From positions 1-43,087 of the IMG/VR virus record IMGVR_UViG_3300028829_003755: a DNA stretch of 43,087 nt. One strand, 5' to 3'. Positions within the stretch are counted from its first letter, which is position 1; each line of letters begins with the position of its first letter. Positions 1-43,087 of this stretch are shown piece by piece. The stretch comes from a virus. The position numbers and the translations under genes were made by a program. Below the pieces are notes generated by a model. It was not told where the DNA came from and searched no databases. It saw only the letters and a program-made list of their open reading frames with translations.

Positions 1-1164
1 AATACTCGGGTGCACCACATCCCGGTCGGCCATAGGCCGCAGGTATGTGGTCAGAAACTTCTCATGCTGACGGTATGCGAGAAGCGTTGCGATCTCAGGG
101 TGCGTGTCTTCGTACTTCGACAGCACTCCCTTGTCCACCCTGAGGTCTCCCCCGTTGTCTGTGCGCTGCGTAAGCGTAATGCCCGCCGACTCCACAAACG
201 GGACCAGCTCTTCCCGGCTGTTCGGGTCAAACTCCACGCCGCCGTTGTACTTGTACAGCTTCTTAAGCGCATCTTCGTATTCGACCTCGTGCTTACCGAG
301 AAGGTCAGCCGTGCGGTCGGCGTCCAGATGGACGCCTCGCCACTCCATACGGATGATGGTCGGCAGCAGGGCACGCTCCATCTCGTAAACCTTAAGATCG
401 CGCTCGGTGGCCTTCTCTTGGAGGGCGTAGAACAGATCGTACGTGATGCGGGTATCCTTGGCCGCGTAGTATTCAAGCGTCGAAGGGGAGGCACGCCAGA
501 CGTCATAGTAAGCACGAGGTGGCAGAGCACGCTGATTGAGCTTACGGATAAGGCCCATGCTAAGCATCGTCTCGCGTACAGCCTCTTCACCGTCCGCCGC
601 CTCTGCATCAACGTACTTCTGGGCGAGAGACTTAAGACGATAGTTCGGCTCGCGCGAGTTGACAACCCGAGCCAGCAGATCAGTGTCGTGAATCTCCTTA
701 CTAAGTAGCTCATCTACCTCCATAATACCATACGCAGCGAGCATAAGGATGTCGAAGCTCGCATTGTGGAAAATGAGGACATCTGCCTCTTCCAGAATGG
801 TACGAAGGTCCTCCGCCTGCGACGGTGTAACTGTGTCCTCAGGGAGCGGGAGGTAATACACCCAGTCCCTGTCGTAATCGGAGACCGTGGCGAGGAAGGG
901 AAGGTCCTCTCCCTCCCAGACAAAGCCGGTGGTCTCGGTGTCAACAGCCACGACGTACTTCGCGTCCGACATGTAGCCGGGGCGATCATCTGTGGGGACT
1001 GCTGACTGGTGCTCAATCGTTCCTTCGGTCATAGGTACTATGGCCTTTCTCAGCTCGTAGGTTTCCCGGTCGCGCTTAGCACGCCGGTAAGCCCTGCGAG
1101 CCGCCGCCCACTCAGGACTGCCCTTGGGGAAGCCATGAGTGGACGGCAGCTTAGCAGGCGACAT
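1..1164 (-). CDS. polA: Family A DNA polymerase, N-terminal part (cut by window edge)
   Basis: This is the 5' part of a replicative phage DNA polymerase of the Pol I/T7 gp5 type; 388 codons are visible and the frame is still open at position 1. The 3'-5' exonuclease domain is clear: Exo I has VAVDTETTGF with the Asp-Thr-Glu pair near residues 75-77, Exo II has FHNASFDILM, and Exo III has YYAAKDTRIT. The stretch MEWRGVHLD and the last visible residues DVVHPSI match where the polymerase thumb/palm normally begins, so the catalytic palm is outside the window. The start chosen is an ATG one base after the upstream stop (TAGGATG). An in-frame ATG at 1032 has a better ribosome site (GAGAAAGG, about 11 bases away) and would remove a basic 44-residue extension. 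It is the last visible gene of the leftward replication operon. Confidence 0.93.
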   Translation of the reverse strand, partial: MSPAKLPSTHGFPKGSPEWAAARRAYRRAKRDRETYELRKAIVPMTEGTIEHQSAVPTDDRPGYMSDAKYVVAVDTETTGFVWEGEDLPFLATVSDYDRDWVYYLPLPEDTVTPSQAEDLRTILEEADVLIFHNASFDILMLAAYGIMEVDELLSKEIHDTDLLARVVNSREPNYRLKSLAQKYVDAEAADGEEAVRETMLSMGLIRKLNQRALPPRAYYDVWRASPSTLEYYAAKDTRITYDLFYALQEKATERDLKVYEMERALLPTIIRMEWRGVHLDADRTADLLGKHEVEYEDALKKLYKYNGGVEFDPNSREELVPFVESAGITLTQRTDNGGDLRVDKGVLSKYEDTHPEIATLLAYRQHEKFLTTYLRPMADRDVVHPSI

Positions 1165-1165
1165 C

Positions 1166-1852
1166 CTAGATGTCGGGCTGGTCGCCGCTGTTCAGGGCCA
1201 CGGGCGCGTCCTCACGGCTGCGCTGGGCCCCCTGCGCCACAAACGACTGGATGTTCGTGGCCGCGTCCAGCCCCTCCTGCGTCGCCTCAGCCGACGTCAC
1301 AGAGAAGAGGCTGTACTTCGCCCCGGTGGTGCGGGACGACGCCTCGCCGACCGAGAACTTAGCCACGGGCATCTGGCCCATCGCCACGGCACGGTCCACG
1401 ATGAAGTTGAGGGCCTTGCTCGGCTTGAGGCCAGCCGTACGGCTAAGCATCAGGCGCATCGGCACGGTCGCGTCAACCTCAGGGACGAGGATGGTGTAGT
1501 GGTGGTTCACCCACACGTCACGGTCGCCGTTGGCACGCGCGGCGTCGTACTCATCCTTGTCAAGCCAGTCCATCTGGCCACCCTGCTCAAAGCGGGCGTA
1601 GGACCGGCGGCGGTCAAGGATGTAGGCGGTGAAGCTGTCGTTACCGGAGTCGCCCCCGATAAGGAACGTGGGCTCGGGGTCGTCTGCGCCGAGGCCGACA
1701 ATGACCTCGCCCGACTTGCCGATGCCGTTCTGCACTGCCTGCGACAGCCCCTGCAGCAGATAGATGCTGGGCAGCTGGCGGTCGCGGTTGTCCACGGTCT
1801 CGTACAGGGACGGGAGCGCGGGGTTCGTAGTAGTCGTCACATCAGTACTCAT
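1166..1852 (-). CDS. Replication-operon protein, possibly ssDNA-binding or accessory (uncharacterised)
   Basis: A 228-residue protein between the coiled-coil protein gene and DNA polymerase. I do not recognise a named family with confidence. Near residue 28 it carries the stretch LPSIYLLQGLSQAVQNGIGK, which recalls phage proteins with a 'P.I.LLQ..S..V' opening that often lie in replication or structural clusters. The C-terminal third is polar and rich in Ser, Ala and Gln, ending in an acidic SGDQPDI tail. The size and tail fit, but do not prove, a T7 gp2.5-like single-stranded-DNA-binding role next to the polymerase. The ribosome site AGGAGA lies 7 bases from the ATG. The stop codon is followed after one base by the polymerase ATG, suggesting coupling. 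Confidence 0.8.
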   Translation of the reverse strand: MSTDVTTTTNPALPSLYETVDNRDRQLPSIYLLQGLSQAVQNGIGKSGEVIVGLGADDPEPTFLIGGDSGNDSFTAYILDRRRSYARFEQGGQMDWLDKDEYDAARANGDRDVWVNHHYTILVPEVDATVPMRLMLSRTAGLKPSKALNFIVDRAVAMGQMPVAKFSVGEASSRTTGAKYSLFSVTSAEATQEGLDAATNIQSFVAQGAQRSREDAPVALNSGDQPDI

Positions 1853-1863
1853 ATAGGGTTCTC

Positions 1864-2259
1864 CTATTCGCTAGTGATAGAGATGTATTCACGAGGATAC
1901 CACGTAGTACCCTCAGGGAGCGGGGTGCCGTTGTTGACAGCCTCCCGCACGTATTCGTTGAGTCTAGCACCTACTTCCTTCTGGCGCAAGAACTCGTCCT
2001 CAAGACCTGTCGTCTTTACCCACTCGGTAAAGGCGTCCATGTCCTGTACCTTAGCATACAACGTGCTCTTGGTGGCGAACGTGGCCACGTCCGTCCTCAC
2101 GGTACGCAGCCCGGTCTCCCGCATGAGCTCAAAGACCTCGGCCTGAAACGCATCGTGCTCGCGCTTCGCCTTCTTGGCGAGGTCGTCCTTCATCTGGTAA
2201 TCCTCCTTGAGCATGTGAAGCTTGTCAAGGAGCTCTGAAAGCTGCTCGGAAGAGGTCAT
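1864..2259 (-). CDS. Coiled-coil phage protein of the replication cluster
   Basis: A 131-residue protein. The first 50 residues are a heptad-rich, charged helix (LSELLDKLHMLKEDYQMKDD and following). Then come a beta-type segment with TVRTD and TKSTLYAKV, the segment MDAFTEWVKTTGLEDEF, and a C-terminal NGTPLPEGT turn. This coiled coil / 'T.KS.YA.V.D..AF..W....GL' layout matches a widespread phage hypothetical family found near replication and recombination genes. I cannot assign a biochemical function. Its ATG overlaps the TGA of the upstream gene (ATGA), and it is followed 11 bases later by the 228-residue gene, so it is part of one coupled operon. Confidence 0.82.
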   Translation of the reverse strand: MTSSEQLSELLDKLHMLKEDYQMKDDLAKKAKREHDAFQAEVFELMRETGLRTVRTDVATFATKSTLYAKVQDMDAFTEWVKTTGLEDEFLRQKEVGARLNEYVREAVNNGTPLPEGTTWYPREYISITSE

Positions 2260-2558
2260 ACCTTCTGCGCCCTCCCACGTCCAGTGGAGATGATCTCGTT
2301 AGAGGCCAGCGCGGTAAGGTTCAGGTGACCGTTTGCGTCCCCGTACTCCTGATTGATCGCCTTTGCCAGCTTTGGGTAATCCTTAGCGTGGTACGTCACA
2401 CCGACAGTACCCGACAAAAACCCCGGAGGCACGTCGCTCTCCACCAGAGGGGTGACGTAGACCTTCACGACGATCCCCGGAGGCAGTGACACATCACGCG
2501 CGCCAGCCGAAAACTTCTCCACGGGGATGGCAGTAGCCAGCCCCTCAAACTGATCCAT
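2256..2558 (-). CDS. Hypothetical protein between helicase and coiled-coil genes
   Basis: A 100-residue protein with no motif I recognise. It alternates beta-type stretches (VSLPPGIVVKVYVTPLVESD) with a helix (YPKLAKAINQEYG) and ends in a short basic tail (STGRGRAQKV). The start codon overlaps the stop of the SNF2 helicase (TAATG) and its own stop overlaps the next start (ATGA). Such tight coupling on both sides argues that it is really translated and works with the helicase or replication proteins. No membrane segment or signal peptide is visible. Confidence 0.78.
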   Translation of the reverse strand: MDQFEGLATAIPVEKFSAGARDVSLPPGIVVKVYVTPLVESDVPPGFLSGTVGVTYHAKDYPKLAKAINQEYGDANGHLNLTALASNEIISTGRGRAQKV

Positions 2559-4210
2559 TACAGTTTACCTCCCAGCACCATACGGCGCATCTGGTCCTTA
2601 GAACGCACAGTAGGAATCACCCGCTGTACGTCCACGGTGTCCCGAGCGACGATGTTGGTAATCGTCACGCGGTTGGTCTGACCAATACGGTGCACACGGT
2701 CAGCCGCCTGCTCCATGTCGGTCGGGGTCCAGCTAGACTCAAGGAAGATGAGGTCGCTGGCTGCATGCAGCGTCACGGCCTCGCCGAGAGTCTTGATGGT
2801 CGCCACGATCACCTTGACGTCAGGATCCTCCTGAAACTCCTGAACGTACTTAGCGCGCGTGGCTGCCTTCGTATCGCCTGTGATCGCCCGGCAGGGGATC
2901 TTAGCGTCGTTCATGCGGGCCTCAAACGCCCGGACGGTGGCACGGTGCCACGCGAATACGACGGTCTTGTTAGGCAGGTTGTCGGTCACCAGATCCACGG
3001 CGAGATCAATCTTGGACGAATCCACGATCTTCTCGTCAACGAGATCCAGCCCGGTCGCAATCTGCCTGAGCTTGGTGAGCTGAGACAGCACTGAGGTCGT
3101 CATAAGCACGTCCCCTGTGGGAAGCTCAGCAATAAACTTCTCAGCCAAGTCCTCATACACCTTGCGCTGAGGCGGCGAGAGGTCTACTTCCAGCGTCTTG
3201 TCAATCCTGTCCGGCAGGTCAGGAAGCTCGTCCTCCTTGCGGCGCACGCACATGAGTCCGCCAAGCTCCTGCTGCATAGGCTGCAGCATACCGGACTTGA
3301 TGCCCATGAACTCACGTCCCCACGCGCCTACTGTGTAGGCGAGGAAGCGGTTGTTCCAGTCACGCCACTTAGATGCATAACGGTCAGGGTACATCCAATG
3401 TAGTGCACCGAATACATCCTCAGGGTTATTCACTACAATAGAGCCTGACATAGCAAGCCTGTAAGTAGCATTGAGCTTCATAAGTGCCTTGTAGAACATT
3501 GGCGACTTATGTGAAGCCGAGCCGTTGGCCAGCCGGTGAGCCTCGTCAACAACGATCAGGTCAAGGGTGCCCAGATCCTTAGGGTCTAGGAGTCTCAAGC
3601 CCTCGTAATGGACGAGCAGTACTGCGCTGGCCGAATGTGCAAACGCTTTACAGGCACGGGCGCGCTGATTCTTGTTGCCCTGCATGTTGATTACGTCCCA
3701 GCGGGTGCCTGCCCACTTCCCAATCTCAGGACGCCACACGGATTCCTTCGACGAGTTGGGGCACACCACCACCCACTTATTCACCCCCAGCTCAAGCGCC
3801 GCAGCGATGGAGCCGAGAGTCTTGCCCAGCCCACGCGACCAGCCGAGGTAGGCCGCACCATCCTCGCGCATACGGCGAGTCAGGTAGCCTAGATCCTCTA
3901 GCTGGTAGCGGTACAACGTGTCACGCACGTCCTCAGGCATACTCGGAAGCAGGCTAAAGGCATTCCAATCTGCGTACAGTGACGGTGCGACGTTCATGGG
4001 CCGGAAGTCCGGGTCGTACGTAGGCTCGGGCGGAAGCTCCACCTCGGGGAACAGGCGCATCATAGATGCGCGCTGCCCCGCCGAAAGGTGGTCCACTCGC
4101 AGCAGGTACGAGCGGGAGGCCGGGTCGTACCACGTACCGGGCACCATCTTGGCCTTCTCACGAGCCTCGTGATCGCTCTGGTGTGCGACGGTGACGACAG
4201 GGGCCTCCAC
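2558..4210 (-). CDS. SNF2-family DEAH helicase
   Basis: A 550-residue superfamily 2 helicase/translocase of the SNF2/RapA type, expected to hydrolyse ATP while moving on double-stranded or branched DNA. Visible motifs: the Q-like RYQLEDLGYL near 101; motif I GWSRGLGKT near 123-131; motif II VVDEAH near 220-225; motif III AMSGS near 253; motif V region ATIKTLGEAVTLHAASDLIF; and motif VI QAADRVHRIGQ near residue 500, which is characteristic of SNF2 proteins. The first 80 residues carry a small extra domain with WYDPASRSYLLRV. It starts with GTG overlapping the upstream TAG and lies between primase-helicase and polymerase genes, so a role in replication fork processing, recombination or host-DNA remodelling is plausible. 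Confidence 0.95.
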   Translation of the reverse strand: MEAPVVTVAHQSDHEAREKAKMVPGTWYDPASRSYLLRVDHLSAGQRASMMRLFPEVELPPEPTYDPDFRPMNVAPSLYADWNAFSLLPSMPEDVRDTLYRYQLEDLGYLTRRMREDGAAYLGWSRGLGKTLGSIAAALELGVNKWVVVCPNSSKESVWRPEIGKWAGTRWDVINMQGNKNQRARACKAFAHSASAVLLVHYEGLRLLDPKDLGTLDLIVVDEAHRLANGSASHKSPMFYKALMKLNATYRLAMSGSIVVNNPEDVFGALHWMYPDRYASKWRDWNNRFLAYTVGAWGREFMGIKSGMLQPMQQELGGLMCVRRKEDELPDLPDRIDKTLEVDLSPPQRKVYEDLAEKFIAELPTGDVLMTTSVLSQLTKLRQIATGLDLVDEKIVDSSKIDLAVDLVTDNLPNKTVVFAWHRATVRAFEARMNDAKIPCRAITGDTKAATRAKYVQEFQEDPDVKVIVATIKTLGEAVTLHAASDLIFLESSWTPTDMEQAADRVHRIGQTNRVTITNIVARDTVDVQRVIPTVRSKDQMRRMVLGGKL

Positions 4211-4506
4211 TACGCGGCCTCTCCGTGCAGTGCCTCGTAGTGCGGCACGTTCAGGAAGCCGCTGACCTCAATGCCGGGCTCGGTGCGCCGGGAGTCGGAC
4301 TTGCAGGTGTGGTCCCAGCTGATGTGGATGTGGACAAAGCGATTGCTGTCCGACTTGGCGATCTCGTCCAGAATGGCGGCCACCACGTCGGGGGCCTCCT
4401 CGCCACCGGGCACAAAGGTCGTGCCGTAGACGCTGTGCTCAGCCCCGCCAGCACCGTGATTAGCCATAGCCACGGCGCGCTTAGCGGTCTCTTCGGTGAT
4501 GCTCAT
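4210..4506 (-). CDS. Hypothetical 98-residue protein, first gene of the helicase-polymerase operon
   Basis: The start chosen (MSITEETAKR) has a strong ribosome site, AAGGAG, five bases upstream, and a promoter about 50 bases upstream. A longer in-frame reading to 4599 runs through the promoter and is rejected. The protein has a helix at the N terminus, a beta-type centre (RFVHIHISWDHTC) with His-rich spacing, and a segment ending PGIEVSGFLNV. I recognise no family. It is the leader gene of the leftward block that continues through SNF2 helicase to DNA polymerase; its stop overlaps the GTG of the helicase gene. Confidence 0.8.
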   Translation of the reverse strand: MSITEETAKRAVAMANHGAGGAEHSVYGTTFVPGGEEAPDVVAAILDEIAKSDSNRFVHIHISWDHTCKSDSRRTEPGIEVSGFLNVPHYEALHGEAA

Positions 4507-4554
4507 AACTTCTCCTTGTCTTTGGAAACGCTGCCTCTGGCAGCTGTTGGGTGG

Positions 4555-4565
4555 ATTATAGCACA
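4555..4565 (-). promoter_or_regulatory. Extended -10 promoter for the leftward helicase-polymerase operon
   Basis: On the minus strand the sequence reads TGTGCTATAAT, a perfect -10 hexamer with a TG extension. No convincing -35 hexamer lies at 16-18 bases. The predicted transcript would start near 4548, about 40 bases before the ATG at 4506. The same TGTGCTATAAT is found at 12538 and 16149 on the plus strand, which supports function. Confidence 0.75.
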
Positions 4566-4576
4566 CTTTGGTGTGC
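4561..4576. promoter_or_regulatory. Operator-like palindrome overlapping the 4555 promoter
   Basis: GCACACTTTGGTGTGC is an inverted repeat with six-base arms and a four-base centre. Its left half overlaps the TGTGC extension of the leftward promoter, so a protein bound here would block RNA polymerase. No candidate regulator is recognised in the window. Confidence 0.45.
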
Positions 4577-4605
4577 TGCGCGGGAAGCTGGTCAAACAAA
4601 CTTCG

Positions 4606-4712
4606 GCGAAAAGGATGCCCAATAAAAGCACTTCCCGCTATGTTCTGTTGTCAGAGAGTCTGGGACTGCCTTTAGCAGTCCCAGACAGACTCACAGAGAC
4701 AACTGAACATAG
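4606..4712 (+). repeat. Composite box-plus-hairpin element, copy A
   Basis: Written on the plus strand, the element starts with an 18-nt box, GCGAAAAGGATGCCCAAT (4606-4623). After a short spacer come CTATGTT (4638-4644) and TGTCAG, then a 12-bp perfect hairpin (4658-4669 with 4675-4686, loop CTTTA), closing with AACATAG (4706-4712) that pairs with CTATGTT. Copy B at 11366-11472 shares the box at 17 of 18 positions and shares CTATGTT and TGTCAG, but has an unrelated apical stem. It fills the gap between the genes ending at 4724 and starting at 4506. It could be a structured RNA, terminator, protein-binding site or replication signal. Confidence 0.7.
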
Positions 4713-4723
4713 GACGAGCGGGC

Positions 4724-4912
4724 CTAGTTGCGGGTGGCAATCCACTCATCCGCAAAGAGCACCTGATTCTGCACCTCATCCATCTGCGCCTTGATACGAC
4801 CCCGCTCCTTCGGGTCGGTCTCGTACCGGAGCTCGTCAGCAAGGTGGTCAAGAAACTCGCTTGCGTCAAAAACGAAACTCTGTGCGTCACTGATAGTTGC
4901 AAATGATGCCAT
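4724..4912 (-). CDS. Small acidic helical protein (62 residues)
   Basis: A short protein, MASFATISDAQSFVFDASEF and onward, predicted to be mostly helical and acidic, ending DEWIATRN. No family recognised. The ribosome site AGGAGGAA lies 7 bases before the ATG and is one of the strongest in the leftward region. The gene follows the primase-helicase after a 63-base gap that holds three copies of a GATGTTACAT half-site, so its expression may be controlled separately. It is followed by hairpin element A, which could end or process the transcript. Confidence 0.8.
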   Translation of the reverse strand: MASFATISDAQSFVFDASEFLDHLADELRYETDPKERGRIKAQMDEVQNQVLFADEWIATRN

Positions 4913-4944
4913 TATTACATTCCTCCTAGTCTCAACTTACACTT

Positions 4945-4976
4945 GATGTTACATGTAACATCGGCTGATGTTACAT
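4945..4976. promoter_or_regulatory. Operator-like array: perfect 18-bp palindrome plus a third half-site
   Basis: GATGTTACATGTAACATC at 4945-4962 is a perfect palindrome made of two GATGTTACA half-sites, and a direct copy GATGTTACAT follows at 4967-4976. The array sits between the end of the primase gene and the ribosome site of the 62-residue gene, where a promoter or leader for the latter would lie. Typical of a dimeric DNA-binding regulator site; the regulator is unknown. Confidence 0.6.
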
Positions 4977-6484
4977 TACACAATGGCAGGGTCTGTACCT
5001 TCGTCGTCGTCAAACCCTGATGCGTCATGTATAAGCTCGTCGAATGTGATGTTGACGAGTGTAGCATTGTCTGAATCAGGGCGCAAGGTGAACGAGCGGC
5101 CAGATGCCGCACCGTTACGCAGCTCCCACGTCAGATTACGCTGTTTGATACGGTCTGGGTTGTCGTCAGCGATCATAGAATACTTGTCATGCCAGATGCT
5201 GCACAGTGTATCAGGGTCACCGCTAAATCGCTGTGTACCTGTCATACTGTTAGCATCACGGCTCGCCTTGCCGCCTGCTTTGTTGTTATGGTGGCTGAAT
5301 ATTACGGTAAAGTCCTCAGCCTGTAGTTGTGCAAACATGTCAAGCAGCGGGTCCATCTCGTTACTCTTGGCTTGGTCCGCTGCGCCTGTCATGCGCTGGA
5401 TGGGGTCGAATGCCAGCACGGTTGCGCCGCACTCTTCCGCAGCACGGCGCACGACGTCAATCAGCCCATCGCTCACCCGCATGCGAGGGATGGTGCCATC
5501 CCCCAGATGGTAGGTGTAGAAGTGCTGCTCCAACAGGTGCCGCTTATCCTCCGGCGTGTCACGCCACATGACGTACGCACGCTGCTGGAAGTCGAAGGGC
5601 AGCACCTCAAACTGGAACAGCAGCACGTCGGCAGGCTTGTCGCTCACGGGCTCATAGGTGCCAGCGAACGGTGTACCTGTGGCCAACGAGCGCAGCCATT
5701 CCAGCTGAACGAAGCTCTTGCCTGACTTCTTGGCAGCATGGAGCACAGCCAGCCCGTTCACAGGGAGGATGGGCACCTTGTACCAATGGTTGTCCTCGTA
5801 GTCTCCAAGCGAGGCTTGCAGCACCTCGCCCAGCGAGAACGTGACTCGGGTGACATCAGCAGCAAAGTCGTTGGGGTCAATCGGGTCACGGCCCTCGGCC
5901 TTAGCATACTCGCACCAATCTTTGTAGTCACCGGGGAGCATGCGACGCGCGCCGGGCACAGCCTCGGCCAGCTTCGTCGCTCCCTCGTTGCCTGCAGCGT
6001 CGTTGTCGAGCGCAAGGAATACCTCGGGGTACTTCTTGAGTTGAGCACCGATGGTGTCGGTGATGTGCTTCGCACCCGCAGGGAGCAGCAGCACGTCGTA
6101 GTCCGGGCACAGCCTGTGTAGCTGAGCGCCATCGGTCTCGCCCTCGGCCACGATGCAGCCGAGGCTTTGCCTCTTGTCGGACGGCACGATCTTGCCTGAT
6201 ACCCAGCGGGCCCCCGGCTCGGATGCTCGCGTGTCGTCCTCTAGTACGCGGTACTTCACCCCATCAGGGAAGAAGTACACCAGCGCCTCGCGTCCTGCCC
6301 ACGAGCCAAGCTTTGTGCCGATTGCTACAAAGTCGTCATGGGTCAGGGCCTTACGCTCGCATAGAGCGTCCAGCTTCTTGTGCACGCCGGGAGGCGGGAG
6401 GGGGTCCAAGAGTGACCACCGCTCCCACCTCTCCTGCGCTGACGAGTCGTTGGCCAGCGTACCCCATTCACCATTGCTAGCCAC
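4976..6484 (-). CDS. Bifunctional primase-helicase (TOPRIM plus RecA-like ATPase)
   Basis: A 502-residue protein. The N-terminal half has a TOPRIM fold: EGETDG (residues 114-119) supplies the catalytic Glu, and LALDNDAAGNEGA (158-169) the metal-binding Asp pair, as in DnaG- and T7 gp4-type primases. The C-terminal half is a RecA/RepA-like ATPase: Walker A AAKKSGKS (250-257), Walker B-like VLAFDPIQRM, and a sensor-like VIFSHHNNKAGG. No N-terminal zinc finger is obvious. It should make primers and/or unwind at the fork with the family A polymerase. The start is GTG with GGAGG ten bases upstream; it overlaps the upstream gene by 8 bases. It ends in an acidic tail. Confidence 0.92.
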   Translation of the reverse strand: MASNGEWGTLANDSSAQERWERWSLLDPLPPPGVHKKLDALCERKALTHDDFVAIGTKLGSWAGREALVYFFPDGVKYRVLEDDTRASEPGARWVSGKIVPSDKRQSLGCIVAEGETDGAQLHRLCPDYDVLLLPAGAKHITDTIGAQLKKYPEVFLALDNDAAGNEGATKLAEAVPGARRMLPGDYKDWCEYAKAEGRDPIDPNDFAADVTRVTFSLGEVLQASLGDYEDNHWYKVPILPVNGLAVLHAAKKSGKSFVQLEWLRSLATGTPFAGTYEPVSDKPADVLLFQFEVLPFDFQQRAYVMWRDTPEDKRHLLEQHFYTYHLGDGTIPRMRVSDGLIDVVRRAAEECGATVLAFDPIQRMTGAADQAKSNEMDPLLDMFAQLQAEDFTVIFSHHNNKAGGKASRDANSMTGTQRFSGDPDTLCSIWHDKYSMIADDNPDRIKQRNLTWELRNGAASGRSFTLRPDSDNATLVNITFDELIHDASGFDDDEGTDPAIV

Positions 6485-6758
6485 GCGCCCGTCGCCTCCT
6501 TTTACTTACTTTCGTAGTTGAGTTATAATCTTCTACCTCATAACGGCCTCGCTCTCTTGTACGAATGCCGTCATTCACAGGATACACCATGTCGTACGCC
6601 TTTGGGTGCACGCGGCCCTGTGTCTTTACCAAGTATTTACCTTTGTCGCGTCCTTTTGTGACAATACGCACAAAGTCACCGACAAGGAAACCTCCGTGCC
6701 GCGAATACACGCGGACCAGATCGCCAGCCGAGAGCGGAAACGCTACCGGGTTAGGCAT
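6477..6758 (-). CDS. Small basic beta-rich protein (93 residues)
   Basis: The start MPNPVAFPLSAGDLVRVYSR overlaps the preceding stop by 8 bases and has GAGGA five bases upstream. The body GDLVRV, GGFLVGDFVRIVTKGRD and KYLVKTQGRVH alternates hydrophobic and charged residues like a KOW/SH3-type small barrel, and the C terminus is strongly basic (SKRRRRARG), suggesting nucleic acid binding. This is inference; no family was recognised. It immediately precedes, and overlaps, the primase-helicase gene. Confidence 0.75.
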   Translation of the reverse strand: MPNPVAFPLSAGDLVRVYSRHGGFLVGDFVRIVTKGRDKGKYLVKTQGRVHPKAYDMVYPVNDGIRTRERGRYEVEDYNSTTKVSKRRRRARG

Positions 6759-7092
6759 CGTCGTCCTCGGGCCCGGACTCGGGCAGCAGCTGAACCGCTG
6801 CGTGGTAGGCCATGAAGCGGTTGATAACAATGACAGCGCGCGTGATGCCCTCGCACATGCCCAGCATCTCAGCCGTCATTTCATCAGAAGCATCGGCCTC
6901 CCTGCCCTCGTCCAGAACAGCAACGAACAGCAGGTTGGTGAGCCGTTCCAGCGCATCGCTGGTGCTGGCAATCTCAAAGATGTCAGCACCATCCTCAATC
7001 ATGGCAGACAGCATCTTGTTGATAGGCTCGGTCACTTCGGGACCAGCCATCTGCAGAAAGTCCTCAATGGTGATGTCAAGATCGTCGGTCAC
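6751..7092 (-). CDS. Acidic helical hypothetical protein (113 residues)
   Basis: Starts with GTG inside a GTGA overlap with the preceding micro-gene; a GGAG lies just upstream. The reading frame can be extended to 7155, but that part is in the wrong context and lacks a ribosome site. The protein is mostly helical and acidic (VTDDLDITIEDFLQMAG, FEIASTSDALERLTNLLFVA), with a hydrophobic helix ITRAVIVINRFMAYHAAVQL and a very acidic end, GPEDDDA. Function unknown. Confidence 0.75.
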   Translation of the reverse strand: MTDDLDITIEDFLQMAGPEVTEPINKMLSAMIEDGADIFEIASTSDALERLTNLLFVAVLDEGREADASDEMTAEMLGMCEGITRAVIVINRFMAYHAAVQLLPESGPEDDDA

Positions 7093-7202
7093 TTCTCCAT
7101 CCTTTCTAGTAGAAGCCAGATGAGGGCTACGCCCCCGACACACAGGGCTGTCCATGCGACAAACCCTGCGATGAATGATAGCACACTAAAGATCGTGTCC
7201 AC
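7089..7202 (-). CDS. Single-span membrane micro-protein (37 residues)
   Basis: GTG start at 7202 overlapping the end of the upstream gene by 17 bases, with AAGG about ten bases before it. The protein is MDTIFSVLSFIAGFVAWTAL followed by CVGGVALIWLLLERMEK: about 26 hydrophobic residues then a charged tail, so a single membrane helix with a cytoplasmic C terminus is likely. Its TGA overlaps the next GTG (GTGA). Too short for the usual gene-length cutoff, but the overlaps on both sides and the clean hydrophobic profile support it. Could affect membrane potential or superinfection; unproven. Confidence 0.65.
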   Translation of the reverse strand: MDTIFSVLSFIAGFVAWTALCVGGVALIWLLLERMEK

Positions 7203-7536
7203 GCCACGATGCCTTGATGTCCACAGCGATGCGGTTCGCAGCGGGATACCACTCGCGGAAGTCGCATACAAACTCTGGCCACCAGTGGCAGGTGGTGTCG
7301 GTGATGGCCTCAATGATGGCCGTATGCACTGACTCGCGGTCAGGGTACAGCGTCATTAGCCGTTTGTTATCTAGGTCACGTCGCTCTACCACAGCGTAGG
7401 TGTAGTGCTCGTTGCCCTTGTCGTGCTGGTCAGCGTGCAGCATCAGTTCCCACTGGTCAGCAAGTTCCCACCTGCATGCGTCAGCAAGGCTCTCAACCTG
7501 CTCGCGCATGGTGGGCTTAGTAGCTGGCGTAAACAT
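7186..7536 (-). CDS. Hypothetical protein (116 residues)
   Basis: Start MFTPATKPTMREQVESLADA has an AGGGAGAAA ribosome site and overlaps the previous gene by 20 bases; a longer in-frame extension to 7662 is rejected because it lies inside the upstream gene. The sequence is rich in aromatic residues and acids (WELADQWELMLHADQHDKGN, HWWPEFVCDFREWYP), with the look of phage small proteins that have no assigned family. Soluble, no membrane span. Part of the overlapping leftward cluster of small genes. Confidence 0.77.
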   Translation of the reverse strand: MFTPATKPTMREQVESLADACRWELADQWELMLHADQHDKGNEHYTYAVVERRDLDNKRLMTLYPDRESVHTAIIEAITDTTCHWWPEFVCDFREWYPAANRIAVDIKASWRGHDL

Positions 7537-7966
7537 AGATGTTTCTCCCTTCTGCCTGCTTCGCAAGCGCCAGATCAACGAATGAGATGAACGATGATAC
7601 CACAAGGTCAGCGGTGTCGGGGTCCATGTCTGGGTACACCTTGTCAATGCGCTCACGCGCACGCAGGACGGTTTCGCCCAGCCTGTCCACCAAAGTCTCA
7701 GCCTGCATAGGGACGCCTCGGCTTAGCAGGTCAAGCAGGTCGTCCGGCAACTCCGAGCCTGCCATCTCGGCGCATTCCATCAGGTTGCTAATCTTCTCCG
7801 TCCACGCAAAGGCTTCGGGCACCAGAGTGTCCGTTGCATACGGCTCACCGTGATACGCCTCGCGCAGATAGCCCACGTTGCCAGCGGTGCCGTCGAAGCC
7901 GGTGTACTGCGCCTTCCTCTCGTCGCCGGTCATGTCGTCCCAGTGCATGTAGATGTCAATACCCAC
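7517..7966 (-). CDS. Conserved phage hypothetical protein (149 residues)
   Basis: Begins GTG with AAGGAG six bases upstream. The opening MGIDIYMHWDDMTGDERKAQ and then GFDGTAGNVGYLREAYHG and PYATDTLVPEAF recall a family of phage proteins of unknown function that I have seen across actinophage and environmental phage genomes. The C-terminal half is a long helix region (ETVLRARERIDKVYPDMDPD). No enzymatic motif is evident. Transcribed with its overlapping neighbours. Confidence 0.82.
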   Translation of the reverse strand: MGIDIYMHWDDMTGDERKAQYTGFDGTAGNVGYLREAYHGEPYATDTLVPEAFAWTEKISNLMECAEMAGSELPDDLLDLLSRGVPMQAETLVDRLGETVLRARERIDKVYPDMDPDTADLVVSSFISFVDLALAKQAEGRNIYVYASY

Positions 7967-7976
7967 GTCAGTCTCC

Positions 7977-8321
7977 TTATCCGTAGATTACGTCGTCAAA
8001 CATAGCCAGTTGGATGATAGCATCCGCGTCGGCTGCATCGTAGTCGCCGCTGTGGCAGCGGTCCACGATGTCAGTCATGCCGTGCTCGGCGGCTCGCTGC
8101 AGCCCTGCTGCCACCATCACCACGCCGCTGGTGACGTACCGCCGGTCAGTCTTGCCGTGCTCATCCTCAAATGTGAGCACAGCAGTACCGGCGGCGTAGT
8201 CGTACTCGTCCACCTGTGCCCAGTAGTTGATGCCACCCTCGCAGGCCGTGATAAAGACTTCGCTCATGCGCTCCTCATCAAAGACGAGCGTGTAGGTGAC
8301 GTTGATCGTTGTATCAGACAT
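7977..8321 (-). CDS. Conserved phage hypothetical protein (114 residues)
   Basis: MSDTTINVTYTLVFDEERMS opens a protein whose segments ITACEGGINYWAQVDEYDY and the C-terminal DYDAADADAIIQLAMFDDVI match a recurrent phage hypothetical family, recognisable by its 'ACEGGINYWA' signature and a terminal 'DAADADAIIQLA' helix. Function unknown. The start codon overlaps the upstream stop region by 8 bases, and it precedes the 149-residue gene by ten bases containing its ribosome site. Confidence 0.83.
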   Translation of the reverse strand: MSDTTINVTYTLVFDEERMSEVFITACEGGINYWAQVDEYDYAAGTAVLTFEDEHGKTDRRYVTSGVVMVAAGLQRAAEHGMTDIVDRCHSGDYDAADADAIIQLAMFDDVIYG

Positions 8322-8493
8322 GCCAATCCTCCAATGGTCGCCAGTCAGCGTACCAGACTTCGCCTGTTTCGTCTATGAGGACCGTACGCCCGCGCGAGTG
8401 CGAATACGCCAGCACGTTGTAGTCCTCGTCCTCGCCAATGATGGACTCCTCGGCATCCAGCAGGGTCAGTGCCCATTCCTGTTGTTCAGTCAC
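8314..8493 (-). CDS. Small acidic protein (59 residues)
   Basis: GTG start in a GTGA overlap with the upstream gene; the sequence begins MTEQQEWALTLLDAEESIIG. The protein has an acidic centre (GEDEDYNVLAY), then GRTVLIDETGEVWYADWRPL. An overlap of 8 bases with the downstream gene completes an uninterrupted chain of coupled genes. Without this gene there would be an unexplained 170-base hole in an otherwise gapless operon. The beta-hairpin-like VLIDETGEVWYADW suggests a small folded domain; no function assigned. Confidence 0.72.
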   Translation of the reverse strand: MTEQQEWALTLLDAEESIIGEDEDYNVLAYSHSRGRTVLIDETGEVWYADWRPLEDWHV

Positions 8494-8768
8494 GGCCTCA
8501 CCTCCGGGTCAATGTCGTCGTACACCTGCGCGAAGATGTAGCGCAGGCCGTCGAACGACTGCGCGTCGTCGGCGTAGTCGCTGGGGCTCCATGTGAACTC
8601 GGTGCGAGCGCCGAACTCGTCCCACACGCTATAGCGCGTGTCGTCGTCGTACTTCTGCAGGTACAGGTTGTGGTAGGTGCCGTCGCGCGACTCTGGGTCG
8701 CCAAAGCCCACGCACACCTCCTCAATGTACTGCGGGTCGTTCATGTAGATGGTGTTGCTGTCGTTCAT
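8490..8768 (-). CDS. Acidic hypothetical protein (92 residues)
   Basis: MNDSNTIYMNDPQYIEEVCV begins a Tyr- and Asp-rich soluble protein (YHNLYLQKYDDDTRYSVWDE) ending IFAQVYDDIDPEVRP. No family recognised. Its ATG overlaps the upstream TGA (ATGA) and its TGA overlaps the next GTG (GTGA). Highly acidic composition is shared with several neighbours in this small-gene cluster, which is common among proteins that mimic DNA or bind host enzymes, but there is no direct evidence for that here. Confidence 0.78.
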   Translation of the reverse strand: MNDSNTIYMNDPQYIEEVCVGFGDPESRDGTYHNLYLQKYDDDTRYSVWDEFGARTEFTWSPSDYADDAQSFDGLRYIFAQVYDDIDPEVRP

Positions 8769-8959
8769 TCGTCAACCTCCACGGCTTCGGAAAGGGCTGC
8801 CAGCGCCGCATGCAGCGGCACAGGCATCTTGTTAGCATACCGCTCGCCTTCTGTCCACCCCCACTTGTTGCAGATAAGTGAATAGATGGCCATGATCTCG
8901 TCGTAGAACAGGTCCACGCGGATCTCGTTGGGGAAGTCGGACTCGTAGCCCATAGGCAT
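8765..8959 (-). CDS. Hypothetical protein (64 residues)
   Basis: The start MPMGYESDFPNEIRVDLFYD overlaps the upstream stop as TGATG; a longer in-frame reading to 9055 lies wholly inside the upstream gene and is rejected. The protein is helical with a central IMAIYSLICNKWGWTEGER and an acidic end EAVEVDE. No motif recognised. Coupled to the next gene by an ATGA overlap. Confidence 0.75.
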   Translation of the reverse strand: MPMGYESDFPNEIRVDLFYDEIMAIYSLICNKWGWTEGERYANKMPVPLHAALAALSEAVEVDE

Positions 8960-9333
8960 CAGACGTTCTCCCAGTCGTAGTCCTCGGCGGGAGTGGCCGG
9001 GAAAATGTCGTCCACCGTGGACAGCATCTCGTTCACGACTTCTGGCAGGTTCCACGCGGTCGCCAGCGTCTGCGGGTTCACGTCGTCGTCCTCGGTGAGC
9101 CGCACGCTAGGCTTGTCGTGACCGTCCACGGTGATGTACACGTCGAAGTAGTCCCAAAAGTTGTTGACCACTTTGACGGTGACACGGTGTCCCTGCGGGG
9201 TTTCCTGTGGGAACTCAACCCCGCCGCGCTTCTCGTCCACGCTCTTGGAGTATGGGCCGAGCAGCGCCACAGCAAGGGCACCCCCGTAGGTCTGTAGAAT
9301 GGTATTGGCTGCGTATGTGAGTGAAGTATCCAT
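8959..9333 (-). CDS. Hypothetical protein (124 residues)
   Basis: First gene of the overlapping run of small leftward genes. MDTSLTYAANTILQTYGGAL begins a mixed helix/strand protein, with HRVTVKVVNNFWDYFDVYIT and VDGHDKPSVRLTEDDD in the middle and an acidic C terminus DYDWENV. An AAGGAG lies 13 bases from the ATG, longer than ideal. The 175 bases upstream contain no gene but do contain a perfect 13-bp hairpin. Function not recognised. Confidence 0.77.
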   Translation of the reverse strand: MDTSLTYAANTILQTYGGALAVALLGPYSKSVDEKRGGVEFPQETPQGHRVTVKVVNNFWDYFDVYITVDGHDKPSVRLTEDDDVNPQTLATAWNLPEVVNEMLSTVDDIFPATPAEDYDWENV

Positions 9334-9462
9334 GTGACTAGTTGTACTCCTTAGATGTGATGGATTTGTTAGAGAGTTGTAAGGTATCCATTAGGCATTG
9401 GCAGCGACTTCCTGCAGCATCAGCGACCGCGCAAGCGCGGGGGAAGCCGCAAACGGTAGGGC

Positions 9463-9495
9463 GGGGCCAGCCGTGCTACCCTCACGGCTGGCCCC
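9463..9495. other. Perfect 13-bp hairpin
   Basis: GGGGCCAGCCGTG (9463-9475) and its exact complement (9483-9495) flank a 7-base loop, in the gap between the 124-residue gene and the broken GP88-like gene. Neither strand shows a T-run after it, so it is not a classical terminator. It may stabilise or process the transcript reading leftward. The rest of the gap 9334-9508 holds nothing I can support. Confidence 0.5.
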
Positions 9496-9508
9496 GTGGC
9501 TTGTCGCG

Positions 9509-10194
9509 CTACAAGGCAAGCGCGCTACCCTTCGCGCTACCGAGCGCAGACAAGCCAACCACGATCCCGGCGGGATCGGTAAAGCGGAAGTCATGCGTGC
9601 GGCCGTCAATCACGGGCACGCCCTGCCACGTCGCGGGCAAGGGGGCAGACTTTTTACAGTCGAACACCACAGCCACATTGTGCCCGGCGGCGAGGGCGTC
9701 GCGCGTATGCGCGGGATCGTTGCCGGGGTCGTGGCTATAGGTCCGGTGGTAGTTGGGCACGTCCGGCCACAATGCCGGGGGGCGCTTCGTGTAGTCATAA
9801 AACCACACTTCATCCATGTAGTCGTCGAACGCGGGCCAGCGCCACACGGGCAGATCGCTAGTCCCGTTGAGTCGTGCCGCTGGTGCGTAGCCCTGCCGCT
9901 CGCAAGCGTTCACGAATCGGCGCAGATCGTCGGCATCCGCGTGCGACGGATGCGCGCGCGCTGCACGGAATCCATGCGGCCACGTCCGGCAGTGTTGAGG
10001 CAGACAGCCGCGCAGGATGCGGCCCACGGGCACACATTGCGGCCGCTTGCGACGTGCGGCGCGAGGTGCAGAATCACGGATGCGAAACCAGCAGTGTCGG
10101 TAGTCGTTTTTGCCAACTTAGGCGATGCCGTGCCCGCAGTAAGCAGGGCGTAGCGCGGATGGCGGAATGTGTTTGTGTCGGTAGTGGTAGTCAT
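9509..10194 (-). pseudogene. GP88-like protein gene, split by an internal deletion/frameshift
   Basis: Two overlapping frames together make one GP88-type protein known from mycobacteriophages. The first frame (stop near 9910) gives GFASVILHLAPHVASGRNVC and CLNTAGRGRMDSVQRARIRR. The second (ending 9509) gives APAARLNGTSDLPVW, WFYDYTKRP, NYHRTYSHDPGND, AAGHNVAVVF, LPATWQGVPVIDG and DFRFTDPAGIVVGLSALG, the family's signatures in the right order. The frames meet near 9920-9960. From memory, intact members have roughly a dozen more residues between RTR and the helix before RLNGTSD, so a small out-of-frame deletion is likelier than programmed frameshifting. An assembly artefact is possible. The promoter at 10202-10229 makes the ATG at 10194 leaderless; an alternative ATG is at 10206. 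Confidence 0.75.
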
Positions 10195-10201
10195 GCGAGG
10201 G

Positions 10202-10229
10202 ATCATAGTCCTTTCGTGGTGAGTGTCAA
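10202..10229 (-). promoter_or_regulatory. Consensus-like promoter of the GP88-like gene
   Basis: On the minus strand TTGACA (10229-10224), a 16-base spacer and TATGAT (10207-10202). Transcription should begin at about 10195, one base before the ATG at 10194, giving a leaderless message. A GTGATACGG box (plus strand, 10247-10255) lies just upstream; the same box flanks both TTGACA hexamers of the dyad at 11094-11158. Confidence 0.7.
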
Positions 10230-10310
10230 GGGTTACGGGTAGTCGGGTGATACGGATGCGGCGGCGGCTGTACGATGGACCGCGCAAAGGATAAGCCGAC
10301 CGCGCCAACG

Positions 10311-10351
10311 AAAAAAAAACCCCCCCGCTCCGGATTGCCCGAAGCGGGGGG
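10311..10351 (-). terminator. Strong intrinsic terminator (leftward)
   Basis: Read leftward: a GC-rich hairpin (CCCCCCGCT pairing with AGCGGGGGG, further pairs beyond one mismatch, five-base loop) followed at once by nine T residues. It lies 70 bases after the stop of the 10422-10910 gene and separates that gene from the downstream leftward genes, which have their own promoter. Confidence 0.92.
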
Positions 10352-10421
10352 ATGGTGGGCTAGCGTTTCCTGCTGTCCTTCCGTAAGACGCTCATCGCCC
10401 ACGCGACGCCCGCGGCCGGGC

Positions 10422-10910
10422 CTACCGGACGCCCAATTCGACCAGCCGGAGCAGACCGTAGATGCTCGGGCGGGTCAAGCCGTCGTGGCCAACGTCCAGC
10501 AGTCCGGACGCGCTGGCCTTGTGCTCACCGATCCGCGCGGAGGCTGTGCCCTCGGCGATGGCGTAGGCACCGGAGCACCGGATAGCGTCGGCGGTTCGCC
10601 TCACCAGATCCACGTTAGGGATTCCGCCGTAGCCGCCCGCGCGCCATGCGATAACGAGCGCCGTGTCAATCACATGCTGCGACTGCGACGCGCCGCGCCC
10701 GTACGGGCCGCCGTGGTTCGCGCCGCCCGCGCGCTTGCGCCCGGCGGGCTCAAGCATGGACGCGACCGCGCGGCCCATCGTGGCCGGGCTCTTTACGTTC
10801 GTGCCACGGTTGAGTCGGTCGGCAGCGTACTGAAACGACCAGTACGACCCGGCCGACGTGGCGCGGGTGGCGTGGTCAATGATGGACCAGCGGCGAATCG
10901 TCTCTGACAT
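10422..10910 (-). CDS. Hypothetical protein, isolated single-gene leftward unit (162 residues)
   Basis: MSETIRRWSIIDHATRATSA opens a basic, Gly- and Ala-rich soluble protein (GRKRAGGANHGGPYGRGASQ in the middle, then IDTALVIAWRAGGYGG, and a C terminus YGLLRLVELGVR). An AAGGAGA site lies about eight bases before the ATG. It is the first leftward gene beside the control region and is closed by its own strong terminator, so it is probably expressed as a separate, early, single-gene transcript. Position and composition would suit an early host-takeover or DNA-binding protein, but nothing in the sequence proves it. Confidence 0.78.
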   Translation of the reverse strand: MSETIRRWSIIDHATRATSAGSYWSFQYAADRLNRGTNVKSPATMGRAVASMLEPAGRKRAGGANHGGPYGRGASQSQHVIDTALVIAWRAGGYGGIPNVDLVRRTADAIRCSGAYAIAEGTASARIGEHKASASGLLDVGHDGLTRPSIYGLLRLVELGVR

Positions 10911-11093
10911 TGTTGTGTCTCCTTCGGGTAGTGCGAGGGTTCCCCCCCTCGCGCAACAAGAACACTATCACCCGGCGGATGGGTCGCGCCCGATTGTGTT
11001 CCCGTATTACATAGCCCTTGCGGATTGTGTGTGACTGTGCTACACGCGACCGTCTGACCGTATGACCCCTGCACTAGCACCCACCCGATCAGG

Positions 11094-11158
11094 TGTCAAG
11101 GTGATACGGTTCCACCGGAACAATCCGTGATGTTCCGGTAGAACCGTGATACTTGACA
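11094..11158. promoter_or_regulatory. Large dyad between two outward-facing TTGACA boxes
   Basis: Arms 11106-11122 and 11131-11147 are 17 bases each and complementary except for one position, with an 8-base spacer. Outside them lie GTGATACGG and TTGACA reading left (11099-11094), and GTGATAC and TTGACA reading right (11153-11158). The -10 boxes at usual spacing are weak on both sides, as expected for activator-dependent or tightly controlled promoters. Alternatively this is an origin-type dyad. Confidence 0.6.
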
Positions 11159-11266
11159 ACCGGGGCGGGGCGGACCTCACAATCGGTACGGGTGGGGGAG
11201 GTGGCAAATCTACGAACGAAACAAGATTTTGCGCGCGACCACGCAAACGGTAGCTGGCAGGGCACA

Positions 11267-11281
11267 GTGACACCGTGTCAC
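11267..11281. promoter_or_regulatory. 15-bp perfect palindrome
   Basis: GTGACACCGTGTCAC has seven-base arms around one central base. It lies downstream of the rightward TTGACA and upstream of hairpin element B, in a position suitable for an operator. No regulator is known. Confidence 0.45.
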
Positions 11282-11365
11282 AGTTGCAGATGGATCAGGT
11301 GATTGCTGTATGACGGTGTGATCTCTTGCCGCAGACACGGGGAAGCGGAGTGAAATCCAACCCCT

Positions 11366-11472
11366 GCGAAAAGGATCCCCAATGGTTTCACCGTTCTATG
11401 TTTAAGATGTCAGTTGGTTAAGCTATTCCCCGTAGGGGAATAGCTATACCAACCAGAAGACACATCTAAACA
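11366..11472 (+). repeat. Composite box-plus-hairpin element, copy B
   Basis: The box GCGAAAAGGATCCCCAAT (11366-11383) differs from copy A at one base. Then come CTATGTT (11396-11402) and TGTCAG, and an 11-bp perfect stem AGCTATTCCCC (11421-11431) with 11435-11445 around a three-base loop. TTGGT/ACCAA pairs below it and an outer 11-bp stem (11399-11410 with 11462-11472, one bulge) closes it. TTTTT follows four bases later, so copy B could end a rightward transcript started at 11153. The stem sequence is unrelated to that of copy A. Confidence 0.7.
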
Positions 11473-11510
11473 AAGCTTTTTGTGGCCGCGTTGGGGAATC
11501 TCCGGGCGGA

Positions 11511-11521
11511 TGTGCTAAACT
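11511..11521 (+). promoter_or_regulatory. Extended -10 promoter for the first rightward genes
   Basis: TGTGCTAAACT is a variant of the TGTGnTATAAT boxes seen elsewhere in this genome. TTGGGG lies 19 bases upstream of the hexamer. Transcription would start near 11528, giving a short leader with GGAGAAAGGA before the ATG at 11553. Confidence 0.6.
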
Positions 11522-11552
11522 CCACCTAACACCAACGGAGAAAGGATCCGAC

Positions 11553-11927
11553 ATGGCGCAGGCAACAGCCAATTGCCAAGAGTGTGGGCAGGAAATGGTC
11601 ATGATGAACAAGAAGCGGAAGTACTGCGGGGAGTGCCAAGTGGTCCGAGACGTGTCTTGGGCACCGAAGCGGAAGATCAACTGCGAGGTGTGCGACGAGA
11701 CCTTCTGGCCGATCCGTACCAGCTATAAGAGGTGCACCGACTGCGCCTCGTTCCGGGCGAATAACCCGGAAAGGCACAGAGAATGTGTCAAATGCCACAA
11801 AAACTATCGTCCGGCACCCGGAGTTGAGGCGACCTGTGTTAAATGTGTGCAGGGATCGGAAAAAATGCGGGACGCATATGTCAAGACGCTGCTGCGGCGG
11901 CGAAAGGAGCGAATCAATGTCGGATGA
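11553..11927 (+). CDS. Multi-zinc-ribbon protein (124 residues)
   Basis: Three CxxC pairs of knuckles are visible: CQECGQEMVMMNKKRKYCGEC, CEVCDETFWPIRTSYKRCTD followed by C, and CVKCHKNYRPAPGVEATCVK followed by C. Each is CxxC, 11-15 residues, then CxxC, as in zinc ribbons or treble-clef fingers that bind nucleic acid or protein. The C terminus is a basic helix (VKTLLRRRKERINVG). The middle finger closely resembles the N-terminal finger of the HNH protein at 19795. As first gene of the rightward block behind its own promoter it could regulate transcription; that is inference. Its stop overlaps the next start by 11 bases. Confidence 0.85.
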   Translation: MAQATANCQECGQEMVMMNKKRKYCGECQVVRDVSWAPKRKINCEVCDETFWPIRTSYKRCTDCASFRANNPERHRECVKCHKNYRPAPGVEATCVKCVQGSEKMRDAYVKTLLRRRKERINVG

Positions 11928-12294
11928 GATGAAGTTCATGGACGCACATGAGGTTGTTTCGGGAATTGAGTTGGACTTCCTTGAGCTGTCCTACGAGGGC
12001 CCTCGGGCAATGAGCATCCACCTGTCGGAAGACTCGGCCCGCGAGCTTGCGATGGCGCTGTACGAGATGCTGCTAGAGGACGAGGCCCATGTTGAGATGG
12101 AGGCTTCCATCGCGTTTTGCGATCCGGCCAACCCGTGCAGCTGGTGCGATTCGTCGTGCCGCCATTACCGCGCGCCGCTGCGGCTGGTCAAAGACTGGGA
12201 CCCCGGTTCGACCCCGACGGGCAGCTGGACGGCCCCCTCGGAGTGGTATGAGCACGTCAAGGCGCGCTATGAGGAGGGAGACCGTGACTTCTAG
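11917..12294 (+). CDS. Hypothetical protein with a Cys-rich loop (125 residues)
   Basis: Start MSDEMKFMDAHEVVSGIELD has AAAGGAG upstream and overlaps the zinc-ribbon gene by 11 bases; a longer in-frame reading from 11785 lies inside that gene. The N-terminal half is acidic (FLELSYEGPRAMSIHLSEDS, then an LAMALYEMLLEDEAHVEMEA helix). The middle has FCDPANPCSWCDSSCRHY, four closely spaced cysteines that could bind zinc. The C terminus is aromatic and acidic. Function unknown; followed by a GTG overlap into a chain of membrane micro-genes. Confidence 0.77.
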   Translation: MSDEMKFMDAHEVVSGIELDFLELSYEGPRAMSIHLSEDSARELAMALYEMLLEDEAHVEMEASIAFCDPANPCSWCDSSCRHYRAPLRLVKDWDPGSTPTGSWTAPSEWYEHVKARYEEGDRDF

Positions 12295-12376
12295 CAGCTG
12301 GGGGCTTTGGGATTACGTCACGCTGGCGTGGATGGCGGGCGCGTTTTGCCTGTTTGTCTGGTGGGGGGTCTCGTGA
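12284..12376 (+). CDS. Membrane micro-protein 1 (30 residues)
   Basis: GTG start with GGAGGGAG four bases before it, overlapping the previous gene by 11 bases. The peptide is MTSSSWGLWDYVTLAWMAGA followed by FCLFVWWGVS: one hydrophobic helix rich in Trp and aromatic residues. It is first of three consecutive peptides of the same kind. The strong ribosome site and overlaps support translation. Possible roles are membrane perturbation, superinfection exclusion or help to lysis; none is shown. Confidence 0.6.
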   Translation: MTSSSWGLWDYVTLAWMAGAFCLFVWWGVS

Positions 12377-12377
12377 C

Positions 12378-12467
12378 GTGTACATCCTTGATTATGTCGT
12401 CCTAACTGCGGCAATTGCCGGGCTGATTTGGGCAATTTGGTACGTGGCGACCGGGAGAGCTGAGTAA
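12378..12467 (+). CDS. Membrane micro-protein 2 (29 residues)
   Basis: GTG one base after the preceding stop; the purine run GGGGGG about nine bases upstream may serve as the ribosome site. The peptide is MYILDYVVLTAAIAGLIWAI followed by WYVATGRAE: one membrane helix and a short polar tail. Its TAA overlaps the next ATG (TAATG), so translation is probably coupled. No homologue recognised. Confidence 0.58.
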   Translation: MYILDYVVLTAAIAGLIWAIWYVATGRAE

Positions 12468-12535
12468 TGTGGCTTTTCGTACTGTTTGCGGTAATGGTAG
12501 CGATTGTGGTGTACCAGATGATGTACTGGTGGTAA
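12467..12535 (+). CDS. Membrane micro-protein 3 (22 residues)
   Basis: ATG in a TAATG overlap, with GGGAGAG seven bases upstream. The peptide is MWLFVLFAVMVAIVVYQMMY followed by WW: almost entirely hydrophobic, long enough to span a membrane once, with aromatic residues at the end. It ends immediately before the extended -10 promoter at 12538. At this length chance is a real alternative, but the chain of three with ribosome sites argues for a real gene. Confidence 0.52.
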   Translation: MWLFVLFAVMVAIVVYQMMYWW

Positions 12536-12537
12536 TG

Positions 12538-12548
12538 TGTGCTATAAT
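12538..12548 (+). promoter_or_regulatory. Extended -10 promoter
   Basis: TGTGCTATAAT, identical to the boxes at 4555 (minus) and 16149. No -35 hexamer at usual spacing. Transcription should start near 12555 and drive the gene at 12579, the tRNA and the fibre genes. Confidence 0.72.
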
Positions 12549-12578
12549 GTAGCCACGATAAGTTTCTAGGAGGCACAA

Positions 12579-13034
12579 ATGGCCTATGTTGATAGCTCTA
12601 ATGGCGTGACCTACTGGTTCAATGACCGAGGCATGACCCGGAACATTGATCCGTGGAAGAAGGCCGCTGAGCGGCTGGCTGCCGATGTGGAAGAGTATCT
12701 GTTCAAGGACGTTGACGGTGAGGGCACCGCCAACCCGAACTATCAGAACGTGGATTTCTTGAGCTGGTGCGTTGCACGCTACGACGCCTGCAAGACCGGC
12801 TCCGGGCATTCGTGGGAGTACATGAAGTACTCGCCCGACGTGCCGAGCCTCGCGCCTTACGCGCCGGAGAAGCCGGTGCGCGCCAAGAAGACGTCTGACC
12901 CCGGCGACATTGTGGCCAGCCGGGGAGCCTACGACGGTCCCGGTACGAAGTACGAGGGCCGGATTCGCGGGCTTGAGGTTCCCGTTGAGCCCAGCAAGAA
13001 GAAGCGCAAGAAGAAGGACCAGCAGGAAGACTAG
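12579..13034 (+). CDS. Hypothetical protein with basic tail (151 residues)
   Basis: MAYVDSSNGVTYWFNDRGMT begins a soluble protein with a ribosome site AGGAGG five bases before the ATG. The centre has WKKAAERLAADVEEYLFKDV (helical) and NVDFLSWCVARYDACKTGSG. The C-terminal 60 residues are Pro-, Gly- and Lys-rich and low in complexity, ending KKKRKKKDQQED, a strongly basic stretch capped by acids. Family not recognised. First gene after the 12538 promoter and just upstream of the tRNA, it could be a minor virion or nucleic-acid-binding protein. Confidence 0.77.
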   Translation: MAYVDSSNGVTYWFNDRGMTRNIDPWKKAAERLAADVEEYLFKDVDGEGTANPNYQNVDFLSWCVARYDACKTGSGHSWEYMKYSPDVPSLAPYAPEKPVRAKKTSDPGDIVASRGAYDGPGTKYEGRIRGLEVPVEPSKKKRKKKDQQED

Positions 13035-13039
13035 TCAGT

Positions 13040-13113
13040 TGCGGGGTGGTGTAATGGCAACATCGTGGTTTCATTATCCACAGCCGGAGGTTCGATTCCT
13101 CCCCCCGCCACCA
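13040..13113 (+). tRNA. tRNA with CAT anticodon (Met-type, identity uncertain)
   Basis: A 74-base cloverleaf with encoded CCA. Acceptor GCGGGG pairs with CCCCGC, but position 1 (T) faces C at position 72. The D arm is GTGT/ACAT with a G18G19 loop. The anticodon stem GTGGT/TCCAC carries a T-T mismatch at its inner pair, and the loop TTCATTA puts CAT at 13072-13074. The T arm GGAGG/CCTCC closes the classic TTCGATT loop. The lack of a 1:72 pair is a feature of bacterial initiator tRNAs, but the three G-C pairs typical of initiators are incomplete and base 37 is T instead of a purine. Elongator Met or a lysidine-modified Ile tRNA are alternatives. It fits exactly between two genes. Confidence 0.85.
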
Positions 13114-13129
13114 TCTCAGGAGGAACTTA

Positions 13130-13543
13130 ATGGGCGAAACTAACCGCCTCCCTAACCCCGGTCACGTCATTCCGCTGGCCGATCCCTATACTTGGCCTAT
13201 CAGTGTGGATCCGGAGACTCAGTACGGCAACGTGCTGGAAGAGTACGTCCCGGCCCCGATCATCGTTGCTGCTAACCACACCTACGCGGTGGAGGTCGGT
13301 ACGACCGCGACCCTGATCTGGAACGCTGAGAACTACCCCGGCGCTGCTCGCGTCATGGTGCAGAACCTGTCCGGCGCGGACCTGTACTTCGGTGGCCCGG
13401 ATGTCACGATTGATAACGGGACGGTGCTCACGCACGGTTCGACCATTGTGCTTGAGACTCAGCATCCCAACGAGTTCTACGGTGTGGCTGTGGACGCGCA
13501 GGTGAGTCCGGCTGACACGCGGGTCTTCGTTGAGGGCGTCTAG
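13130..13543 (+). CDS. Small beta-rich virion or fibre-associated protein (137 residues)
   Basis: MGETNRLPNPGHVIPLADPY opens a protein made mostly of short strands (TYAVEVGTTATLIWNAENYP, ARVMVQNLSGADLYFGGPDV, TIVLETQHPNEFYGVAVDAQ), with the rhythm of phage decoration or fibre-base proteins of the jelly-roll type. A similar segment (NLIIQNQSDTDPIYISATAS) appears in the protein at 14037, so the two may share a fold. AGGAGG lies before the ATG. It begins the tail-fibre gene cluster and its stop overlaps the GTG of the collagen-like gene. Confidence 0.75.
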   Translation: MGETNRLPNPGHVIPLADPYTWPISVDPETQYGNVLEEYVPAPIIVAANHTYAVEVGTTATLIWNAENYPGAARVMVQNLSGADLYFGGPDVTIDNGTVLTHGSTIVLETQHPNEFYGVAVDAQVSPADTRVFVEGV

Positions 13544-14037
13544 TGCCAGTTGGGAGACTCATTGAAGAAGTCATCGGCCATCAGGGACCGCCGGGCGACC
13601 GGGGCGACCAAGGCGAGCGCGGCCCTGTTGGGCCTGTTGGTCCTCGCGGCGAGCGCGGGTCTACGGGCGCGCAGGGGCCAGAAGGTCCGCGCGGTCCCCG
13701 AGGGCCCAAGGGCGACGTCGGAGAGCCCGGTCCCATCGGAAGAGGTCTTAGGGGAGAGCCCGGACCTCGTGGTCTTGAGGGGGCTCAAGGAGTCAGAGGC
13801 CCGGCAGGCGTACAAGGACCTGCTGGACCGCGTGGGCGCGACGGAGTACAGGGAGAGCAAGGGTTTCAGGGCGTGGCCGGTGTACAGGGCCCACAGGGCG
13901 TCCGGGGACCGAAGGGTGATGCCGGACCCCGTGGGCGACGCGGGCCTCTCGGGCCTCCACCGCGACGTGAACACATCATTCTCATCCTCAAGGATCTTGG
14001 GTTTGAGTTCGACGCAAATGGGAAGGTGAAGCTCTAA
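13543..14037 (+). CDS. Collagen-like repeat protein (164 residues)
   Basis: After a short N-terminal helix (MPVGRLIEEVIGHQ) about 115 residues follow the Gly-X-Y pattern (GPPGDRGDQGERGPVGPVGP and onward), rich in Pro and charged X/Y residues, with one interruption at GRGLRGEPG. The last 25 residues (REHIILILKDLGFEFDANGK) form a small cap. Such proteins assemble into rigid triple-helical fibres on virions. GTG start overlaps the upstream TAG. Its place among other collagen-containing fibre proteins supports a tail or head fibre role. The GC-rich repeat makes long false frames on the other strand. Confidence 0.85.
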   Translation: MPVGRLIEEVIGHQGPPGDRGDQGERGPVGPVGPRGERGSTGAQGPEGPRGPRGPKGDVGEPGPIGRGLRGEPGPRGLEGAQGVRGPAGVQGPAGPRGRDGVQGEQGFQGVAGVQGPQGVRGPKGDAGPRGRRGPLGPPPRREHIILILKDLGFEFDANGKVKL

Positions 14038-14654
14038 TGGGCCAGCATGCAATTGACGGTCGCACACAGACCGGCGATCCCGGTGCAGGCGGCGGCGATG
14101 CAGGTGTAGTCGCACTTGTTATCAGGAAGGACTCATCCGGCAGCCTTGTGGCTGACGGCGAGTACACCGTACTACAGACTGACGCCACCGGAGCGCTTAA
14201 GGTTACCGGCGGCATTCCCTTTGAGGGCGGGCACGTAAACTACAACGTGGACGGCGACTTCACCGGCATTGAGGTCGGCGGCCTGCCTATGACCGTTGAC
14301 GAGAACGACACGTTCCAGCCGTTTCGGTCTGAGGCCGGGAATCTTAAAGTCACGGTCGAAGGCGGCACGGGCGGGAACACGTCTATTGAGCTTGGCACCG
14401 CCGCGACCACCACACAGGCTACCGCGAGCGGCACCGATTATGTCGTACCGTCTGACACCGACCGGCTGAACCTGATTATTCAGAACCAGTCAGACACCGA
14501 CCCTATCTACATCTCAGCCACGGCCTCGCCCGGTGCGGGACTTCTGGTGAAGCCCGAGGGCTCGGCTTCCTTTAGCCGCTCGCCCGGCGCTGAGTACCAC
14601 GTTTCTACTGCAGGACCGAGTGTCCAGATTGTCTGGTTTGCGGAGGTCGCATAA
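14037..14654 (+). CDS. Predicted virion protein with two beta domains (205 residues)
   Basis: MGQHAIDGRTQTGDPGAGGG begins a Gly-rich, then strand-rich protein. The first half (EYTVLQTDATGALKVTGGIP) and second half (ASGTDYVVPSDTDRLNLIIQ, GAGLLVKPEGSASFSRSPGA, VQIVWFAEVA) look like two beta domains. The second resembles small capsid-decoration or fibre-knob domains where polar residues alternate with hydrophobic ones. No name can be given. It starts within the TAATG overlap of the collagen-like gene and runs directly into the next collagen-type fibre gene. Confidence 0.73.
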   Translation: MGQHAIDGRTQTGDPGAGGGDAGVVALVIRKDSSGSLVADGEYTVLQTDATGALKVTGGIPFEGGHVNYNVDGDFTGIEVGGLPMTVDENDTFQPFRSEAGNLKVTVEGGTGGNTSIELGTAATTTQATASGTDYVVPSDTDRLNLIIQNQSDTDPIYISATASPGAGLLVKPEGSASFSRSPGAEYHVSTAGPSVQIVWFAEVA

Positions 14655-15976
14655 TGGCTGTGTATCCCCCGCTTACAGGGGGCGGCGGCGGTAGCGACGC
14701 TCCCGGCCCTCCCGGACCCCCCGGCAAGAGCGCCTACGCTGTCGCCAAGGACAACGGCTTTGTCGGCTCAGAGGCCGAGTGGCTTGAGTCGCTTGAGGGC
14801 GGCCCCGGCGCTGATGGCAAGGACGGCGTTGACGGCCTGCCCGGCGCTGATGGCAAGGACGGCCTGCCCGGCGCTGACGGCAAGGACGGCGTTGACGGCC
14901 TGCCCGGCGCTGATGGCAAGGACGGCCTGCCCGGCGCTGACGGCAAGGACGGCCTGCCCGGCGCTGATGGCAAGGACGGCCTTCCCGGAGCTGACGGCAA
15001 GGACGGCGCCGACGGAGCCGACGGCAAGAGCGCCTACGAGATTGCCAAGGCCAACGGCTTTGTCGGCACCGAGGCCGAGTGGCTTAAGTCGCTTGAAGGC
15101 GAAGACGGCGAACCCGGCAAGGACGGTGCTGGGGGAGCCCCCCGGTTCAAGGTCGCCCTTCCGTACAGCGATGGCGAGCTTGGGGATGACAACACCAAGA
15201 GCTTCGACATGCGCGCAAACGGCTCAGCAGCGACTGGGGCATACCACACCGTGACCGGAATCAACATCCGGTGCGAGAAGGACGACACGTTCCACGAGGT
15301 TGCGAACAGCCTCTACAACAAGATGAACGGTGAGCAGTTGAAGTGGAGTGACTCCGTTGGACGGTCTACTCACTACATGATCCGTTCAGGGACCAAGACC
15401 GACGAAGGCACCTACACCAAGTTCGGGTTCACGGTTGTTTACGCACCCCCGCCGGAAGGCGACTGGGGAACCAACACCAGCTGGGTATGGTCGGAATACG
15501 AGTCGCCGTTCACGATTGACGTGCCGCTGCTGTCCGACCCGATTAACCGGGAGGAACTGGAGAATCACGACAACGGCGTTGCGAGCACAGGGATCACCTT
15601 TACCGGCGCGCCGACCCCGATTATTTGGGACGGGTACGCCACCAAGGGCGACAAGATCATGTCGTTCAATAGCAGTTACAGCGGCCAGACCAAGGTCTAC
15701 TTCAGGCACAACCCCGGCACTTACGGCTTGTTCACATGGGACTTCGGGGAGACAACAAGCGCAGCGATGAGTTGGATCTTCGGCAGCGCCGGGGAAAGCT
15801 TGAAGGTGGACAAGTACGGGATCAAGGTCAACGGCAACTCGGTGAGCCGCAACGTGGACATCCTTGAGTCAGTTCGCGGGGCCAAGAGCTTTGAGGACTT
15901 CAAGCAGGCGCTGATCGCCAAGCTTGAGGAGCGAATCGCTCAGGAGGAGCGTGAACCGGAGGCCGAAGATGAATGA
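14654..15976 (+). CDS. Collagen-like tail fibre with KSAYEIAxxNGFVG modules (440 residues)
   Basis: A Gly-rich start is followed by a PGPPGPPGKSAYAVAKDNGF module ending EWLESLEG, then seven ADGKDG collagen-type repeats, then a second module (KSAYEIAKANGFVGTEAEWL). The remaining roughly 280 residues are a globular receptor-binding-like domain (SVSRNVDILESVRGAKSFED and earlier). The 'KSAY.IA..NGFVG...EWL.SL.G' unit is a recurrent linker in phage and bacterial collagen-like fibres. It ends in a charged coiled coil with EERIAQEEREPEAEDE. Likely a trimeric host-recognition fibre. The repeat array is DNA-level repetitive and may vary in copy number. Confidence 0.85.
   Translation: MAVYPPLTGGGGGSDAPGPPGPPGKSAYAVAKDNGFVGSEAEWLESLEGGPGADGKDGVDGLPGADGKDGLPGADGKDGVDGLPGADGKDGLPGADGKDGLPGADGKDGLPGADGKDGADGADGKSAYEIAKANGFVGTEAEWLKSLEGEDGEPGKDGAGGAPRFKVALPYSDGELGDDNTKSFDMRANGSAATGAYHTVTGINIRCEKDDTFHEVANSLYNKMNGEQLKWSDSVGRSTHYMIRSGTKTDEGTYTKFGFTVVYAPPPEGDWGTNTSWVWSEYESPFTIDVPLLSDPINREELENHDNGVASTGITFTGAPTPIIWDGYATKGDKIMSFNSSYSGQTKVYFRHNPGTYGLFTWDFGETTSAAMSWIFGSAGESLKVDKYGIKVNGNSVSRNVDILESVRGAKSFEDFKQALIAKLEERIAQEEREPEAEDE
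14807..15027 (+). repeat. 27-bp tandem repeat inside the fibre gene
   Basis: Seven near-identical copies of a unit encoding LPGADGKDG, two of them extended by a VDG insert, with only single-base differences between units. The homogeneity suggests recent expansion or ongoing homogenisation by recombination, which would change fibre length in steps of nine residues. Confidence 0.85.
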
Positions 15977-16146
15977 AGTGGGATCTTCGGGTAATCACAG
16001 CGATTGGTGTGTTTCTCTCGCTGGGGTTGATGCTTATTCTGACTCCGCTGGTGGACAAGCAAGTTGACGAAGCAGCACTTTCAGGGTTCTTTGCACTCCT
16101 TGGCGCTGCCCTTGCGTACGTGTTCACGGGAAACGATAAGCACTAA
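15973..16146 (+). CDS. Holin-like two-span membrane protein (57 residues)
   Basis: MKWDLRVITAIGVFLSLGLM begins a protein with one membrane helix (roughly residues 6-26), a short charged loop (DKQVDEA), and a second hydrophobic helix (ALSGFFALLGAALAYVF), ending in polar GNDKH. Two spans, small size and charged ends fit class II holins that open the membrane at lysis. The ATG overlaps the fibre gene stop as ATGA. The endolysin lies 2.6 kb downstream with fibre genes between, so pairing with it is by inference. Confidence 0.72.
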   Translation: MKWDLRVITAIGVFLSLGLMLILTPLVDKQVDEAALSGFFALLGAALAYVFTGNDKH

Positions 16147-16148
16147 AT

Positions 16149-16159
16149 TGTGCTATAAT
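16149..16159 (+). promoter_or_regulatory. Extended -10 promoter for tail-collar and lysis genes
   Basis: TGTGCTATAAT, three bases after the holin-like gene stop. No -35 match. Transcription should start near 16166, leaving a leader with GGGAGGA before the ATG at 16184. Confidence 0.72.
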
Positions 16160-16183
16160 ACAGGCATGGGAGGACATTGCTAA

Positions 16184-17275
16184 ATGGGAAGTTGGGTATA
16201 CCAGCCTCAGTCGGGCCCCGCAGGACCTCCGGGCGCTGACTCAACCGTTCCCGGCCCTGACGGCGCTGATGGCAAGAGCGCGTACGAGCTTGCGGTTGAG
16301 AACGGCTTTGTGGGCACCGAGCAGGAGTGGCTTGACTCGCTGGAAGGCGAGCCCGGCAGTGAGGGGGCCGAGGGACCGCCCGGTCCACCGAGGGATTCTT
16401 TGTACGGCGACTTGCAGCCTGCGGACCCGAGCCTCGTCTACGACGACTCGTGGTTGCTGGGTGGCGAGACTGGCTGGGTGCTAACCAAGAAGTCCAACGC
16501 TGACCGTGACGCTGAGTGGGCCGCGCCCACAGGCGGGTTCTTTATGCCTCCCGGTATCATCGCCCCGTTCATGGGAACGACTGCGCCTGATGGCTGGCTG
16601 CTCTGTGACGGGTCAGAGTACGACCCGGCGGACCTCCCCGAACTGCACGCGGCCAACAGCGACTTCCACGGCGACGGCACCTTCCGCGTGCCCGACCTTC
16701 GGGGCCGCTCACCCGTTGGCGCTCACGACATTCCGAACGACAACGTACTGGGCGTGGAAACAGCCATTGGCGAGCGACAGGGCGACTGGCGCACAAAGGC
16801 GCACTCGCACGCTGTTGCCCCTAGTGGGTACGCAAACTCACCGACTACCAGCAGCGGCTACAACGTCGGAACGATCAACGAGTGGGCTGCGTATTCCGGT
16901 CAGCCGATGGTGACTTCAGCCACAGACTCAAACGGGAACTCGCTGCCGCACGGTGTCCGGCGGACGAACATCACAGAGTCGCAGGGAACGGGTCCGGGCG
17001 ATTACGTGGTTCACATCAACGCCCACAGTTTCTCGGCTTACACACCCGAGGCCATTGCGGCCCACGGCGTATCCCACCAAGACCCGCAGACCGTTGTGAA
17101 CTTCATCGTCTACGCGGGTCGCTCAACGGCTGGAATCTCGCCGCTTAGCGAACTCGCGCCCGTAACCACGCGCATGATGATTGAGTCCCGGCTGGCAAAG
17201 GCGGGCATTGGCGAGGAAGAAGTCAAGATGCTCAAGGAGCAGCTTGAGGCACTTAAGACTGCGGAGGCAAAATGA
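16184..17275 (+). CDS. Tail collar fibre protein 1 (363 residues)
   Basis: The N terminus holds a short collagen-like run (GPAGPPGADSTVPGPDGADG) and one KSAYELAVENGFVGTEQEWL module, as in the fibre at 14654. Residues from about 125 form a phage tail collar domain: MPPGIIAPFMGTTAPDGWLL then CDGSEYD, FHGDGTFRVPDLRGRSPVGA, and later QTVVNFIVYAGRS. Collar domains cap trimeric short fibres and bind receptors. The last 40 residues (MMIESRLAKAGIGEEEVKML and KEQLEALKTAEAK) form a coiled coil almost identical to that of the next protein. Strong GGGAGGA ribosome site; the stop overlaps the next start. Confidence 0.9.
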   Translation: MGSWVYQPQSGPAGPPGADSTVPGPDGADGKSAYELAVENGFVGTEQEWLDSLEGEPGSEGAEGPPGPPRDSLYGDLQPADPSLVYDDSWLLGGETGWVLTKKSNADRDAEWAAPTGGFFMPPGIIAPFMGTTAPDGWLLCDGSEYDPADLPELHAANSDFHGDGTFRVPDLRGRSPVGAHDIPNDNVLGVETAIGERQGDWRTKAHSHAVAPSGYANSPTTSSGYNVGTINEWAAYSGQPMVTSATDSNGNSLPHGVRRTNITESQGTGPGDYVVHINAHSFSAYTPEAIAAHGVSHQDPQTVVNFIVYAGRSTAGISPLSELAPVTTRMMIESRLAKAGIGEEEVKMLKEQLEALKTAEAK

Positions 17276-18117
17276 CCATCGAATACACACCAGATGGGAC
17301 TCCGTATCTGTCGGATCAGTCATACCTGTCTGAGACTCCGCCGTACACTCAGGAACTCGCACAGATTATTGACGCTGGCACTGGCGGCGGAGTCTGCGAC
17401 ATTAAGGACTCTAAGTTCAACGACCTGCAGCCTGCCGACCCTGTGACGCCGTTCCCCATCGGGATGTTTACGATGTGGATGGGATGGTTTCACGACGGTA
17501 TGTGGTTCGCTAGTACACCCCCTAACGGGTGGCTGCTGTGTGATGGCCGGTCGTATGACGAAACGTACTTCTCCGCGCTATATGAAATCTGCGCCGCCTT
17601 CCACGGCGTCACAGATAGCACATTCCGCGTGCCCGACATGCGAGGACGTGTGCCGCTGGGAGTTACACCGCCTGAATGGGGATACGCGGACGAAGATAGC
17701 CGTCCTACCAGAACCATTATTCCCGGAGATAGGTGGGGCGACTGGCGGATCCAGAAGCACGTTCATCAAAATATGGTCGGCTGGGGCGCAGGTTCCAGTG
17801 GTTATCCGCTTTGGGACGGAGCATCTGATAAGAGTGCTTACGGACTGGGCACAAACACCGGGACTGTCACAGGGGTATCTGGCATGGGTCAAAACATGAC
17901 GCCATACACGGGCGTGAACTTCATCGTCTACACGGGCAAGCCGACGCTCGACACCAACGGCGACATCCTCCCCGAGTGCGGGCAGGGTGAGCCGATGCTG
18001 CCTATGAGTACACGCGGTATGATCGAAGACCGGCTGGCACAGGAAGGCATTACCGAGGAAGAGGTTAAGATGCTCAAGGAGCAGCTTGAGGAAATCAAGA
18101 AGACGGAGGCTAAGTAA
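17272..18117 (+). CDS. Tail collar fibre protein 2 (281 residues)
   Basis: A second collar-domain protein: FASTPPNGWLLCDGRSYDET, STFRVPDMRGRVPLGV and TGVNFIVYTGKPT follow the family order. Its N terminus (YTPDGTPYLSDQSYLSETPP and YTQELAQ) is shared with the next protein, and its C-terminal coil (MIEDRLAQEGITEEEVKMLK and EQLEEIKKTEAK) with the previous one. It shares NDLQPADP-like text with protein 1 as well. It probably forms part of a mixed or alternative fibre. ATG overlaps the upstream TGA. Confidence 0.88.
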   Translation: MTIEYTPDGTPYLSDQSYLSETPPYTQELAQIIDAGTGGGVCDIKDSKFNDLQPADPVTPFPIGMFTMWMGWFHDGMWFASTPPNGWLLCDGRSYDETYFSALYEICAAFHGVTDSTFRVPDMRGRVPLGVTPPEWGYADEDSRPTRTIIPGDRWGDWRIQKHVHQNMVGWGAGSSGYPLWDGASDKSAYGLGTNTGTVTGVSGMGQNMTPYTGVNFIVYTGKPTLDTNGDILPECGQGEPMLPMSTRGMIEDRLAQEGITEEEVKMLKEQLEEIKKTEAK

Positions 18118-18731
18118 TGGCTGTTGAGTACGACCCAAATGGCATTCCGATCCTGTCTGGGGAGTCAATGCTGTCTGACGTGCCTCAGTACACGCAGGAG
18201 CTCGCTCCGAAGCTAGTTGCTCTTGACGACAAGATTGACTCTGCGGGGGGTCCGACCGTGGTTGGTCCGCTCACATGGTCCCCCGGCACCTTCAATGTCG
18301 GTACGCACAACCTGACCGGCCACGCTTTCAACGGCAAGGTGGGCGATGTTTGGAGCGGTCAATTTGTTATCAGTTATGTGGGAAGCGGCGCCGTCGGCAG
18401 TGTCACCGGCAAGCTCAGCCTCGCCTCCGGCATTAGCCTTTCCAGCCCCACGAGCGGCGGTCTCAGCTTTGTCGGTAGTACATCCACCAATGTTATCTGC
18501 GTCGCGTTTTCGTGGAAAGCGGTTACCGCAAACGACTACTTGATCGTTAACATTTACAGCAATGGGGGCGGAACTTCGGACAGCCATATTCAGGCCACCG
18601 CCATCAACTTTGGAGGCGGTGTTACCACCACCCTGCGTGAACGAGCTGAAATGTTTAAGGAACGGTTGGAAACACCGACAGCAGGCACGGCAGACCAAAA
18701 GTTTGAGTATGAAAAGGAGCAAGATGCCTAG
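18117..18731 (+). CDS. Fibre or appendage protein with shared N-terminal module (204 residues)
   Basis: The first 30 residues (EYDPNGIPILSGESMLSDVP and QYTQELAP) match those of collar protein 2, suggesting a common anchor to the virion. The middle is a Gly/Ser/Thr-rich beta domain (GAVGSVTGKLSLASGISLSS and onward) with no collar motif. The C terminus is a charged coil (LRERAEMFKERLETPTAGTA). A receptor-binding or decoration role fits. Starts in a TAATG overlap, and its stop overlaps the endolysin start by eight bases. Confidence 0.75.
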   Translation: MAVEYDPNGIPILSGESMLSDVPQYTQELAPKLVALDDKIDSAGGPTVVGPLTWSPGTFNVGTHNLTGHAFNGKVGDVWSGQFVISYVGSGAVGSVTGKLSLASGISLSSPTSGGLSFVGSTSTNVICVAFSWKAVTANDYLIVNIYSNGGGTSDSHIQATAINFGGGVTTTLRERAEMFKERLETPTAGTADQKFEYEKEQDA

Positions 18732-19587
18732 TAATGCAGAAAAGGTACTGGCTGAGGCCCGCAAGTGGCTCGGTCATTCCGAAAGAAAGCCACAGCTCGA
18801 CAACCGAGGCACTGGCAACCCACCGACCTACTCGGAGGGATCGTGGATCGTCAACAAGTGCTGGCAGGAGGGCGGCTACTCCTCGCCGCAGCCGTGGTGC
18901 GGCTGCTTTGTGATTTTTGTTGCAAACCGCTGTGGATACAAGGCATACCAGCCGACCTCTAAGGGCGGGGTTGGCCACGGTTATACCGGCACAACTTACA
19001 GTGAAGCCCAGAAGCGAGGGTGGCTTAAGTCAAAGCCAGTTTCCGGCGCGTTGATGATTAAAAACGGCAAGCACGTCGGCATTGTGGACAAGGTGTATTC
19101 AGACGGGACTTACTCAACGATTGAGGGTAATTCAAACGACGCTGTGAGCTCCCGCCGCCGGAACCTCAGCGAAGGTTGGTCTTTCGTGGTGCCAAATGAC
19201 CTCGGCGGAGTTGGCTCGACCTCTGATGTAACGATGTACGCATTTGAGCGGCTGGACATCAAGATTTACGGAGGCTGGGGCACGAAGGAGGCCCGCGACA
19301 GTCAGATGACCAAGTTCAAGAACGGTCACCCTGACTACTGGACTAGGGCAATCAAGACCACCAAGAAGTCGCCCTACAGCTTTGAGGCAGGTCCTCCCGG
19401 CACCTACGGGAAGCCGACTCAGTACGGCGGCTGGTCCAGCAAGGCAACGCGCGACACCCAGCTGCAGCAGTTTCAGGCGGCTAACCCCGGCATCCCGACG
19501 CGCACCTACAACTACAAGAAGACCGTGGCGGGTCCGCCGCCCAGCGACTCCACGCCCACTACAGGTGGGCCGGACAAGACCACTTAA
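18724..19587 (+). CDS. CHAP-type endolysin with C-terminal wall-binding repeats (287 residues)
   Basis: The start MPSNAEKVLAEARKWLGHSE has AAGGAG four bases upstream; an in-frame extension to 18562 lies inside the fibre gene. Residues 1-150 form a CHAP-like amidase/endopeptidase: catalytic Cys in PQPWCGCFV (C59), His in KNGKHVGIV (H117), and Glu/Asn in TIEGNS (E134). The C-terminal part has two repeats with YGGW cores (IYGGWGTKEARDSQMTKFKN and QYGGWSSKATRDTQLQQFQA), probably cell-wall binding, joined to a Pro/Thr-rich tail. It should cut peptidoglycan after holin action. No signal peptide is visible, so export depends on a holin. Confidence 0.88.
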   Translation: MPSNAEKVLAEARKWLGHSERKPQLDNRGTGNPPTYSEGSWIVNKCWQEGGYSSPQPWCGCFVIFVANRCGYKAYQPTSKGGVGHGYTGTTYSEAQKRGWLKSKPVSGALMIKNGKHVGIVDKVYSDGTYSTIEGNSNDAVSSRRRNLSEGWSFVVPNDLGGVGSTSDVTMYAFERLDIKIYGGWGTKEARDSQMTKFKNGHPDYWTRAIKTTKKSPYSFEAGPPGTYGKPTQYGGWSSKATRDTQLQQFQAANPGIPTRTYNYKKTVAGPPPSDSTPTTGGPDKTT

Positions 19588-19595
19588 GGAGCATC

Positions 19596-19820
19596 ATGGA
19601 ACCACAGCAGCTGACACCTGAGGATATCGTAGACGAAGTTGACGAGCCGCGCGACGCGCCGCCGTCGGCTACGGTGGTGCGCTTCCAGTGGCTTCGGTGG
19701 ATTCTAGAGAAGACACCGGGCCTGCTTGAGCGTAATCCAAACGTGACCGAGCTCAAGGCTCGCCTTCACGATTACCAAGTTGAAAGGGGCGATTTTGCCG
19801 CTGGATCCGAAGAAGTGTAA
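19596..19820 (+). CDS. Small hypothetical protein between endolysin and HNH genes (74 residues)
   Basis: AAGGAG lies before the ATG. The protein (MEPQQLTPEDIVDEVDEPRD onward) is acidic at the start, has one amphipathic aromatic helix FQWLRWILEKTPGLL, and ends VERGDFAAGSEEV. It overlaps the HNH gene by 26 bases, so the two are coupled. The position between lysis and packaging genes and the amphipathic helix might suit a lysis accessory protein, but no family was recognised. Confidence 0.72.
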   Translation: MEPQQLTPEDIVDEVDEPRDAPPSATVVRFQWLRWILEKTPGLLERNPNVTELKARLHDYQVERGDFAAGSEEV

Positions 19821-20145
19821 GACCTGCGGCAAGGAGTTTACTCCTATCCGTAAGACAGCTAAGTTCTGTACGGATAAGTGCCGCTATCACGCTCATCTGG
19901 CTAACAAGAAGCGTATTACGATCCCGCGCGACCTGCGCTGGTCTGTGCTCAAGCGTGACGGGTTTATGTGCCGCTACTGCGGTGCTAAGCCCGGCGACCG
20001 CGAGCTTCGCGTGGACCACCTCACGTCTGTGAAGGATGGCGGCGCTTTGACCGCTATGAATAATCTCGTCACGGCCTGTGACCCCTGTAACTCCGGTAAG
20101 GGTGATCGCAGCCTGACGATGGACGACGTGCCGCCTCTTGCCTAG
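19795..20145 (+). CDS. HNH endonuclease with N-terminal zinc finger (116 residues)
   Basis: TTG start chosen because AAAGGGG lies just upstream; another TTG at 19780 is in frame. Residues 8-29 are a zinc finger (CKTCGKEFTPIRKTAKFCTD then KC). The HNH domain follows: CRYCG (59-63), VDHLTSV with Asp-His (74-75), MNNLVTACDPCNSGKGDR with Asn90 and Cys95/98. In cos-type phages an HNH protein next to terminase is needed for cutting at the packaging site (HK97 gp74 type), which fits its place directly before the terminase genes. A homing endonuclease is less likely given its coupled position. Confidence 0.9.
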   Translation: MPLDPKKCKTCGKEFTPIRKTAKFCTDKCRYHAHLANKKRITIPRDLRWSVLKRDGFMCRYCGAKPGDRELRVDHLTSVKDGGALTAMNNLVTACDPCNSGKGDRSLTMDDVPPLA

Positions 20146-20863
20146 AACGACGACATACTGCCTTCACTGTGGCGAGAAGCTGCCTGAGGACTCGCGCGCA
20201 TCGCGCAAGTACTGCAGCGACCATTGCCGCAAGGAGTCTCATAGGCTTGCCGGGGGTAAGGGCAAGCTAACCGAGCAGCGCGAGATTGCGCGCAAGCTCG
20301 CCTTTGAGAACATCCAAGACGAGGTGCGCGAGGTGCTTCGTCAGGAGATCCGCGAGCAGATCACTCAGCACGTTCACGACAACGTGCTGGGCGCTGCCGA
20401 GTCTATGACTCACCTTCTGCCTGAGGCGATGGCCGCTCTCAAGCAGGACCTAGAGTCTGAGGACTGGATGGCCCGCTCGCGCGCGTACGCGCTTGTGATG
20501 AAGTATGCTATGAGTTTCAAGGATACCGACCCCAAGGAAGGTGGGAATCAGAACATCGTCGTCGTTTCAGGAGTACCTACACCGGACACCCCCTTCGGAC
20601 ATGCGGTCGTGGAGCACTATGAAGAGCTCCCGCGCGCATCCGAGGGCGTACCCGCCGAGAAGTACGAGGAAACCTCCGGCCTTGAGGACTTTGAGAAGGA
20701 CTGGCCCAAGTGCTACAGCTGCAAGTCGCACAAGCACCCGTCTAATATGAGGAAGCACGACGACAAGCGCTACATCTGCACGTCATGCAGTATCACACGG
20801 GACTACAAAATGGGCAAGCACAGCCCTGACCTAGACCAGAATAGGGACGGGCTGTTCAGTTGA
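20138..20863 (+). CDS. Putative small terminase subunit with zinc fingers (241 residues)
   Basis: TTG start overlapping the HNH gene by eight bases. The protein has an N-terminal finger (YCLHCGEKLPEDSRASRKYC followed by SDHC). A long helical region follows (LAFENIQDEVREVLRQEIRE and HLLPEAMAALKQDLES, then ARSRAYALVMKYAMSFKD) as in small terminases and Nu1-like packaging proteins. A second finger is near the C terminus (CYSCKSHKHPSNMRKHDDKR then YICTSC). The position directly before the large terminase, with overlapping codons, is the main reason for the call; sequence alone does not prove it. Confidence 0.68.
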   Translation: MPRTTTYCLHCGEKLPEDSRASRKYCSDHCRKESHRLAGGKGKLTEQREIARKLAFENIQDEVREVLRQEIREQITQHVHDNVLGAAESMTHLLPEAMAALKQDLESEDWMARSRAYALVMKYAMSFKDTDPKEGGNQNIVVVSGVPTPDTPFGHAVVEHYEELPRASEGVPAEKYEETSGLEDFEKDWPKCYSCKSHKHPSNMRKHDDKRYICTSCSITRDYKMGKHSPDLDQNRDGLFS

Positions 20864-22317
20864 GCGAGGTTCACTTTGCCTATACTCCTTTCGACATCCA
20901 CCTTCCGTTCCATCTTACGTCTGCACGGGAGAAAGCGGCTATCGGAGCCGTCGGATCAGGTAAGACTATTGCGCTCTGTGCTGATGCCATTTCTCTTGCA
21001 CTGACGCAGCCGGGCAGTCGCATTATGATTGCCCGCCAGTCGGTCCCGTCACTCAGGGACACCACCGAGACCGAGTTTGTGAACCTGTTGTCCATGCGCC
21101 CGGACGATGTGGATGAGGGCACGACCCTGTGGGACCTGTGCGACTCGCGCAGGCAGGCTGGGCACATTGACCGCATTATGTTTCCCAACGGCTCAGAGGT
21201 GATGTTTCGCTCTCTGGACGACTGGCGCAAGCACATGTCCCTGAACCTTGCCGCCGTGTACATTGACGAGGCGTCCGAGGTCAGTGTAGACGCCTTCAAC
21301 GGCCTCAAGACCCGCCTCAGGCAGCAGCAGCCGACCGCCGAGGCGCGCGAGCTGGGGCACAAGTGGGACAAGAGTAACGTCAGGCAGCTGATTGCACTGG
21401 CTACGAACCCCAACGGCCACGACTGGATCTGGGAGCGGTTCGTGAATAACCCGCCGGAGGGCACTCGGCACTTTAGGTCCACGTCATTCGACAACCCCAC
21501 CCTCTACGACGACGCCGGTAAGCCGTCAAACTACCTGCAGTCGCTGCTGGGGATGCCCGAAATCTGGGTCCGGCGCTACGTGCTGTGCGAGTTCGACGCC
21601 TTTGAGGGCCAGATTCTTGAGTTCTCGCCGGAGAATCACGTCGTCAGCCACTTTGAGCCGCCGAAGGACTGGGAGCGGGCTATGGGACTGGACTGGGGGC
21701 TCAGGAACCCGACCGCCGTGGTGTGGTGGGCGCGCAAGCCGGGGTCAACCCGCTGGATTCAGTACCGAGAGTGGCAGACTTACGACCCTACAGATGCTAT
21801 GTCGCGCGAATCGTACCAGACTATGAGCGTTCACGACGTTGCCAAGACGATTAAGATGCTTGAACAGGGCGAGAACATCAAATATCGCGCTGCAGACCCG
21901 GCGATTCGCAATCGCATGGGCGAATCCATGAAATCTATCCAGTATTGGTTCTCTGAGCACGGACTTCACTTCCAGCTGGGCAGCAAAGACTACTCATCGC
22001 GTATTAACGCCCTAAATCAGCTGCTAGTTAGGGGCGATTTGGTACTATCCGACCAGTGCCCCATGACATCTGTTGCATTCCAGCAGTATAGGTGGGCATC
22101 TATCAACGTACAGCGCGAAACCGACGGGGCCGAGCGGCCACGTAAGAAGGACGACCACCTTGTAGACGCTGCCCAGTACATTGCTACGCTATTCTACGGA
22201 AATCAGCCCGTTCAGGCGGCAGAAAAGCCCGTTTCCACGCTAAATAGCCAGATATGGGACCAAGTTAGCAGCCAAATCAAGTCCCAGAAGCTCCGTAACC
22301 GCTATAATATGATATAA
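20860..22317 (+). CDS. terL: Large terminase subunit
   Basis: A 485-residue packaging motor. ATPase: Walker A GAVGSGKT (29-36), Walker B AAVYIDEAS with catalytic Glu (134-139), coupling motif region LIALATNPNGHDWIWERF. Nuclease: first Asp in MGLDWGLRNPTAV (278), central RAADPAIRNRMG, and the last acid cluster KKDDHLVDAAQYI near 440. It cuts and pumps DNA into the prohead through the portal. TTG start overlaps the upstream TGA as TTGA. Its stop codon lies inside the promoter at 22304. Confidence 0.95.
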   Translation: MSEVHFAYTPFDIHLPFHLTSAREKAAIGAVGSGKTIALCADAISLALTQPGSRIMIARQSVPSLRDTTETEFVNLLSMRPDDVDEGTTLWDLCDSRRQAGHIDRIMFPNGSEVMFRSLDDWRKHMSLNLAAVYIDEASEVSVDAFNGLKTRLRQQQPTAEARELGHKWDKSNVRQLIALATNPNGHDWIWERFVNNPPEGTRHFRSTSFDNPTLYDDAGKPSNYLQSLLGMPEIWVRRYVLCEFDAFEGQILEFSPENHVVSHFEPPKDWERAMGLDWGLRNPTAVVWWARKPGSTRWIQYREWQTYDPTDAMSRESYQTMSVHDVAKTIKMLEQGENIKYRAADPAIRNRMGESMKSIQYWFSEHGLHFQLGSKDYSSRINALNQLLVRGDLVLSDQCPMTSVAFQQYRWASINVQRETDGAERPRKKDDHLVDAAQYIATLFYGNQPVQAAEKPVSTLNSQIWDQVSSQIKSQKLRNRYNMI

Positions 22318-22319
22318 TA
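22304..22319 (+). promoter_or_regulatory. Promoter giving a leaderless mRNA for the head gene block
   Basis: ATAATATGATATAATA contains TGATATAAT, an extended -10. The hexamer ends at 22318, so RNA should start at about 22325-22326, where the next ATG is. No ribosome site precedes that ATG. The identical 16 bases occur at 32203, also overlapping a stop codon. Confidence 0.75.
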
Positions 22320-22325
22320 CAAGCT

Positions 22326-22685
22326 ATGACTACTACACCGCAACTTTTGGAAACGGCGCAGGCGTTCAACTCTAACCCTGATCCGATGTTTGCAGGATGT
22401 CTCAACACGGGCAATAACGAGCGGGGTGTTGTGTTCCCCGGCGTGGAAGTCCTTGAGGCGTCGTACTGTTTCATCGGCGTCACGAGCATGATTGAAGGCA
22501 TCGCCGCAATCTACAACATCACGCCCAACGAGGCGCGCAAGCGCATTGAGGGCGACAAGAAAGCTGAGAATAAGCTGGCAAAGCTGGACAAGGAAATCGC
22601 CGATCTTAAGAAGCAGCTTGAAGAGTGGGAGAAGTTCAAGGCTGCAGCGGAGGATTCGGGCCTGTTCACCGTGGCCCTTGATTAA
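22326..22685 (+). CDS. Hypothetical protein with C-terminal coiled coil (119 residues)
   Basis: First gene after the leaderless promoter. MTTTPQLLETAQAFNSNPDP starts a protein with GVVFPGVEVLEASYCFIGVT in the centre and NITPNEARKRIEGDK leading to a clear heptad coil (LAKLDKEIADLKKQLEEWEK). It may be a head-assembly or packaging accessory because it lies between terminase and portal, but no family was recognised. Its stop overlaps the portal start. Confidence 0.77.
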   Translation: MTTTPQLLETAQAFNSNPDPMFAGCLNTGNNERGVVFPGVEVLEASYCFIGVTSMIEGIAAIYNITPNEARKRIEGDKKAENKLAKLDKEIADLKKQLEEWEKFKAAAEDSGLFTVALD

Positions 22686-24598
22686 TGGCTGACGACAGCG
22701 ATAAGACACCCGCAAAGCTGGACATCATGGAGCTCGCGGAGCGTAAGGAGTACGCGCGCAAGAGCCGCCGTGTCTGGGAGCCCGACTGGTGGATGAATCT
22801 GGCCTACGTCAACGGCGAGCAGTACGTTGAGTGGGACCTGACCACCAACCGCCTGATTGAGCTGGTCCAGACGCCGGGCACCGAGCGGACCACCCACAAC
22901 ATCTGCATGCCCATCACGCGCCGCGAGCGGGCCAAGATCCTCAAGACCGTCCCGATTGTTGAGGCGCTGCCTCGGACGGATGCTGAGGACGATCAGTACA
23001 TGGCGCGCGTTCTGAACGCCCAGTATCGCAACTGGCGCAAGGACTGGAAGATGGACCGCCGCCTTCGGAACGCATCGTTCTGGATCGTGACGACTGGTAA
23101 CGCATGGCTTAAGTGGTACTGGGACTCTAATGACGCCGACGCCAAGATGGCGGTGTGTGCGCCGTTCGACGTGTACCCTGACCCGTACGCGAAGTCAATG
23201 GTTGACTGCCGCTGGGTCATCCACTCGCAGTTCCTTGACCGTGAGACCGCCGAAGAGCGTTACAACAAGAAGTTCGACTCCAATGACACCAACGTACTCA
23301 CCGGCATTGAGGGCAGGCTTTACGCCAACTACACCGACTCAGTGTATGCCAACCTGCCCGGCGTAGTGGTTAACGAATACTGGGAGCCACCGAACGCATC
23401 GCGTGAGAAGGGCGCATACGTCGTGTATGCCGGGAATGAGATTATTCACGAGGGCGACTTCCCGTACTCACACGGGCACATGCCGTTTACCCACATCGGG
23501 CACATTGAGCGTGCGAACAGCAAGTGGTACGCCTCGGTCATGGACTACATTCGCGGTCCCCAGCAGGAGCTCAACCGGGTGGAGTCGCAGATTATCGAGA
23601 ACCGGAACCTTGCGAATGGCAAGTGGTTCATTCCGTTCTCGCTTGAGCTTGAGGCCGAGCCGGACGCGAGCCCGCGTCAGGTGCTGCGCGCCTCCGGCGG
23701 TCCTCCCGACGCTTCGCCGCAGTTCATTGAGATTCAGGCGCTGCCGTCGTGGGTGCAGGGTGAGTCCATGCGCTTCACGCAGATGGCGCAGGATATCGCC
23801 GGTCAGCACGAGGTCAGCCGAGGTGGCGTGCCCGGTCGCGTGGAAGCCGCGCAGGCTATCCAGCTGCTGCAGGAGACCGACGACGAGGTTCTTAAGGACA
23901 CCATTCACTCTCTGGAAGAGGCGCTGGCCGAGGGCCTGTGGCAGTGCTCGTCGCTGCTCAAGGAGTTTGGCGACGCCAACCAGATCCTCAAGAGCTACGA
24001 CGACGAGGGGATGATTGAGGTCTTCCAGTTCCAGCGTGACCGCATCCCCGCTGGCGACGAGCTTCGCGTGGTCACGCAGACTACCACTGGCCTGCCGCAG
24101 AGCATCGCTGGCCGCTGGGACCGCGTGCTGAACCTGTGGCAGTACAAGGTCATTGAGGACCCGAAGCAGGTCATGGAGCTTCTTAACCTCGCGCCTGAGT
24201 CGCCGGACCTGCTGCCCGAGGCGCAGGACAAGGCACAGGCGTACCGTGAGAACAAGCTGATGGAGGGTGTGCTTGACGGCACGCCGAAGCCCATCCAGCC
24301 TGATAAGTGGAACAACCACGCTGTTCACATCATGGAGCACCGCCGCTACATGAACACGGATGCGTTCAAGAAGCTTGACCCAGAGATTCAAAATTACTTC
24401 CAGTTCCACCTTGACACTCACCAGCAGCTCGCGGTTGACGCTGCGCTGGAAGAGTCTAAGGTGCAGATGGCGATGCAGGGCATTGACCCTAACGCGCCTC
24501 AAATGCCCCCTGAGGCTGGGGGAGCTCCGCCCGCTGGTCCGCCAGCAGGCCCACCGCAACCAGAGGGGCCGGGACCTATGGCCCCCGTCCAGCCATAG
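22685..24598 (+). CDS. Portal protein (podovirus type)
   Basis: A 637-residue protein at the expected place between terminase and scaffold. Features typical of podovirus portals: an N-terminal SRRVWEPDWWMNLAYVNGEQ and HNICMPITRRERAKI region, a DVYPDPYAKSMVDCRWVIHS segment, YIRGPQQELNRVESQIIENR, and QHEVSRGGVPGRVEAAQAIQ as the crown-side helix. A C-terminal Pro-rich tail (PPAGPPAGPPQPEGPGPMAP) extends into the capsid. Forms the ring through which DNA is packaged and ejected. Starts in a TAATG overlap. Confidence 0.92.
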   Translation: MADDSDKTPAKLDIMELAERKEYARKSRRVWEPDWWMNLAYVNGEQYVEWDLTTNRLIELVQTPGTERTTHNICMPITRRERAKILKTVPIVEALPRTDAEDDQYMARVLNAQYRNWRKDWKMDRRLRNASFWIVTTGNAWLKWYWDSNDADAKMAVCAPFDVYPDPYAKSMVDCRWVIHSQFLDRETAEERYNKKFDSNDTNVLTGIEGRLYANYTDSVYANLPGVVVNEYWEPPNASREKGAYVVYAGNEIIHEGDFPYSHGHMPFTHIGHIERANSKWYASVMDYIRGPQQELNRVESQIIENRNLANGKWFIPFSLELEAEPDASPRQVLRASGGPPDASPQFIEIQALPSWVQGESMRFTQMAQDIAGQHEVSRGGVPGRVEAAQAIQLLQETDDEVLKDTIHSLEEALAEGLWQCSSLLKEFGDANQILKSYDDEGMIEVFQFQRDRIPAGDELRVVTQTTTGLPQSIAGRWDRVLNLWQYKVIEDPKQVMELLNLAPESPDLLPEAQDKAQAYRENKLMEGVLDGTPKPIQPDKWNNHAVHIMEHRRYMNTDAFKKLDPEIQNYFQFHLDTHQQLAVDAALEESKVQMAMQGIDPNAPQMPPEAGGAPPAGPPAGPPQPEGPGPMAPVQP

Positions 24599-24606
24599 GA
24601 GGCTGA

Positions 24607-25032
24607 ATGAGCACTAACGCACCGCCAATGCCGATGGAGCAGGGGGACATGCCCTCCGCTGCACAGGCTGGAATGGGACAGGGGGCATACCCCCCAGAGT
24701 TTAATAAGGCAGCAGACGCCGCCGAGCAGGCGCTTGGCCAGATGTACAAGATTTGCCACCAGCAGGAGCCCGGCTCCCCGCTGTGTGACGCACTGATGAA
24801 CATTATGGCCGCTGTTGCAGAGATCGAGGCGACCGCCGGAACAGGTGGTCCGCCCAACGAGCCAGCACCGGAAGAGATGGCAGCGATGGAAGCTGCTGCT
24901 CCGCCGGTCCCCGGAGGCGCACCCGCGCCAATGGAAGCTGGACCTCCGGCGATGTCGGGAAACCCTGACATGGCCGCTGCCGCTGCTGAGGCAACGGCGA
25001 TGATGAACACCAACCGCCGCGCACCAGCGTAG
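24607..25032 (+). CDS. Ala/Pro/Met-rich hypothetical protein (141 residues)
   Basis: Low-complexity ends (MSTNAPPMPMEQGDMPSAAQ; PPVPGGAPAPMEAGPPAMSG) frame a small folded centre (EFNKAADAAEQALGQMYKIC and SPLCDALMNIMAAVAEIEAT) with two cysteines. It continues the Pro-rich composition of the portal tail and precedes the scaffold, so it may be a head-assembly accessory. No family recognised. Ribosome site AGGAGG is close to the ATG. Confidence 0.72.
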   Translation: MSTNAPPMPMEQGDMPSAAQAGMGQGAYPPEFNKAADAAEQALGQMYKICHQQEPGSPLCDALMNIMAAVAEIEATAGTGGPPNEPAPEEMAAMEAAAPPVPGGAPAPMEAGPPAMSGNPDMAAAAAEATAMMNTNRRAPA

Positions 25033-25046
25033 CAGAAAGAGGAACC

Positions 25047-25910
25047 ATGAGCGAAGAGGCACAGGCACCAGCAGGCGGAGGGTTTGAAGTTGAGCCCGAG
25101 GACGTGAAGTCGTCCAAGTCTGACACGCCCAAGACCGAAAGCAAGGAGTCCAAGTCACAGCCCAAGTCTGAGACAAAGAGTTCCGACGGGAAGTCTGAGT
25201 CGAAGCAGGAGGCCAAGGACGGAGGACCCGCGCCGTGGGCCAACGACCTTGCGGATCGAGGTCTGGACGACCCTCGGATTGACCAGTATCTGCGGGAGGT
25301 TTGGCAGCCCCGCATGACCCAGTTTGAGCAGGATCTGGCCGGATGGTCTGACCTGTTTGGCGGGGACATGGAGGCCGCACAGATCATGGCAGGACTGGCC
25401 GAGGCTCTGGACAACGACCCGGAAGGTACTTATCAGCAGATGGGCGAGCTTCTTGGCCTGTCTGGTGACATTGGGGAGTACGACGAGTTTGACGAGGCAG
25501 AGCACAGTCCCACACCGTATGACGAGGACGATGAAGAGGGGTACGAGGACTCCGACGAAGAGGAGGGGGATGAGTACCGCGACTGGGTGATGAGCAAGAT
25601 GATGGAAGAGCAGGAGGCACATCAGGACGCCGCCTATGAGGACCTTCTGAGCAACATTGAGCAGCAGGTTCCCGGCTTCGACCGTGATCTGTTCCACGCA
25701 GCTATCGTCGCGTTTGAGGGGGACCCGGACAGCGCAATGGAGTGGTACATGAAGTACCACCGCGCGCCCGAGGCACCGGCTGAGATGGATGGGCCGGACC
25801 CCGTGGGTGAGGGAACTAGTGGTGTGCCTAACAAGGACGAGTACTCCAATCTTGGGAGCGCGATTGACGCTTTCCTGTCGGAAGACAGGACGAGTCGGTC
25901 AACGCGCTAG
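25047..25910 (+). CDS. Putative scaffolding protein (287 residues)
   Basis: Highly acidic and Ser/Lys-rich N terminus (VKSSKSDTPKTESKESKSQP), then DNDPEGTYQQMGELLGLSG, an extreme acid block (YDEDDEEGYEDSDEEEGDEY), and C-terminal helices. Immediate position before the major capsid gene, strong negative charge and low complexity all fit a head scaffold that fills the prohead and leaves before packaging. No protease motif visible. Assignment rests mainly on position and composition. Confidence 0.78.
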   Translation: MSEEAQAPAGGGFEVEPEDVKSSKSDTPKTESKESKSQPKSETKSSDGKSESKQEAKDGGPAPWANDLADRGLDDPRIDQYLREVWQPRMTQFEQDLAGWSDLFGGDMEAAQIMAGLAEALDNDPEGTYQQMGELLGLSGDIGEYDEFDEAEHSPTPYDEDDEEGYEDSDEEEGDEYRDWVMSKMMEEQEAHQDAAYEDLLSNIEQQVPGFDRDLFHAAIVAFEGDPDSAMEWYMKYHRAPEAPAEMDGPDPVGEGTSGVPNKDEYSNLGSAIDAFLSEDRTSRSTR

Positions 25911-25931
25911 ATCAATTAAGGAGAAAGCCTA

Positions 25932-27218
25932 ATGGCAGATACTTCTAGTTTCAGCGCAGCGATGAAGACCAAGTTCATTGGTCCGATTCGTGACCAGCTG
26001 CATTCTAACAAGATCCTGCTTTTCGGTCTCCGTACTCGTGACGGTGACGACAAGCAGGACATGCCGCATGCCTCTCGTGATTTCCGGGGCATTGTGGCGG
26101 ACTCTACCGGCATTGACTTTGTTGGTAACGAGTTCCGTATCCCCCTCCGCACGTCGCGGAATCAGGGTACTGGTCCGCGAGCCGAGAACGCTATTCTTCC
26201 GGCTCCGGGGAATCAGGGATACAAGTACATCAGTGAGGACCTGCGGTACTTCTACGGTCTGTTCAACATCACTGGCCAGCTGCTTAAGGCCAGCGAGTCG
26301 AACGAGGGTGCGTTCCGTCGCGCCCTGCAGGCTGAGATGGAGGGCATCACTGACGACCTCAAGCGGCACGTCAACATTCAGGCGTTCGGGACCGGCGACG
26401 GTGCCCTTGCGACTGTGACGGCTGTTGCGGGTAACGACATCACGGTTGACACCACCATCTACTTTCAGGGTGGGGAGTACCTTGACGTCTACGCCGCGCC
26501 GGTTGACCCGGCTAACTCGCCGCTGAACGCTAAGGCGTTCTACGTCACGGCGATTGACCGTTCGACCCTTACCCTCACCGTTTCCGACGGTACGGGTGTC
26601 ACGGTCGGCTCGGTGCTCGTTCGCGCCTCGTCTGATTCGACTCAGACGGTGCCGAACAACGACGTGTATCAGGCGATCAACGGCCTGCAGAACATCATCT
26701 CCGCAGATGGTGAGCTCCACGGCCTTGACCCGACGAACGCCGGGGAGACCTTCTGGAAGTCCTCTGAGGTTGACGCTGCGGGTGCCATTGTCGGCGACTC
26801 GCTCCTGCGCCAGCTCAAGGACGCCATCGGGTTTGAGTCTGGTTCCGACGAGGAGACCATCCTTATCACGACTCGTGGCGTGCGTAACCGCTACGCGAAC
26901 ACCCTGACCGCGCTCAAGCGTTTCAACGACGCTCAGTCGGTCAAGCTTCGCGGCGGCTTCACGGCGCTCATGTTCGATGAGACTCCGATGGTCTACGACG
27001 ACCACTGCCCGCTTGGGCACGTCTTTGCGGTCAACATGCCCGCGATGTTCTGGTCGCAGATGAGCGACTGGGAGTGGATGGAGGAGGACGGCGAGGTTCT
27101 CAAGTGGGAGCCGCGCTACGACCGCTACGTCGGTGTGCTCTTCAAGTACTGTAACCTCGGTACTTGGGCGCGTAACCGCCACGGCAAGATCGTCAACGCT
27201 GAGGATGACGTTAAGTAG
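25932..27218 (+). CDS. Major capsid protein
   Basis: A 428-residue protein with the strongest ribosome site of the block (AAGGAGAAAG) and capsid-like features: N-terminal arm (MADTSSFSAAMKTKF), an E-loop-like STGIDFVGNEFRIPLRTSRN, the helix REVTDDL-type EGITDDLKRHVNIQAFGTGD, and C-terminal GFTALMFDETPMVYDDHCPL and WSQMSDWEWMEEDGEVLKW, as in podovirus HK97-fold capsids. It follows the scaffold and is followed by a hairpin. Residues 1-14 are nearly the same as the start of the protein at 28918. Confidence 0.9.
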   Translation: MADTSSFSAAMKTKFIGPIRDQLHSNKILLFGLRTRDGDDKQDMPHASRDFRGIVADSTGIDFVGNEFRIPLRTSRNQGTGPRAENAILPAPGNQGYKYISEDLRYFYGLFNITGQLLKASESNEGAFRRALQAEMEGITDDLKRHVNIQAFGTGDGALATVTAVAGNDITVDTTIYFQGGEYLDVYAAPVDPANSPLNAKAFYVTAIDRSTLTLTVSDGTGVTVGSVLVRASSDSTQTVPNNDVYQAINGLQNIISADGELHGLDPTNAGETFWKSSEVDAAGAIVGDSLLRQLKDAIGFESGSDEETILITTRGVRNRYANTLTALKRFNDAQSVKLRGGFTALMFDETPMVYDDHCPLGHVFAVNMPAMFWSQMSDWEWMEEDGEVLKWEPRYDRYVGVLFKYCNLGTWARNRHGKIVNAEDDVK

Positions 27219-27241
27219 CCTCAGCTGGTAGCGGGAGCAGG

Positions 27242-27272
27242 GTGGGGCGGGGTCCTAGTGGCCCCGCCTCAC
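27242..27272 (+). other. GC-rich hairpin after the major capsid gene
   Basis: GTGGGGCGGGG (27242-27252) pairs with CCCCGCCTCAC (27262-27272) around a nine-base loop, 24 bases after the capsid stop. No T-run follows, so it is probably a leaky attenuator or a 3'-end stabiliser that would raise capsid mRNA over downstream genes. Confidence 0.6.
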
Positions 27273-27292
27273 ATCCCAATCAAGGAGCCCCA

Positions 27293-28513
27293 ATGGCAAA
27301 GAAAAAGAAAAAGTCAGAGCCAGACAAGCCGCTGTCTTTCCGAGAGCGTCGTGCTGCTGCCAAAAAGCGCAAAAAGAAGGAAGCGAATAGGGCCGCAAAG
27401 AAGCGCGCCCAGAATAGCGCGGATAGGACAAAGCGTGTGGTGGGCGAGGCGTCAGAGCCGCTTCGCGGTGGAAAGGACGGGGCTCGCCTTTTCGACGTGA
27501 AGCCGGACGCAGATAAGCTCAACAACTGGAACAAGATAAAGACGCCGAAGGAGAAGGCGGACGCGGCTCGCCGTAAGAACGCTGCTTGGGGCCGTCAGGT
27601 CGGACAGGGACAGGTCCAAGCTGACGCTGTTAATAAAAAGATTGCGGATGAGAAGGCTTCAAGGCGCGCCGCGCAGAGTGCTAGCGAGCAGGCAGAGATG
27701 CGCTCCCGTGAAGATTACCGCAAGAGCGCCGCGCGCAAGAACACTCGTGAGTACAAGCGCGGCCAGCACCTGCTGAAAGATCCGGGCCGCGAAGAGCGCC
27801 TTGCCAAGTTCCGCGAGAAGAAAACGCGTGCCAATATGGCCCGCGCGTGGACCAAGAAAGCCCCGCAAGGCCCGACTCGTAACCAGTACGGAACATCATT
27901 TGAGTCTAAGAAGGAGCGCGCCACTCGGAAGGGGAATGCCACCAAGGTGCGTAGGAATGCTATGCGGAAGAAGTATGCGGCAAAGGAGCCGTCACCCGTG
28001 AGCAAGACGGCGCGCCAGCGTGCCCGCGACATAAACACCATGAACCGCTCCGAGCCTAAGAATACCGGCAACATCTACGCAGACAAGGACCTCGCGCATG
28101 AGAAGAAGCGGATCTCATCGAAGCCCACCTACAGGCCACCGGGGTCGAGGGCCAGTAACGAAGAGTACAAGAGGGTGGCCAAGAAGGGCCTGCAGGCGAA
28201 GTACGGCGACAACAACGCATTTGTGAAGAAGCTTGGCAGGGGGCTTGCGAAGTTTGGTCGGAAGATCCCCATTGCCGGTGCAGCGGTATCCGCTGCTGTG
28301 GGAGCAGACCCCCTTGAGGCGTTCCCCGGAGTAGTCGGTAAGGCAGGGTCGGCTTCGACCAAGAAGCCGAAGTGGAAGAAGCCTCCGGGCTCACGATACG
28401 TCAAGTCGTCAAAGCGCGGGGCAGCACGACGGCCTAAGCCACGGCCTTCGACAAGGCCAGCTCGCAACAAGCCTAAGCCAAAGAAGTACAACCGAAAGGA
28501 CACTTGGGGCTAG
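27293..28513 (+). CDS. Highly basic predicted virion-internal protein (406 residues)
   Basis: AAGGAG lies a few bases before the ATG; a longer frame from 27242 runs through the hairpin. The protein is extremely Lys/Arg-rich throughout (MAKKKKKSEP, RAAKKRAQNSADRTKRVVGE, RPKPRPSTRPARNKPKPKKY), with predicted disorder and helices and one hydrophobic stretch near residue 340 (IPIAGAAVSAAVGADPLEAF). Such charge suggests binding to packaged DNA. Location right after the capsid gene supports a head-internal or ejected protein. No family recognised. Confidence 0.78.
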   Translation: MAKKKKKSEPDKPLSFRERRAAAKKRKKKEANRAAKKRAQNSADRTKRVVGEASEPLRGGKDGARLFDVKPDADKLNNWNKIKTPKEKADAARRKNAAWGRQVGQGQVQADAVNKKIADEKASRRAAQSASEQAEMRSREDYRKSAARKNTREYKRGQHLLKDPGREERLAKFREKKTRANMARAWTKKAPQGPTRNQYGTSFESKKERATRKGNATKVRRNAMRKKYAAKEPSPVSKTARQRARDINTMNRSEPKNTGNIYADKDLAHEKKRISSKPTYRPPGSRASNEEYKRVAKKGLQAKYGDNNAFVKKLGRGLAKFGRKIPIAGAAVSAAVGADPLEAFPGVVGKAGSASTKKPKWKKPPGSRYVKSSKRGAARRPKPRPSTRPARNKPKPKKYNRKDTWG

Positions 28514-28918
28514 ATGCTCGTTACACCAATACCTACTAACCTTCGACTGGATATGTCCGGCGACCGTGATACATCTGCCGTGGTGGGCAGTGACCTATAC
28601 GGCATCGCTGAGCGCGTGAAAGAACTTGACCCGAATCTGATGATCGTGTTTCACGAGGACCGGGAAGAGCCCTTTACCGTGATGGAGAACTGCAAAGACG
28701 GGGTAATACGGTTCGTCGCTAGGTACAAGGAGCTGGACTCCCGTATCATTGACGACCTCAGGTACATGCTCAACGTGCCGTTTGAAGAGCGGCTTAAGAA
28801 GGTTGAGCGCGAGATTGACAAGGCTAACGCTGACCTAGAGAAGCCGGACGATGAGGTACTTGACTGGCTGGCTTCCGAGATGCGGCGTGACATGAAGAAG
28901 TACGGGATTGTCCATTAA
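28514..28918 (+). CDS. Hypothetical head/neck-region protein (134 residues)
   Basis: The ATG directly follows the previous stop (TAGATG). MLVTPIPTNLRLDMSGDRDT opens a protein with VKELDPNLMIVFHEDREEPF and DGVIRFVARYKELDSRIIDD, ending in a charged coil (EERLKKVEREIDKANADLEK). A similar 'TPIP.NLR' opening occurs in proteins of the virion region of other actinobacterial phages, as far as I recall. Function unknown; its stop overlaps the next ATG. Confidence 0.77.
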   Translation: MLVTPIPTNLRLDMSGDRDTSAVVGSDLYGIAERVKELDPNLMIVFHEDREEPFTVMENCKDGVIRFVARYKELDSRIIDDLRYMLNVPFEERLKKVEREIDKANADLEKPDDEVLDWLASEMRRDMKKYGIVH

Positions 28919-29337
28919 TGGCTGACACTGTGTCATACAGTGCAGCGATGAAGACTAAGGAGAAGGGAATGGCTCTTAGTAAAAAGCAGAAGCGCGCAGC
29001 AGCTGATGCCCGCACGCAGAACACTGCGATGGGGAACTATCAGGCCATGCGACACAAGGCTATTCAGCAGAAGCAGACCACCGGCAAGGTGGGGGCCAAG
29101 ACTCAGAAGCAGCTTGCCGCTGCCAAGAAGAAGAACGCCGCAGGCCCGCTGTCGTGGGCTAACTTCAAGAAGGCGTACGTCACTAAGCACGGTGCTCAGA
29201 AGGGGCAGGAGAGCTGGACCAAGGCGCGCGACTCGTTCTACAACTGGCGGCAGAAGCGCGGCTCGGCTGTGCAGCTTGGCGAATACTCGCGTAACGACGC
29301 TCAGACGCACGACGAGTACGGGCGCAAGAAGGCTTAA
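28918..29337 (+). CDS. Small basic protein with capsid-like N-terminal leader (139 residues)
   Basis: MADTVSYSAAMKTKEKGMAL begins with a 14-residue leader matching the major capsid protein at 12 positions. The rest is strongly basic and helical (LSKKQKRAAADARTQNTAMG, KQLAAAKKKNAAGPLSWANF), ending DEYGRKKA. A start at 28969 (MALSKKQKRA) has a better ribosome site (AAGGAGAAGGG), but the leader similarity argues for the TAATG start. Likely a DNA-binding or head-internal protein. Confidence 0.77.
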   Translation: MADTVSYSAAMKTKEKGMALSKKQKRAAADARTQNTAMGNYQAMRHKAIQQKQTTGKVGAKTQKQLAAAKKKNAAGPLSWANFKKAYVTKHGAQKGQESWTKARDSFYNWRQKRGSAVQLGEYSRNDAQTHDEYGRKKA

Positions 29338-30026
29338 TGTCTGTGCCTACGGTGACATACGCGGATCTTGTGTCCCGCTGCCTTACCTACGGGTACGGCA
29401 TCTCTGACGAAGAGAACTTCAAGGTGTGGCTTAACAAGGCATACGTTGATGTATCTGGCATGTTCCCGTGGGACTGGCTTGAGGCGCACACAGACATTGT
29501 GACGACGCCCCAGCAGCCGACGACGCCCATGCCCGCAGACCTCAAGCAGTGGGGCAGGCTGTCGCCGACGACGGGCGTGGACAACTGGTACACGCCTGAG
29601 TACATGAGTGAGTTCGACTACCGAGAGTATGTGCGGACCCGCAAGTACACCGAGAACCACTACGCGCAGCCTGCGTACTACACGCTGTTCGCCAACGAGA
29701 TTCACTGGACACCATTCCCTGACAGGGAGTATACCTACAGGCTCAGCTATTGGGCATCCCCTGTCGCTCTGGTGGACCCGTCGGACGTGACGCGCATTCC
29801 TGACTATGACGTAGATGTGCTGGTGCAGTACGCGCTGTCGCAGATGGCTCAGCGGGAGAACGACTACTCCAAGGCAGCCTCCGCGCTTGACATGGCAGGG
29901 GCCAAGGTGAACCAGATGATGCGGAACCAGAAGTCGCGCCAGAAGCAGAAGATTGACAGGGTGCCGATGCCCGCCTCCTATGGCGGTGTGTACGACACCG
30001 ACACCCGGCGACGGTGGCGCGCGTGA
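29337..30026 (+). CDS. Head-tail adaptor / tail tube protein A-like (229 residues)
   Basis: Helical and aromatic: SVPTVTYADLVSRCLTYGYG, LNKAYVDVSGMFPWDWLEAH, AYYTLFANEIHWTPFPDREY, TYRLSYWASPVALVDPSDVT, then VLVQYALSQMAQRENDYSKA. This order (N-terminal helix with W/N-rich motif, 'P......YR..YW..P..L', then helix with acidic pair) is that of T7 gp11 / P22 gp4-type adaptors that sit under the portal. Its position between capsid and gp10-like genes agrees. Starts in a TAATG overlap. Confidence 0.8.
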   Translation: MSVPTVTYADLVSRCLTYGYGISDEENFKVWLNKAYVDVSGMFPWDWLEAHTDIVTTPQQPTTPMPADLKQWGRLSPTTGVDNWYTPEYMSEFDYREYVRTRKYTENHYAQPAYYTLFANEIHWTPFPDREYTYRLSYWASPVALVDPSDVTRIPDYDVDVLVQYALSQMAQRENDYSKAASALDMAGAKVNQMMRNQKSRQKQKIDRVPMPASYGGVYDTDTRRRWRA

Positions 30027-32206
30027 GTCTTGCCGAGCTGACACTTCCCTCGTCGCTCAACTCAGCGGTCCCCGTTAGCCGACTGCCGCAGGGGTACACC
30101 ACCGAGCTGTCGAACGTGATGATGCGCGAGCTTCCGGGCCGGATGCGTCCGCGTAACGGCATGCGCGTAGTCGCTGCGTGGGGTGCGCTCGGTGAGGACA
30201 TCTGGCCGTACTGGGCAACGGAGTCGGCGGATAACCTCCGACTGATGATCGGTGCTGCGAAGATCACCGTGGACGACGACGGCACAGAGAAGAAGCGCCC
30301 GTGGTCTTTCTACTACCCGCGCTATAGGGTCGCACGGGGAGAGTACTTTGGGGTTCAGGTGGCGGCTGTGACTCAGGTAGAGCAGAAGATGATTACGGTG
30401 GACTTTGAGCAGAATCAGATGGATAAGCTGCAAGCCCCGCCTACTGGATCAGATGTTGAGCAGAACTACAAGCGCGTAATGATTATGCCGATGGGCACAG
30501 AGATGCCGTGGGGCAACCCGATCAAGATGGACAACTCGGTGCTGTTTACCACAGCGGGCGACGAGTTTAAGACGACTCGTATGTGGAAGAACAACAGCAG
30601 CGAGAACAGGCATATTCCGTGGTCGTGCGTTTACGCATGGGGAGGCCAGTGGCACTGGCCAAAGCCCGCTATTGGCCCTGTGTCTGGTTCAACCACCTCA
30701 CTTAGCGTAACCTTCAAGGCTCCCGAGGTGACAATCGGCGTTGACAGTGACCCTCTGCACAACACTCAGGGAGACAAGACAGGAACCGTGGTGTACAAGA
30801 AGACCAACGAAGATAGGTATTACCACTACACCTACTGGTTCCAGAACAACCACCCGAACACCCTTCCTGCGTACCAGTTTGACCGTGCCTTTGGTTGGGG
30901 TGCCCCGTCACCAGCGCCAGATGCCCCTAATGTGTACGGCAACGCGCTTGAGGTGTACGGCTCGCCCGGCGGGCCGGTGACGCTTGCTGAGTACAAGGAC
31001 AGGTGCTTTGCGGCGCGCGGCGTGATTGCAGCATCAAGCGCCGGGGGTAATGCTGCGTACCCAAGCCGGGTCGGTGACTTCGCGGGCTACGCAGGCAACG
31101 CCCTGATCTGGTCGAAGCCGGGTAACTGGAACGATTGGCGCGATCAGGACTACGCGCTCGTGGACACTGACTCGTCAGACCCGATCACAGCGCTGGCTGC
31201 CCTGTCGGACGTTCTCTACATCTTCAAGGCCAACAAGACGTTCGCGCTTACTGGCAACGATGAGGACTCGTTTGCCATCCAGAACATCTCGGGAGTCGTA
31301 GGGTGCCCGTATCCGAACGGTATTACTGTGTACGAGAACACGCTGTTCTTCGCCGCTGCCGACGGGGTGTACTCACTCAGCGGGGCTGGGGAACTGACCA
31401 ACATCACCGCGCCTGATGCCTCCACAGGAATCGCTAAGCTGTGGGCGCGCCAGCCGTGGTCGGTTGTCACTGGGCGTCCGATCCTACGCACCGAGCCAAT
31501 AGAGCCCACGTCTATGTACCAGTACTACTGGCCTACGCTGGCAGTCACGCCGGACGGCACGCTGCTGGTGGCGGTGCAGGACCTGCACAATGATCTGACT
31601 CAGAACTTTGCCTACGACATTATGAATGGGACGTGGAGCCAGTGGGGAGCACAGGACCCAGCGAACAACCCGATCCGAGTTCTGCAGATGTCGCGCGGCA
31701 GGGTGCTCGGCATTCACCGGCAATACGTCACTGACCTTACCGACCTGTTCAATTCTGAGGGACTTGAGACCGGGTTCTATGACGAGTACGTGACAGGAGA
31801 CCCCTCTGCAGACGTCGCCCTGCAGTACCCGCAGTCGCCTATTGTTGTGGACGCCCAGATGTATCTGGCCACGCCGGGCAACACCACTCGCCTGAGGGAA
31901 CTGCAGATTGACCACAACGTATACAGCACGAGCGGCGGCGAGGCAACATGGGAGTTCTCGTTCTCCCGTGACGCGCACCTGCACGACGACTCTGTGGGCG
32001 AGACTCATACCCTGACGGCAGCCGCCGGGGACTCGTTGGAGACCGACCTGCACCACGATAGGTTTGCTGAACGCTACCAGCGGGAGGGCACGCAGATCGG
32101 GATTAAGATGCACCTTGAAACAGACGTAACTGGTGCAGTTCAGGACTACTCAATCTACGCAGCCTACGCCGAGATTGAGACCACACGCACAATGTCAACC
32201 ACATAA
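30014..32206 (+). CDS. Large head-closure / tail nozzle protein, beta-propeller-like (730 residues)
   Basis: GTG start overlapping the adaptor gene; GTG at 30023 (GTGA overlap) is equally possible. Opening LPSSLNSAVPVSRLPQGYTT and SNVMMRELPGRMRPRNGMRV resembles phage stabilisation/nozzle proteins, which begin with a strand binding the adaptor and a 'N..P....G.R.R.G' motif. The centre has NALIWSKPGNWNDWRDQDYA, LSDVLYIFKANKTFALTGND, GCPYPNGITVYENTLFFAAA and GVYSLSGAGELTNIT, matching P22 gp10-like / T7 gp12-like proteins. Its stop lies inside the 32203 promoter. Confidence 0.85.
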   Translation: MARVSLAELTLPSSLNSAVPVSRLPQGYTTELSNVMMRELPGRMRPRNGMRVVAAWGALGEDIWPYWATESADNLRLMIGAAKITVDDDGTEKKRPWSFYYPRYRVARGEYFGVQVAAVTQVEQKMITVDFEQNQMDKLQAPPTGSDVEQNYKRVMIMPMGTEMPWGNPIKMDNSVLFTTAGDEFKTTRMWKNNSSENRHIPWSCVYAWGGQWHWPKPAIGPVSGSTTSLSVTFKAPEVTIGVDSDPLHNTQGDKTGTVVYKKTNEDRYYHYTYWFQNNHPNTLPAYQFDRAFGWGAPSPAPDAPNVYGNALEVYGSPGGPVTLAEYKDRCFAARGVIAASSAGGNAAYPSRVGDFAGYAGNALIWSKPGNWNDWRDQDYALVDTDSSDPITALAALSDVLYIFKANKTFALTGNDEDSFAIQNISGVVGCPYPNGITVYENTLFFAAADGVYSLSGAGELTNITAPDASTGIAKLWARQPWSVVTGRPILRTEPIEPTSMYQYYWPTLAVTPDGTLLVAVQDLHNDLTQNFAYDIMNGTWSQWGAQDPANNPIRVLQMSRGRVLGIHRQYVTDLTDLFNSEGLETGFYDEYVTGDPSADVALQYPQSPIVVDAQMYLATPGNTTRLRELQIDHNVYSTSGGEATWEFSFSRDAHLHDDSVGETHTLTAAAGDSLETDLHHDRFAERYQREGTQIGIKMHLETDVTGAVQDYSIYAAYAEIETTRTMSTT

Positions 32207-32218
32207 TATGATATAATA
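32203..32218 (+). promoter_or_regulatory. Second copy of the leaderless promoter
   Basis: ATAATATGATATAATA, identical to 22304-22319, overlaps the stop of the preceding gene. The -10 hexamer ends at 32217, so RNA should start near 32224, two bases before the ATG at 32226. It would give the internal-protein genes an extra transcript. Confidence 0.75.
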
Positions 32219-32225
32219 GGGAATA

Positions 32226-32429
32226 ATGCGAGCTATGTATCCAGACTACGGGCGCTACGCCGCCGCAGAATCACAGAGGGCAAGCTTTATGGAAAGCGGC
32301 GCACGCGCCATGAAGCGTCCATCAGGCGGAACTCCTAGTAAGGCGTTCGCGGATACTGTGCCTAAGGCTCCGCAGGTAGCCACGCGCTACAATCCCGGTT
32401 ATGTTCCTATGAAGAAGGGGATGCGCTAG
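32226..32429 (+). CDS. Small basic protein, first of the internal-protein block (67 residues)
   Basis: MRAMYPDYGRYAAAESQRAS opens a basic, Tyr- and Ala-rich peptide ending NPGYVPMKKGMR. Starts on, or within two bases of, the predicted transcript start, with no ribosome site; ATG at 32235 is a possible alternative. It ends with TAG directly followed by the next ATG. The composition is like that of the following internal proteins. No family recognised. Confidence 0.7.
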   Translation: MRAMYPDYGRYAAAESQRASFMESGARAMKRPSGGTPSKAFADTVPKAPQVATRYNPGYVPMKKGMR

Positions 32430-33125
32430 ATGGCTTCAAGGTATATGAACTACAAGGATTGGCTTAAGGTCAAGGGTGCCCGTAGCACCGCCGCCAATGC
32501 TGCTAAGTGGAAGGGTTCGTCGCACGGTCAGTACTACCAGCGCGTCAAGGCTCGGGACGCTGCTGCAGCTGCTGCTGCGACTCCCGCGCCGCCGCCTAAG
32601 CCTCCGCCCGTAGCACTTCCTGCGATCCCGCAGCACGGCGACGCCACTGCTTTGCAGCAGAACGCGCAGGCTGCGATGCAGCGCGACACCGCGCTTCGCA
32701 CCGCCGGACAGTCGTACTCAGACTGGCTGTCCAGCAACGTCGGAGCGGGAGCATTCACCAAGGATGCAAACGGGAAGTTCACTTTCAACACCCTTAACGA
32801 CGACGCCATCAGGACAGGGAAGACGGGCACCCGGCTTACTGAGCAGTACACCAAGCAGCGAGAAGGCATCAACAGCAACGCTGCTGCCCGAGGGATGGGG
32901 CGCTCCGGCAACCGCACGCAGAACCTTGTCAAGTCCCAGAACGACCACACGAAGGATATGACGAACCTCACCGACCAGTATCGGCAGGCTTCCAGTGCGT
33001 ACAGCGGTGCGTCTAACGAGGCCAAGAACCAGTACCAGACCAGTGTGGCTGCTAACAACGCGGCTGGCGTTCAGCGCGAGACACAGCGCCGCCATAACAC
33101 TTACGGCGTGGGAGGTTGGCGCTAA
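32430..33125 (+). CDS. Predicted internal virion protein (231 residues)
   Basis: N-terminal basic region (YMNYKDWLKVKGARSTAANA), then an Ala/Pro hinge (AAAAAAATPAPPPKPPPVAL), then a long Gln/Ala/Asn-rich helical domain (QQNAQAAMQRDTALRTAGQS and NSNAAARGMGRSGNRTQNLV) with the look of an ejected core protein like T7 gp14/gp15. No catalytic motif. Starts immediately after the preceding stop and ends in a TAATG overlap with the next gene. Confidence 0.75.
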   Translation: MASRYMNYKDWLKVKGARSTAANAAKWKGSSHGQYYQRVKARDAAAAAAATPAPPPKPPPVALPAIPQHGDATALQQNAQAAMQRDTALRTAGQSYSDWLSSNVGAGAFTKDANGKFTFNTLNDDAIRTGKTGTRLTEQYTKQREGINSNAAARGMGRSGNRTQNLVKSQNDHTKDMTNLTDQYRQASSAYSGASNEAKNQYQTSVAANNAAGVQRETQRRHNTYGVGGWR

Positions 33126-34648
33126 TGGCTTTCGGAACATCTGACTTTGGGTTTAGCAAGCCAGCATCTTCCAAGAAAAAGCGGCGGAGGCCCAAGCCTA
33201 AGCCTAAGCCGAGGTCCAAGAAGAGGCAGAAGACTCCGTGGTGGGCACAGGGCGGAGGGGGCCTCCTCGGCGGAAGTAGTCCTTGGGGCAACGGCGGGGC
33301 TAAGTCCGCCGCTGCTTGGGACCGCGAGAGGATGGCAAGCGATAAGCGCAAAGCTGACGCAGAGAAGAGGGCAGCGAACAAGAAGAAGTACGCCGGGGCG
33401 CAGGCTAGGCTTACGGGGATGTCTGTAATCCCTGAGAGCTACACCCGCGCTCAGATGAAGAAGGATGTTGAGGCAGCTAAGAAGAAGGCCCGGAAGAACA
33501 ACCTCAAGAAGGGCAAGAAGGTAATGCCCACGTCGTCAGGAGGCGGTGGCGGCTCTTCGTCCAGCGGCGGGGCCAAGACGAGCAGCACCACAGGAAATGA
33601 TAGTAAGTACAGCAAGCCGGTTGAGCAGGAGCAGCTTGACTGGGAGAAGATGTACGCACCCGCGCGCAAGCAGATTGAAAACATGCGCGCCGAGGTAGCT
33701 CGCCGCCGCAAGGTGGACGAGGACAATTGGGCCGCGTACAAGACGTGGGCCGAGGGCATGGCCACCAAGACATCCGACGCGCTGGCCGCAAACAACAAGG
33801 CTACTAACGAGTCGGTCACGGCAAACAACGCCGCTGCTATTGAGTCCATCAACAAGTACGTGGATCAGGCCCGCGCGTCTATGGGGAGCTCTGGTTCGCT
33901 TGGTACGGCCACTGGCGCTGGCAGCATGAGCGCCGACGCAGCCGCCGCTGCGGCATCCGGCGGCGTGGACGCACAGCTGATTGGCGACGCACAGACGTCG
34001 TACAACACAATGGCCGATGCAGTGAATGCCCAGAACCAGTACAACGTGTCAATGGCGAAGCAGGCGTACGACCAGACGCACAACCAAGCGGCGTTCGACA
34101 TTGACACCAAGAGCTCCGAGGTTGACCAAGCTATTGCTGCGGCCAAGCTCGACAAGTTCTACAAGGACCGTCAGTACAACCTTGACCTTGAGGCTGCCGA
34201 GTGGCTGCGAGGCTACAAGGACCGCTCGCTTAATGCCAACATAGATCAGGCCAACCAGTCCGCTGCGCTGACGCGCCTCGGCCTTGACGTGAAGGCTGCT
34301 AACACTGTACAGCAGGACAACGCCGATGCTCAGCAGGTCCGATCCAACGCTTTCAAGGACGTACAGGCGAAGAAGACCGGCGACGGCGAGCTTGCGAAGT
34401 TCGGGGAACTCCCCACCTACGAGCAGGGTCAGCTGATGCTTAAGACAGCGACTGACCTGTTGTACAAGTACAAGCAGGGACTGTCCAACGTGGCAATGAT
34501 TGAGATTATGAGTCAGACGTTCGGAGACAGATTCAATAATTCCAAGAGTGCTAAGGACGACCTTGCGAAGCTTCTTAAGCAGTTTAACCTTGGAGTGCCC
34601 GGAGGACAGAACTGGCCGGGAGGCAGCATTGCTGCGGGCGGTGAGTAA
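33125..34648 (+). CDS. Predicted internal virion protein, basic head and helical body (507 residues)
   Basis: ATG in a TAATG overlap; an upstream TTG at 33116 is less likely. N-terminal 40 residues are DNA-binding-like (KKKRRRPKPKPKPRSKKRQK), followed by a Gly-rich stretch (WWAQGGGGLLGG) and Ser/Gly linkers. The remainder is Ala-, Gln- and Asn-rich helices (NKATNESVTANNAAAIESIN, TKSSEVDQAIAAAKLDKFYK) as in ejectosome proteins. Probably packed around or with DNA and injected. No enzyme motif. Confidence 0.77.
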   Translation: MAFGTSDFGFSKPASSKKKRRRPKPKPKPRSKKRQKTPWWAQGGGGLLGGSSPWGNGGAKSAAAWDRERMASDKRKADAEKRAANKKKYAGAQARLTGMSVIPESYTRAQMKKDVEAAKKKARKNNLKKGKKVMPTSSGGGGGSSSSGGAKTSSTTGNDSKYSKPVEQEQLDWEKMYAPARKQIENMRAEVARRRKVDEDNWAAYKTWAEGMATKTSDALAANNKATNESVTANNAAAIESINKYVDQARASMGSSGSLGTATGAGSMSADAAAAAASGGVDAQLIGDAQTSYNTMADAVNAQNQYNVSMAKQAYDQTHNQAAFDIDTKSSEVDQAIAAAKLDKFYKDRQYNLDLEAAEWLRGYKDRSLNANIDQANQSAALTRLGLDVKAANTVQQDNADAQQVRSNAFKDVQAKKTGDGELAKFGELPTYEQGQLMLKTATDLLYKYKQGLSNVAMIEIMSQTFGDRFNNSKSAKDDLAKLLKQFNLGVPGGQNWPGGSIAAGGE

Positions 34649-34651
34649 CTA

Positions 34652-37600
34652 GTGGCGCGGCTAACCGACACACAGGCGCACCACGATTGGAAGAAAAAGC
34701 TTAGCCCAGCGATGTTGGAGCGCGCCAACAAGATTGTTGCCGCGCGTCCCACGCTTGGCGAGAAAGTAGCTTCAACCCCTGCCATGTCAGCGCCTGCCGT
34801 CTTTGTGAAGCAGGCCGACATTCCCGAGCCGGACGGCACGCTTCTGAAACTCGGTAAGTCGTTCGGCAACACCCTGATGGGCGTGGCCACGATGGGCTCG
34901 GCTGCTCCTATGACGGTGTTCTCCAAGATCGTAGAGGGCACCACCGGCAAGAAGGGTGCCGACTGGTCGGACGCGCTTGGCACGTTCAGCGAGGACTACA
35001 AGGGCTGGTACGGTGACGTACTAAAGCCCCAGTTTGGGGCAGAGAGTAAGTGGTGGGCAGGGGCCGGGCTTGGACTGGACATTGCCCTTGACCTGTGGTG
35101 GCTGGTCGCGCCCGTCAAGATTGCTAAGGGCCTTAAGATGACTACCGACGTAGCCGTTGCCGCTAAGAGCACCAAGCCAAGGATCATTGATCCGGGCAAC
35201 GACTCGCTGTTCAACTCTGGGGTCAGGATTGGAGACACCGACACCGTAGCAGCGTATTCGCAGAACCTTGACAAGATGCCCGCAGTGCCGAAGCAGTTTA
35301 TCGCGCGCCGGATCCCCGAGTTCCAGCCGTCTAACGGTATCAAGGAAGTCTACGAGTCGTCGGGCGGAGACATCCTGCACCTCAAGGTGGAGCCCGAAGA
35401 GCTTGTGCGGCGCGGGTATAAAGAGCTTGACGACATTGCTCAGGCCGAGGGCGGCTGGGTTTCCATGCGGGTCAGTGACGCTCGTGAGGTTGTTCCGGGG
35501 TTGACTAAGCAGGCCAACGCAGCAGACATCGCTCGTGGCGACTCATCTACGCTGCGCCAGATTCTTGACCAAGTTGACGACGGACACATCCAGCGCCCGG
35601 ATAAGGTGGTGCGCGGCAACATCGGAGACCACCTGCAGGAGCTTGCTCCAAGCGTCGGCGCAGCCGCTGCGATGCAGCGCAAGTATTACGTGAAGATGCT
35701 GCAGAAGATGCAGAAGGGCGGGATGTCTATTGCCGACACGCCGCCGCAGATGCTTCAAGCTGTTGTGAAGCGCGTCGCCGCCAGCCCTAAGAACAAGTTT
35801 GACGAAGAGAAGATTGACACAGTAGTAAGTGATCTGCAGTCAAAGGGCGGGATCTTTGATAATCAGGGAGCCCTTGCCAATACCCCGGACGACGCAATGA
35901 ACATGGAGCGGCTTGCCGAGTACTACATTGCGCGCGAAGTCAAGGCGCAGCTGGCTGCGAACAAGCCTAACAACGCCTTCATTATACGGGACGCTGACGG
36001 GTTGTACAGTCTTACGCCAGCGGGCGTGAAGAATATGACGGCAGACATGATCCGGTTTAGAAGCGAGGCCATCAGGGCACAGCTCGGTCACTACGCGATT
36101 GGAGACAGCTGGCGGTACATAGACCAGATCGCCAAGCTCACGCCTGTATCAGCGGGCGCGGGCCTGACCCCCGGTGCTGGCATGGCCCGCGCGCTTGCTC
36201 AGCTGAATCTTGACAAGGGAGGCACGCTCACAGGCGCGGGCATGGCTAACGATATGATTAAGATTGGCGACAGCGCCAAGCCGTCAATGGGAGTCAAGGT
36301 AGGGTTCGGCAAGTTCGGGTATCGCTCACGCATGAGCGGAGGCATTCGCGGGAACATCGTCATCTCCAAGAAGGAGTTTGACCGCCTGTGGGGCGAGACC
36401 GAAGAGGTGCTGCTAAAGGCATTGGCGGGCCCGCTTAAGGGCAAGATCAAGAAGGCTGAGATCCCAGACATGGTTGACGAGATTATGTTTGAGGCATGGC
36501 AGAGTCAGTCCTACCGTAGTACTGCCAAGCGTCTTGGCGCGGGTGACTGGCGAGCTCGCAGGGACTACGCGCGCGGCGAGAACGAGTCCATGAAGGACTG
36601 GCTGAACCGGATGCACTTTGAGTTCGACACCCGCATCCCGCTCGGCAAGTCTGTGATGGGAGGCATCCCGCTTGCCAAGTCGCTTGAGTACCAGCAGGCC
36701 AAGGTCCCCAGTGACACAGAGAACTTTGTGGGGCGCGTGGGGCGTGGGCTAAAGAGGATTAGGAAGTACCCGTTCTACGGTATTCGCATGCAGCCCATGC
36801 AGATCCTCGGACGAGAGATGCAGAAGTCTATCTCGGAGCTGAACCACCTCATCCCGCAGAAGCTAAAGGAAAGCCTTGTGCGACGGGGCTACACGCAGGA
36901 CGACATGAAGGGGCTTTGGCTGTACTCCGTTGCCACCGACCCTAAGATGGACCCGTATAGAGTAGAGTCTGCGCTTAGGCAGATTGTTGGCAAGATTGAC
37001 GACGATGTACAGCAGGAGCTCGGTAAGATTATAGCGCTTCACAACAGGGTTCAGGACGAGCGGGTGGTGAGCGGCGTCACTGATAATCTTCAAAAGCTGG
37101 GGTGGTGGCGCGACGACTTTGACGAGGTGCTTACCGACTGGGTGAGCGTTCGGTCCAAGCTTGAGGCAGCTACTGGTCTTGAGTCCACTGCAATTGAGAA
37201 GCTTCTGCAGTGGCGACTGCCGATGCTGTTGGACGAGGCCAGCCAGCGGCGCGTGCGGAACATGCCTGCAGAGAAGGCTGCGGATGTTACGGGCAAGAAG
37301 AGGCCGCTGATGGAGGGAACGTCGCGGCAGGTAGACACTCCGGCGCGCACTGCTGAGCGAGCTAACTACCTGCGTCAGTACGAAAGCGAAGAGCAGTTCG
37401 CGCACATCATCAGGCGCAGCGTTGACGAAGAGGATCTTACCGACGAGATGATTGACACGATTGACAACCTTGCAGAAGCGATCAACGACATCTACCGGCA
37501 AGTAGACCAGACCCTTATCCCCAAGTACATGAGCTTGGACCCAATCAAGCGAGCCTTTCGGGACGCAGAGGGTAGTTATGAGGATTTCTCAAAGAAGCTG

Positions 37601-39991
37601 GGAGAGCAGCTGTTCATTCGTCCGTACCAGATTATCTACAAAGAGAAGGGCCAGATAACCAGCCGCGAGATGGATAAGGAGTGGGCGGAAAAGGTCAAGG
37701 AGCTCGGGTTCGATGGGCGGGAACGCCTCTGGGCTGTGATGAACGAGACCAGCGACAACGACTTTCTCAAGACGGTTGACGGAAAAGAACTCACCGCAGA
37801 CAAGGTAGTTGCCCGCGAGTTTGACGACTTTCTTAGAAACCTTCCCGACGGGGTGTGGGAAAACACCTTTAAGGAAGTTGTGATGAGGGACGAGCGGCTG
37901 GTGTTCGGCATTGCCCGAAAGAGCCCGCTGCGCGGTGAGGCTAAGGGCAGGTCGTTCTCCACTAAGGAAGAGATGTTCGACGCTCAGATCATGGGCAAGT
38001 TTGAGGACCCCTCTTTGAAGACGGCGGAGGACGTAGAGAGCGCCCGAGACATCGCCGCTGCAATGGGACTGCTCGCAGAGATGGACCCGGCGATCCTGTT
38101 TGGTTCGCAGTACACGCAGGCGCTTGTACAACAGCAGGCCAACAAGGTAATCCCGCTGGCCCTCATGGACCTTCCGTTTTTTGAATACGTGCAGGACCAG
38201 AACCGAGTGCTCAAGAACTGGGATGAAGTTCGCTACGACAAGCGCGCCACGGCTCCCGAGATCCCCGGCTTTGTGAAGATCAGGAGTGACATCGCAGACG
38301 TGGAGCAGCGCGCGGCCCAGAGAATGCTGGAAGACCTCGGGTTTGAGAAGATTAATGATTCGACCGTGCGCGTCAGAAAGTTTGGGGAGGACGCCGAAGG
38401 CAATCTGCAGTTGCCACGGGCGTTTAGTCAGCCGGAATCTAACATCCTCTATCGGTTCACCGGAGCCGCCCCTAACAAGTGGTCCGCTATCTCAGACAGC
38501 GCGTACACACAGTTTGCACAGCTGCTCAAGTTCTCGTTCACGACTCCGTTCTTCCGGCACTTCCTCAACAACGCAGCGGGTGACTACTTTAACGTGATGG
38601 TGAAGGCCGGTGCTACTGGTCCCAACACGTCGCTCAAGTCAGCTATGTTCTGGCAGACGCGCAGCGTTGACCCGGAGACCGGGCTGCTGCGGTGGAACAC
38701 GCGCGGTGGGTTGGACGCCAACCGCATGACCTCGCGCGACTTTGACTTTACGCAGCCGGTTATGACTATCAACGGTGTGTCGTACAACGGCTACGAGATT
38801 GACACAATGGCAAACATGATCGGCCTCGGGCGAGGGTTTGCCGGGTCGGACATTCTGCATGAGGGCAAGTCTATGGCAGGCATTGACGCATTCTTCGACA
38901 CCTACCAGCGGGTCGAAGCATCGTTTGCCAAGACGGGTAACGTCAAGAGGGTCACCGATAAGTACCTGTCATGGGCAGCTCGCCAGAACATCATGCGGGA
39001 GAACGCCATCCGTCTGCACTCCTACATGGCGAACTTGCAGCAGGGACACTCCCCCATTATGGCTATGTGGAACACGGTGGATAACATCTTTGACTACGGT
39101 GCCCTTACTCCTATGGAGAAGAACTTGATCCGTCACCTGATCCTGTTCTACACTTGGTTCAGGAAGAACAGCTCGTACCAGATTCGCATGGCACCCCAGC
39201 GCCTGCCGTACTACGCAGCGTTTGCAGGGCACAACCTCACCTATCAGGCTAACATCTACGACGTGGACCGAGGGGAGCTGCCTATGGGAGCGGTCAGCCA
39301 CTTCATGCTGCCCAACGGGATTGGATTCAAGTTTGGGGAGATGCCTCACGCTGACCTGTTTGAGATGCCGGACCCCATTGACATCATCGGAGCAGGCAAC
39401 CGGATCAAGGAAGGTGACTTTAGGGGAGCGTCGTTCGCACTCGTTGACCAGTGGTTTGGGGAAGAGGGCATGCCGGGCGAGTCGCAGGCAGACATTGGCC
39501 AGTTTGCACAGAAGAAACTGCTGGCGTCCAGTCCTATGGCACCACTACTTGAGGCAATCACCAACCGTAGGTTCTTCACTGGCGGGGAGACTATCAAGTA
39601 TCAAGGGCAGCAGGCGGAGCTTGGCTCGGCTCTTGGGATCTTCTTCAACACTCTTGGGATCGGAACTCCGCAGCGCCAGCGCAAGGACGGGCCGCTGCGT
39701 CCGGCTGGTCCCCCAATGCTTGCCGCCTTTGAGAACTTTGCTGGACCAGTTACCGCTCCCCTTGATGCTGTCTTTGACATGGCTGCAATCGCAGGCGTCG
39801 GTCCCTACGACCGCAGGGGCGAGGGCACCACAAAGACGCAGGACTTCCTCCTTAGCCTGAGTCAGTTGCTTGGAGTCAACACGCTTAAGTTCCGTGACGA
39901 GACTAAGGAACAGCGACTCAACAAGCAGCGCCGACAGACTCAGAAGGCAGCAGCCACACGAATTAAAAACGCACGAGCACCAAGGGAGTAA
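34652..39991 (+). CDS. Giant internal virion / DNA-ejection protein (1779 residues)
   Basis: The largest gene, GTG start. The N terminus has a possible membrane-interacting stretch (GAGLGLDIALDLWWLVAPVK). The middle is long, mixed and charged with no recognised catalytic site. The C-terminal third has NIMRENAIRLHSYMANLQQG, RHLILFYTWFRKNSSYQIRM and APQRLPYYAAFAGHNLTYQA, patterns seen in large phage ejection or polyvalent proteins. In T7 the corresponding gp16 carries a lytic transglycosylase; here the wall-cutting domains are on the next gene. Role as ejection channel component is inference from size and position. Confidence 0.8.
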   Translation: MARLTDTQAHHDWKKKLSPAMLERANKIVAARPTLGEKVASTPAMSAPAVFVKQADIPEPDGTLLKLGKSFGNTLMGVATMGSAAPMTVFSKIVEGTTGKKGADWSDALGTFSEDYKGWYGDVLKPQFGAESKWWAGAGLGLDIALDLWWLVAPVKIAKGLKMTTDVAVAAKSTKPRIIDPGNDSLFNSGVRIGDTDTVAAYSQNLDKMPAVPKQFIARRIPEFQPSNGIKEVYESSGGDILHLKVEPEELVRRGYKELDDIAQAEGGWVSMRVSDAREVVPGLTKQANAADIARGDSSTLRQILDQVDDGHIQRPDKVVRGNIGDHLQELAPSVGAAAAMQRKYYVKMLQKMQKGGMSIADTPPQMLQAVVKRVAASPKNKFDEEKIDTVVSDLQSKGGIFDNQGALANTPDDAMNMERLAEYYIAREVKAQLAANKPNNAFIIRDADGLYSLTPAGVKNMTADMIRFRSEAIRAQLGHYAIGDSWRYIDQIAKLTPVSAGAGLTPGAGMARALAQLNLDKGGTLTGAGMANDMIKIGDSAKPSMGVKVGFGKFGYRSRMSGGIRGNIVISKKEFDRLWGETEEVLLKALAGPLKGKIKKAEIPDMVDEIMFEAWQSQSYRSTAKRLGAGDWRARRDYARGENESMKDWLNRMHFEFDTRIPLGKSVMGGIPLAKSLEYQQAKVPSDTENFVGRVGRGLKRIRKYPFYGIRMQPMQILGREMQKSISELNHLIPQKLKESLVRRGYTQDDMKGLWLYSVATDPKMDPYRVESALRQIVGKIDDDVQQELGKIIALHNRVQDERVVSGVTDNLQKLGWWRDDFDEVLTDWVSVRSKLEAATGLESTAIEKLLQWRLPMLLDEASQRRVRNMPAEKAADVTGKKRPLMEGTSRQVDTPARTAERANYLRQYESEEQFAHIIRRSVDEEDLTDEMIDTIDNLAEAINDIYRQVDQTLIPKYMSLDPIKRAFRDAEGSYEDFSKKLGEQLFIRPYQIIYKEKGQITSREMDKEWAEKVKELGFDGRERLWAVMNETSDNDFLKTVDGKELTADKVVAREFDDFLRNLPDGVWENTFKEVVMRDERLVFGIARKSPLRGEAKGRSFSTKEEMFDAQIMGKFEDPSLKTAEDVESARDIAAAMGLLAEMDPAILFGSQYTQALVQQQANKVIPLALMDLPFFEYVQDQNRVLKNWDEVRYDKRATAPEIPGFVKIRSDIADVEQRAAQRMLEDLGFEKINDSTVRVRKFGEDAEGNLQLPRAFSQPESNILYRFTGAAPNKWSAISDSAYTQFAQLLKFSFTTPFFRHFLNNAAGDYFNVMVKAGATGPNTSLKSAMFWQTRSVDPETGLLRWNTRGGLDANRMTSRDFDFTQPVMTINGVSYNGYEIDTMANMIGLGRGFAGSDILHEGKSMAGIDAFFDTYQRVEASFAKTGNVKRVTDKYLSWAARQNIMRENAIRLHSYMANLQQGHSPIMAMWNTVDNIFDYGALTPMEKNLIRHLILFYTWFRKNSSYQIRMAPQRLPYYAAFAGHNLTYQANIYDVDRGELPMGAVSHFMLPNGIGFKFGEMPHADLFEMPDPIDIIGAGNRIKEGDFRGASFALVDQWFGEEGMPGESQADIGQFAQKKLLASSPMAPLLEAITNRRFFTGGETIKYQGQQAELGSALGIFFNTLGIGTPQRQRKDGPLRPAGPPMLAAFENFAGPVTAPLDAVFDMAAIAGVGPYDRRGEGTTKTQDFLLSLSQLLGVNTLKFRDETKEQRLNKQRRQTQKAAATRIKNARAPRE

Positions 39992-39994
39992 ACT

Positions 39995-41071
39995 ATGGCC
40001 ATCCCCACACGACAGCAGTTTGCACAGGCCCTGTCAGGCTCACCTATGCAGGGCGAGTCCGATGCTATCTACGACGCAGCAGTACAGGGCGGGATCAACC
40101 CGGCGTTCGTCGCCGGGCTGGCCTCAGCTGAGTCGTCGTTCGGTAGCGCAGGCTACGCGCGTGGCACGAACAACCCTTACGGTCTGGGCGTCCACTTGGG
40201 GTGGAAGTTCAACAACTACGCTGACGCTACGCGCAGGCTCGGCGAGACCCTTAATGACTCGGCGTACCGCAACCTGTACAACACGGGCGGGCTCGGCGGC
40301 GTCGTCAGTCGCTACACGCCACGGTCTGACGGTAACAATGAGCAGCAGCATGCGGTCAACATCAGGAACGGCGGCGGGCGCACGGGTGGCGACGCCTCGC
40401 AGGTGTATCTCAACGGGCAGGTGCCAGCCTCGCCGTCAACTGGGGACCCGCTGAACACCACGGGGGGTACGACGGGGCTCGGCAACGGTAACGATAGCAA
40501 GGAAGCGCTGGCGCTGGATATGATTAGCAACGACGATGAGGACGAGGATGAGACCACGTTCTTCAAGAAGGTCGTGAACGCTGCGATGGCGGAGAAGATG
40601 ACGCCAGTGGGCACATCCGTTCCCGGCCAGCCTGCGACAGCACAGCCACAGCAGGGCGGAGGCGTCGGCATCCTTGCGAACGACGGCACCCAGCCGGGCC
40701 TGTCGAAGTGGGGCGGGCCGCCTGACCACGGTGCACGCGCGCTGGGCAACTGGCAGTCGGACATGGCGTGGGATCTTGGCGGGCCCGCAGGCACTGCTGT
40801 CTACTCACCGCTGGCCGGAACAGTAATCAAGGTCAGCGACTGGGACGACCGGGCTCAGTTCCGTGGGCAGGGTGTGACGATTGACCACGGGAATGGTAAT
40901 CAGGGCTTCTACAAGCACCTTGGCAACGTCGCAGTGAGGGCGGGGCAGCAGGTGGGTCCGGGCACCCTGCTCGGCGGGCTGGCCGACGGCACTGGGGGCG
41001 GGCCTCACCTGCATCTCGGCGGCTCGTCTAACGCATTTCTTGAAAGTCTAATCGGCTACTATTTAAGGTAG
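39995..41071 (+). CDS. Virion-associated lysin: lysozyme-like plus M23 peptidase domains (358 residues)
   Basis: N-terminal lysozyme/glucosaminidase-like domain: INPAFVAGLASAESSFG (Glu near residue 48), ARGTNNPYGLG, TRRLGETLNDSAYRN and VVSRYTP. A low-complexity acidic linker (NDDEDEDETTF) follows. The C-terminal M23/LytM domain contains DMAWDLGGPAGTAVYSPLAG, GVTIDHGNG, FYKHLGNVAVRAGQQVGPGT and GGPHLHLGG. The HxH pair and Y-x-H-L histidine are present, but the usual first zinc-binding His of HxxxD is replaced by Asp. It likely drills peptidoglycan during entry. Confidence 0.88.
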   Translation: MAIPTRQQFAQALSGSPMQGESDAIYDAAVQGGINPAFVAGLASAESSFGSAGYARGTNNPYGLGVHLGWKFNNYADATRRLGETLNDSAYRNLYNTGGLGGVVSRYTPRSDGNNEQQHAVNIRNGGGRTGGDASQVYLNGQVPASPSTGDPLNTTGGTTGLGNGNDSKEALALDMISNDDEDEDETTFFKKVVNAAMAEKMTPVGTSVPGQPATAQPQQGGGVGILANDGTQPGLSKWGGPPDHGARALGNWQSDMAWDLGGPAGTAVYSPLAGTVIKVSDWDDRAQFRGQGVTIDHGNGNQGFYKHLGNVAVRAGQQVGPGTLLGGLADGTGGGPHLHLGGSSNAFLESLIGYYLR

Positions 41072-41076
41072 GATTT

Positions 41077-41223
41077 ATGTATGACGGTATCCTCATCAGG
41101 GCATGGTATGACATGCCGTGGATTCTGTACCCTAATTGGTTCACTTGGAAGCTGGGGCAGCGATGCCCCGAGCTCATTGGGTTCAGAGAGCTAAACACCG
41201 TTCACGTCAGTCTGCAAGACTAG
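41077..41223 (+). CDS. Trp-rich small protein at the end of the rightward block (48 residues)
   Basis: ATG with AAGGTAGGA upstream. MYDGILIRAWYDMPWILYPN begins an aromatic peptide (Trp, Tyr) ending NTVHVSLQD; not a clean membrane span. It overlaps the end of the opposite-strand zinc-finger gene by 17 bases, marking the point of convergent transcription. No family recognised, and chance cannot be excluded. Confidence 0.5.
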   Translation: MYDGILIRAWYDMPWILYPNWFTWKLGQRCPELIGFRELNTVHVSLQD

Positions 41224-41452
41224 CGCGCCACCCATGTAGGTCAAAGATCGGGGAGTATACTCCCGGCGGATTGCCCATGTTGTTGTTCAGGGTGTCCTCG
41301 CACTCCCTACAATAACTACTCCGACCGTACAGGCCGTGCTCGTGCTGGCGGAGTGTGGCCAGCAGCACCTGATCCCCGCAGAAAGCACACGCCCTGTGTG
41401 TCCTCTCTGCGGGGGTCTTCGGTATGGGGATGTTGCGCTCGTCAATCGGCAT
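41207..41452 (-). CDS. Small zinc-finger protein next to ribonucleotide reductase (81 residues)
   Basis: ATG one base after the RNR stop (TAGCATG). MPIDERNIPIPKTPAERTHR is followed by CAFCGDQVLLATLRQHEHGL and YCRECEDTLNN: CxxC, 22 residues, CxxC, a zinc-ribbon-like spacing with two His in between. The C terminus (VYSPIFDLHGWRASLAD) is uncharged. Expressed with RNR it may regulate or assist it, or be a separate DNA-binding protein. Convergent with the plus-strand gene ending at 41223. Confidence 0.72.
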   Translation of the reverse strand: MPIDERNIPIPKTPAERTHRACAFCGDQVLLATLRQHEHGLYGRSSYCRECEDTLNNNMGNPPGVYSPIFDLHGWRASLAD

Positions 41453-41453
41453 G

Positions 41454-43019
41454 CTACAGCGCGCAGGCCCCGTCGGTGCACTCGGCTTCCACTGCGCCCT
41501 CGGGCTTCAACACGACCTCAGCTCGGGCACCCTCACGGTAGACCGTCACACCCTTGCAGCCTGAGGCGTGCGCCAGACGGTAGATGTAGTCTACGTCCTG
41601 CACGGTGGCGTCGTTGGGCATGTTGACTGTCTTACTGACAGCCTGATCGGTGTACTCCTGAAAGGCAGCCTGCGTTCGGATGTGCTGCTCGGGCGTCACC
41701 TCGTCGTAGGACACAAAGTACTTGTTGTCCGCCAAGACGTGCTCGTAGTCGTAGACTCCACCGAGGATGAAGTTCTGGCCACGGGCTCCGTAGTTCGGCT
41801 CAATGCCGGGTGACGTGCGGTTCTGGTGGTCGCCGGACAGCCACGAGATAGTGCCCGTCGGGGCCAGCACCTGACAGCACAGGTTGCGCCGCCGGGGAAC
41901 GGGCAGGCCGTTGTCGGTCGCGTAGCGCAGGGCGTCCTCGTAGCCTGCGAAAGTACCACGCTCCTTGGCCAGCTGCTCCGACTCGGCGTAGGTGCCTGCC
42001 TGAATAAACTTCATCACCTCGCGGGCCACCTCAATCGCCTCGTCCGAGCCGTAGCGAATCTCAAGCTTAATGAGCATGTCGGCGTAGCCCATCACGCCGA
42101 CGCCGATCTTGCGGTACTTGTGGTGCTGCTCACGGATCACGTCCAGCGGGTAGTCCTGCAACTCCACGATGTTGTCAAGCATACGGGTGAGGGTGTGCGT
42201 CGTGTCCGACAGCATGGCCCAATCAATCTTGCCGCTAACAACGTGGCGGGACAGGTCAATGCTTCCCAGCACGCATGCCTCGTACGGCAGAAGCGGCACC
42301 TCTCCACACGGGTTGGTGGCGTGAATCTCCTCAGGGTGCAGACGCTCCATGTTCACGGTGTCCTCAAAGAACACGCCGGGCTCACCATTAGCCCACGCAC
42401 GCTGCGTAATGTCGTGCCACAGTCCGGCGTTTACCCCGTCCACACCAGCCATAAAAGTATCAGATAGCCCAACGCTAATATTAAAGTTAGAGATGTCACC
42501 TTCCACTTCCTTACATGAGATAAAGTCTTCGATGTCCGGGTGGTCCACATGCAAGATCGCCATGTTCGCTGCTGGCCGAAGCCCTGCCTGCGAGACCCGC
42601 TTGATCCAGTCCGAGTAGCCTCGGAGAAAGTCAACGGGGCCGGGGGCCTCTCGCCCAGTGCTTGATACGATAGCGCCCTTCGGGCGAATCGCACTGAACG
42701 AGAAGCCAGTCCCGCCCCCATACTGGTGCACGCGCGATGCGTCGCTGAGTGTACCAGTAATGGAAGCCTCTCCGTCGTACAAAGAATCGTTGATGGGGAG
42801 GACAAAGCACGCGCTGCCGCAGGACTTAGGGTTCCCTGCATTAGCTACAGCTGGTGTATTAGGGAACGCCAGCCGGTACTTCATCATCTTGTACTGAGCC
42901 TCCGCTTCCTCCGTGTTCGTACTCCACGCCTTCGCCACTCGTCGCCATACATCTTCTTCGGTCTCTCCGGGCTTGGCGAAACGCACACGGATAACTGCGT
43001 CACGGGGACTCTCCATCAT
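41454..43019 (-). CDS. nrdJ: Class II (adenosylcobalamin-dependent) ribonucleotide reductase
   Basis: A 521-residue reductase converting ribonucleoside (di- or tri-) phosphates to deoxy forms for phage DNA synthesis. Motifs: NPKSCGSACFVLP (Cys67/71), active-site loop ATNPCGEVPLLPYEACVLGS (N236, C238, E240), PTGTISWLSGDHQ substrate-binding loop, and a C-terminal CTDGACAL pair for reduction by thioredoxin or a similar donor. No separate small subunit is present, in line with class II. Start ATGATG with AAAGGAG upstream; a strong extended -10 lies before it. Cobalamin dependence is from family knowledge, not from a distinct B12 motif seen here. Confidence 0.9.
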   Translation of the reverse strand: MMESPRDAVIRVRFAKPGETEEDVWRRVAKAWSTNTEEAEAQYKMMKYRLAFPNTPAVANAGNPKSCGSACFVLPINDSLYDGEASITGTLSDASRVHQYGGGTGFSFSAIRPKGAIVSSTGREAPGPVDFLRGYSDWIKRVSQAGLRPAANMAILHVDHPDIEDFISCKEVEGDISNFNISVGLSDTFMAGVDGVNAGLWHDITQRAWANGEPGVFFEDTVNMERLHPEEIHATNPCGEVPLLPYEACVLGSIDLSRHVVSGKIDWAMLSDTTHTLTRMLDNIVELQDYPLDVIREQHHKYRKIGVGVMGYADMLIKLEIRYGSDEAIEVAREVMKFIQAGTYAESEQLAKERGTFAGYEDALRYATDNGLPVPRRRNLCCQVLAPTGTISWLSGDHQNRTSPGIEPNYGARGQNFILGGVYDYEHVLADNKYFVSYDEVTPEQHIRTQAAFQEYTDQAVSKTVNMPNDATVQDVDYIYRLAHASGCKGVTVYREGARAEVVLKPEGAVEAECTDGACAL

Positions 43020-43052
43020 TAACTGCTCCTTTGGGTTGAAAGATAGACTTCC

Positions 43053-43063
43053 ATTATATCACA
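43053..43063 (-). promoter_or_regulatory. Extended -10 promoter of the RNR gene
   Basis: On the minus strand TGTGATATAATGG, very close to the actinobacterial extended -10. Start expected near 43046, leaving a leader of about 26 bases with AAAGGAG before the ATG at 43019. Confidence 0.72.
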
Positions 43064-43087
43064 AAATCAGGCTCCGCCACATCCCCA

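Follow-up and report, generated by a model that had tools for sequence, protein, structure and literature searches.

Three consecutive micro-genes, A, B and C, occupy the space from the end of the gene at 11917-12294 to the promoter-like site TGTGCTATAAT at 12538 of the window (the whole 43-kb virus record, a metagenome assembly). Predicted from the sequence, they are very probably genes, a view that rests on chain statistics, the ribosome sites of A and B and weakly better synonymous codon use. We tentatively propose that A, B and C are genuine, translationally coupled micro-genes that together form an accessory cassette, for which a holin-like or lysis-modulating role is the most likely one.

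The layout described in the initial annotation, with peptides of 30, 29 and 22 residues, a GTG one base after a TGA and then a TAATG, is present in full (Table 1). The start codon of A falls within the last codons of the gene at 11917-12294, the GTG of B at 12378 lies 1 nt past the stop of A (a spacing of +1 nt) and the start of C overlaps the stop of B by 1 nt. The cassette had been said to end at a promoter, and the promoter-like site indeed begins 3 nt beyond the stop of C, at a position conserved in two relatives (L015 and L037). Genes of 22-30 codons are usually below annotation length cut-offs and, as had been anticipated, gene callers would miss them.

Table 1 Features of the cassette region in the window and of analogous ORFs in related phages.
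Feature	Position	Strand	Description
Promoter-like extended -10	11511..11521	+	TGTGCTAAACT; before zinc-finger gene, start of rightward arm; TGTGnTAnAnT aligned in window, L004, L015 and L037
Zinc-finger-like gene	11553..11927	+	124 aa; repeated CxxC; landmark; 41% to L037, 39% to L015, shared Cys
First gene of inserted block	11917..12294	+	125 aa; likely ATG 11917 overlaps end of 11553-11927; synonymous codon use +14.8 bits
Ribosome site of A	12271..12280	+	GAGGAGGGAG; 16S-tail pairing -12.7 kcal/mol
Micro-gene A (very probable)	12284..12376	+	30 aa, one span; GTG start; TGA 12374-12376; MTSSSWGLWDYVTLAWMAGAFCLFVWWGVS
Ribosome site of B	12360..12368	+	GGTGGGGGG, also G6 run; 16S-tail pairing -11.6 kcal/mol
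Micro-gene B (very probable)	12378..12467	+	29 aa, one span; GTG start; TAA 12465-12467; MYILDYVVLTAAIAGLIWAIWYVATGRAE
Weak ribosome site of C	12453..12457	+	GGGAG; 16S-tail pairing -7.4 kcal/mol
Micro-gene C (very probable)	12467..12535	+	22 aa, one span; ATG 12467; TAA 12533-12535; MWLFVLFAVMVAIVVYQMMYWW
Promoter-like extended -10	12538..12548	+	TGTGCTATAAT; belongs to next gene; conserved before 12579 homologues of L015 and L037
Conserved landmark gene	12579..13034	+	151 aa; 39% to L015, 30% to L037
tRNA, CAT anticodon	13040..13113	+	conserved landmark; present also in L015 and L037
L015 single-span ORFs	1775-1840, 1840-1923		21 and 27 aa; MSTGLVVVCILVGILVAVVLL, MYKADHIMLLIVVGLCIAFAIAGIIAG; both start at TAATG
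L037 single-span ORF	L044 6607-6690		27 aa; overlaps end of 83-aa hydrophobic two-span gene

The peptides were expected to be nearly pure hydrophobic helices rich in Trp and Tyr, and this is borne out by their best 19-residue Kyte-Doolittle means (1.61, 1.99 and 2.33 for A, B and C) and by their counts of Trp plus Tyr (6, 5 and 5). The charged residues are D in A and D, R and E in B, with none in C. Mutual relatedness of the three was not detectable by shuffling (P of 0.075, 0.076 and 0.66), in agreement with the earlier view that they are not simple duplicates; shared ancestry is thus unsupported by these values.

Good ribosome sites had been credited to two of the three, which holds for A and B. 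Against random start-like triplets, for which the 1% and 10% quantiles of 16S-tail pairing are -10.7 and -7.7 kcal/mol, the sites of A and B lie beyond the top 1%, and that of C, which is weaker, just misses the top tenth. Hydrophobic coupled chains of three ORFs were absent from 400 order-2 Markov windows of 43 kb, in which even two-ORF chains arose at 0.005 per 43-kb strand, and a local dinucleotide model gave no three-member chain in 5000 simulations. The real window holds one hydrophobic three-ORF chain, on the plus strand, and no comparable hydrophobic coupled chain on its minus strand. With the hydrophobicity filter off, 25 three-ORF chains occur over both strands, so that packing by itself carries no weight, and a lone hydrophobic ORF of the L037 kind (Table 1) is expected by chance about 1.9 times per 43 kb. 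One other hydrophobic ORF, of 22 aa at 42431-42499 (-), was set aside as it lies inside the ribonucleotide reductase gene. Synonymous codon use scores +2.3 bits for the A-C frames together, compared with -5 to -40 bits for six fixed frames across the stretch; this signal is weak, since B alone scores slightly negative relative to the codon use of the genome.

Two further readings of the region as such were rejected. The GC of the A-B-C stretch is as expected from the peptides and the genome's own codon use, and hence the stretch is not oddly composed and a foreign base composition finds no support. The RNA of the region is not specially structured (z +1.34), and a structured regulatory RNA was dismissed on this folding score. 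TisB and Ibs are short hydrophobic type I toxins, which the length of 22-30 aa and the hydrophobicity of A-C recall. A function as toxins of a type I toxin-antitoxin system is nevertheless very improbable: a consensus scan of the minus strand yielded neither an antisense promoter of the phage's own class nor a sigma-70-type site, there is no structured leader, and the peptides are packed as in an operon and have no cationic face. Being non-cationic also argues mildly against a depolarising peptide of the TisB kind.

The G6 run at 12363-12368 makes a frameshift-joined A-B hairpin possible. A and B, perhaps with C, would then be one protein of two or three spans, produced by a programmed +1/-2 frameshift in the run or broken by an indel (a mutation or an assembly error, the sequence being a metagenome assembly). 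Upstream of its GTG the frame of B stays open across the run, and the product (...FVWWG-GSRD-VYILDY...) would be a plausible two-span hairpin, similar in length to that of the 57-aa gene at 15973. We consider this arrangement unlikely, because the start of B is correctly spaced from a strong ribosome site (-11.6 kcal/mol), C starts at a TAATG, two independent breaks would be needed, with a start codon at the stop in both cases, and the relative L015 has a matching TAATG-coupled layout.

The window is organized in two arms. Primase/helicase and SNF2 helicase genes lie in the leftward arm, ribonucleotide reductase is encoded at the opposite end of the record, and the rightward arm carries the A-B-C block, the tRNA, collagen-like fibres, endolysin, terminase, portal, capsid and internal virion proteins. 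Promoter-like sites of the family TGTGnTAnnnT are found at 4555, 7175, 7594 and 43053 on the minus strand and at 11511, 12538 and 16149 on the plus strand; they are of the extended -10 type with no clear -35 and have aligned copies in L004, L015 and L037. The sites at 11511 and 12538 flank the A-B-C block on both sides. Capsid matches to phages of Arthrobacter, Microbacterium and Cellulosimicrobium, together with the finding of the relative L037 in a Mycobacterium bin, make an actinobacterial host likely.

Three other features of this setting were observed. The leftward arm contains, at 7089-7202 (-), a single-span micro-gene of 37 aa that has a ribosome site, overlaps the end of the preceding gene and is GTGA-coupled to the following one. 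Between the arms, about 650 bp at 10907-11553 are without clear genes and hold inverted-repeat-like stretches (e.g. around 11420-11450), so that an origin or control region is possible. The tRNA-CAT, which could be initiator, elongator Met or Ile2, keeps its position in the window, in L015 (1914-1988) and in L037 (3034-3107) within a block that is otherwise little conserved.

Comparison with the relatives, whose terminases are 56% (L015) and 52% (L037) identical to that of the window, indicates how the block may have arisen; much closer are the near-identical viruses L002, L003 and L010, at 98% terminase identity. In both, the zinc-finger gene, the conserved promoter and the homologue of the 12579 gene are directly adjacent, and the 11917 gene and the A-B-C block are missing at the corresponding place. 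As judged from this adjacency, the 11917 gene with A-B-C is either an insertion in the lineage of the window or was lost in L015 and L037. The synteny search in relatives that had been suggested earlier thus had a mixed outcome, in that neither relative carries the cassette itself but L015 carries an analogous TAATG-coupled pair. The gene order in L015 (IMGVR_UViG_3300002461_000088) is the 12579 homologue, a 147-aa gene, the pair of 21- and 27-aa ORFs and the tRNA-CAT. The pair directly follows the 147-aa ORF, the window chain starts inside the end of 11917-12294, and the 27-aa ORF extends into the 5' end of the tRNA. Like A-C, the pair lies between the same landmark genes, although its slot differs, being after the 12579 homologue. 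The window and related loci, 529 kb in all, yielded only seven hydrophobic coupled pairs. Among 18 peptide pairs tested in two modes, B resembles the second L015 peptide (shuffle P 0.009-0.026) and C the first (shuffle P 0.002-0.018), weak similarities that are not significant after allowing for the number of pairs and are suggestive only.

The region from zinc-finger gene to tRNA in L037 holds neither the A-B-C block nor an ORF pair of the L015 type. The 27-aa ORF of this phage differs from A-C in its slot, which is the lysis cassette, and shows no significant sequence relation to them once the number of pairs is allowed for. Like the L015 pair, it shares with A-C a single span, stop-start coupling or overlap and the same virus group; with the pair, it indicates that small coupled membrane ORFs recur in this group. 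The 83-aa two-span gene and the 27-aa ORF (L044 6372-6690, Mycobacterium-bin phage) lie right behind an endolysin-like gene.

Searches with the pooled A-C peptides found no homologue in IMG/VR, INPHARED, PHROGs, Pfam or any of the fetched loci, and the only INPHARED matches, from Vibrio, were at E of 1-3. The peptides matched no PHROG and, at the curated cut-off, no Pfam family, and hence do not fall into a described holin or phage protein family. The gene at 11917-12294 also had no homologue in searches that included the fetched loci, and its single-sequence AlphaFold model was too poor for use (mean pLDDT 47). Queries with the primase, the SNF2 helicase and the 12579 gene returned no close IMG/VR contig spanning the cassette region, the zinc-finger alignment search returned L015 again and nothing else, and in the actinobacterial genomes searched the L037 phage was the only close relative, besides one distant terminase (L042). 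The lack of homologues in the four databases and the weak codon-use signal would both fit chance ORFs in an untranslated spacer, an explanation that we regard as quite unlikely given the chain statistics, the ribosome sites, the exact fit between gene end and promoter and the parallel in L015.

We next consider what coupled micro-genes of this kind might do. The probable holin of the window is the product of the 57-aa two-span gene at 15973-16146 (+), acting with the CHAP endolysin at 18562-19587 in the rightward arm. This two-span gene is 91% identical in L004, with 15 synonymous versus 5 replacement codons, and has no match in INPHARED. It overlaps the end of a fibre gene, and a TGTGCTATAAT promoter lies directly 3' of it. 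For A-C, an auxiliary lysis role appears the single most likely one, with exclusion or interference with the host membrane close behind. The actinophage literature, the gene order in L037 and the placement of the block in the rightward arm put the lysis role first. Holin-like membrane genes occur as arrays in actinophages, sometimes overlapping and sometimes far from the endolysin, and single-span genes are often added to a two-span holin/endolysin pair (PMC9671378). The single-span LysF1b is required for efficient lysis, and its deletion causes a lysis defect (PMC13056207). The L037 arrangement of endolysin-like gene, two-span gene and 27-aa span is the one clue from a functional neighbourhood, and it points to lysis. 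Counting against a lysis role are the distances of about 6 kb to the endolysin and about 3.4 kb to the two-span gene, and the lack of a charged cytoplasmic tail in A-C; the published single-span lysis proteins have at least 79 aa and such a tail, and distal holin-like arrays were accepted via homology (PMC9671378).

Each product would, once translated, insert into the host membrane as a single helix. In an auxiliary lysis role the assembled peptides, whose genes lie early in the rightward arm of structural and lysis genes, would act together, or beside the two-span holin-like protein, and may adjust the timing or manner of membrane opening.

Small single-helix regulators of bacterial membrane complexes are well known (CydX, KdpF, AcrZ and MgtS), and they offer a precedent for a role of real A-C peptides, nearly as probable as that in lysis, in host takeover or superinfection exclusion, in which the helices would bind and alter a host membrane protein or block the entry of other phages. 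The block is accessory and lineage-specific, missing from the corresponding site of L015 and L037 as would be expected of competition genes, and an endolysin and a conserved two-span holin-like gene are present elsewhere in the phage. However, it lies in the structural/lysis arm and not in the leftward replication arm, and A-C have no homology to known exclusion proteins in PHROGs, Pfam or INPHARED. The initial annotation had envisaged membrane stress, superinfection exclusion or depolarisation; none of the evidence gathered is specific to any of these.

Three such genes in a row in one virus, and two in a distant relative at almost the same location, suggest that phages possess a class of coupled, single-helix membrane peptides. 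Sequence searches would miss such peptides because they diverge beyond recognition, and position and coupling find them. More speculatively, and rather doubtfully, phages of this group may use fast-diverging multi-cistron devices anchored by position between the zinc-finger gene and the tRNA-CAT, in which bare helices of 20-30 residues, stop-start coupled, make up one hetero-oligomeric membrane complex. If the coupled peptides act on lysis or entry, few natural helices that do so would be smaller.

Of the known systems, the holin-like arrays of actinophages (e.g. Gordonia phage CaiB gp16-19; PMC9671378) are like A-C in being neighbouring, unrelated small membrane genes in overlapping frames, and they are accessory, reassorting and in some phages distant from the endolysin (PMC9671378). 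CaiB-type proteins have 72 aa or more and one to four spans, with charged tails on the single-span ones, whereas A-C are bare helices of 22-30 aa, and no sequence relation between the two was detected. A-C are adjacent genes with predicted spans that overlap or nearly so, as in an array, but lie outside the lysis cassette with its endolysin at 18562-19587. The resemblance is therefore one of layout only and, as neither family membership nor a lysis-cassette location applies, A-B-C is not filed as a holin. LysF1a and LysF1b of cluster F1 mycobacteriophages (PMC13056207) provide a second comparison. LysF1b shares the lysis cassette with LysF1a and was genetically tested, whereas A-C lie elsewhere and are known from sequence; the combination of a two-span protein with a separate single-span one is comparable to that of gene 15973-16146 with A-C.

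Follow-up and report, generated by a model that had tools for sequence, protein, structure and literature searches.

Two identical 16-nt elements in the late region of the window (the whole stretch of phage DNA analyzed here, 43,087 nt) are best interpreted as extended −10 promoters of the host SigA (sigma-70-type) that lie in a packed late operon of a phage with a probable actinobacterial host and give near-leaderless mRNAs; we assign this reading a probability of about 0.77. On the sequence evidence, the predicted promoters at the two positions, termed sites A and B, are real elements, and the likely product of both is a leaderless or near-leaderless mRNA, with the start position and the leaderless translation predicted from the same evidence. 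The best reading of the layout is a compact promoter internal to the operon, in hosts whose lineage tolerates leaderless mRNAs, and not a special device.

Extended −10 promoter elements at two late-gene junctions

A search of the whole window recovered two exact copies of the 16-mer ATAATATGATATAATA and no third (Table 1), compared with 0.01 matches expected in shuffled sequence with three mismatches allowed. Inside each copy is a perfect extended −10 element (TATGATATAAT; TATG-A-TATAAT). Both copies overlap the stop codon of the upstream gene, the terL TAA at 22315–22317 falling within the −10 box of site A. The boxes end at 22318 (site A) and 32217 (site B), leaving 7 and 8 nt before the ATG codons at 22326 and 32226. 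Identity of the two elements, overlap with the upstream stops, and a distance of 7–8 bases to the next ATG had all been claimed in the earlier note, and each proved accurate.

The first T of the −10 box lies 13 bp (site A) and 14 bp (site B) from the start codon, close to the ~12 bp typical of TA-led genes (PMC3160421). The 7- and 8-nt gaps match a Shine–Dalgarno (SD) sequence over at most 3 nt and lie upstream of, or at, the predicted transcription start site (TSS). For the 119-aa gene downstream of terL, which gave no matches in Pfam and PHROG searches, the TSS was predicted at 22325–22326, and the upstream region is SD-free. A consensus scan of the + strand found no −35-paired promoter at either site, and the presence of an extended −10 element at both boxes explains why no −35 box is visible.

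Table 1. Coordinates of promoter elements and adjacent genes in the window
Feature	Position	Strand	Remarks
Weaker candidate TATGGTATTAT	722–732	−	Followed by GGAGGTAG, then ATG 713; possible promoter-on-SD layout
Extended −10 TGTGCTATAAT	4555–4565	−	Leader with AAGGAG
GP88-family gene, 5′ part	9910–10194	−	Pfam GP88 matches in both frames
TTGACA-16-TATGAT promoter-like site	10202–10229	−	11/12 matches to consensus
Extended −10 TGTGCTATAAT	12538–12548	+	Leader ~24 nt; AGGAGG before ATG 12579
Extended −10 TGTGCTATAAT	16149–16159	+	Leader ~18 nt; GGGAGGA before ATG 16184
terL, terminase large subunit	20860–22317	+	Upstream of site A; PHROG match, E 2e-38
16-mer ATAATATGATATAATA, copy 1	22304–22319	+	
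Site A, extended −10 TATGATATAAT	22308–22318	+	TG 22310–22311, TATAAT 22313–22318; overlaps terL stop
119-aa gene between terL and portal	22326–22685	+	N-terminus and start position kept in relatives
16-mer ATAATATGATATAATA, copy 2	32203–32218	+	Overlaps stop TAA (32204–32206) of upstream gene
Site B, extended −10 TATGATATAAT	32207–32217	+	TATAAT 32212–32217
67-aa small late gene	32226–32429	+	Predicted leader 0–2 nt; N-terminal length to conserved YG same in relatives
Extended −10 TGTGATATAAT	43053–43063	−	Leader; AAAGGAG before ATG 43019 (ribonucleotide reductase)

Promoter set across the window

A plain exact-match scan of the window found six perfect TGNTATAAT elements, each pointing toward a downstream gene. 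In a matrix scan, six TRTGNTATAAT sites (22308+, 32207+, 12538+, 16149+, 43063−, and 4565−) scored 20.3–21.4, and the next-best score was 14.1, with approximately one match expected at ≥12 in Markov-generated sequence. These matrix scores are partly circular because sites from the window helped to build the matrix; the 16-mer search and the exact-match scan are free of this circularity, and the exact-match count is the cleaner figure. The TRTG motif was present in all 25 compiled sites, which had been collected by TG plus a −10-like hexamer, the T(A/G) before TG being no part of the criterion. The weaker candidate at 722–732 scored 10.0, a level at which ~2.6 matches are expected. Genes for a sigma factor or RNA polymerase were not found among the subset of ORF products scanned with Pfam or PHROGs.

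Four of the six strong sites are followed by leaders of ~18 nt or more and a clear SD before the ATG; sites A and B are not. The phage thus appears to use one promoter type in two geometries. The statement that other genes carry strong ribosome sites was broadly right, since an SD match of at least 5 nt preceded 22 of the 37 called genes, a count that depends on a crude choice of genes and starts.

A third case of the same geometry had been proposed for the GP88-family gene on the − strand. There, TTGACA at 10229 is followed by a 16-nt spacer, TATGAT ending at 10202, and 7 nt to the ATG at 10194, so that both the pattern and the spacing are real; however, this promoter combines a −35 with a −10 box and so belongs to a different type, it is a weaker case, and it should not be counted with sites A and B. 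An alternative in-frame ATG lies inside the TATGAT, and the search for relatives of the GP88 gene returned one weak locus only. The 3′ part of the gene was found in another frame (9509–10033), the two frames meeting near 9934; this split (9509–10194, − strand) could reflect an assembly error, a broken gene, or programmed frameshifting. Just upstream of the promoter, a very strong terminator-like hairpin with a T run occupies 10319–10353 (− strand).

Conservation of the promoters in related phages

TerL and capsid sequences served as queries to collect relatives. The promoter between terL and the next gene was kept in each of the eight loci whose TerL shares 57% identity or more (the window, L014, L016, L007, L008, L009, L010, and L027); the near-identical contig group L003/L004/L011/L013 matches the window and was left out of this count. 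The shared pattern is T(A/G)TGNTATA(A/C/G)T followed by 7 nt and ATG, the gap being 7 nt in seven loci and 9 nt in L009. Column conservation reached 0.95/0.88 over the promoter core, compared with ~0.4–0.7 in most flanking bins. In seven of the eight loci, the first preferred purine at nt 6–9 after the box, where transcription normally starts, is the A of the ATG, and with a spacing of 7 the nucleotides at positions 6–7 are mostly pyrimidines. The proteins downstream of sites A and B align with those of the relatives from the ATG onward, indicating that the start codons are not mis-called. Conservation of promoter and ATG spacing between diverging flanks thus lends strong support to the leaderless geometry put forward in the earlier note.

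More distant relatives show other spacings at the terL junction. Promoter-like elements followed by leaders were found in L019 (TGTGGTACACT, then GGAGG and GTG), L053 (TGTTATGCT, with the ATG 18 nt further), and L030, the predicted leaders in L053 and L019 being roughly 11–27 nt, and L095 has TGCTAAGAT with the ATG after 8 nt. The leadered elements in L019, L030, and L053 indicate that the leaderless geometry is not obligatory, and the promoter position at this junction looks older, or more widespread, than the leaderless spacing. In L030, palindromic TATGGTACC...GGTACCATA (L030:5512–5560) forms an operator-like sequence that overlaps the promoter-like element.

At the junction homologous to site B, the same promoter was present in L014, L015, and L018, with respective gaps of 14, 10, and 12 nt to the start codon of the homologous small gene, giving a range of 8–14 nt for the window and its relatives and predicted leaders of 4–8 nt in the relatives. 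A similar promoter stands 10 nt before an ATG in L095, downstream of a distant homologue of the gene upstream of site B. Two further junctions carry such promoters, one after the capsid gene (junction C; 9 nt before the next gene in L014, L015, L016, and L018) and one after the portal gene (junction D; 7–10 nt before the next gene in L009, L010, and L027). Over all close-spaced sites, the predicted leaders are mostly 0–5 nt, with 8 nt at one B site. Control hexamers with reordered letters gave almost zero sites and no peak near gene starts.

In L014, L015, and L018, the TTGACA that precedes site B was rejected as a −35 box; its spacing is 20–22, and it lies within a conserved coding stretch. 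Phage records searched at the nucleotide level with the 14-kb region gave zero matches, and the protein encoded upstream of site B, used as a query, returned no viral contig. A GC-rich hairpin follows the capsid gene in the window (27219–27290, + strand) and in relatives; in L014, L015, L016, and L018 an extended −10 promoter comes closely after it, and the window is without that promoter.

Probable host and proposed mechanism

The phage probably infects an actinobacterium, as judged from its capsid relatives. Those found in named phages belong, where the host is named, exclusively to actinophages, with hosts in Arthrobacter, Microbacterium, or Cellulosimicrobium at ~30% identity, and a 66%-identical capsid relative lies on a contig binned in a Mycobacterium MAG. 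TA-led genes make up ~20% of the genes in Actinobacteria (PMC3160421). Of the M. tuberculosis genes that have a primary TSS, 26% are leaderless; in this species the extended −10 promoters form the stronger class, and a −35 consensus was not found (PMC3898074).

We propose that the host RNA polymerase, carrying the main sigma factor, would recognize TRTGNTATAAT without a −35 box. At site A the first transcribed base would be the A of the ATG (22326), and at site B the start would fall no more than 2 bases from the ATG (32226), so that the 5′ end of the local mRNA would be the start codon and ribosomes would translate it without an SD, by the known route for leaderless mRNA. Both genes would also be contained in mRNA reading through from upstream, which could be translated via SD-like bases between box and ATG or by coupling to the upstream stop. 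In a leaderless-tolerant host, a promoter may be squeezed between two genes at little cost to translation. Such an arrangement fits a mode of translation start that is already common in these hosts, and the explanation is an ordinary one.

The phage encodes a tRNA with anticodon CAU (13040–13113, + strand), which we rejected as an initiator tRNA favoring leaderless translation because its anticodon stem lacks the three G-C pairs of initiator tRNAs. In this tRNA, U1-C72 and U31-U39 are mismatched and position 37 is a U; Met or lysidine-type Ile are its candidate identities.

Alternative readings

The gap between box and ATG could itself be kept as an SD, such that read-through RNA would be SD-led, local RNA leaderless, and the mode of initiation shifted during infection. 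GGAG, AGGAG, or GGAGG occurs in this gap in L016, L007, L008, and L009 at site A, in L095 at site B, in L014 at junction C, and in L010 and L027 at junction D, and AGGGG or GGGG-type stretches occur in several other gaps. These stretches lie at a workable SD distance, and they would be absent from locally started RNA and present in read-through RNA; their occurrence in several gaps suggests that SD-led translation also matters. Leadered sites, moreover, mostly have no SD directly after the box (gtagcc, acaggc, ccaccc; ggaagt being the exception). However, site A of the window (acaagct) and the A sites of L010 and L027 carry no SD in the gap, and at site B of the window the only SD-like stretch is AGGGA. 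G-rich bases beside a −10 box can also be a contact of sigma region 1.2, which counts against an SD function. We therefore consider dual use of the gap fairly unlikely. The broader proposal, that this actinophage clade fuses promoter and ribosome site so that the choice of transcription start sets SD-led or leaderless initiation at one start codon, is unlikely as well. A collection scan for TRTGNTATAATNGGAGNNNNATG returned 32 loci, mostly from low-GC phages and in more than half of the cases with an ORF of <20 aa, indicating that the fused pattern is not specific to the clade. If true, a fusion of promoter and SD that switches the mode of translation would be new.

The earlier note had also suggested deliberate leaderless translation of selected late genes, which would imply a special expression pattern. 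The strict 7-nt spacing in seven of eight terL junctions and the strong SDs elsewhere in the genome speak for it. Nevertheless, leader length varies at homologous junctions, SD-like stretches are present at many sites, the genes served differ (small proteins of unknown function, the protein after the capsid, and the protein after the portal), and genes without leaders are an ordinary feature of actinobacteria (PMC3160421; PMC3898074). These observations argue against the suggestion, which we regard as quite unlikely.

It is highly improbable that the AT-rich boxes, despite their overlap with stop codons, merely serve as the context of a stop codon or as an unstructured region for translation initiation in a genome with 59% GC, because TRTG (the −16 element) and the box are kept in L009 with the stop TAA upstream and outside the box, leadered genes, with no stop codon involved, are preceded by the identical 11-mer, and L095, at 68% GC, keeps TGTGCTATAAT. 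A sequence duplication or protein-binding repeat was rejected as the main reading of the 16-mer, given that only the 11-mer core is common to other sites and that L009 lacks the partial second TATAATA present upstream at site A.

Comparison with known systems

The extended −10 reading yields a conserved and easily tested set of phage promoters that predicts leaderless late messages, and read-through and local RNA at one start codon would offer a natural comparison of SD-led with leaderless translation. Promoters of phages that infect actinobacteria are poorly defined, as stated for mycobacteriophages (PMC11373665), and extended −10 elements account for only 7% of the mapped mycobacterial TANNNT promoters (PMC3898074; PMC4633059).

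The closest counterparts include the TA-led genes of Actinobacteria (BMC Genomics 2011; PMC3160421), in which a −10-like TANNNT lies ~12 bp before the start and the mRNA has no room for an SD; the phage sites differ in having a full extended −10 element with TRTG, in their location in a late operon, and in their overlap with the upstream stop. Leaderless transcripts of M. tuberculosis and M. smegmatis (PMC3898074; PMC4633059) likewise share a TSS expected within 5 nt of the start and a −10 element without a −35 box, but those transcripts were mapped by experiment, whereas the phage ones are predicted from sequence and conservation. Among phages, transcription from the start codon is described for leaderless genes such as lambda cI and examples in P2, according to the passages of PMC4633059 and PMC9031893 that cite them, and a leaderless P90 transcript was predicted in mycobacteriophage Adephagia (PMC11373665). 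In contrast to these cases, the arrangement described here recurs at several junctions of a late operon and is conserved over a clade.
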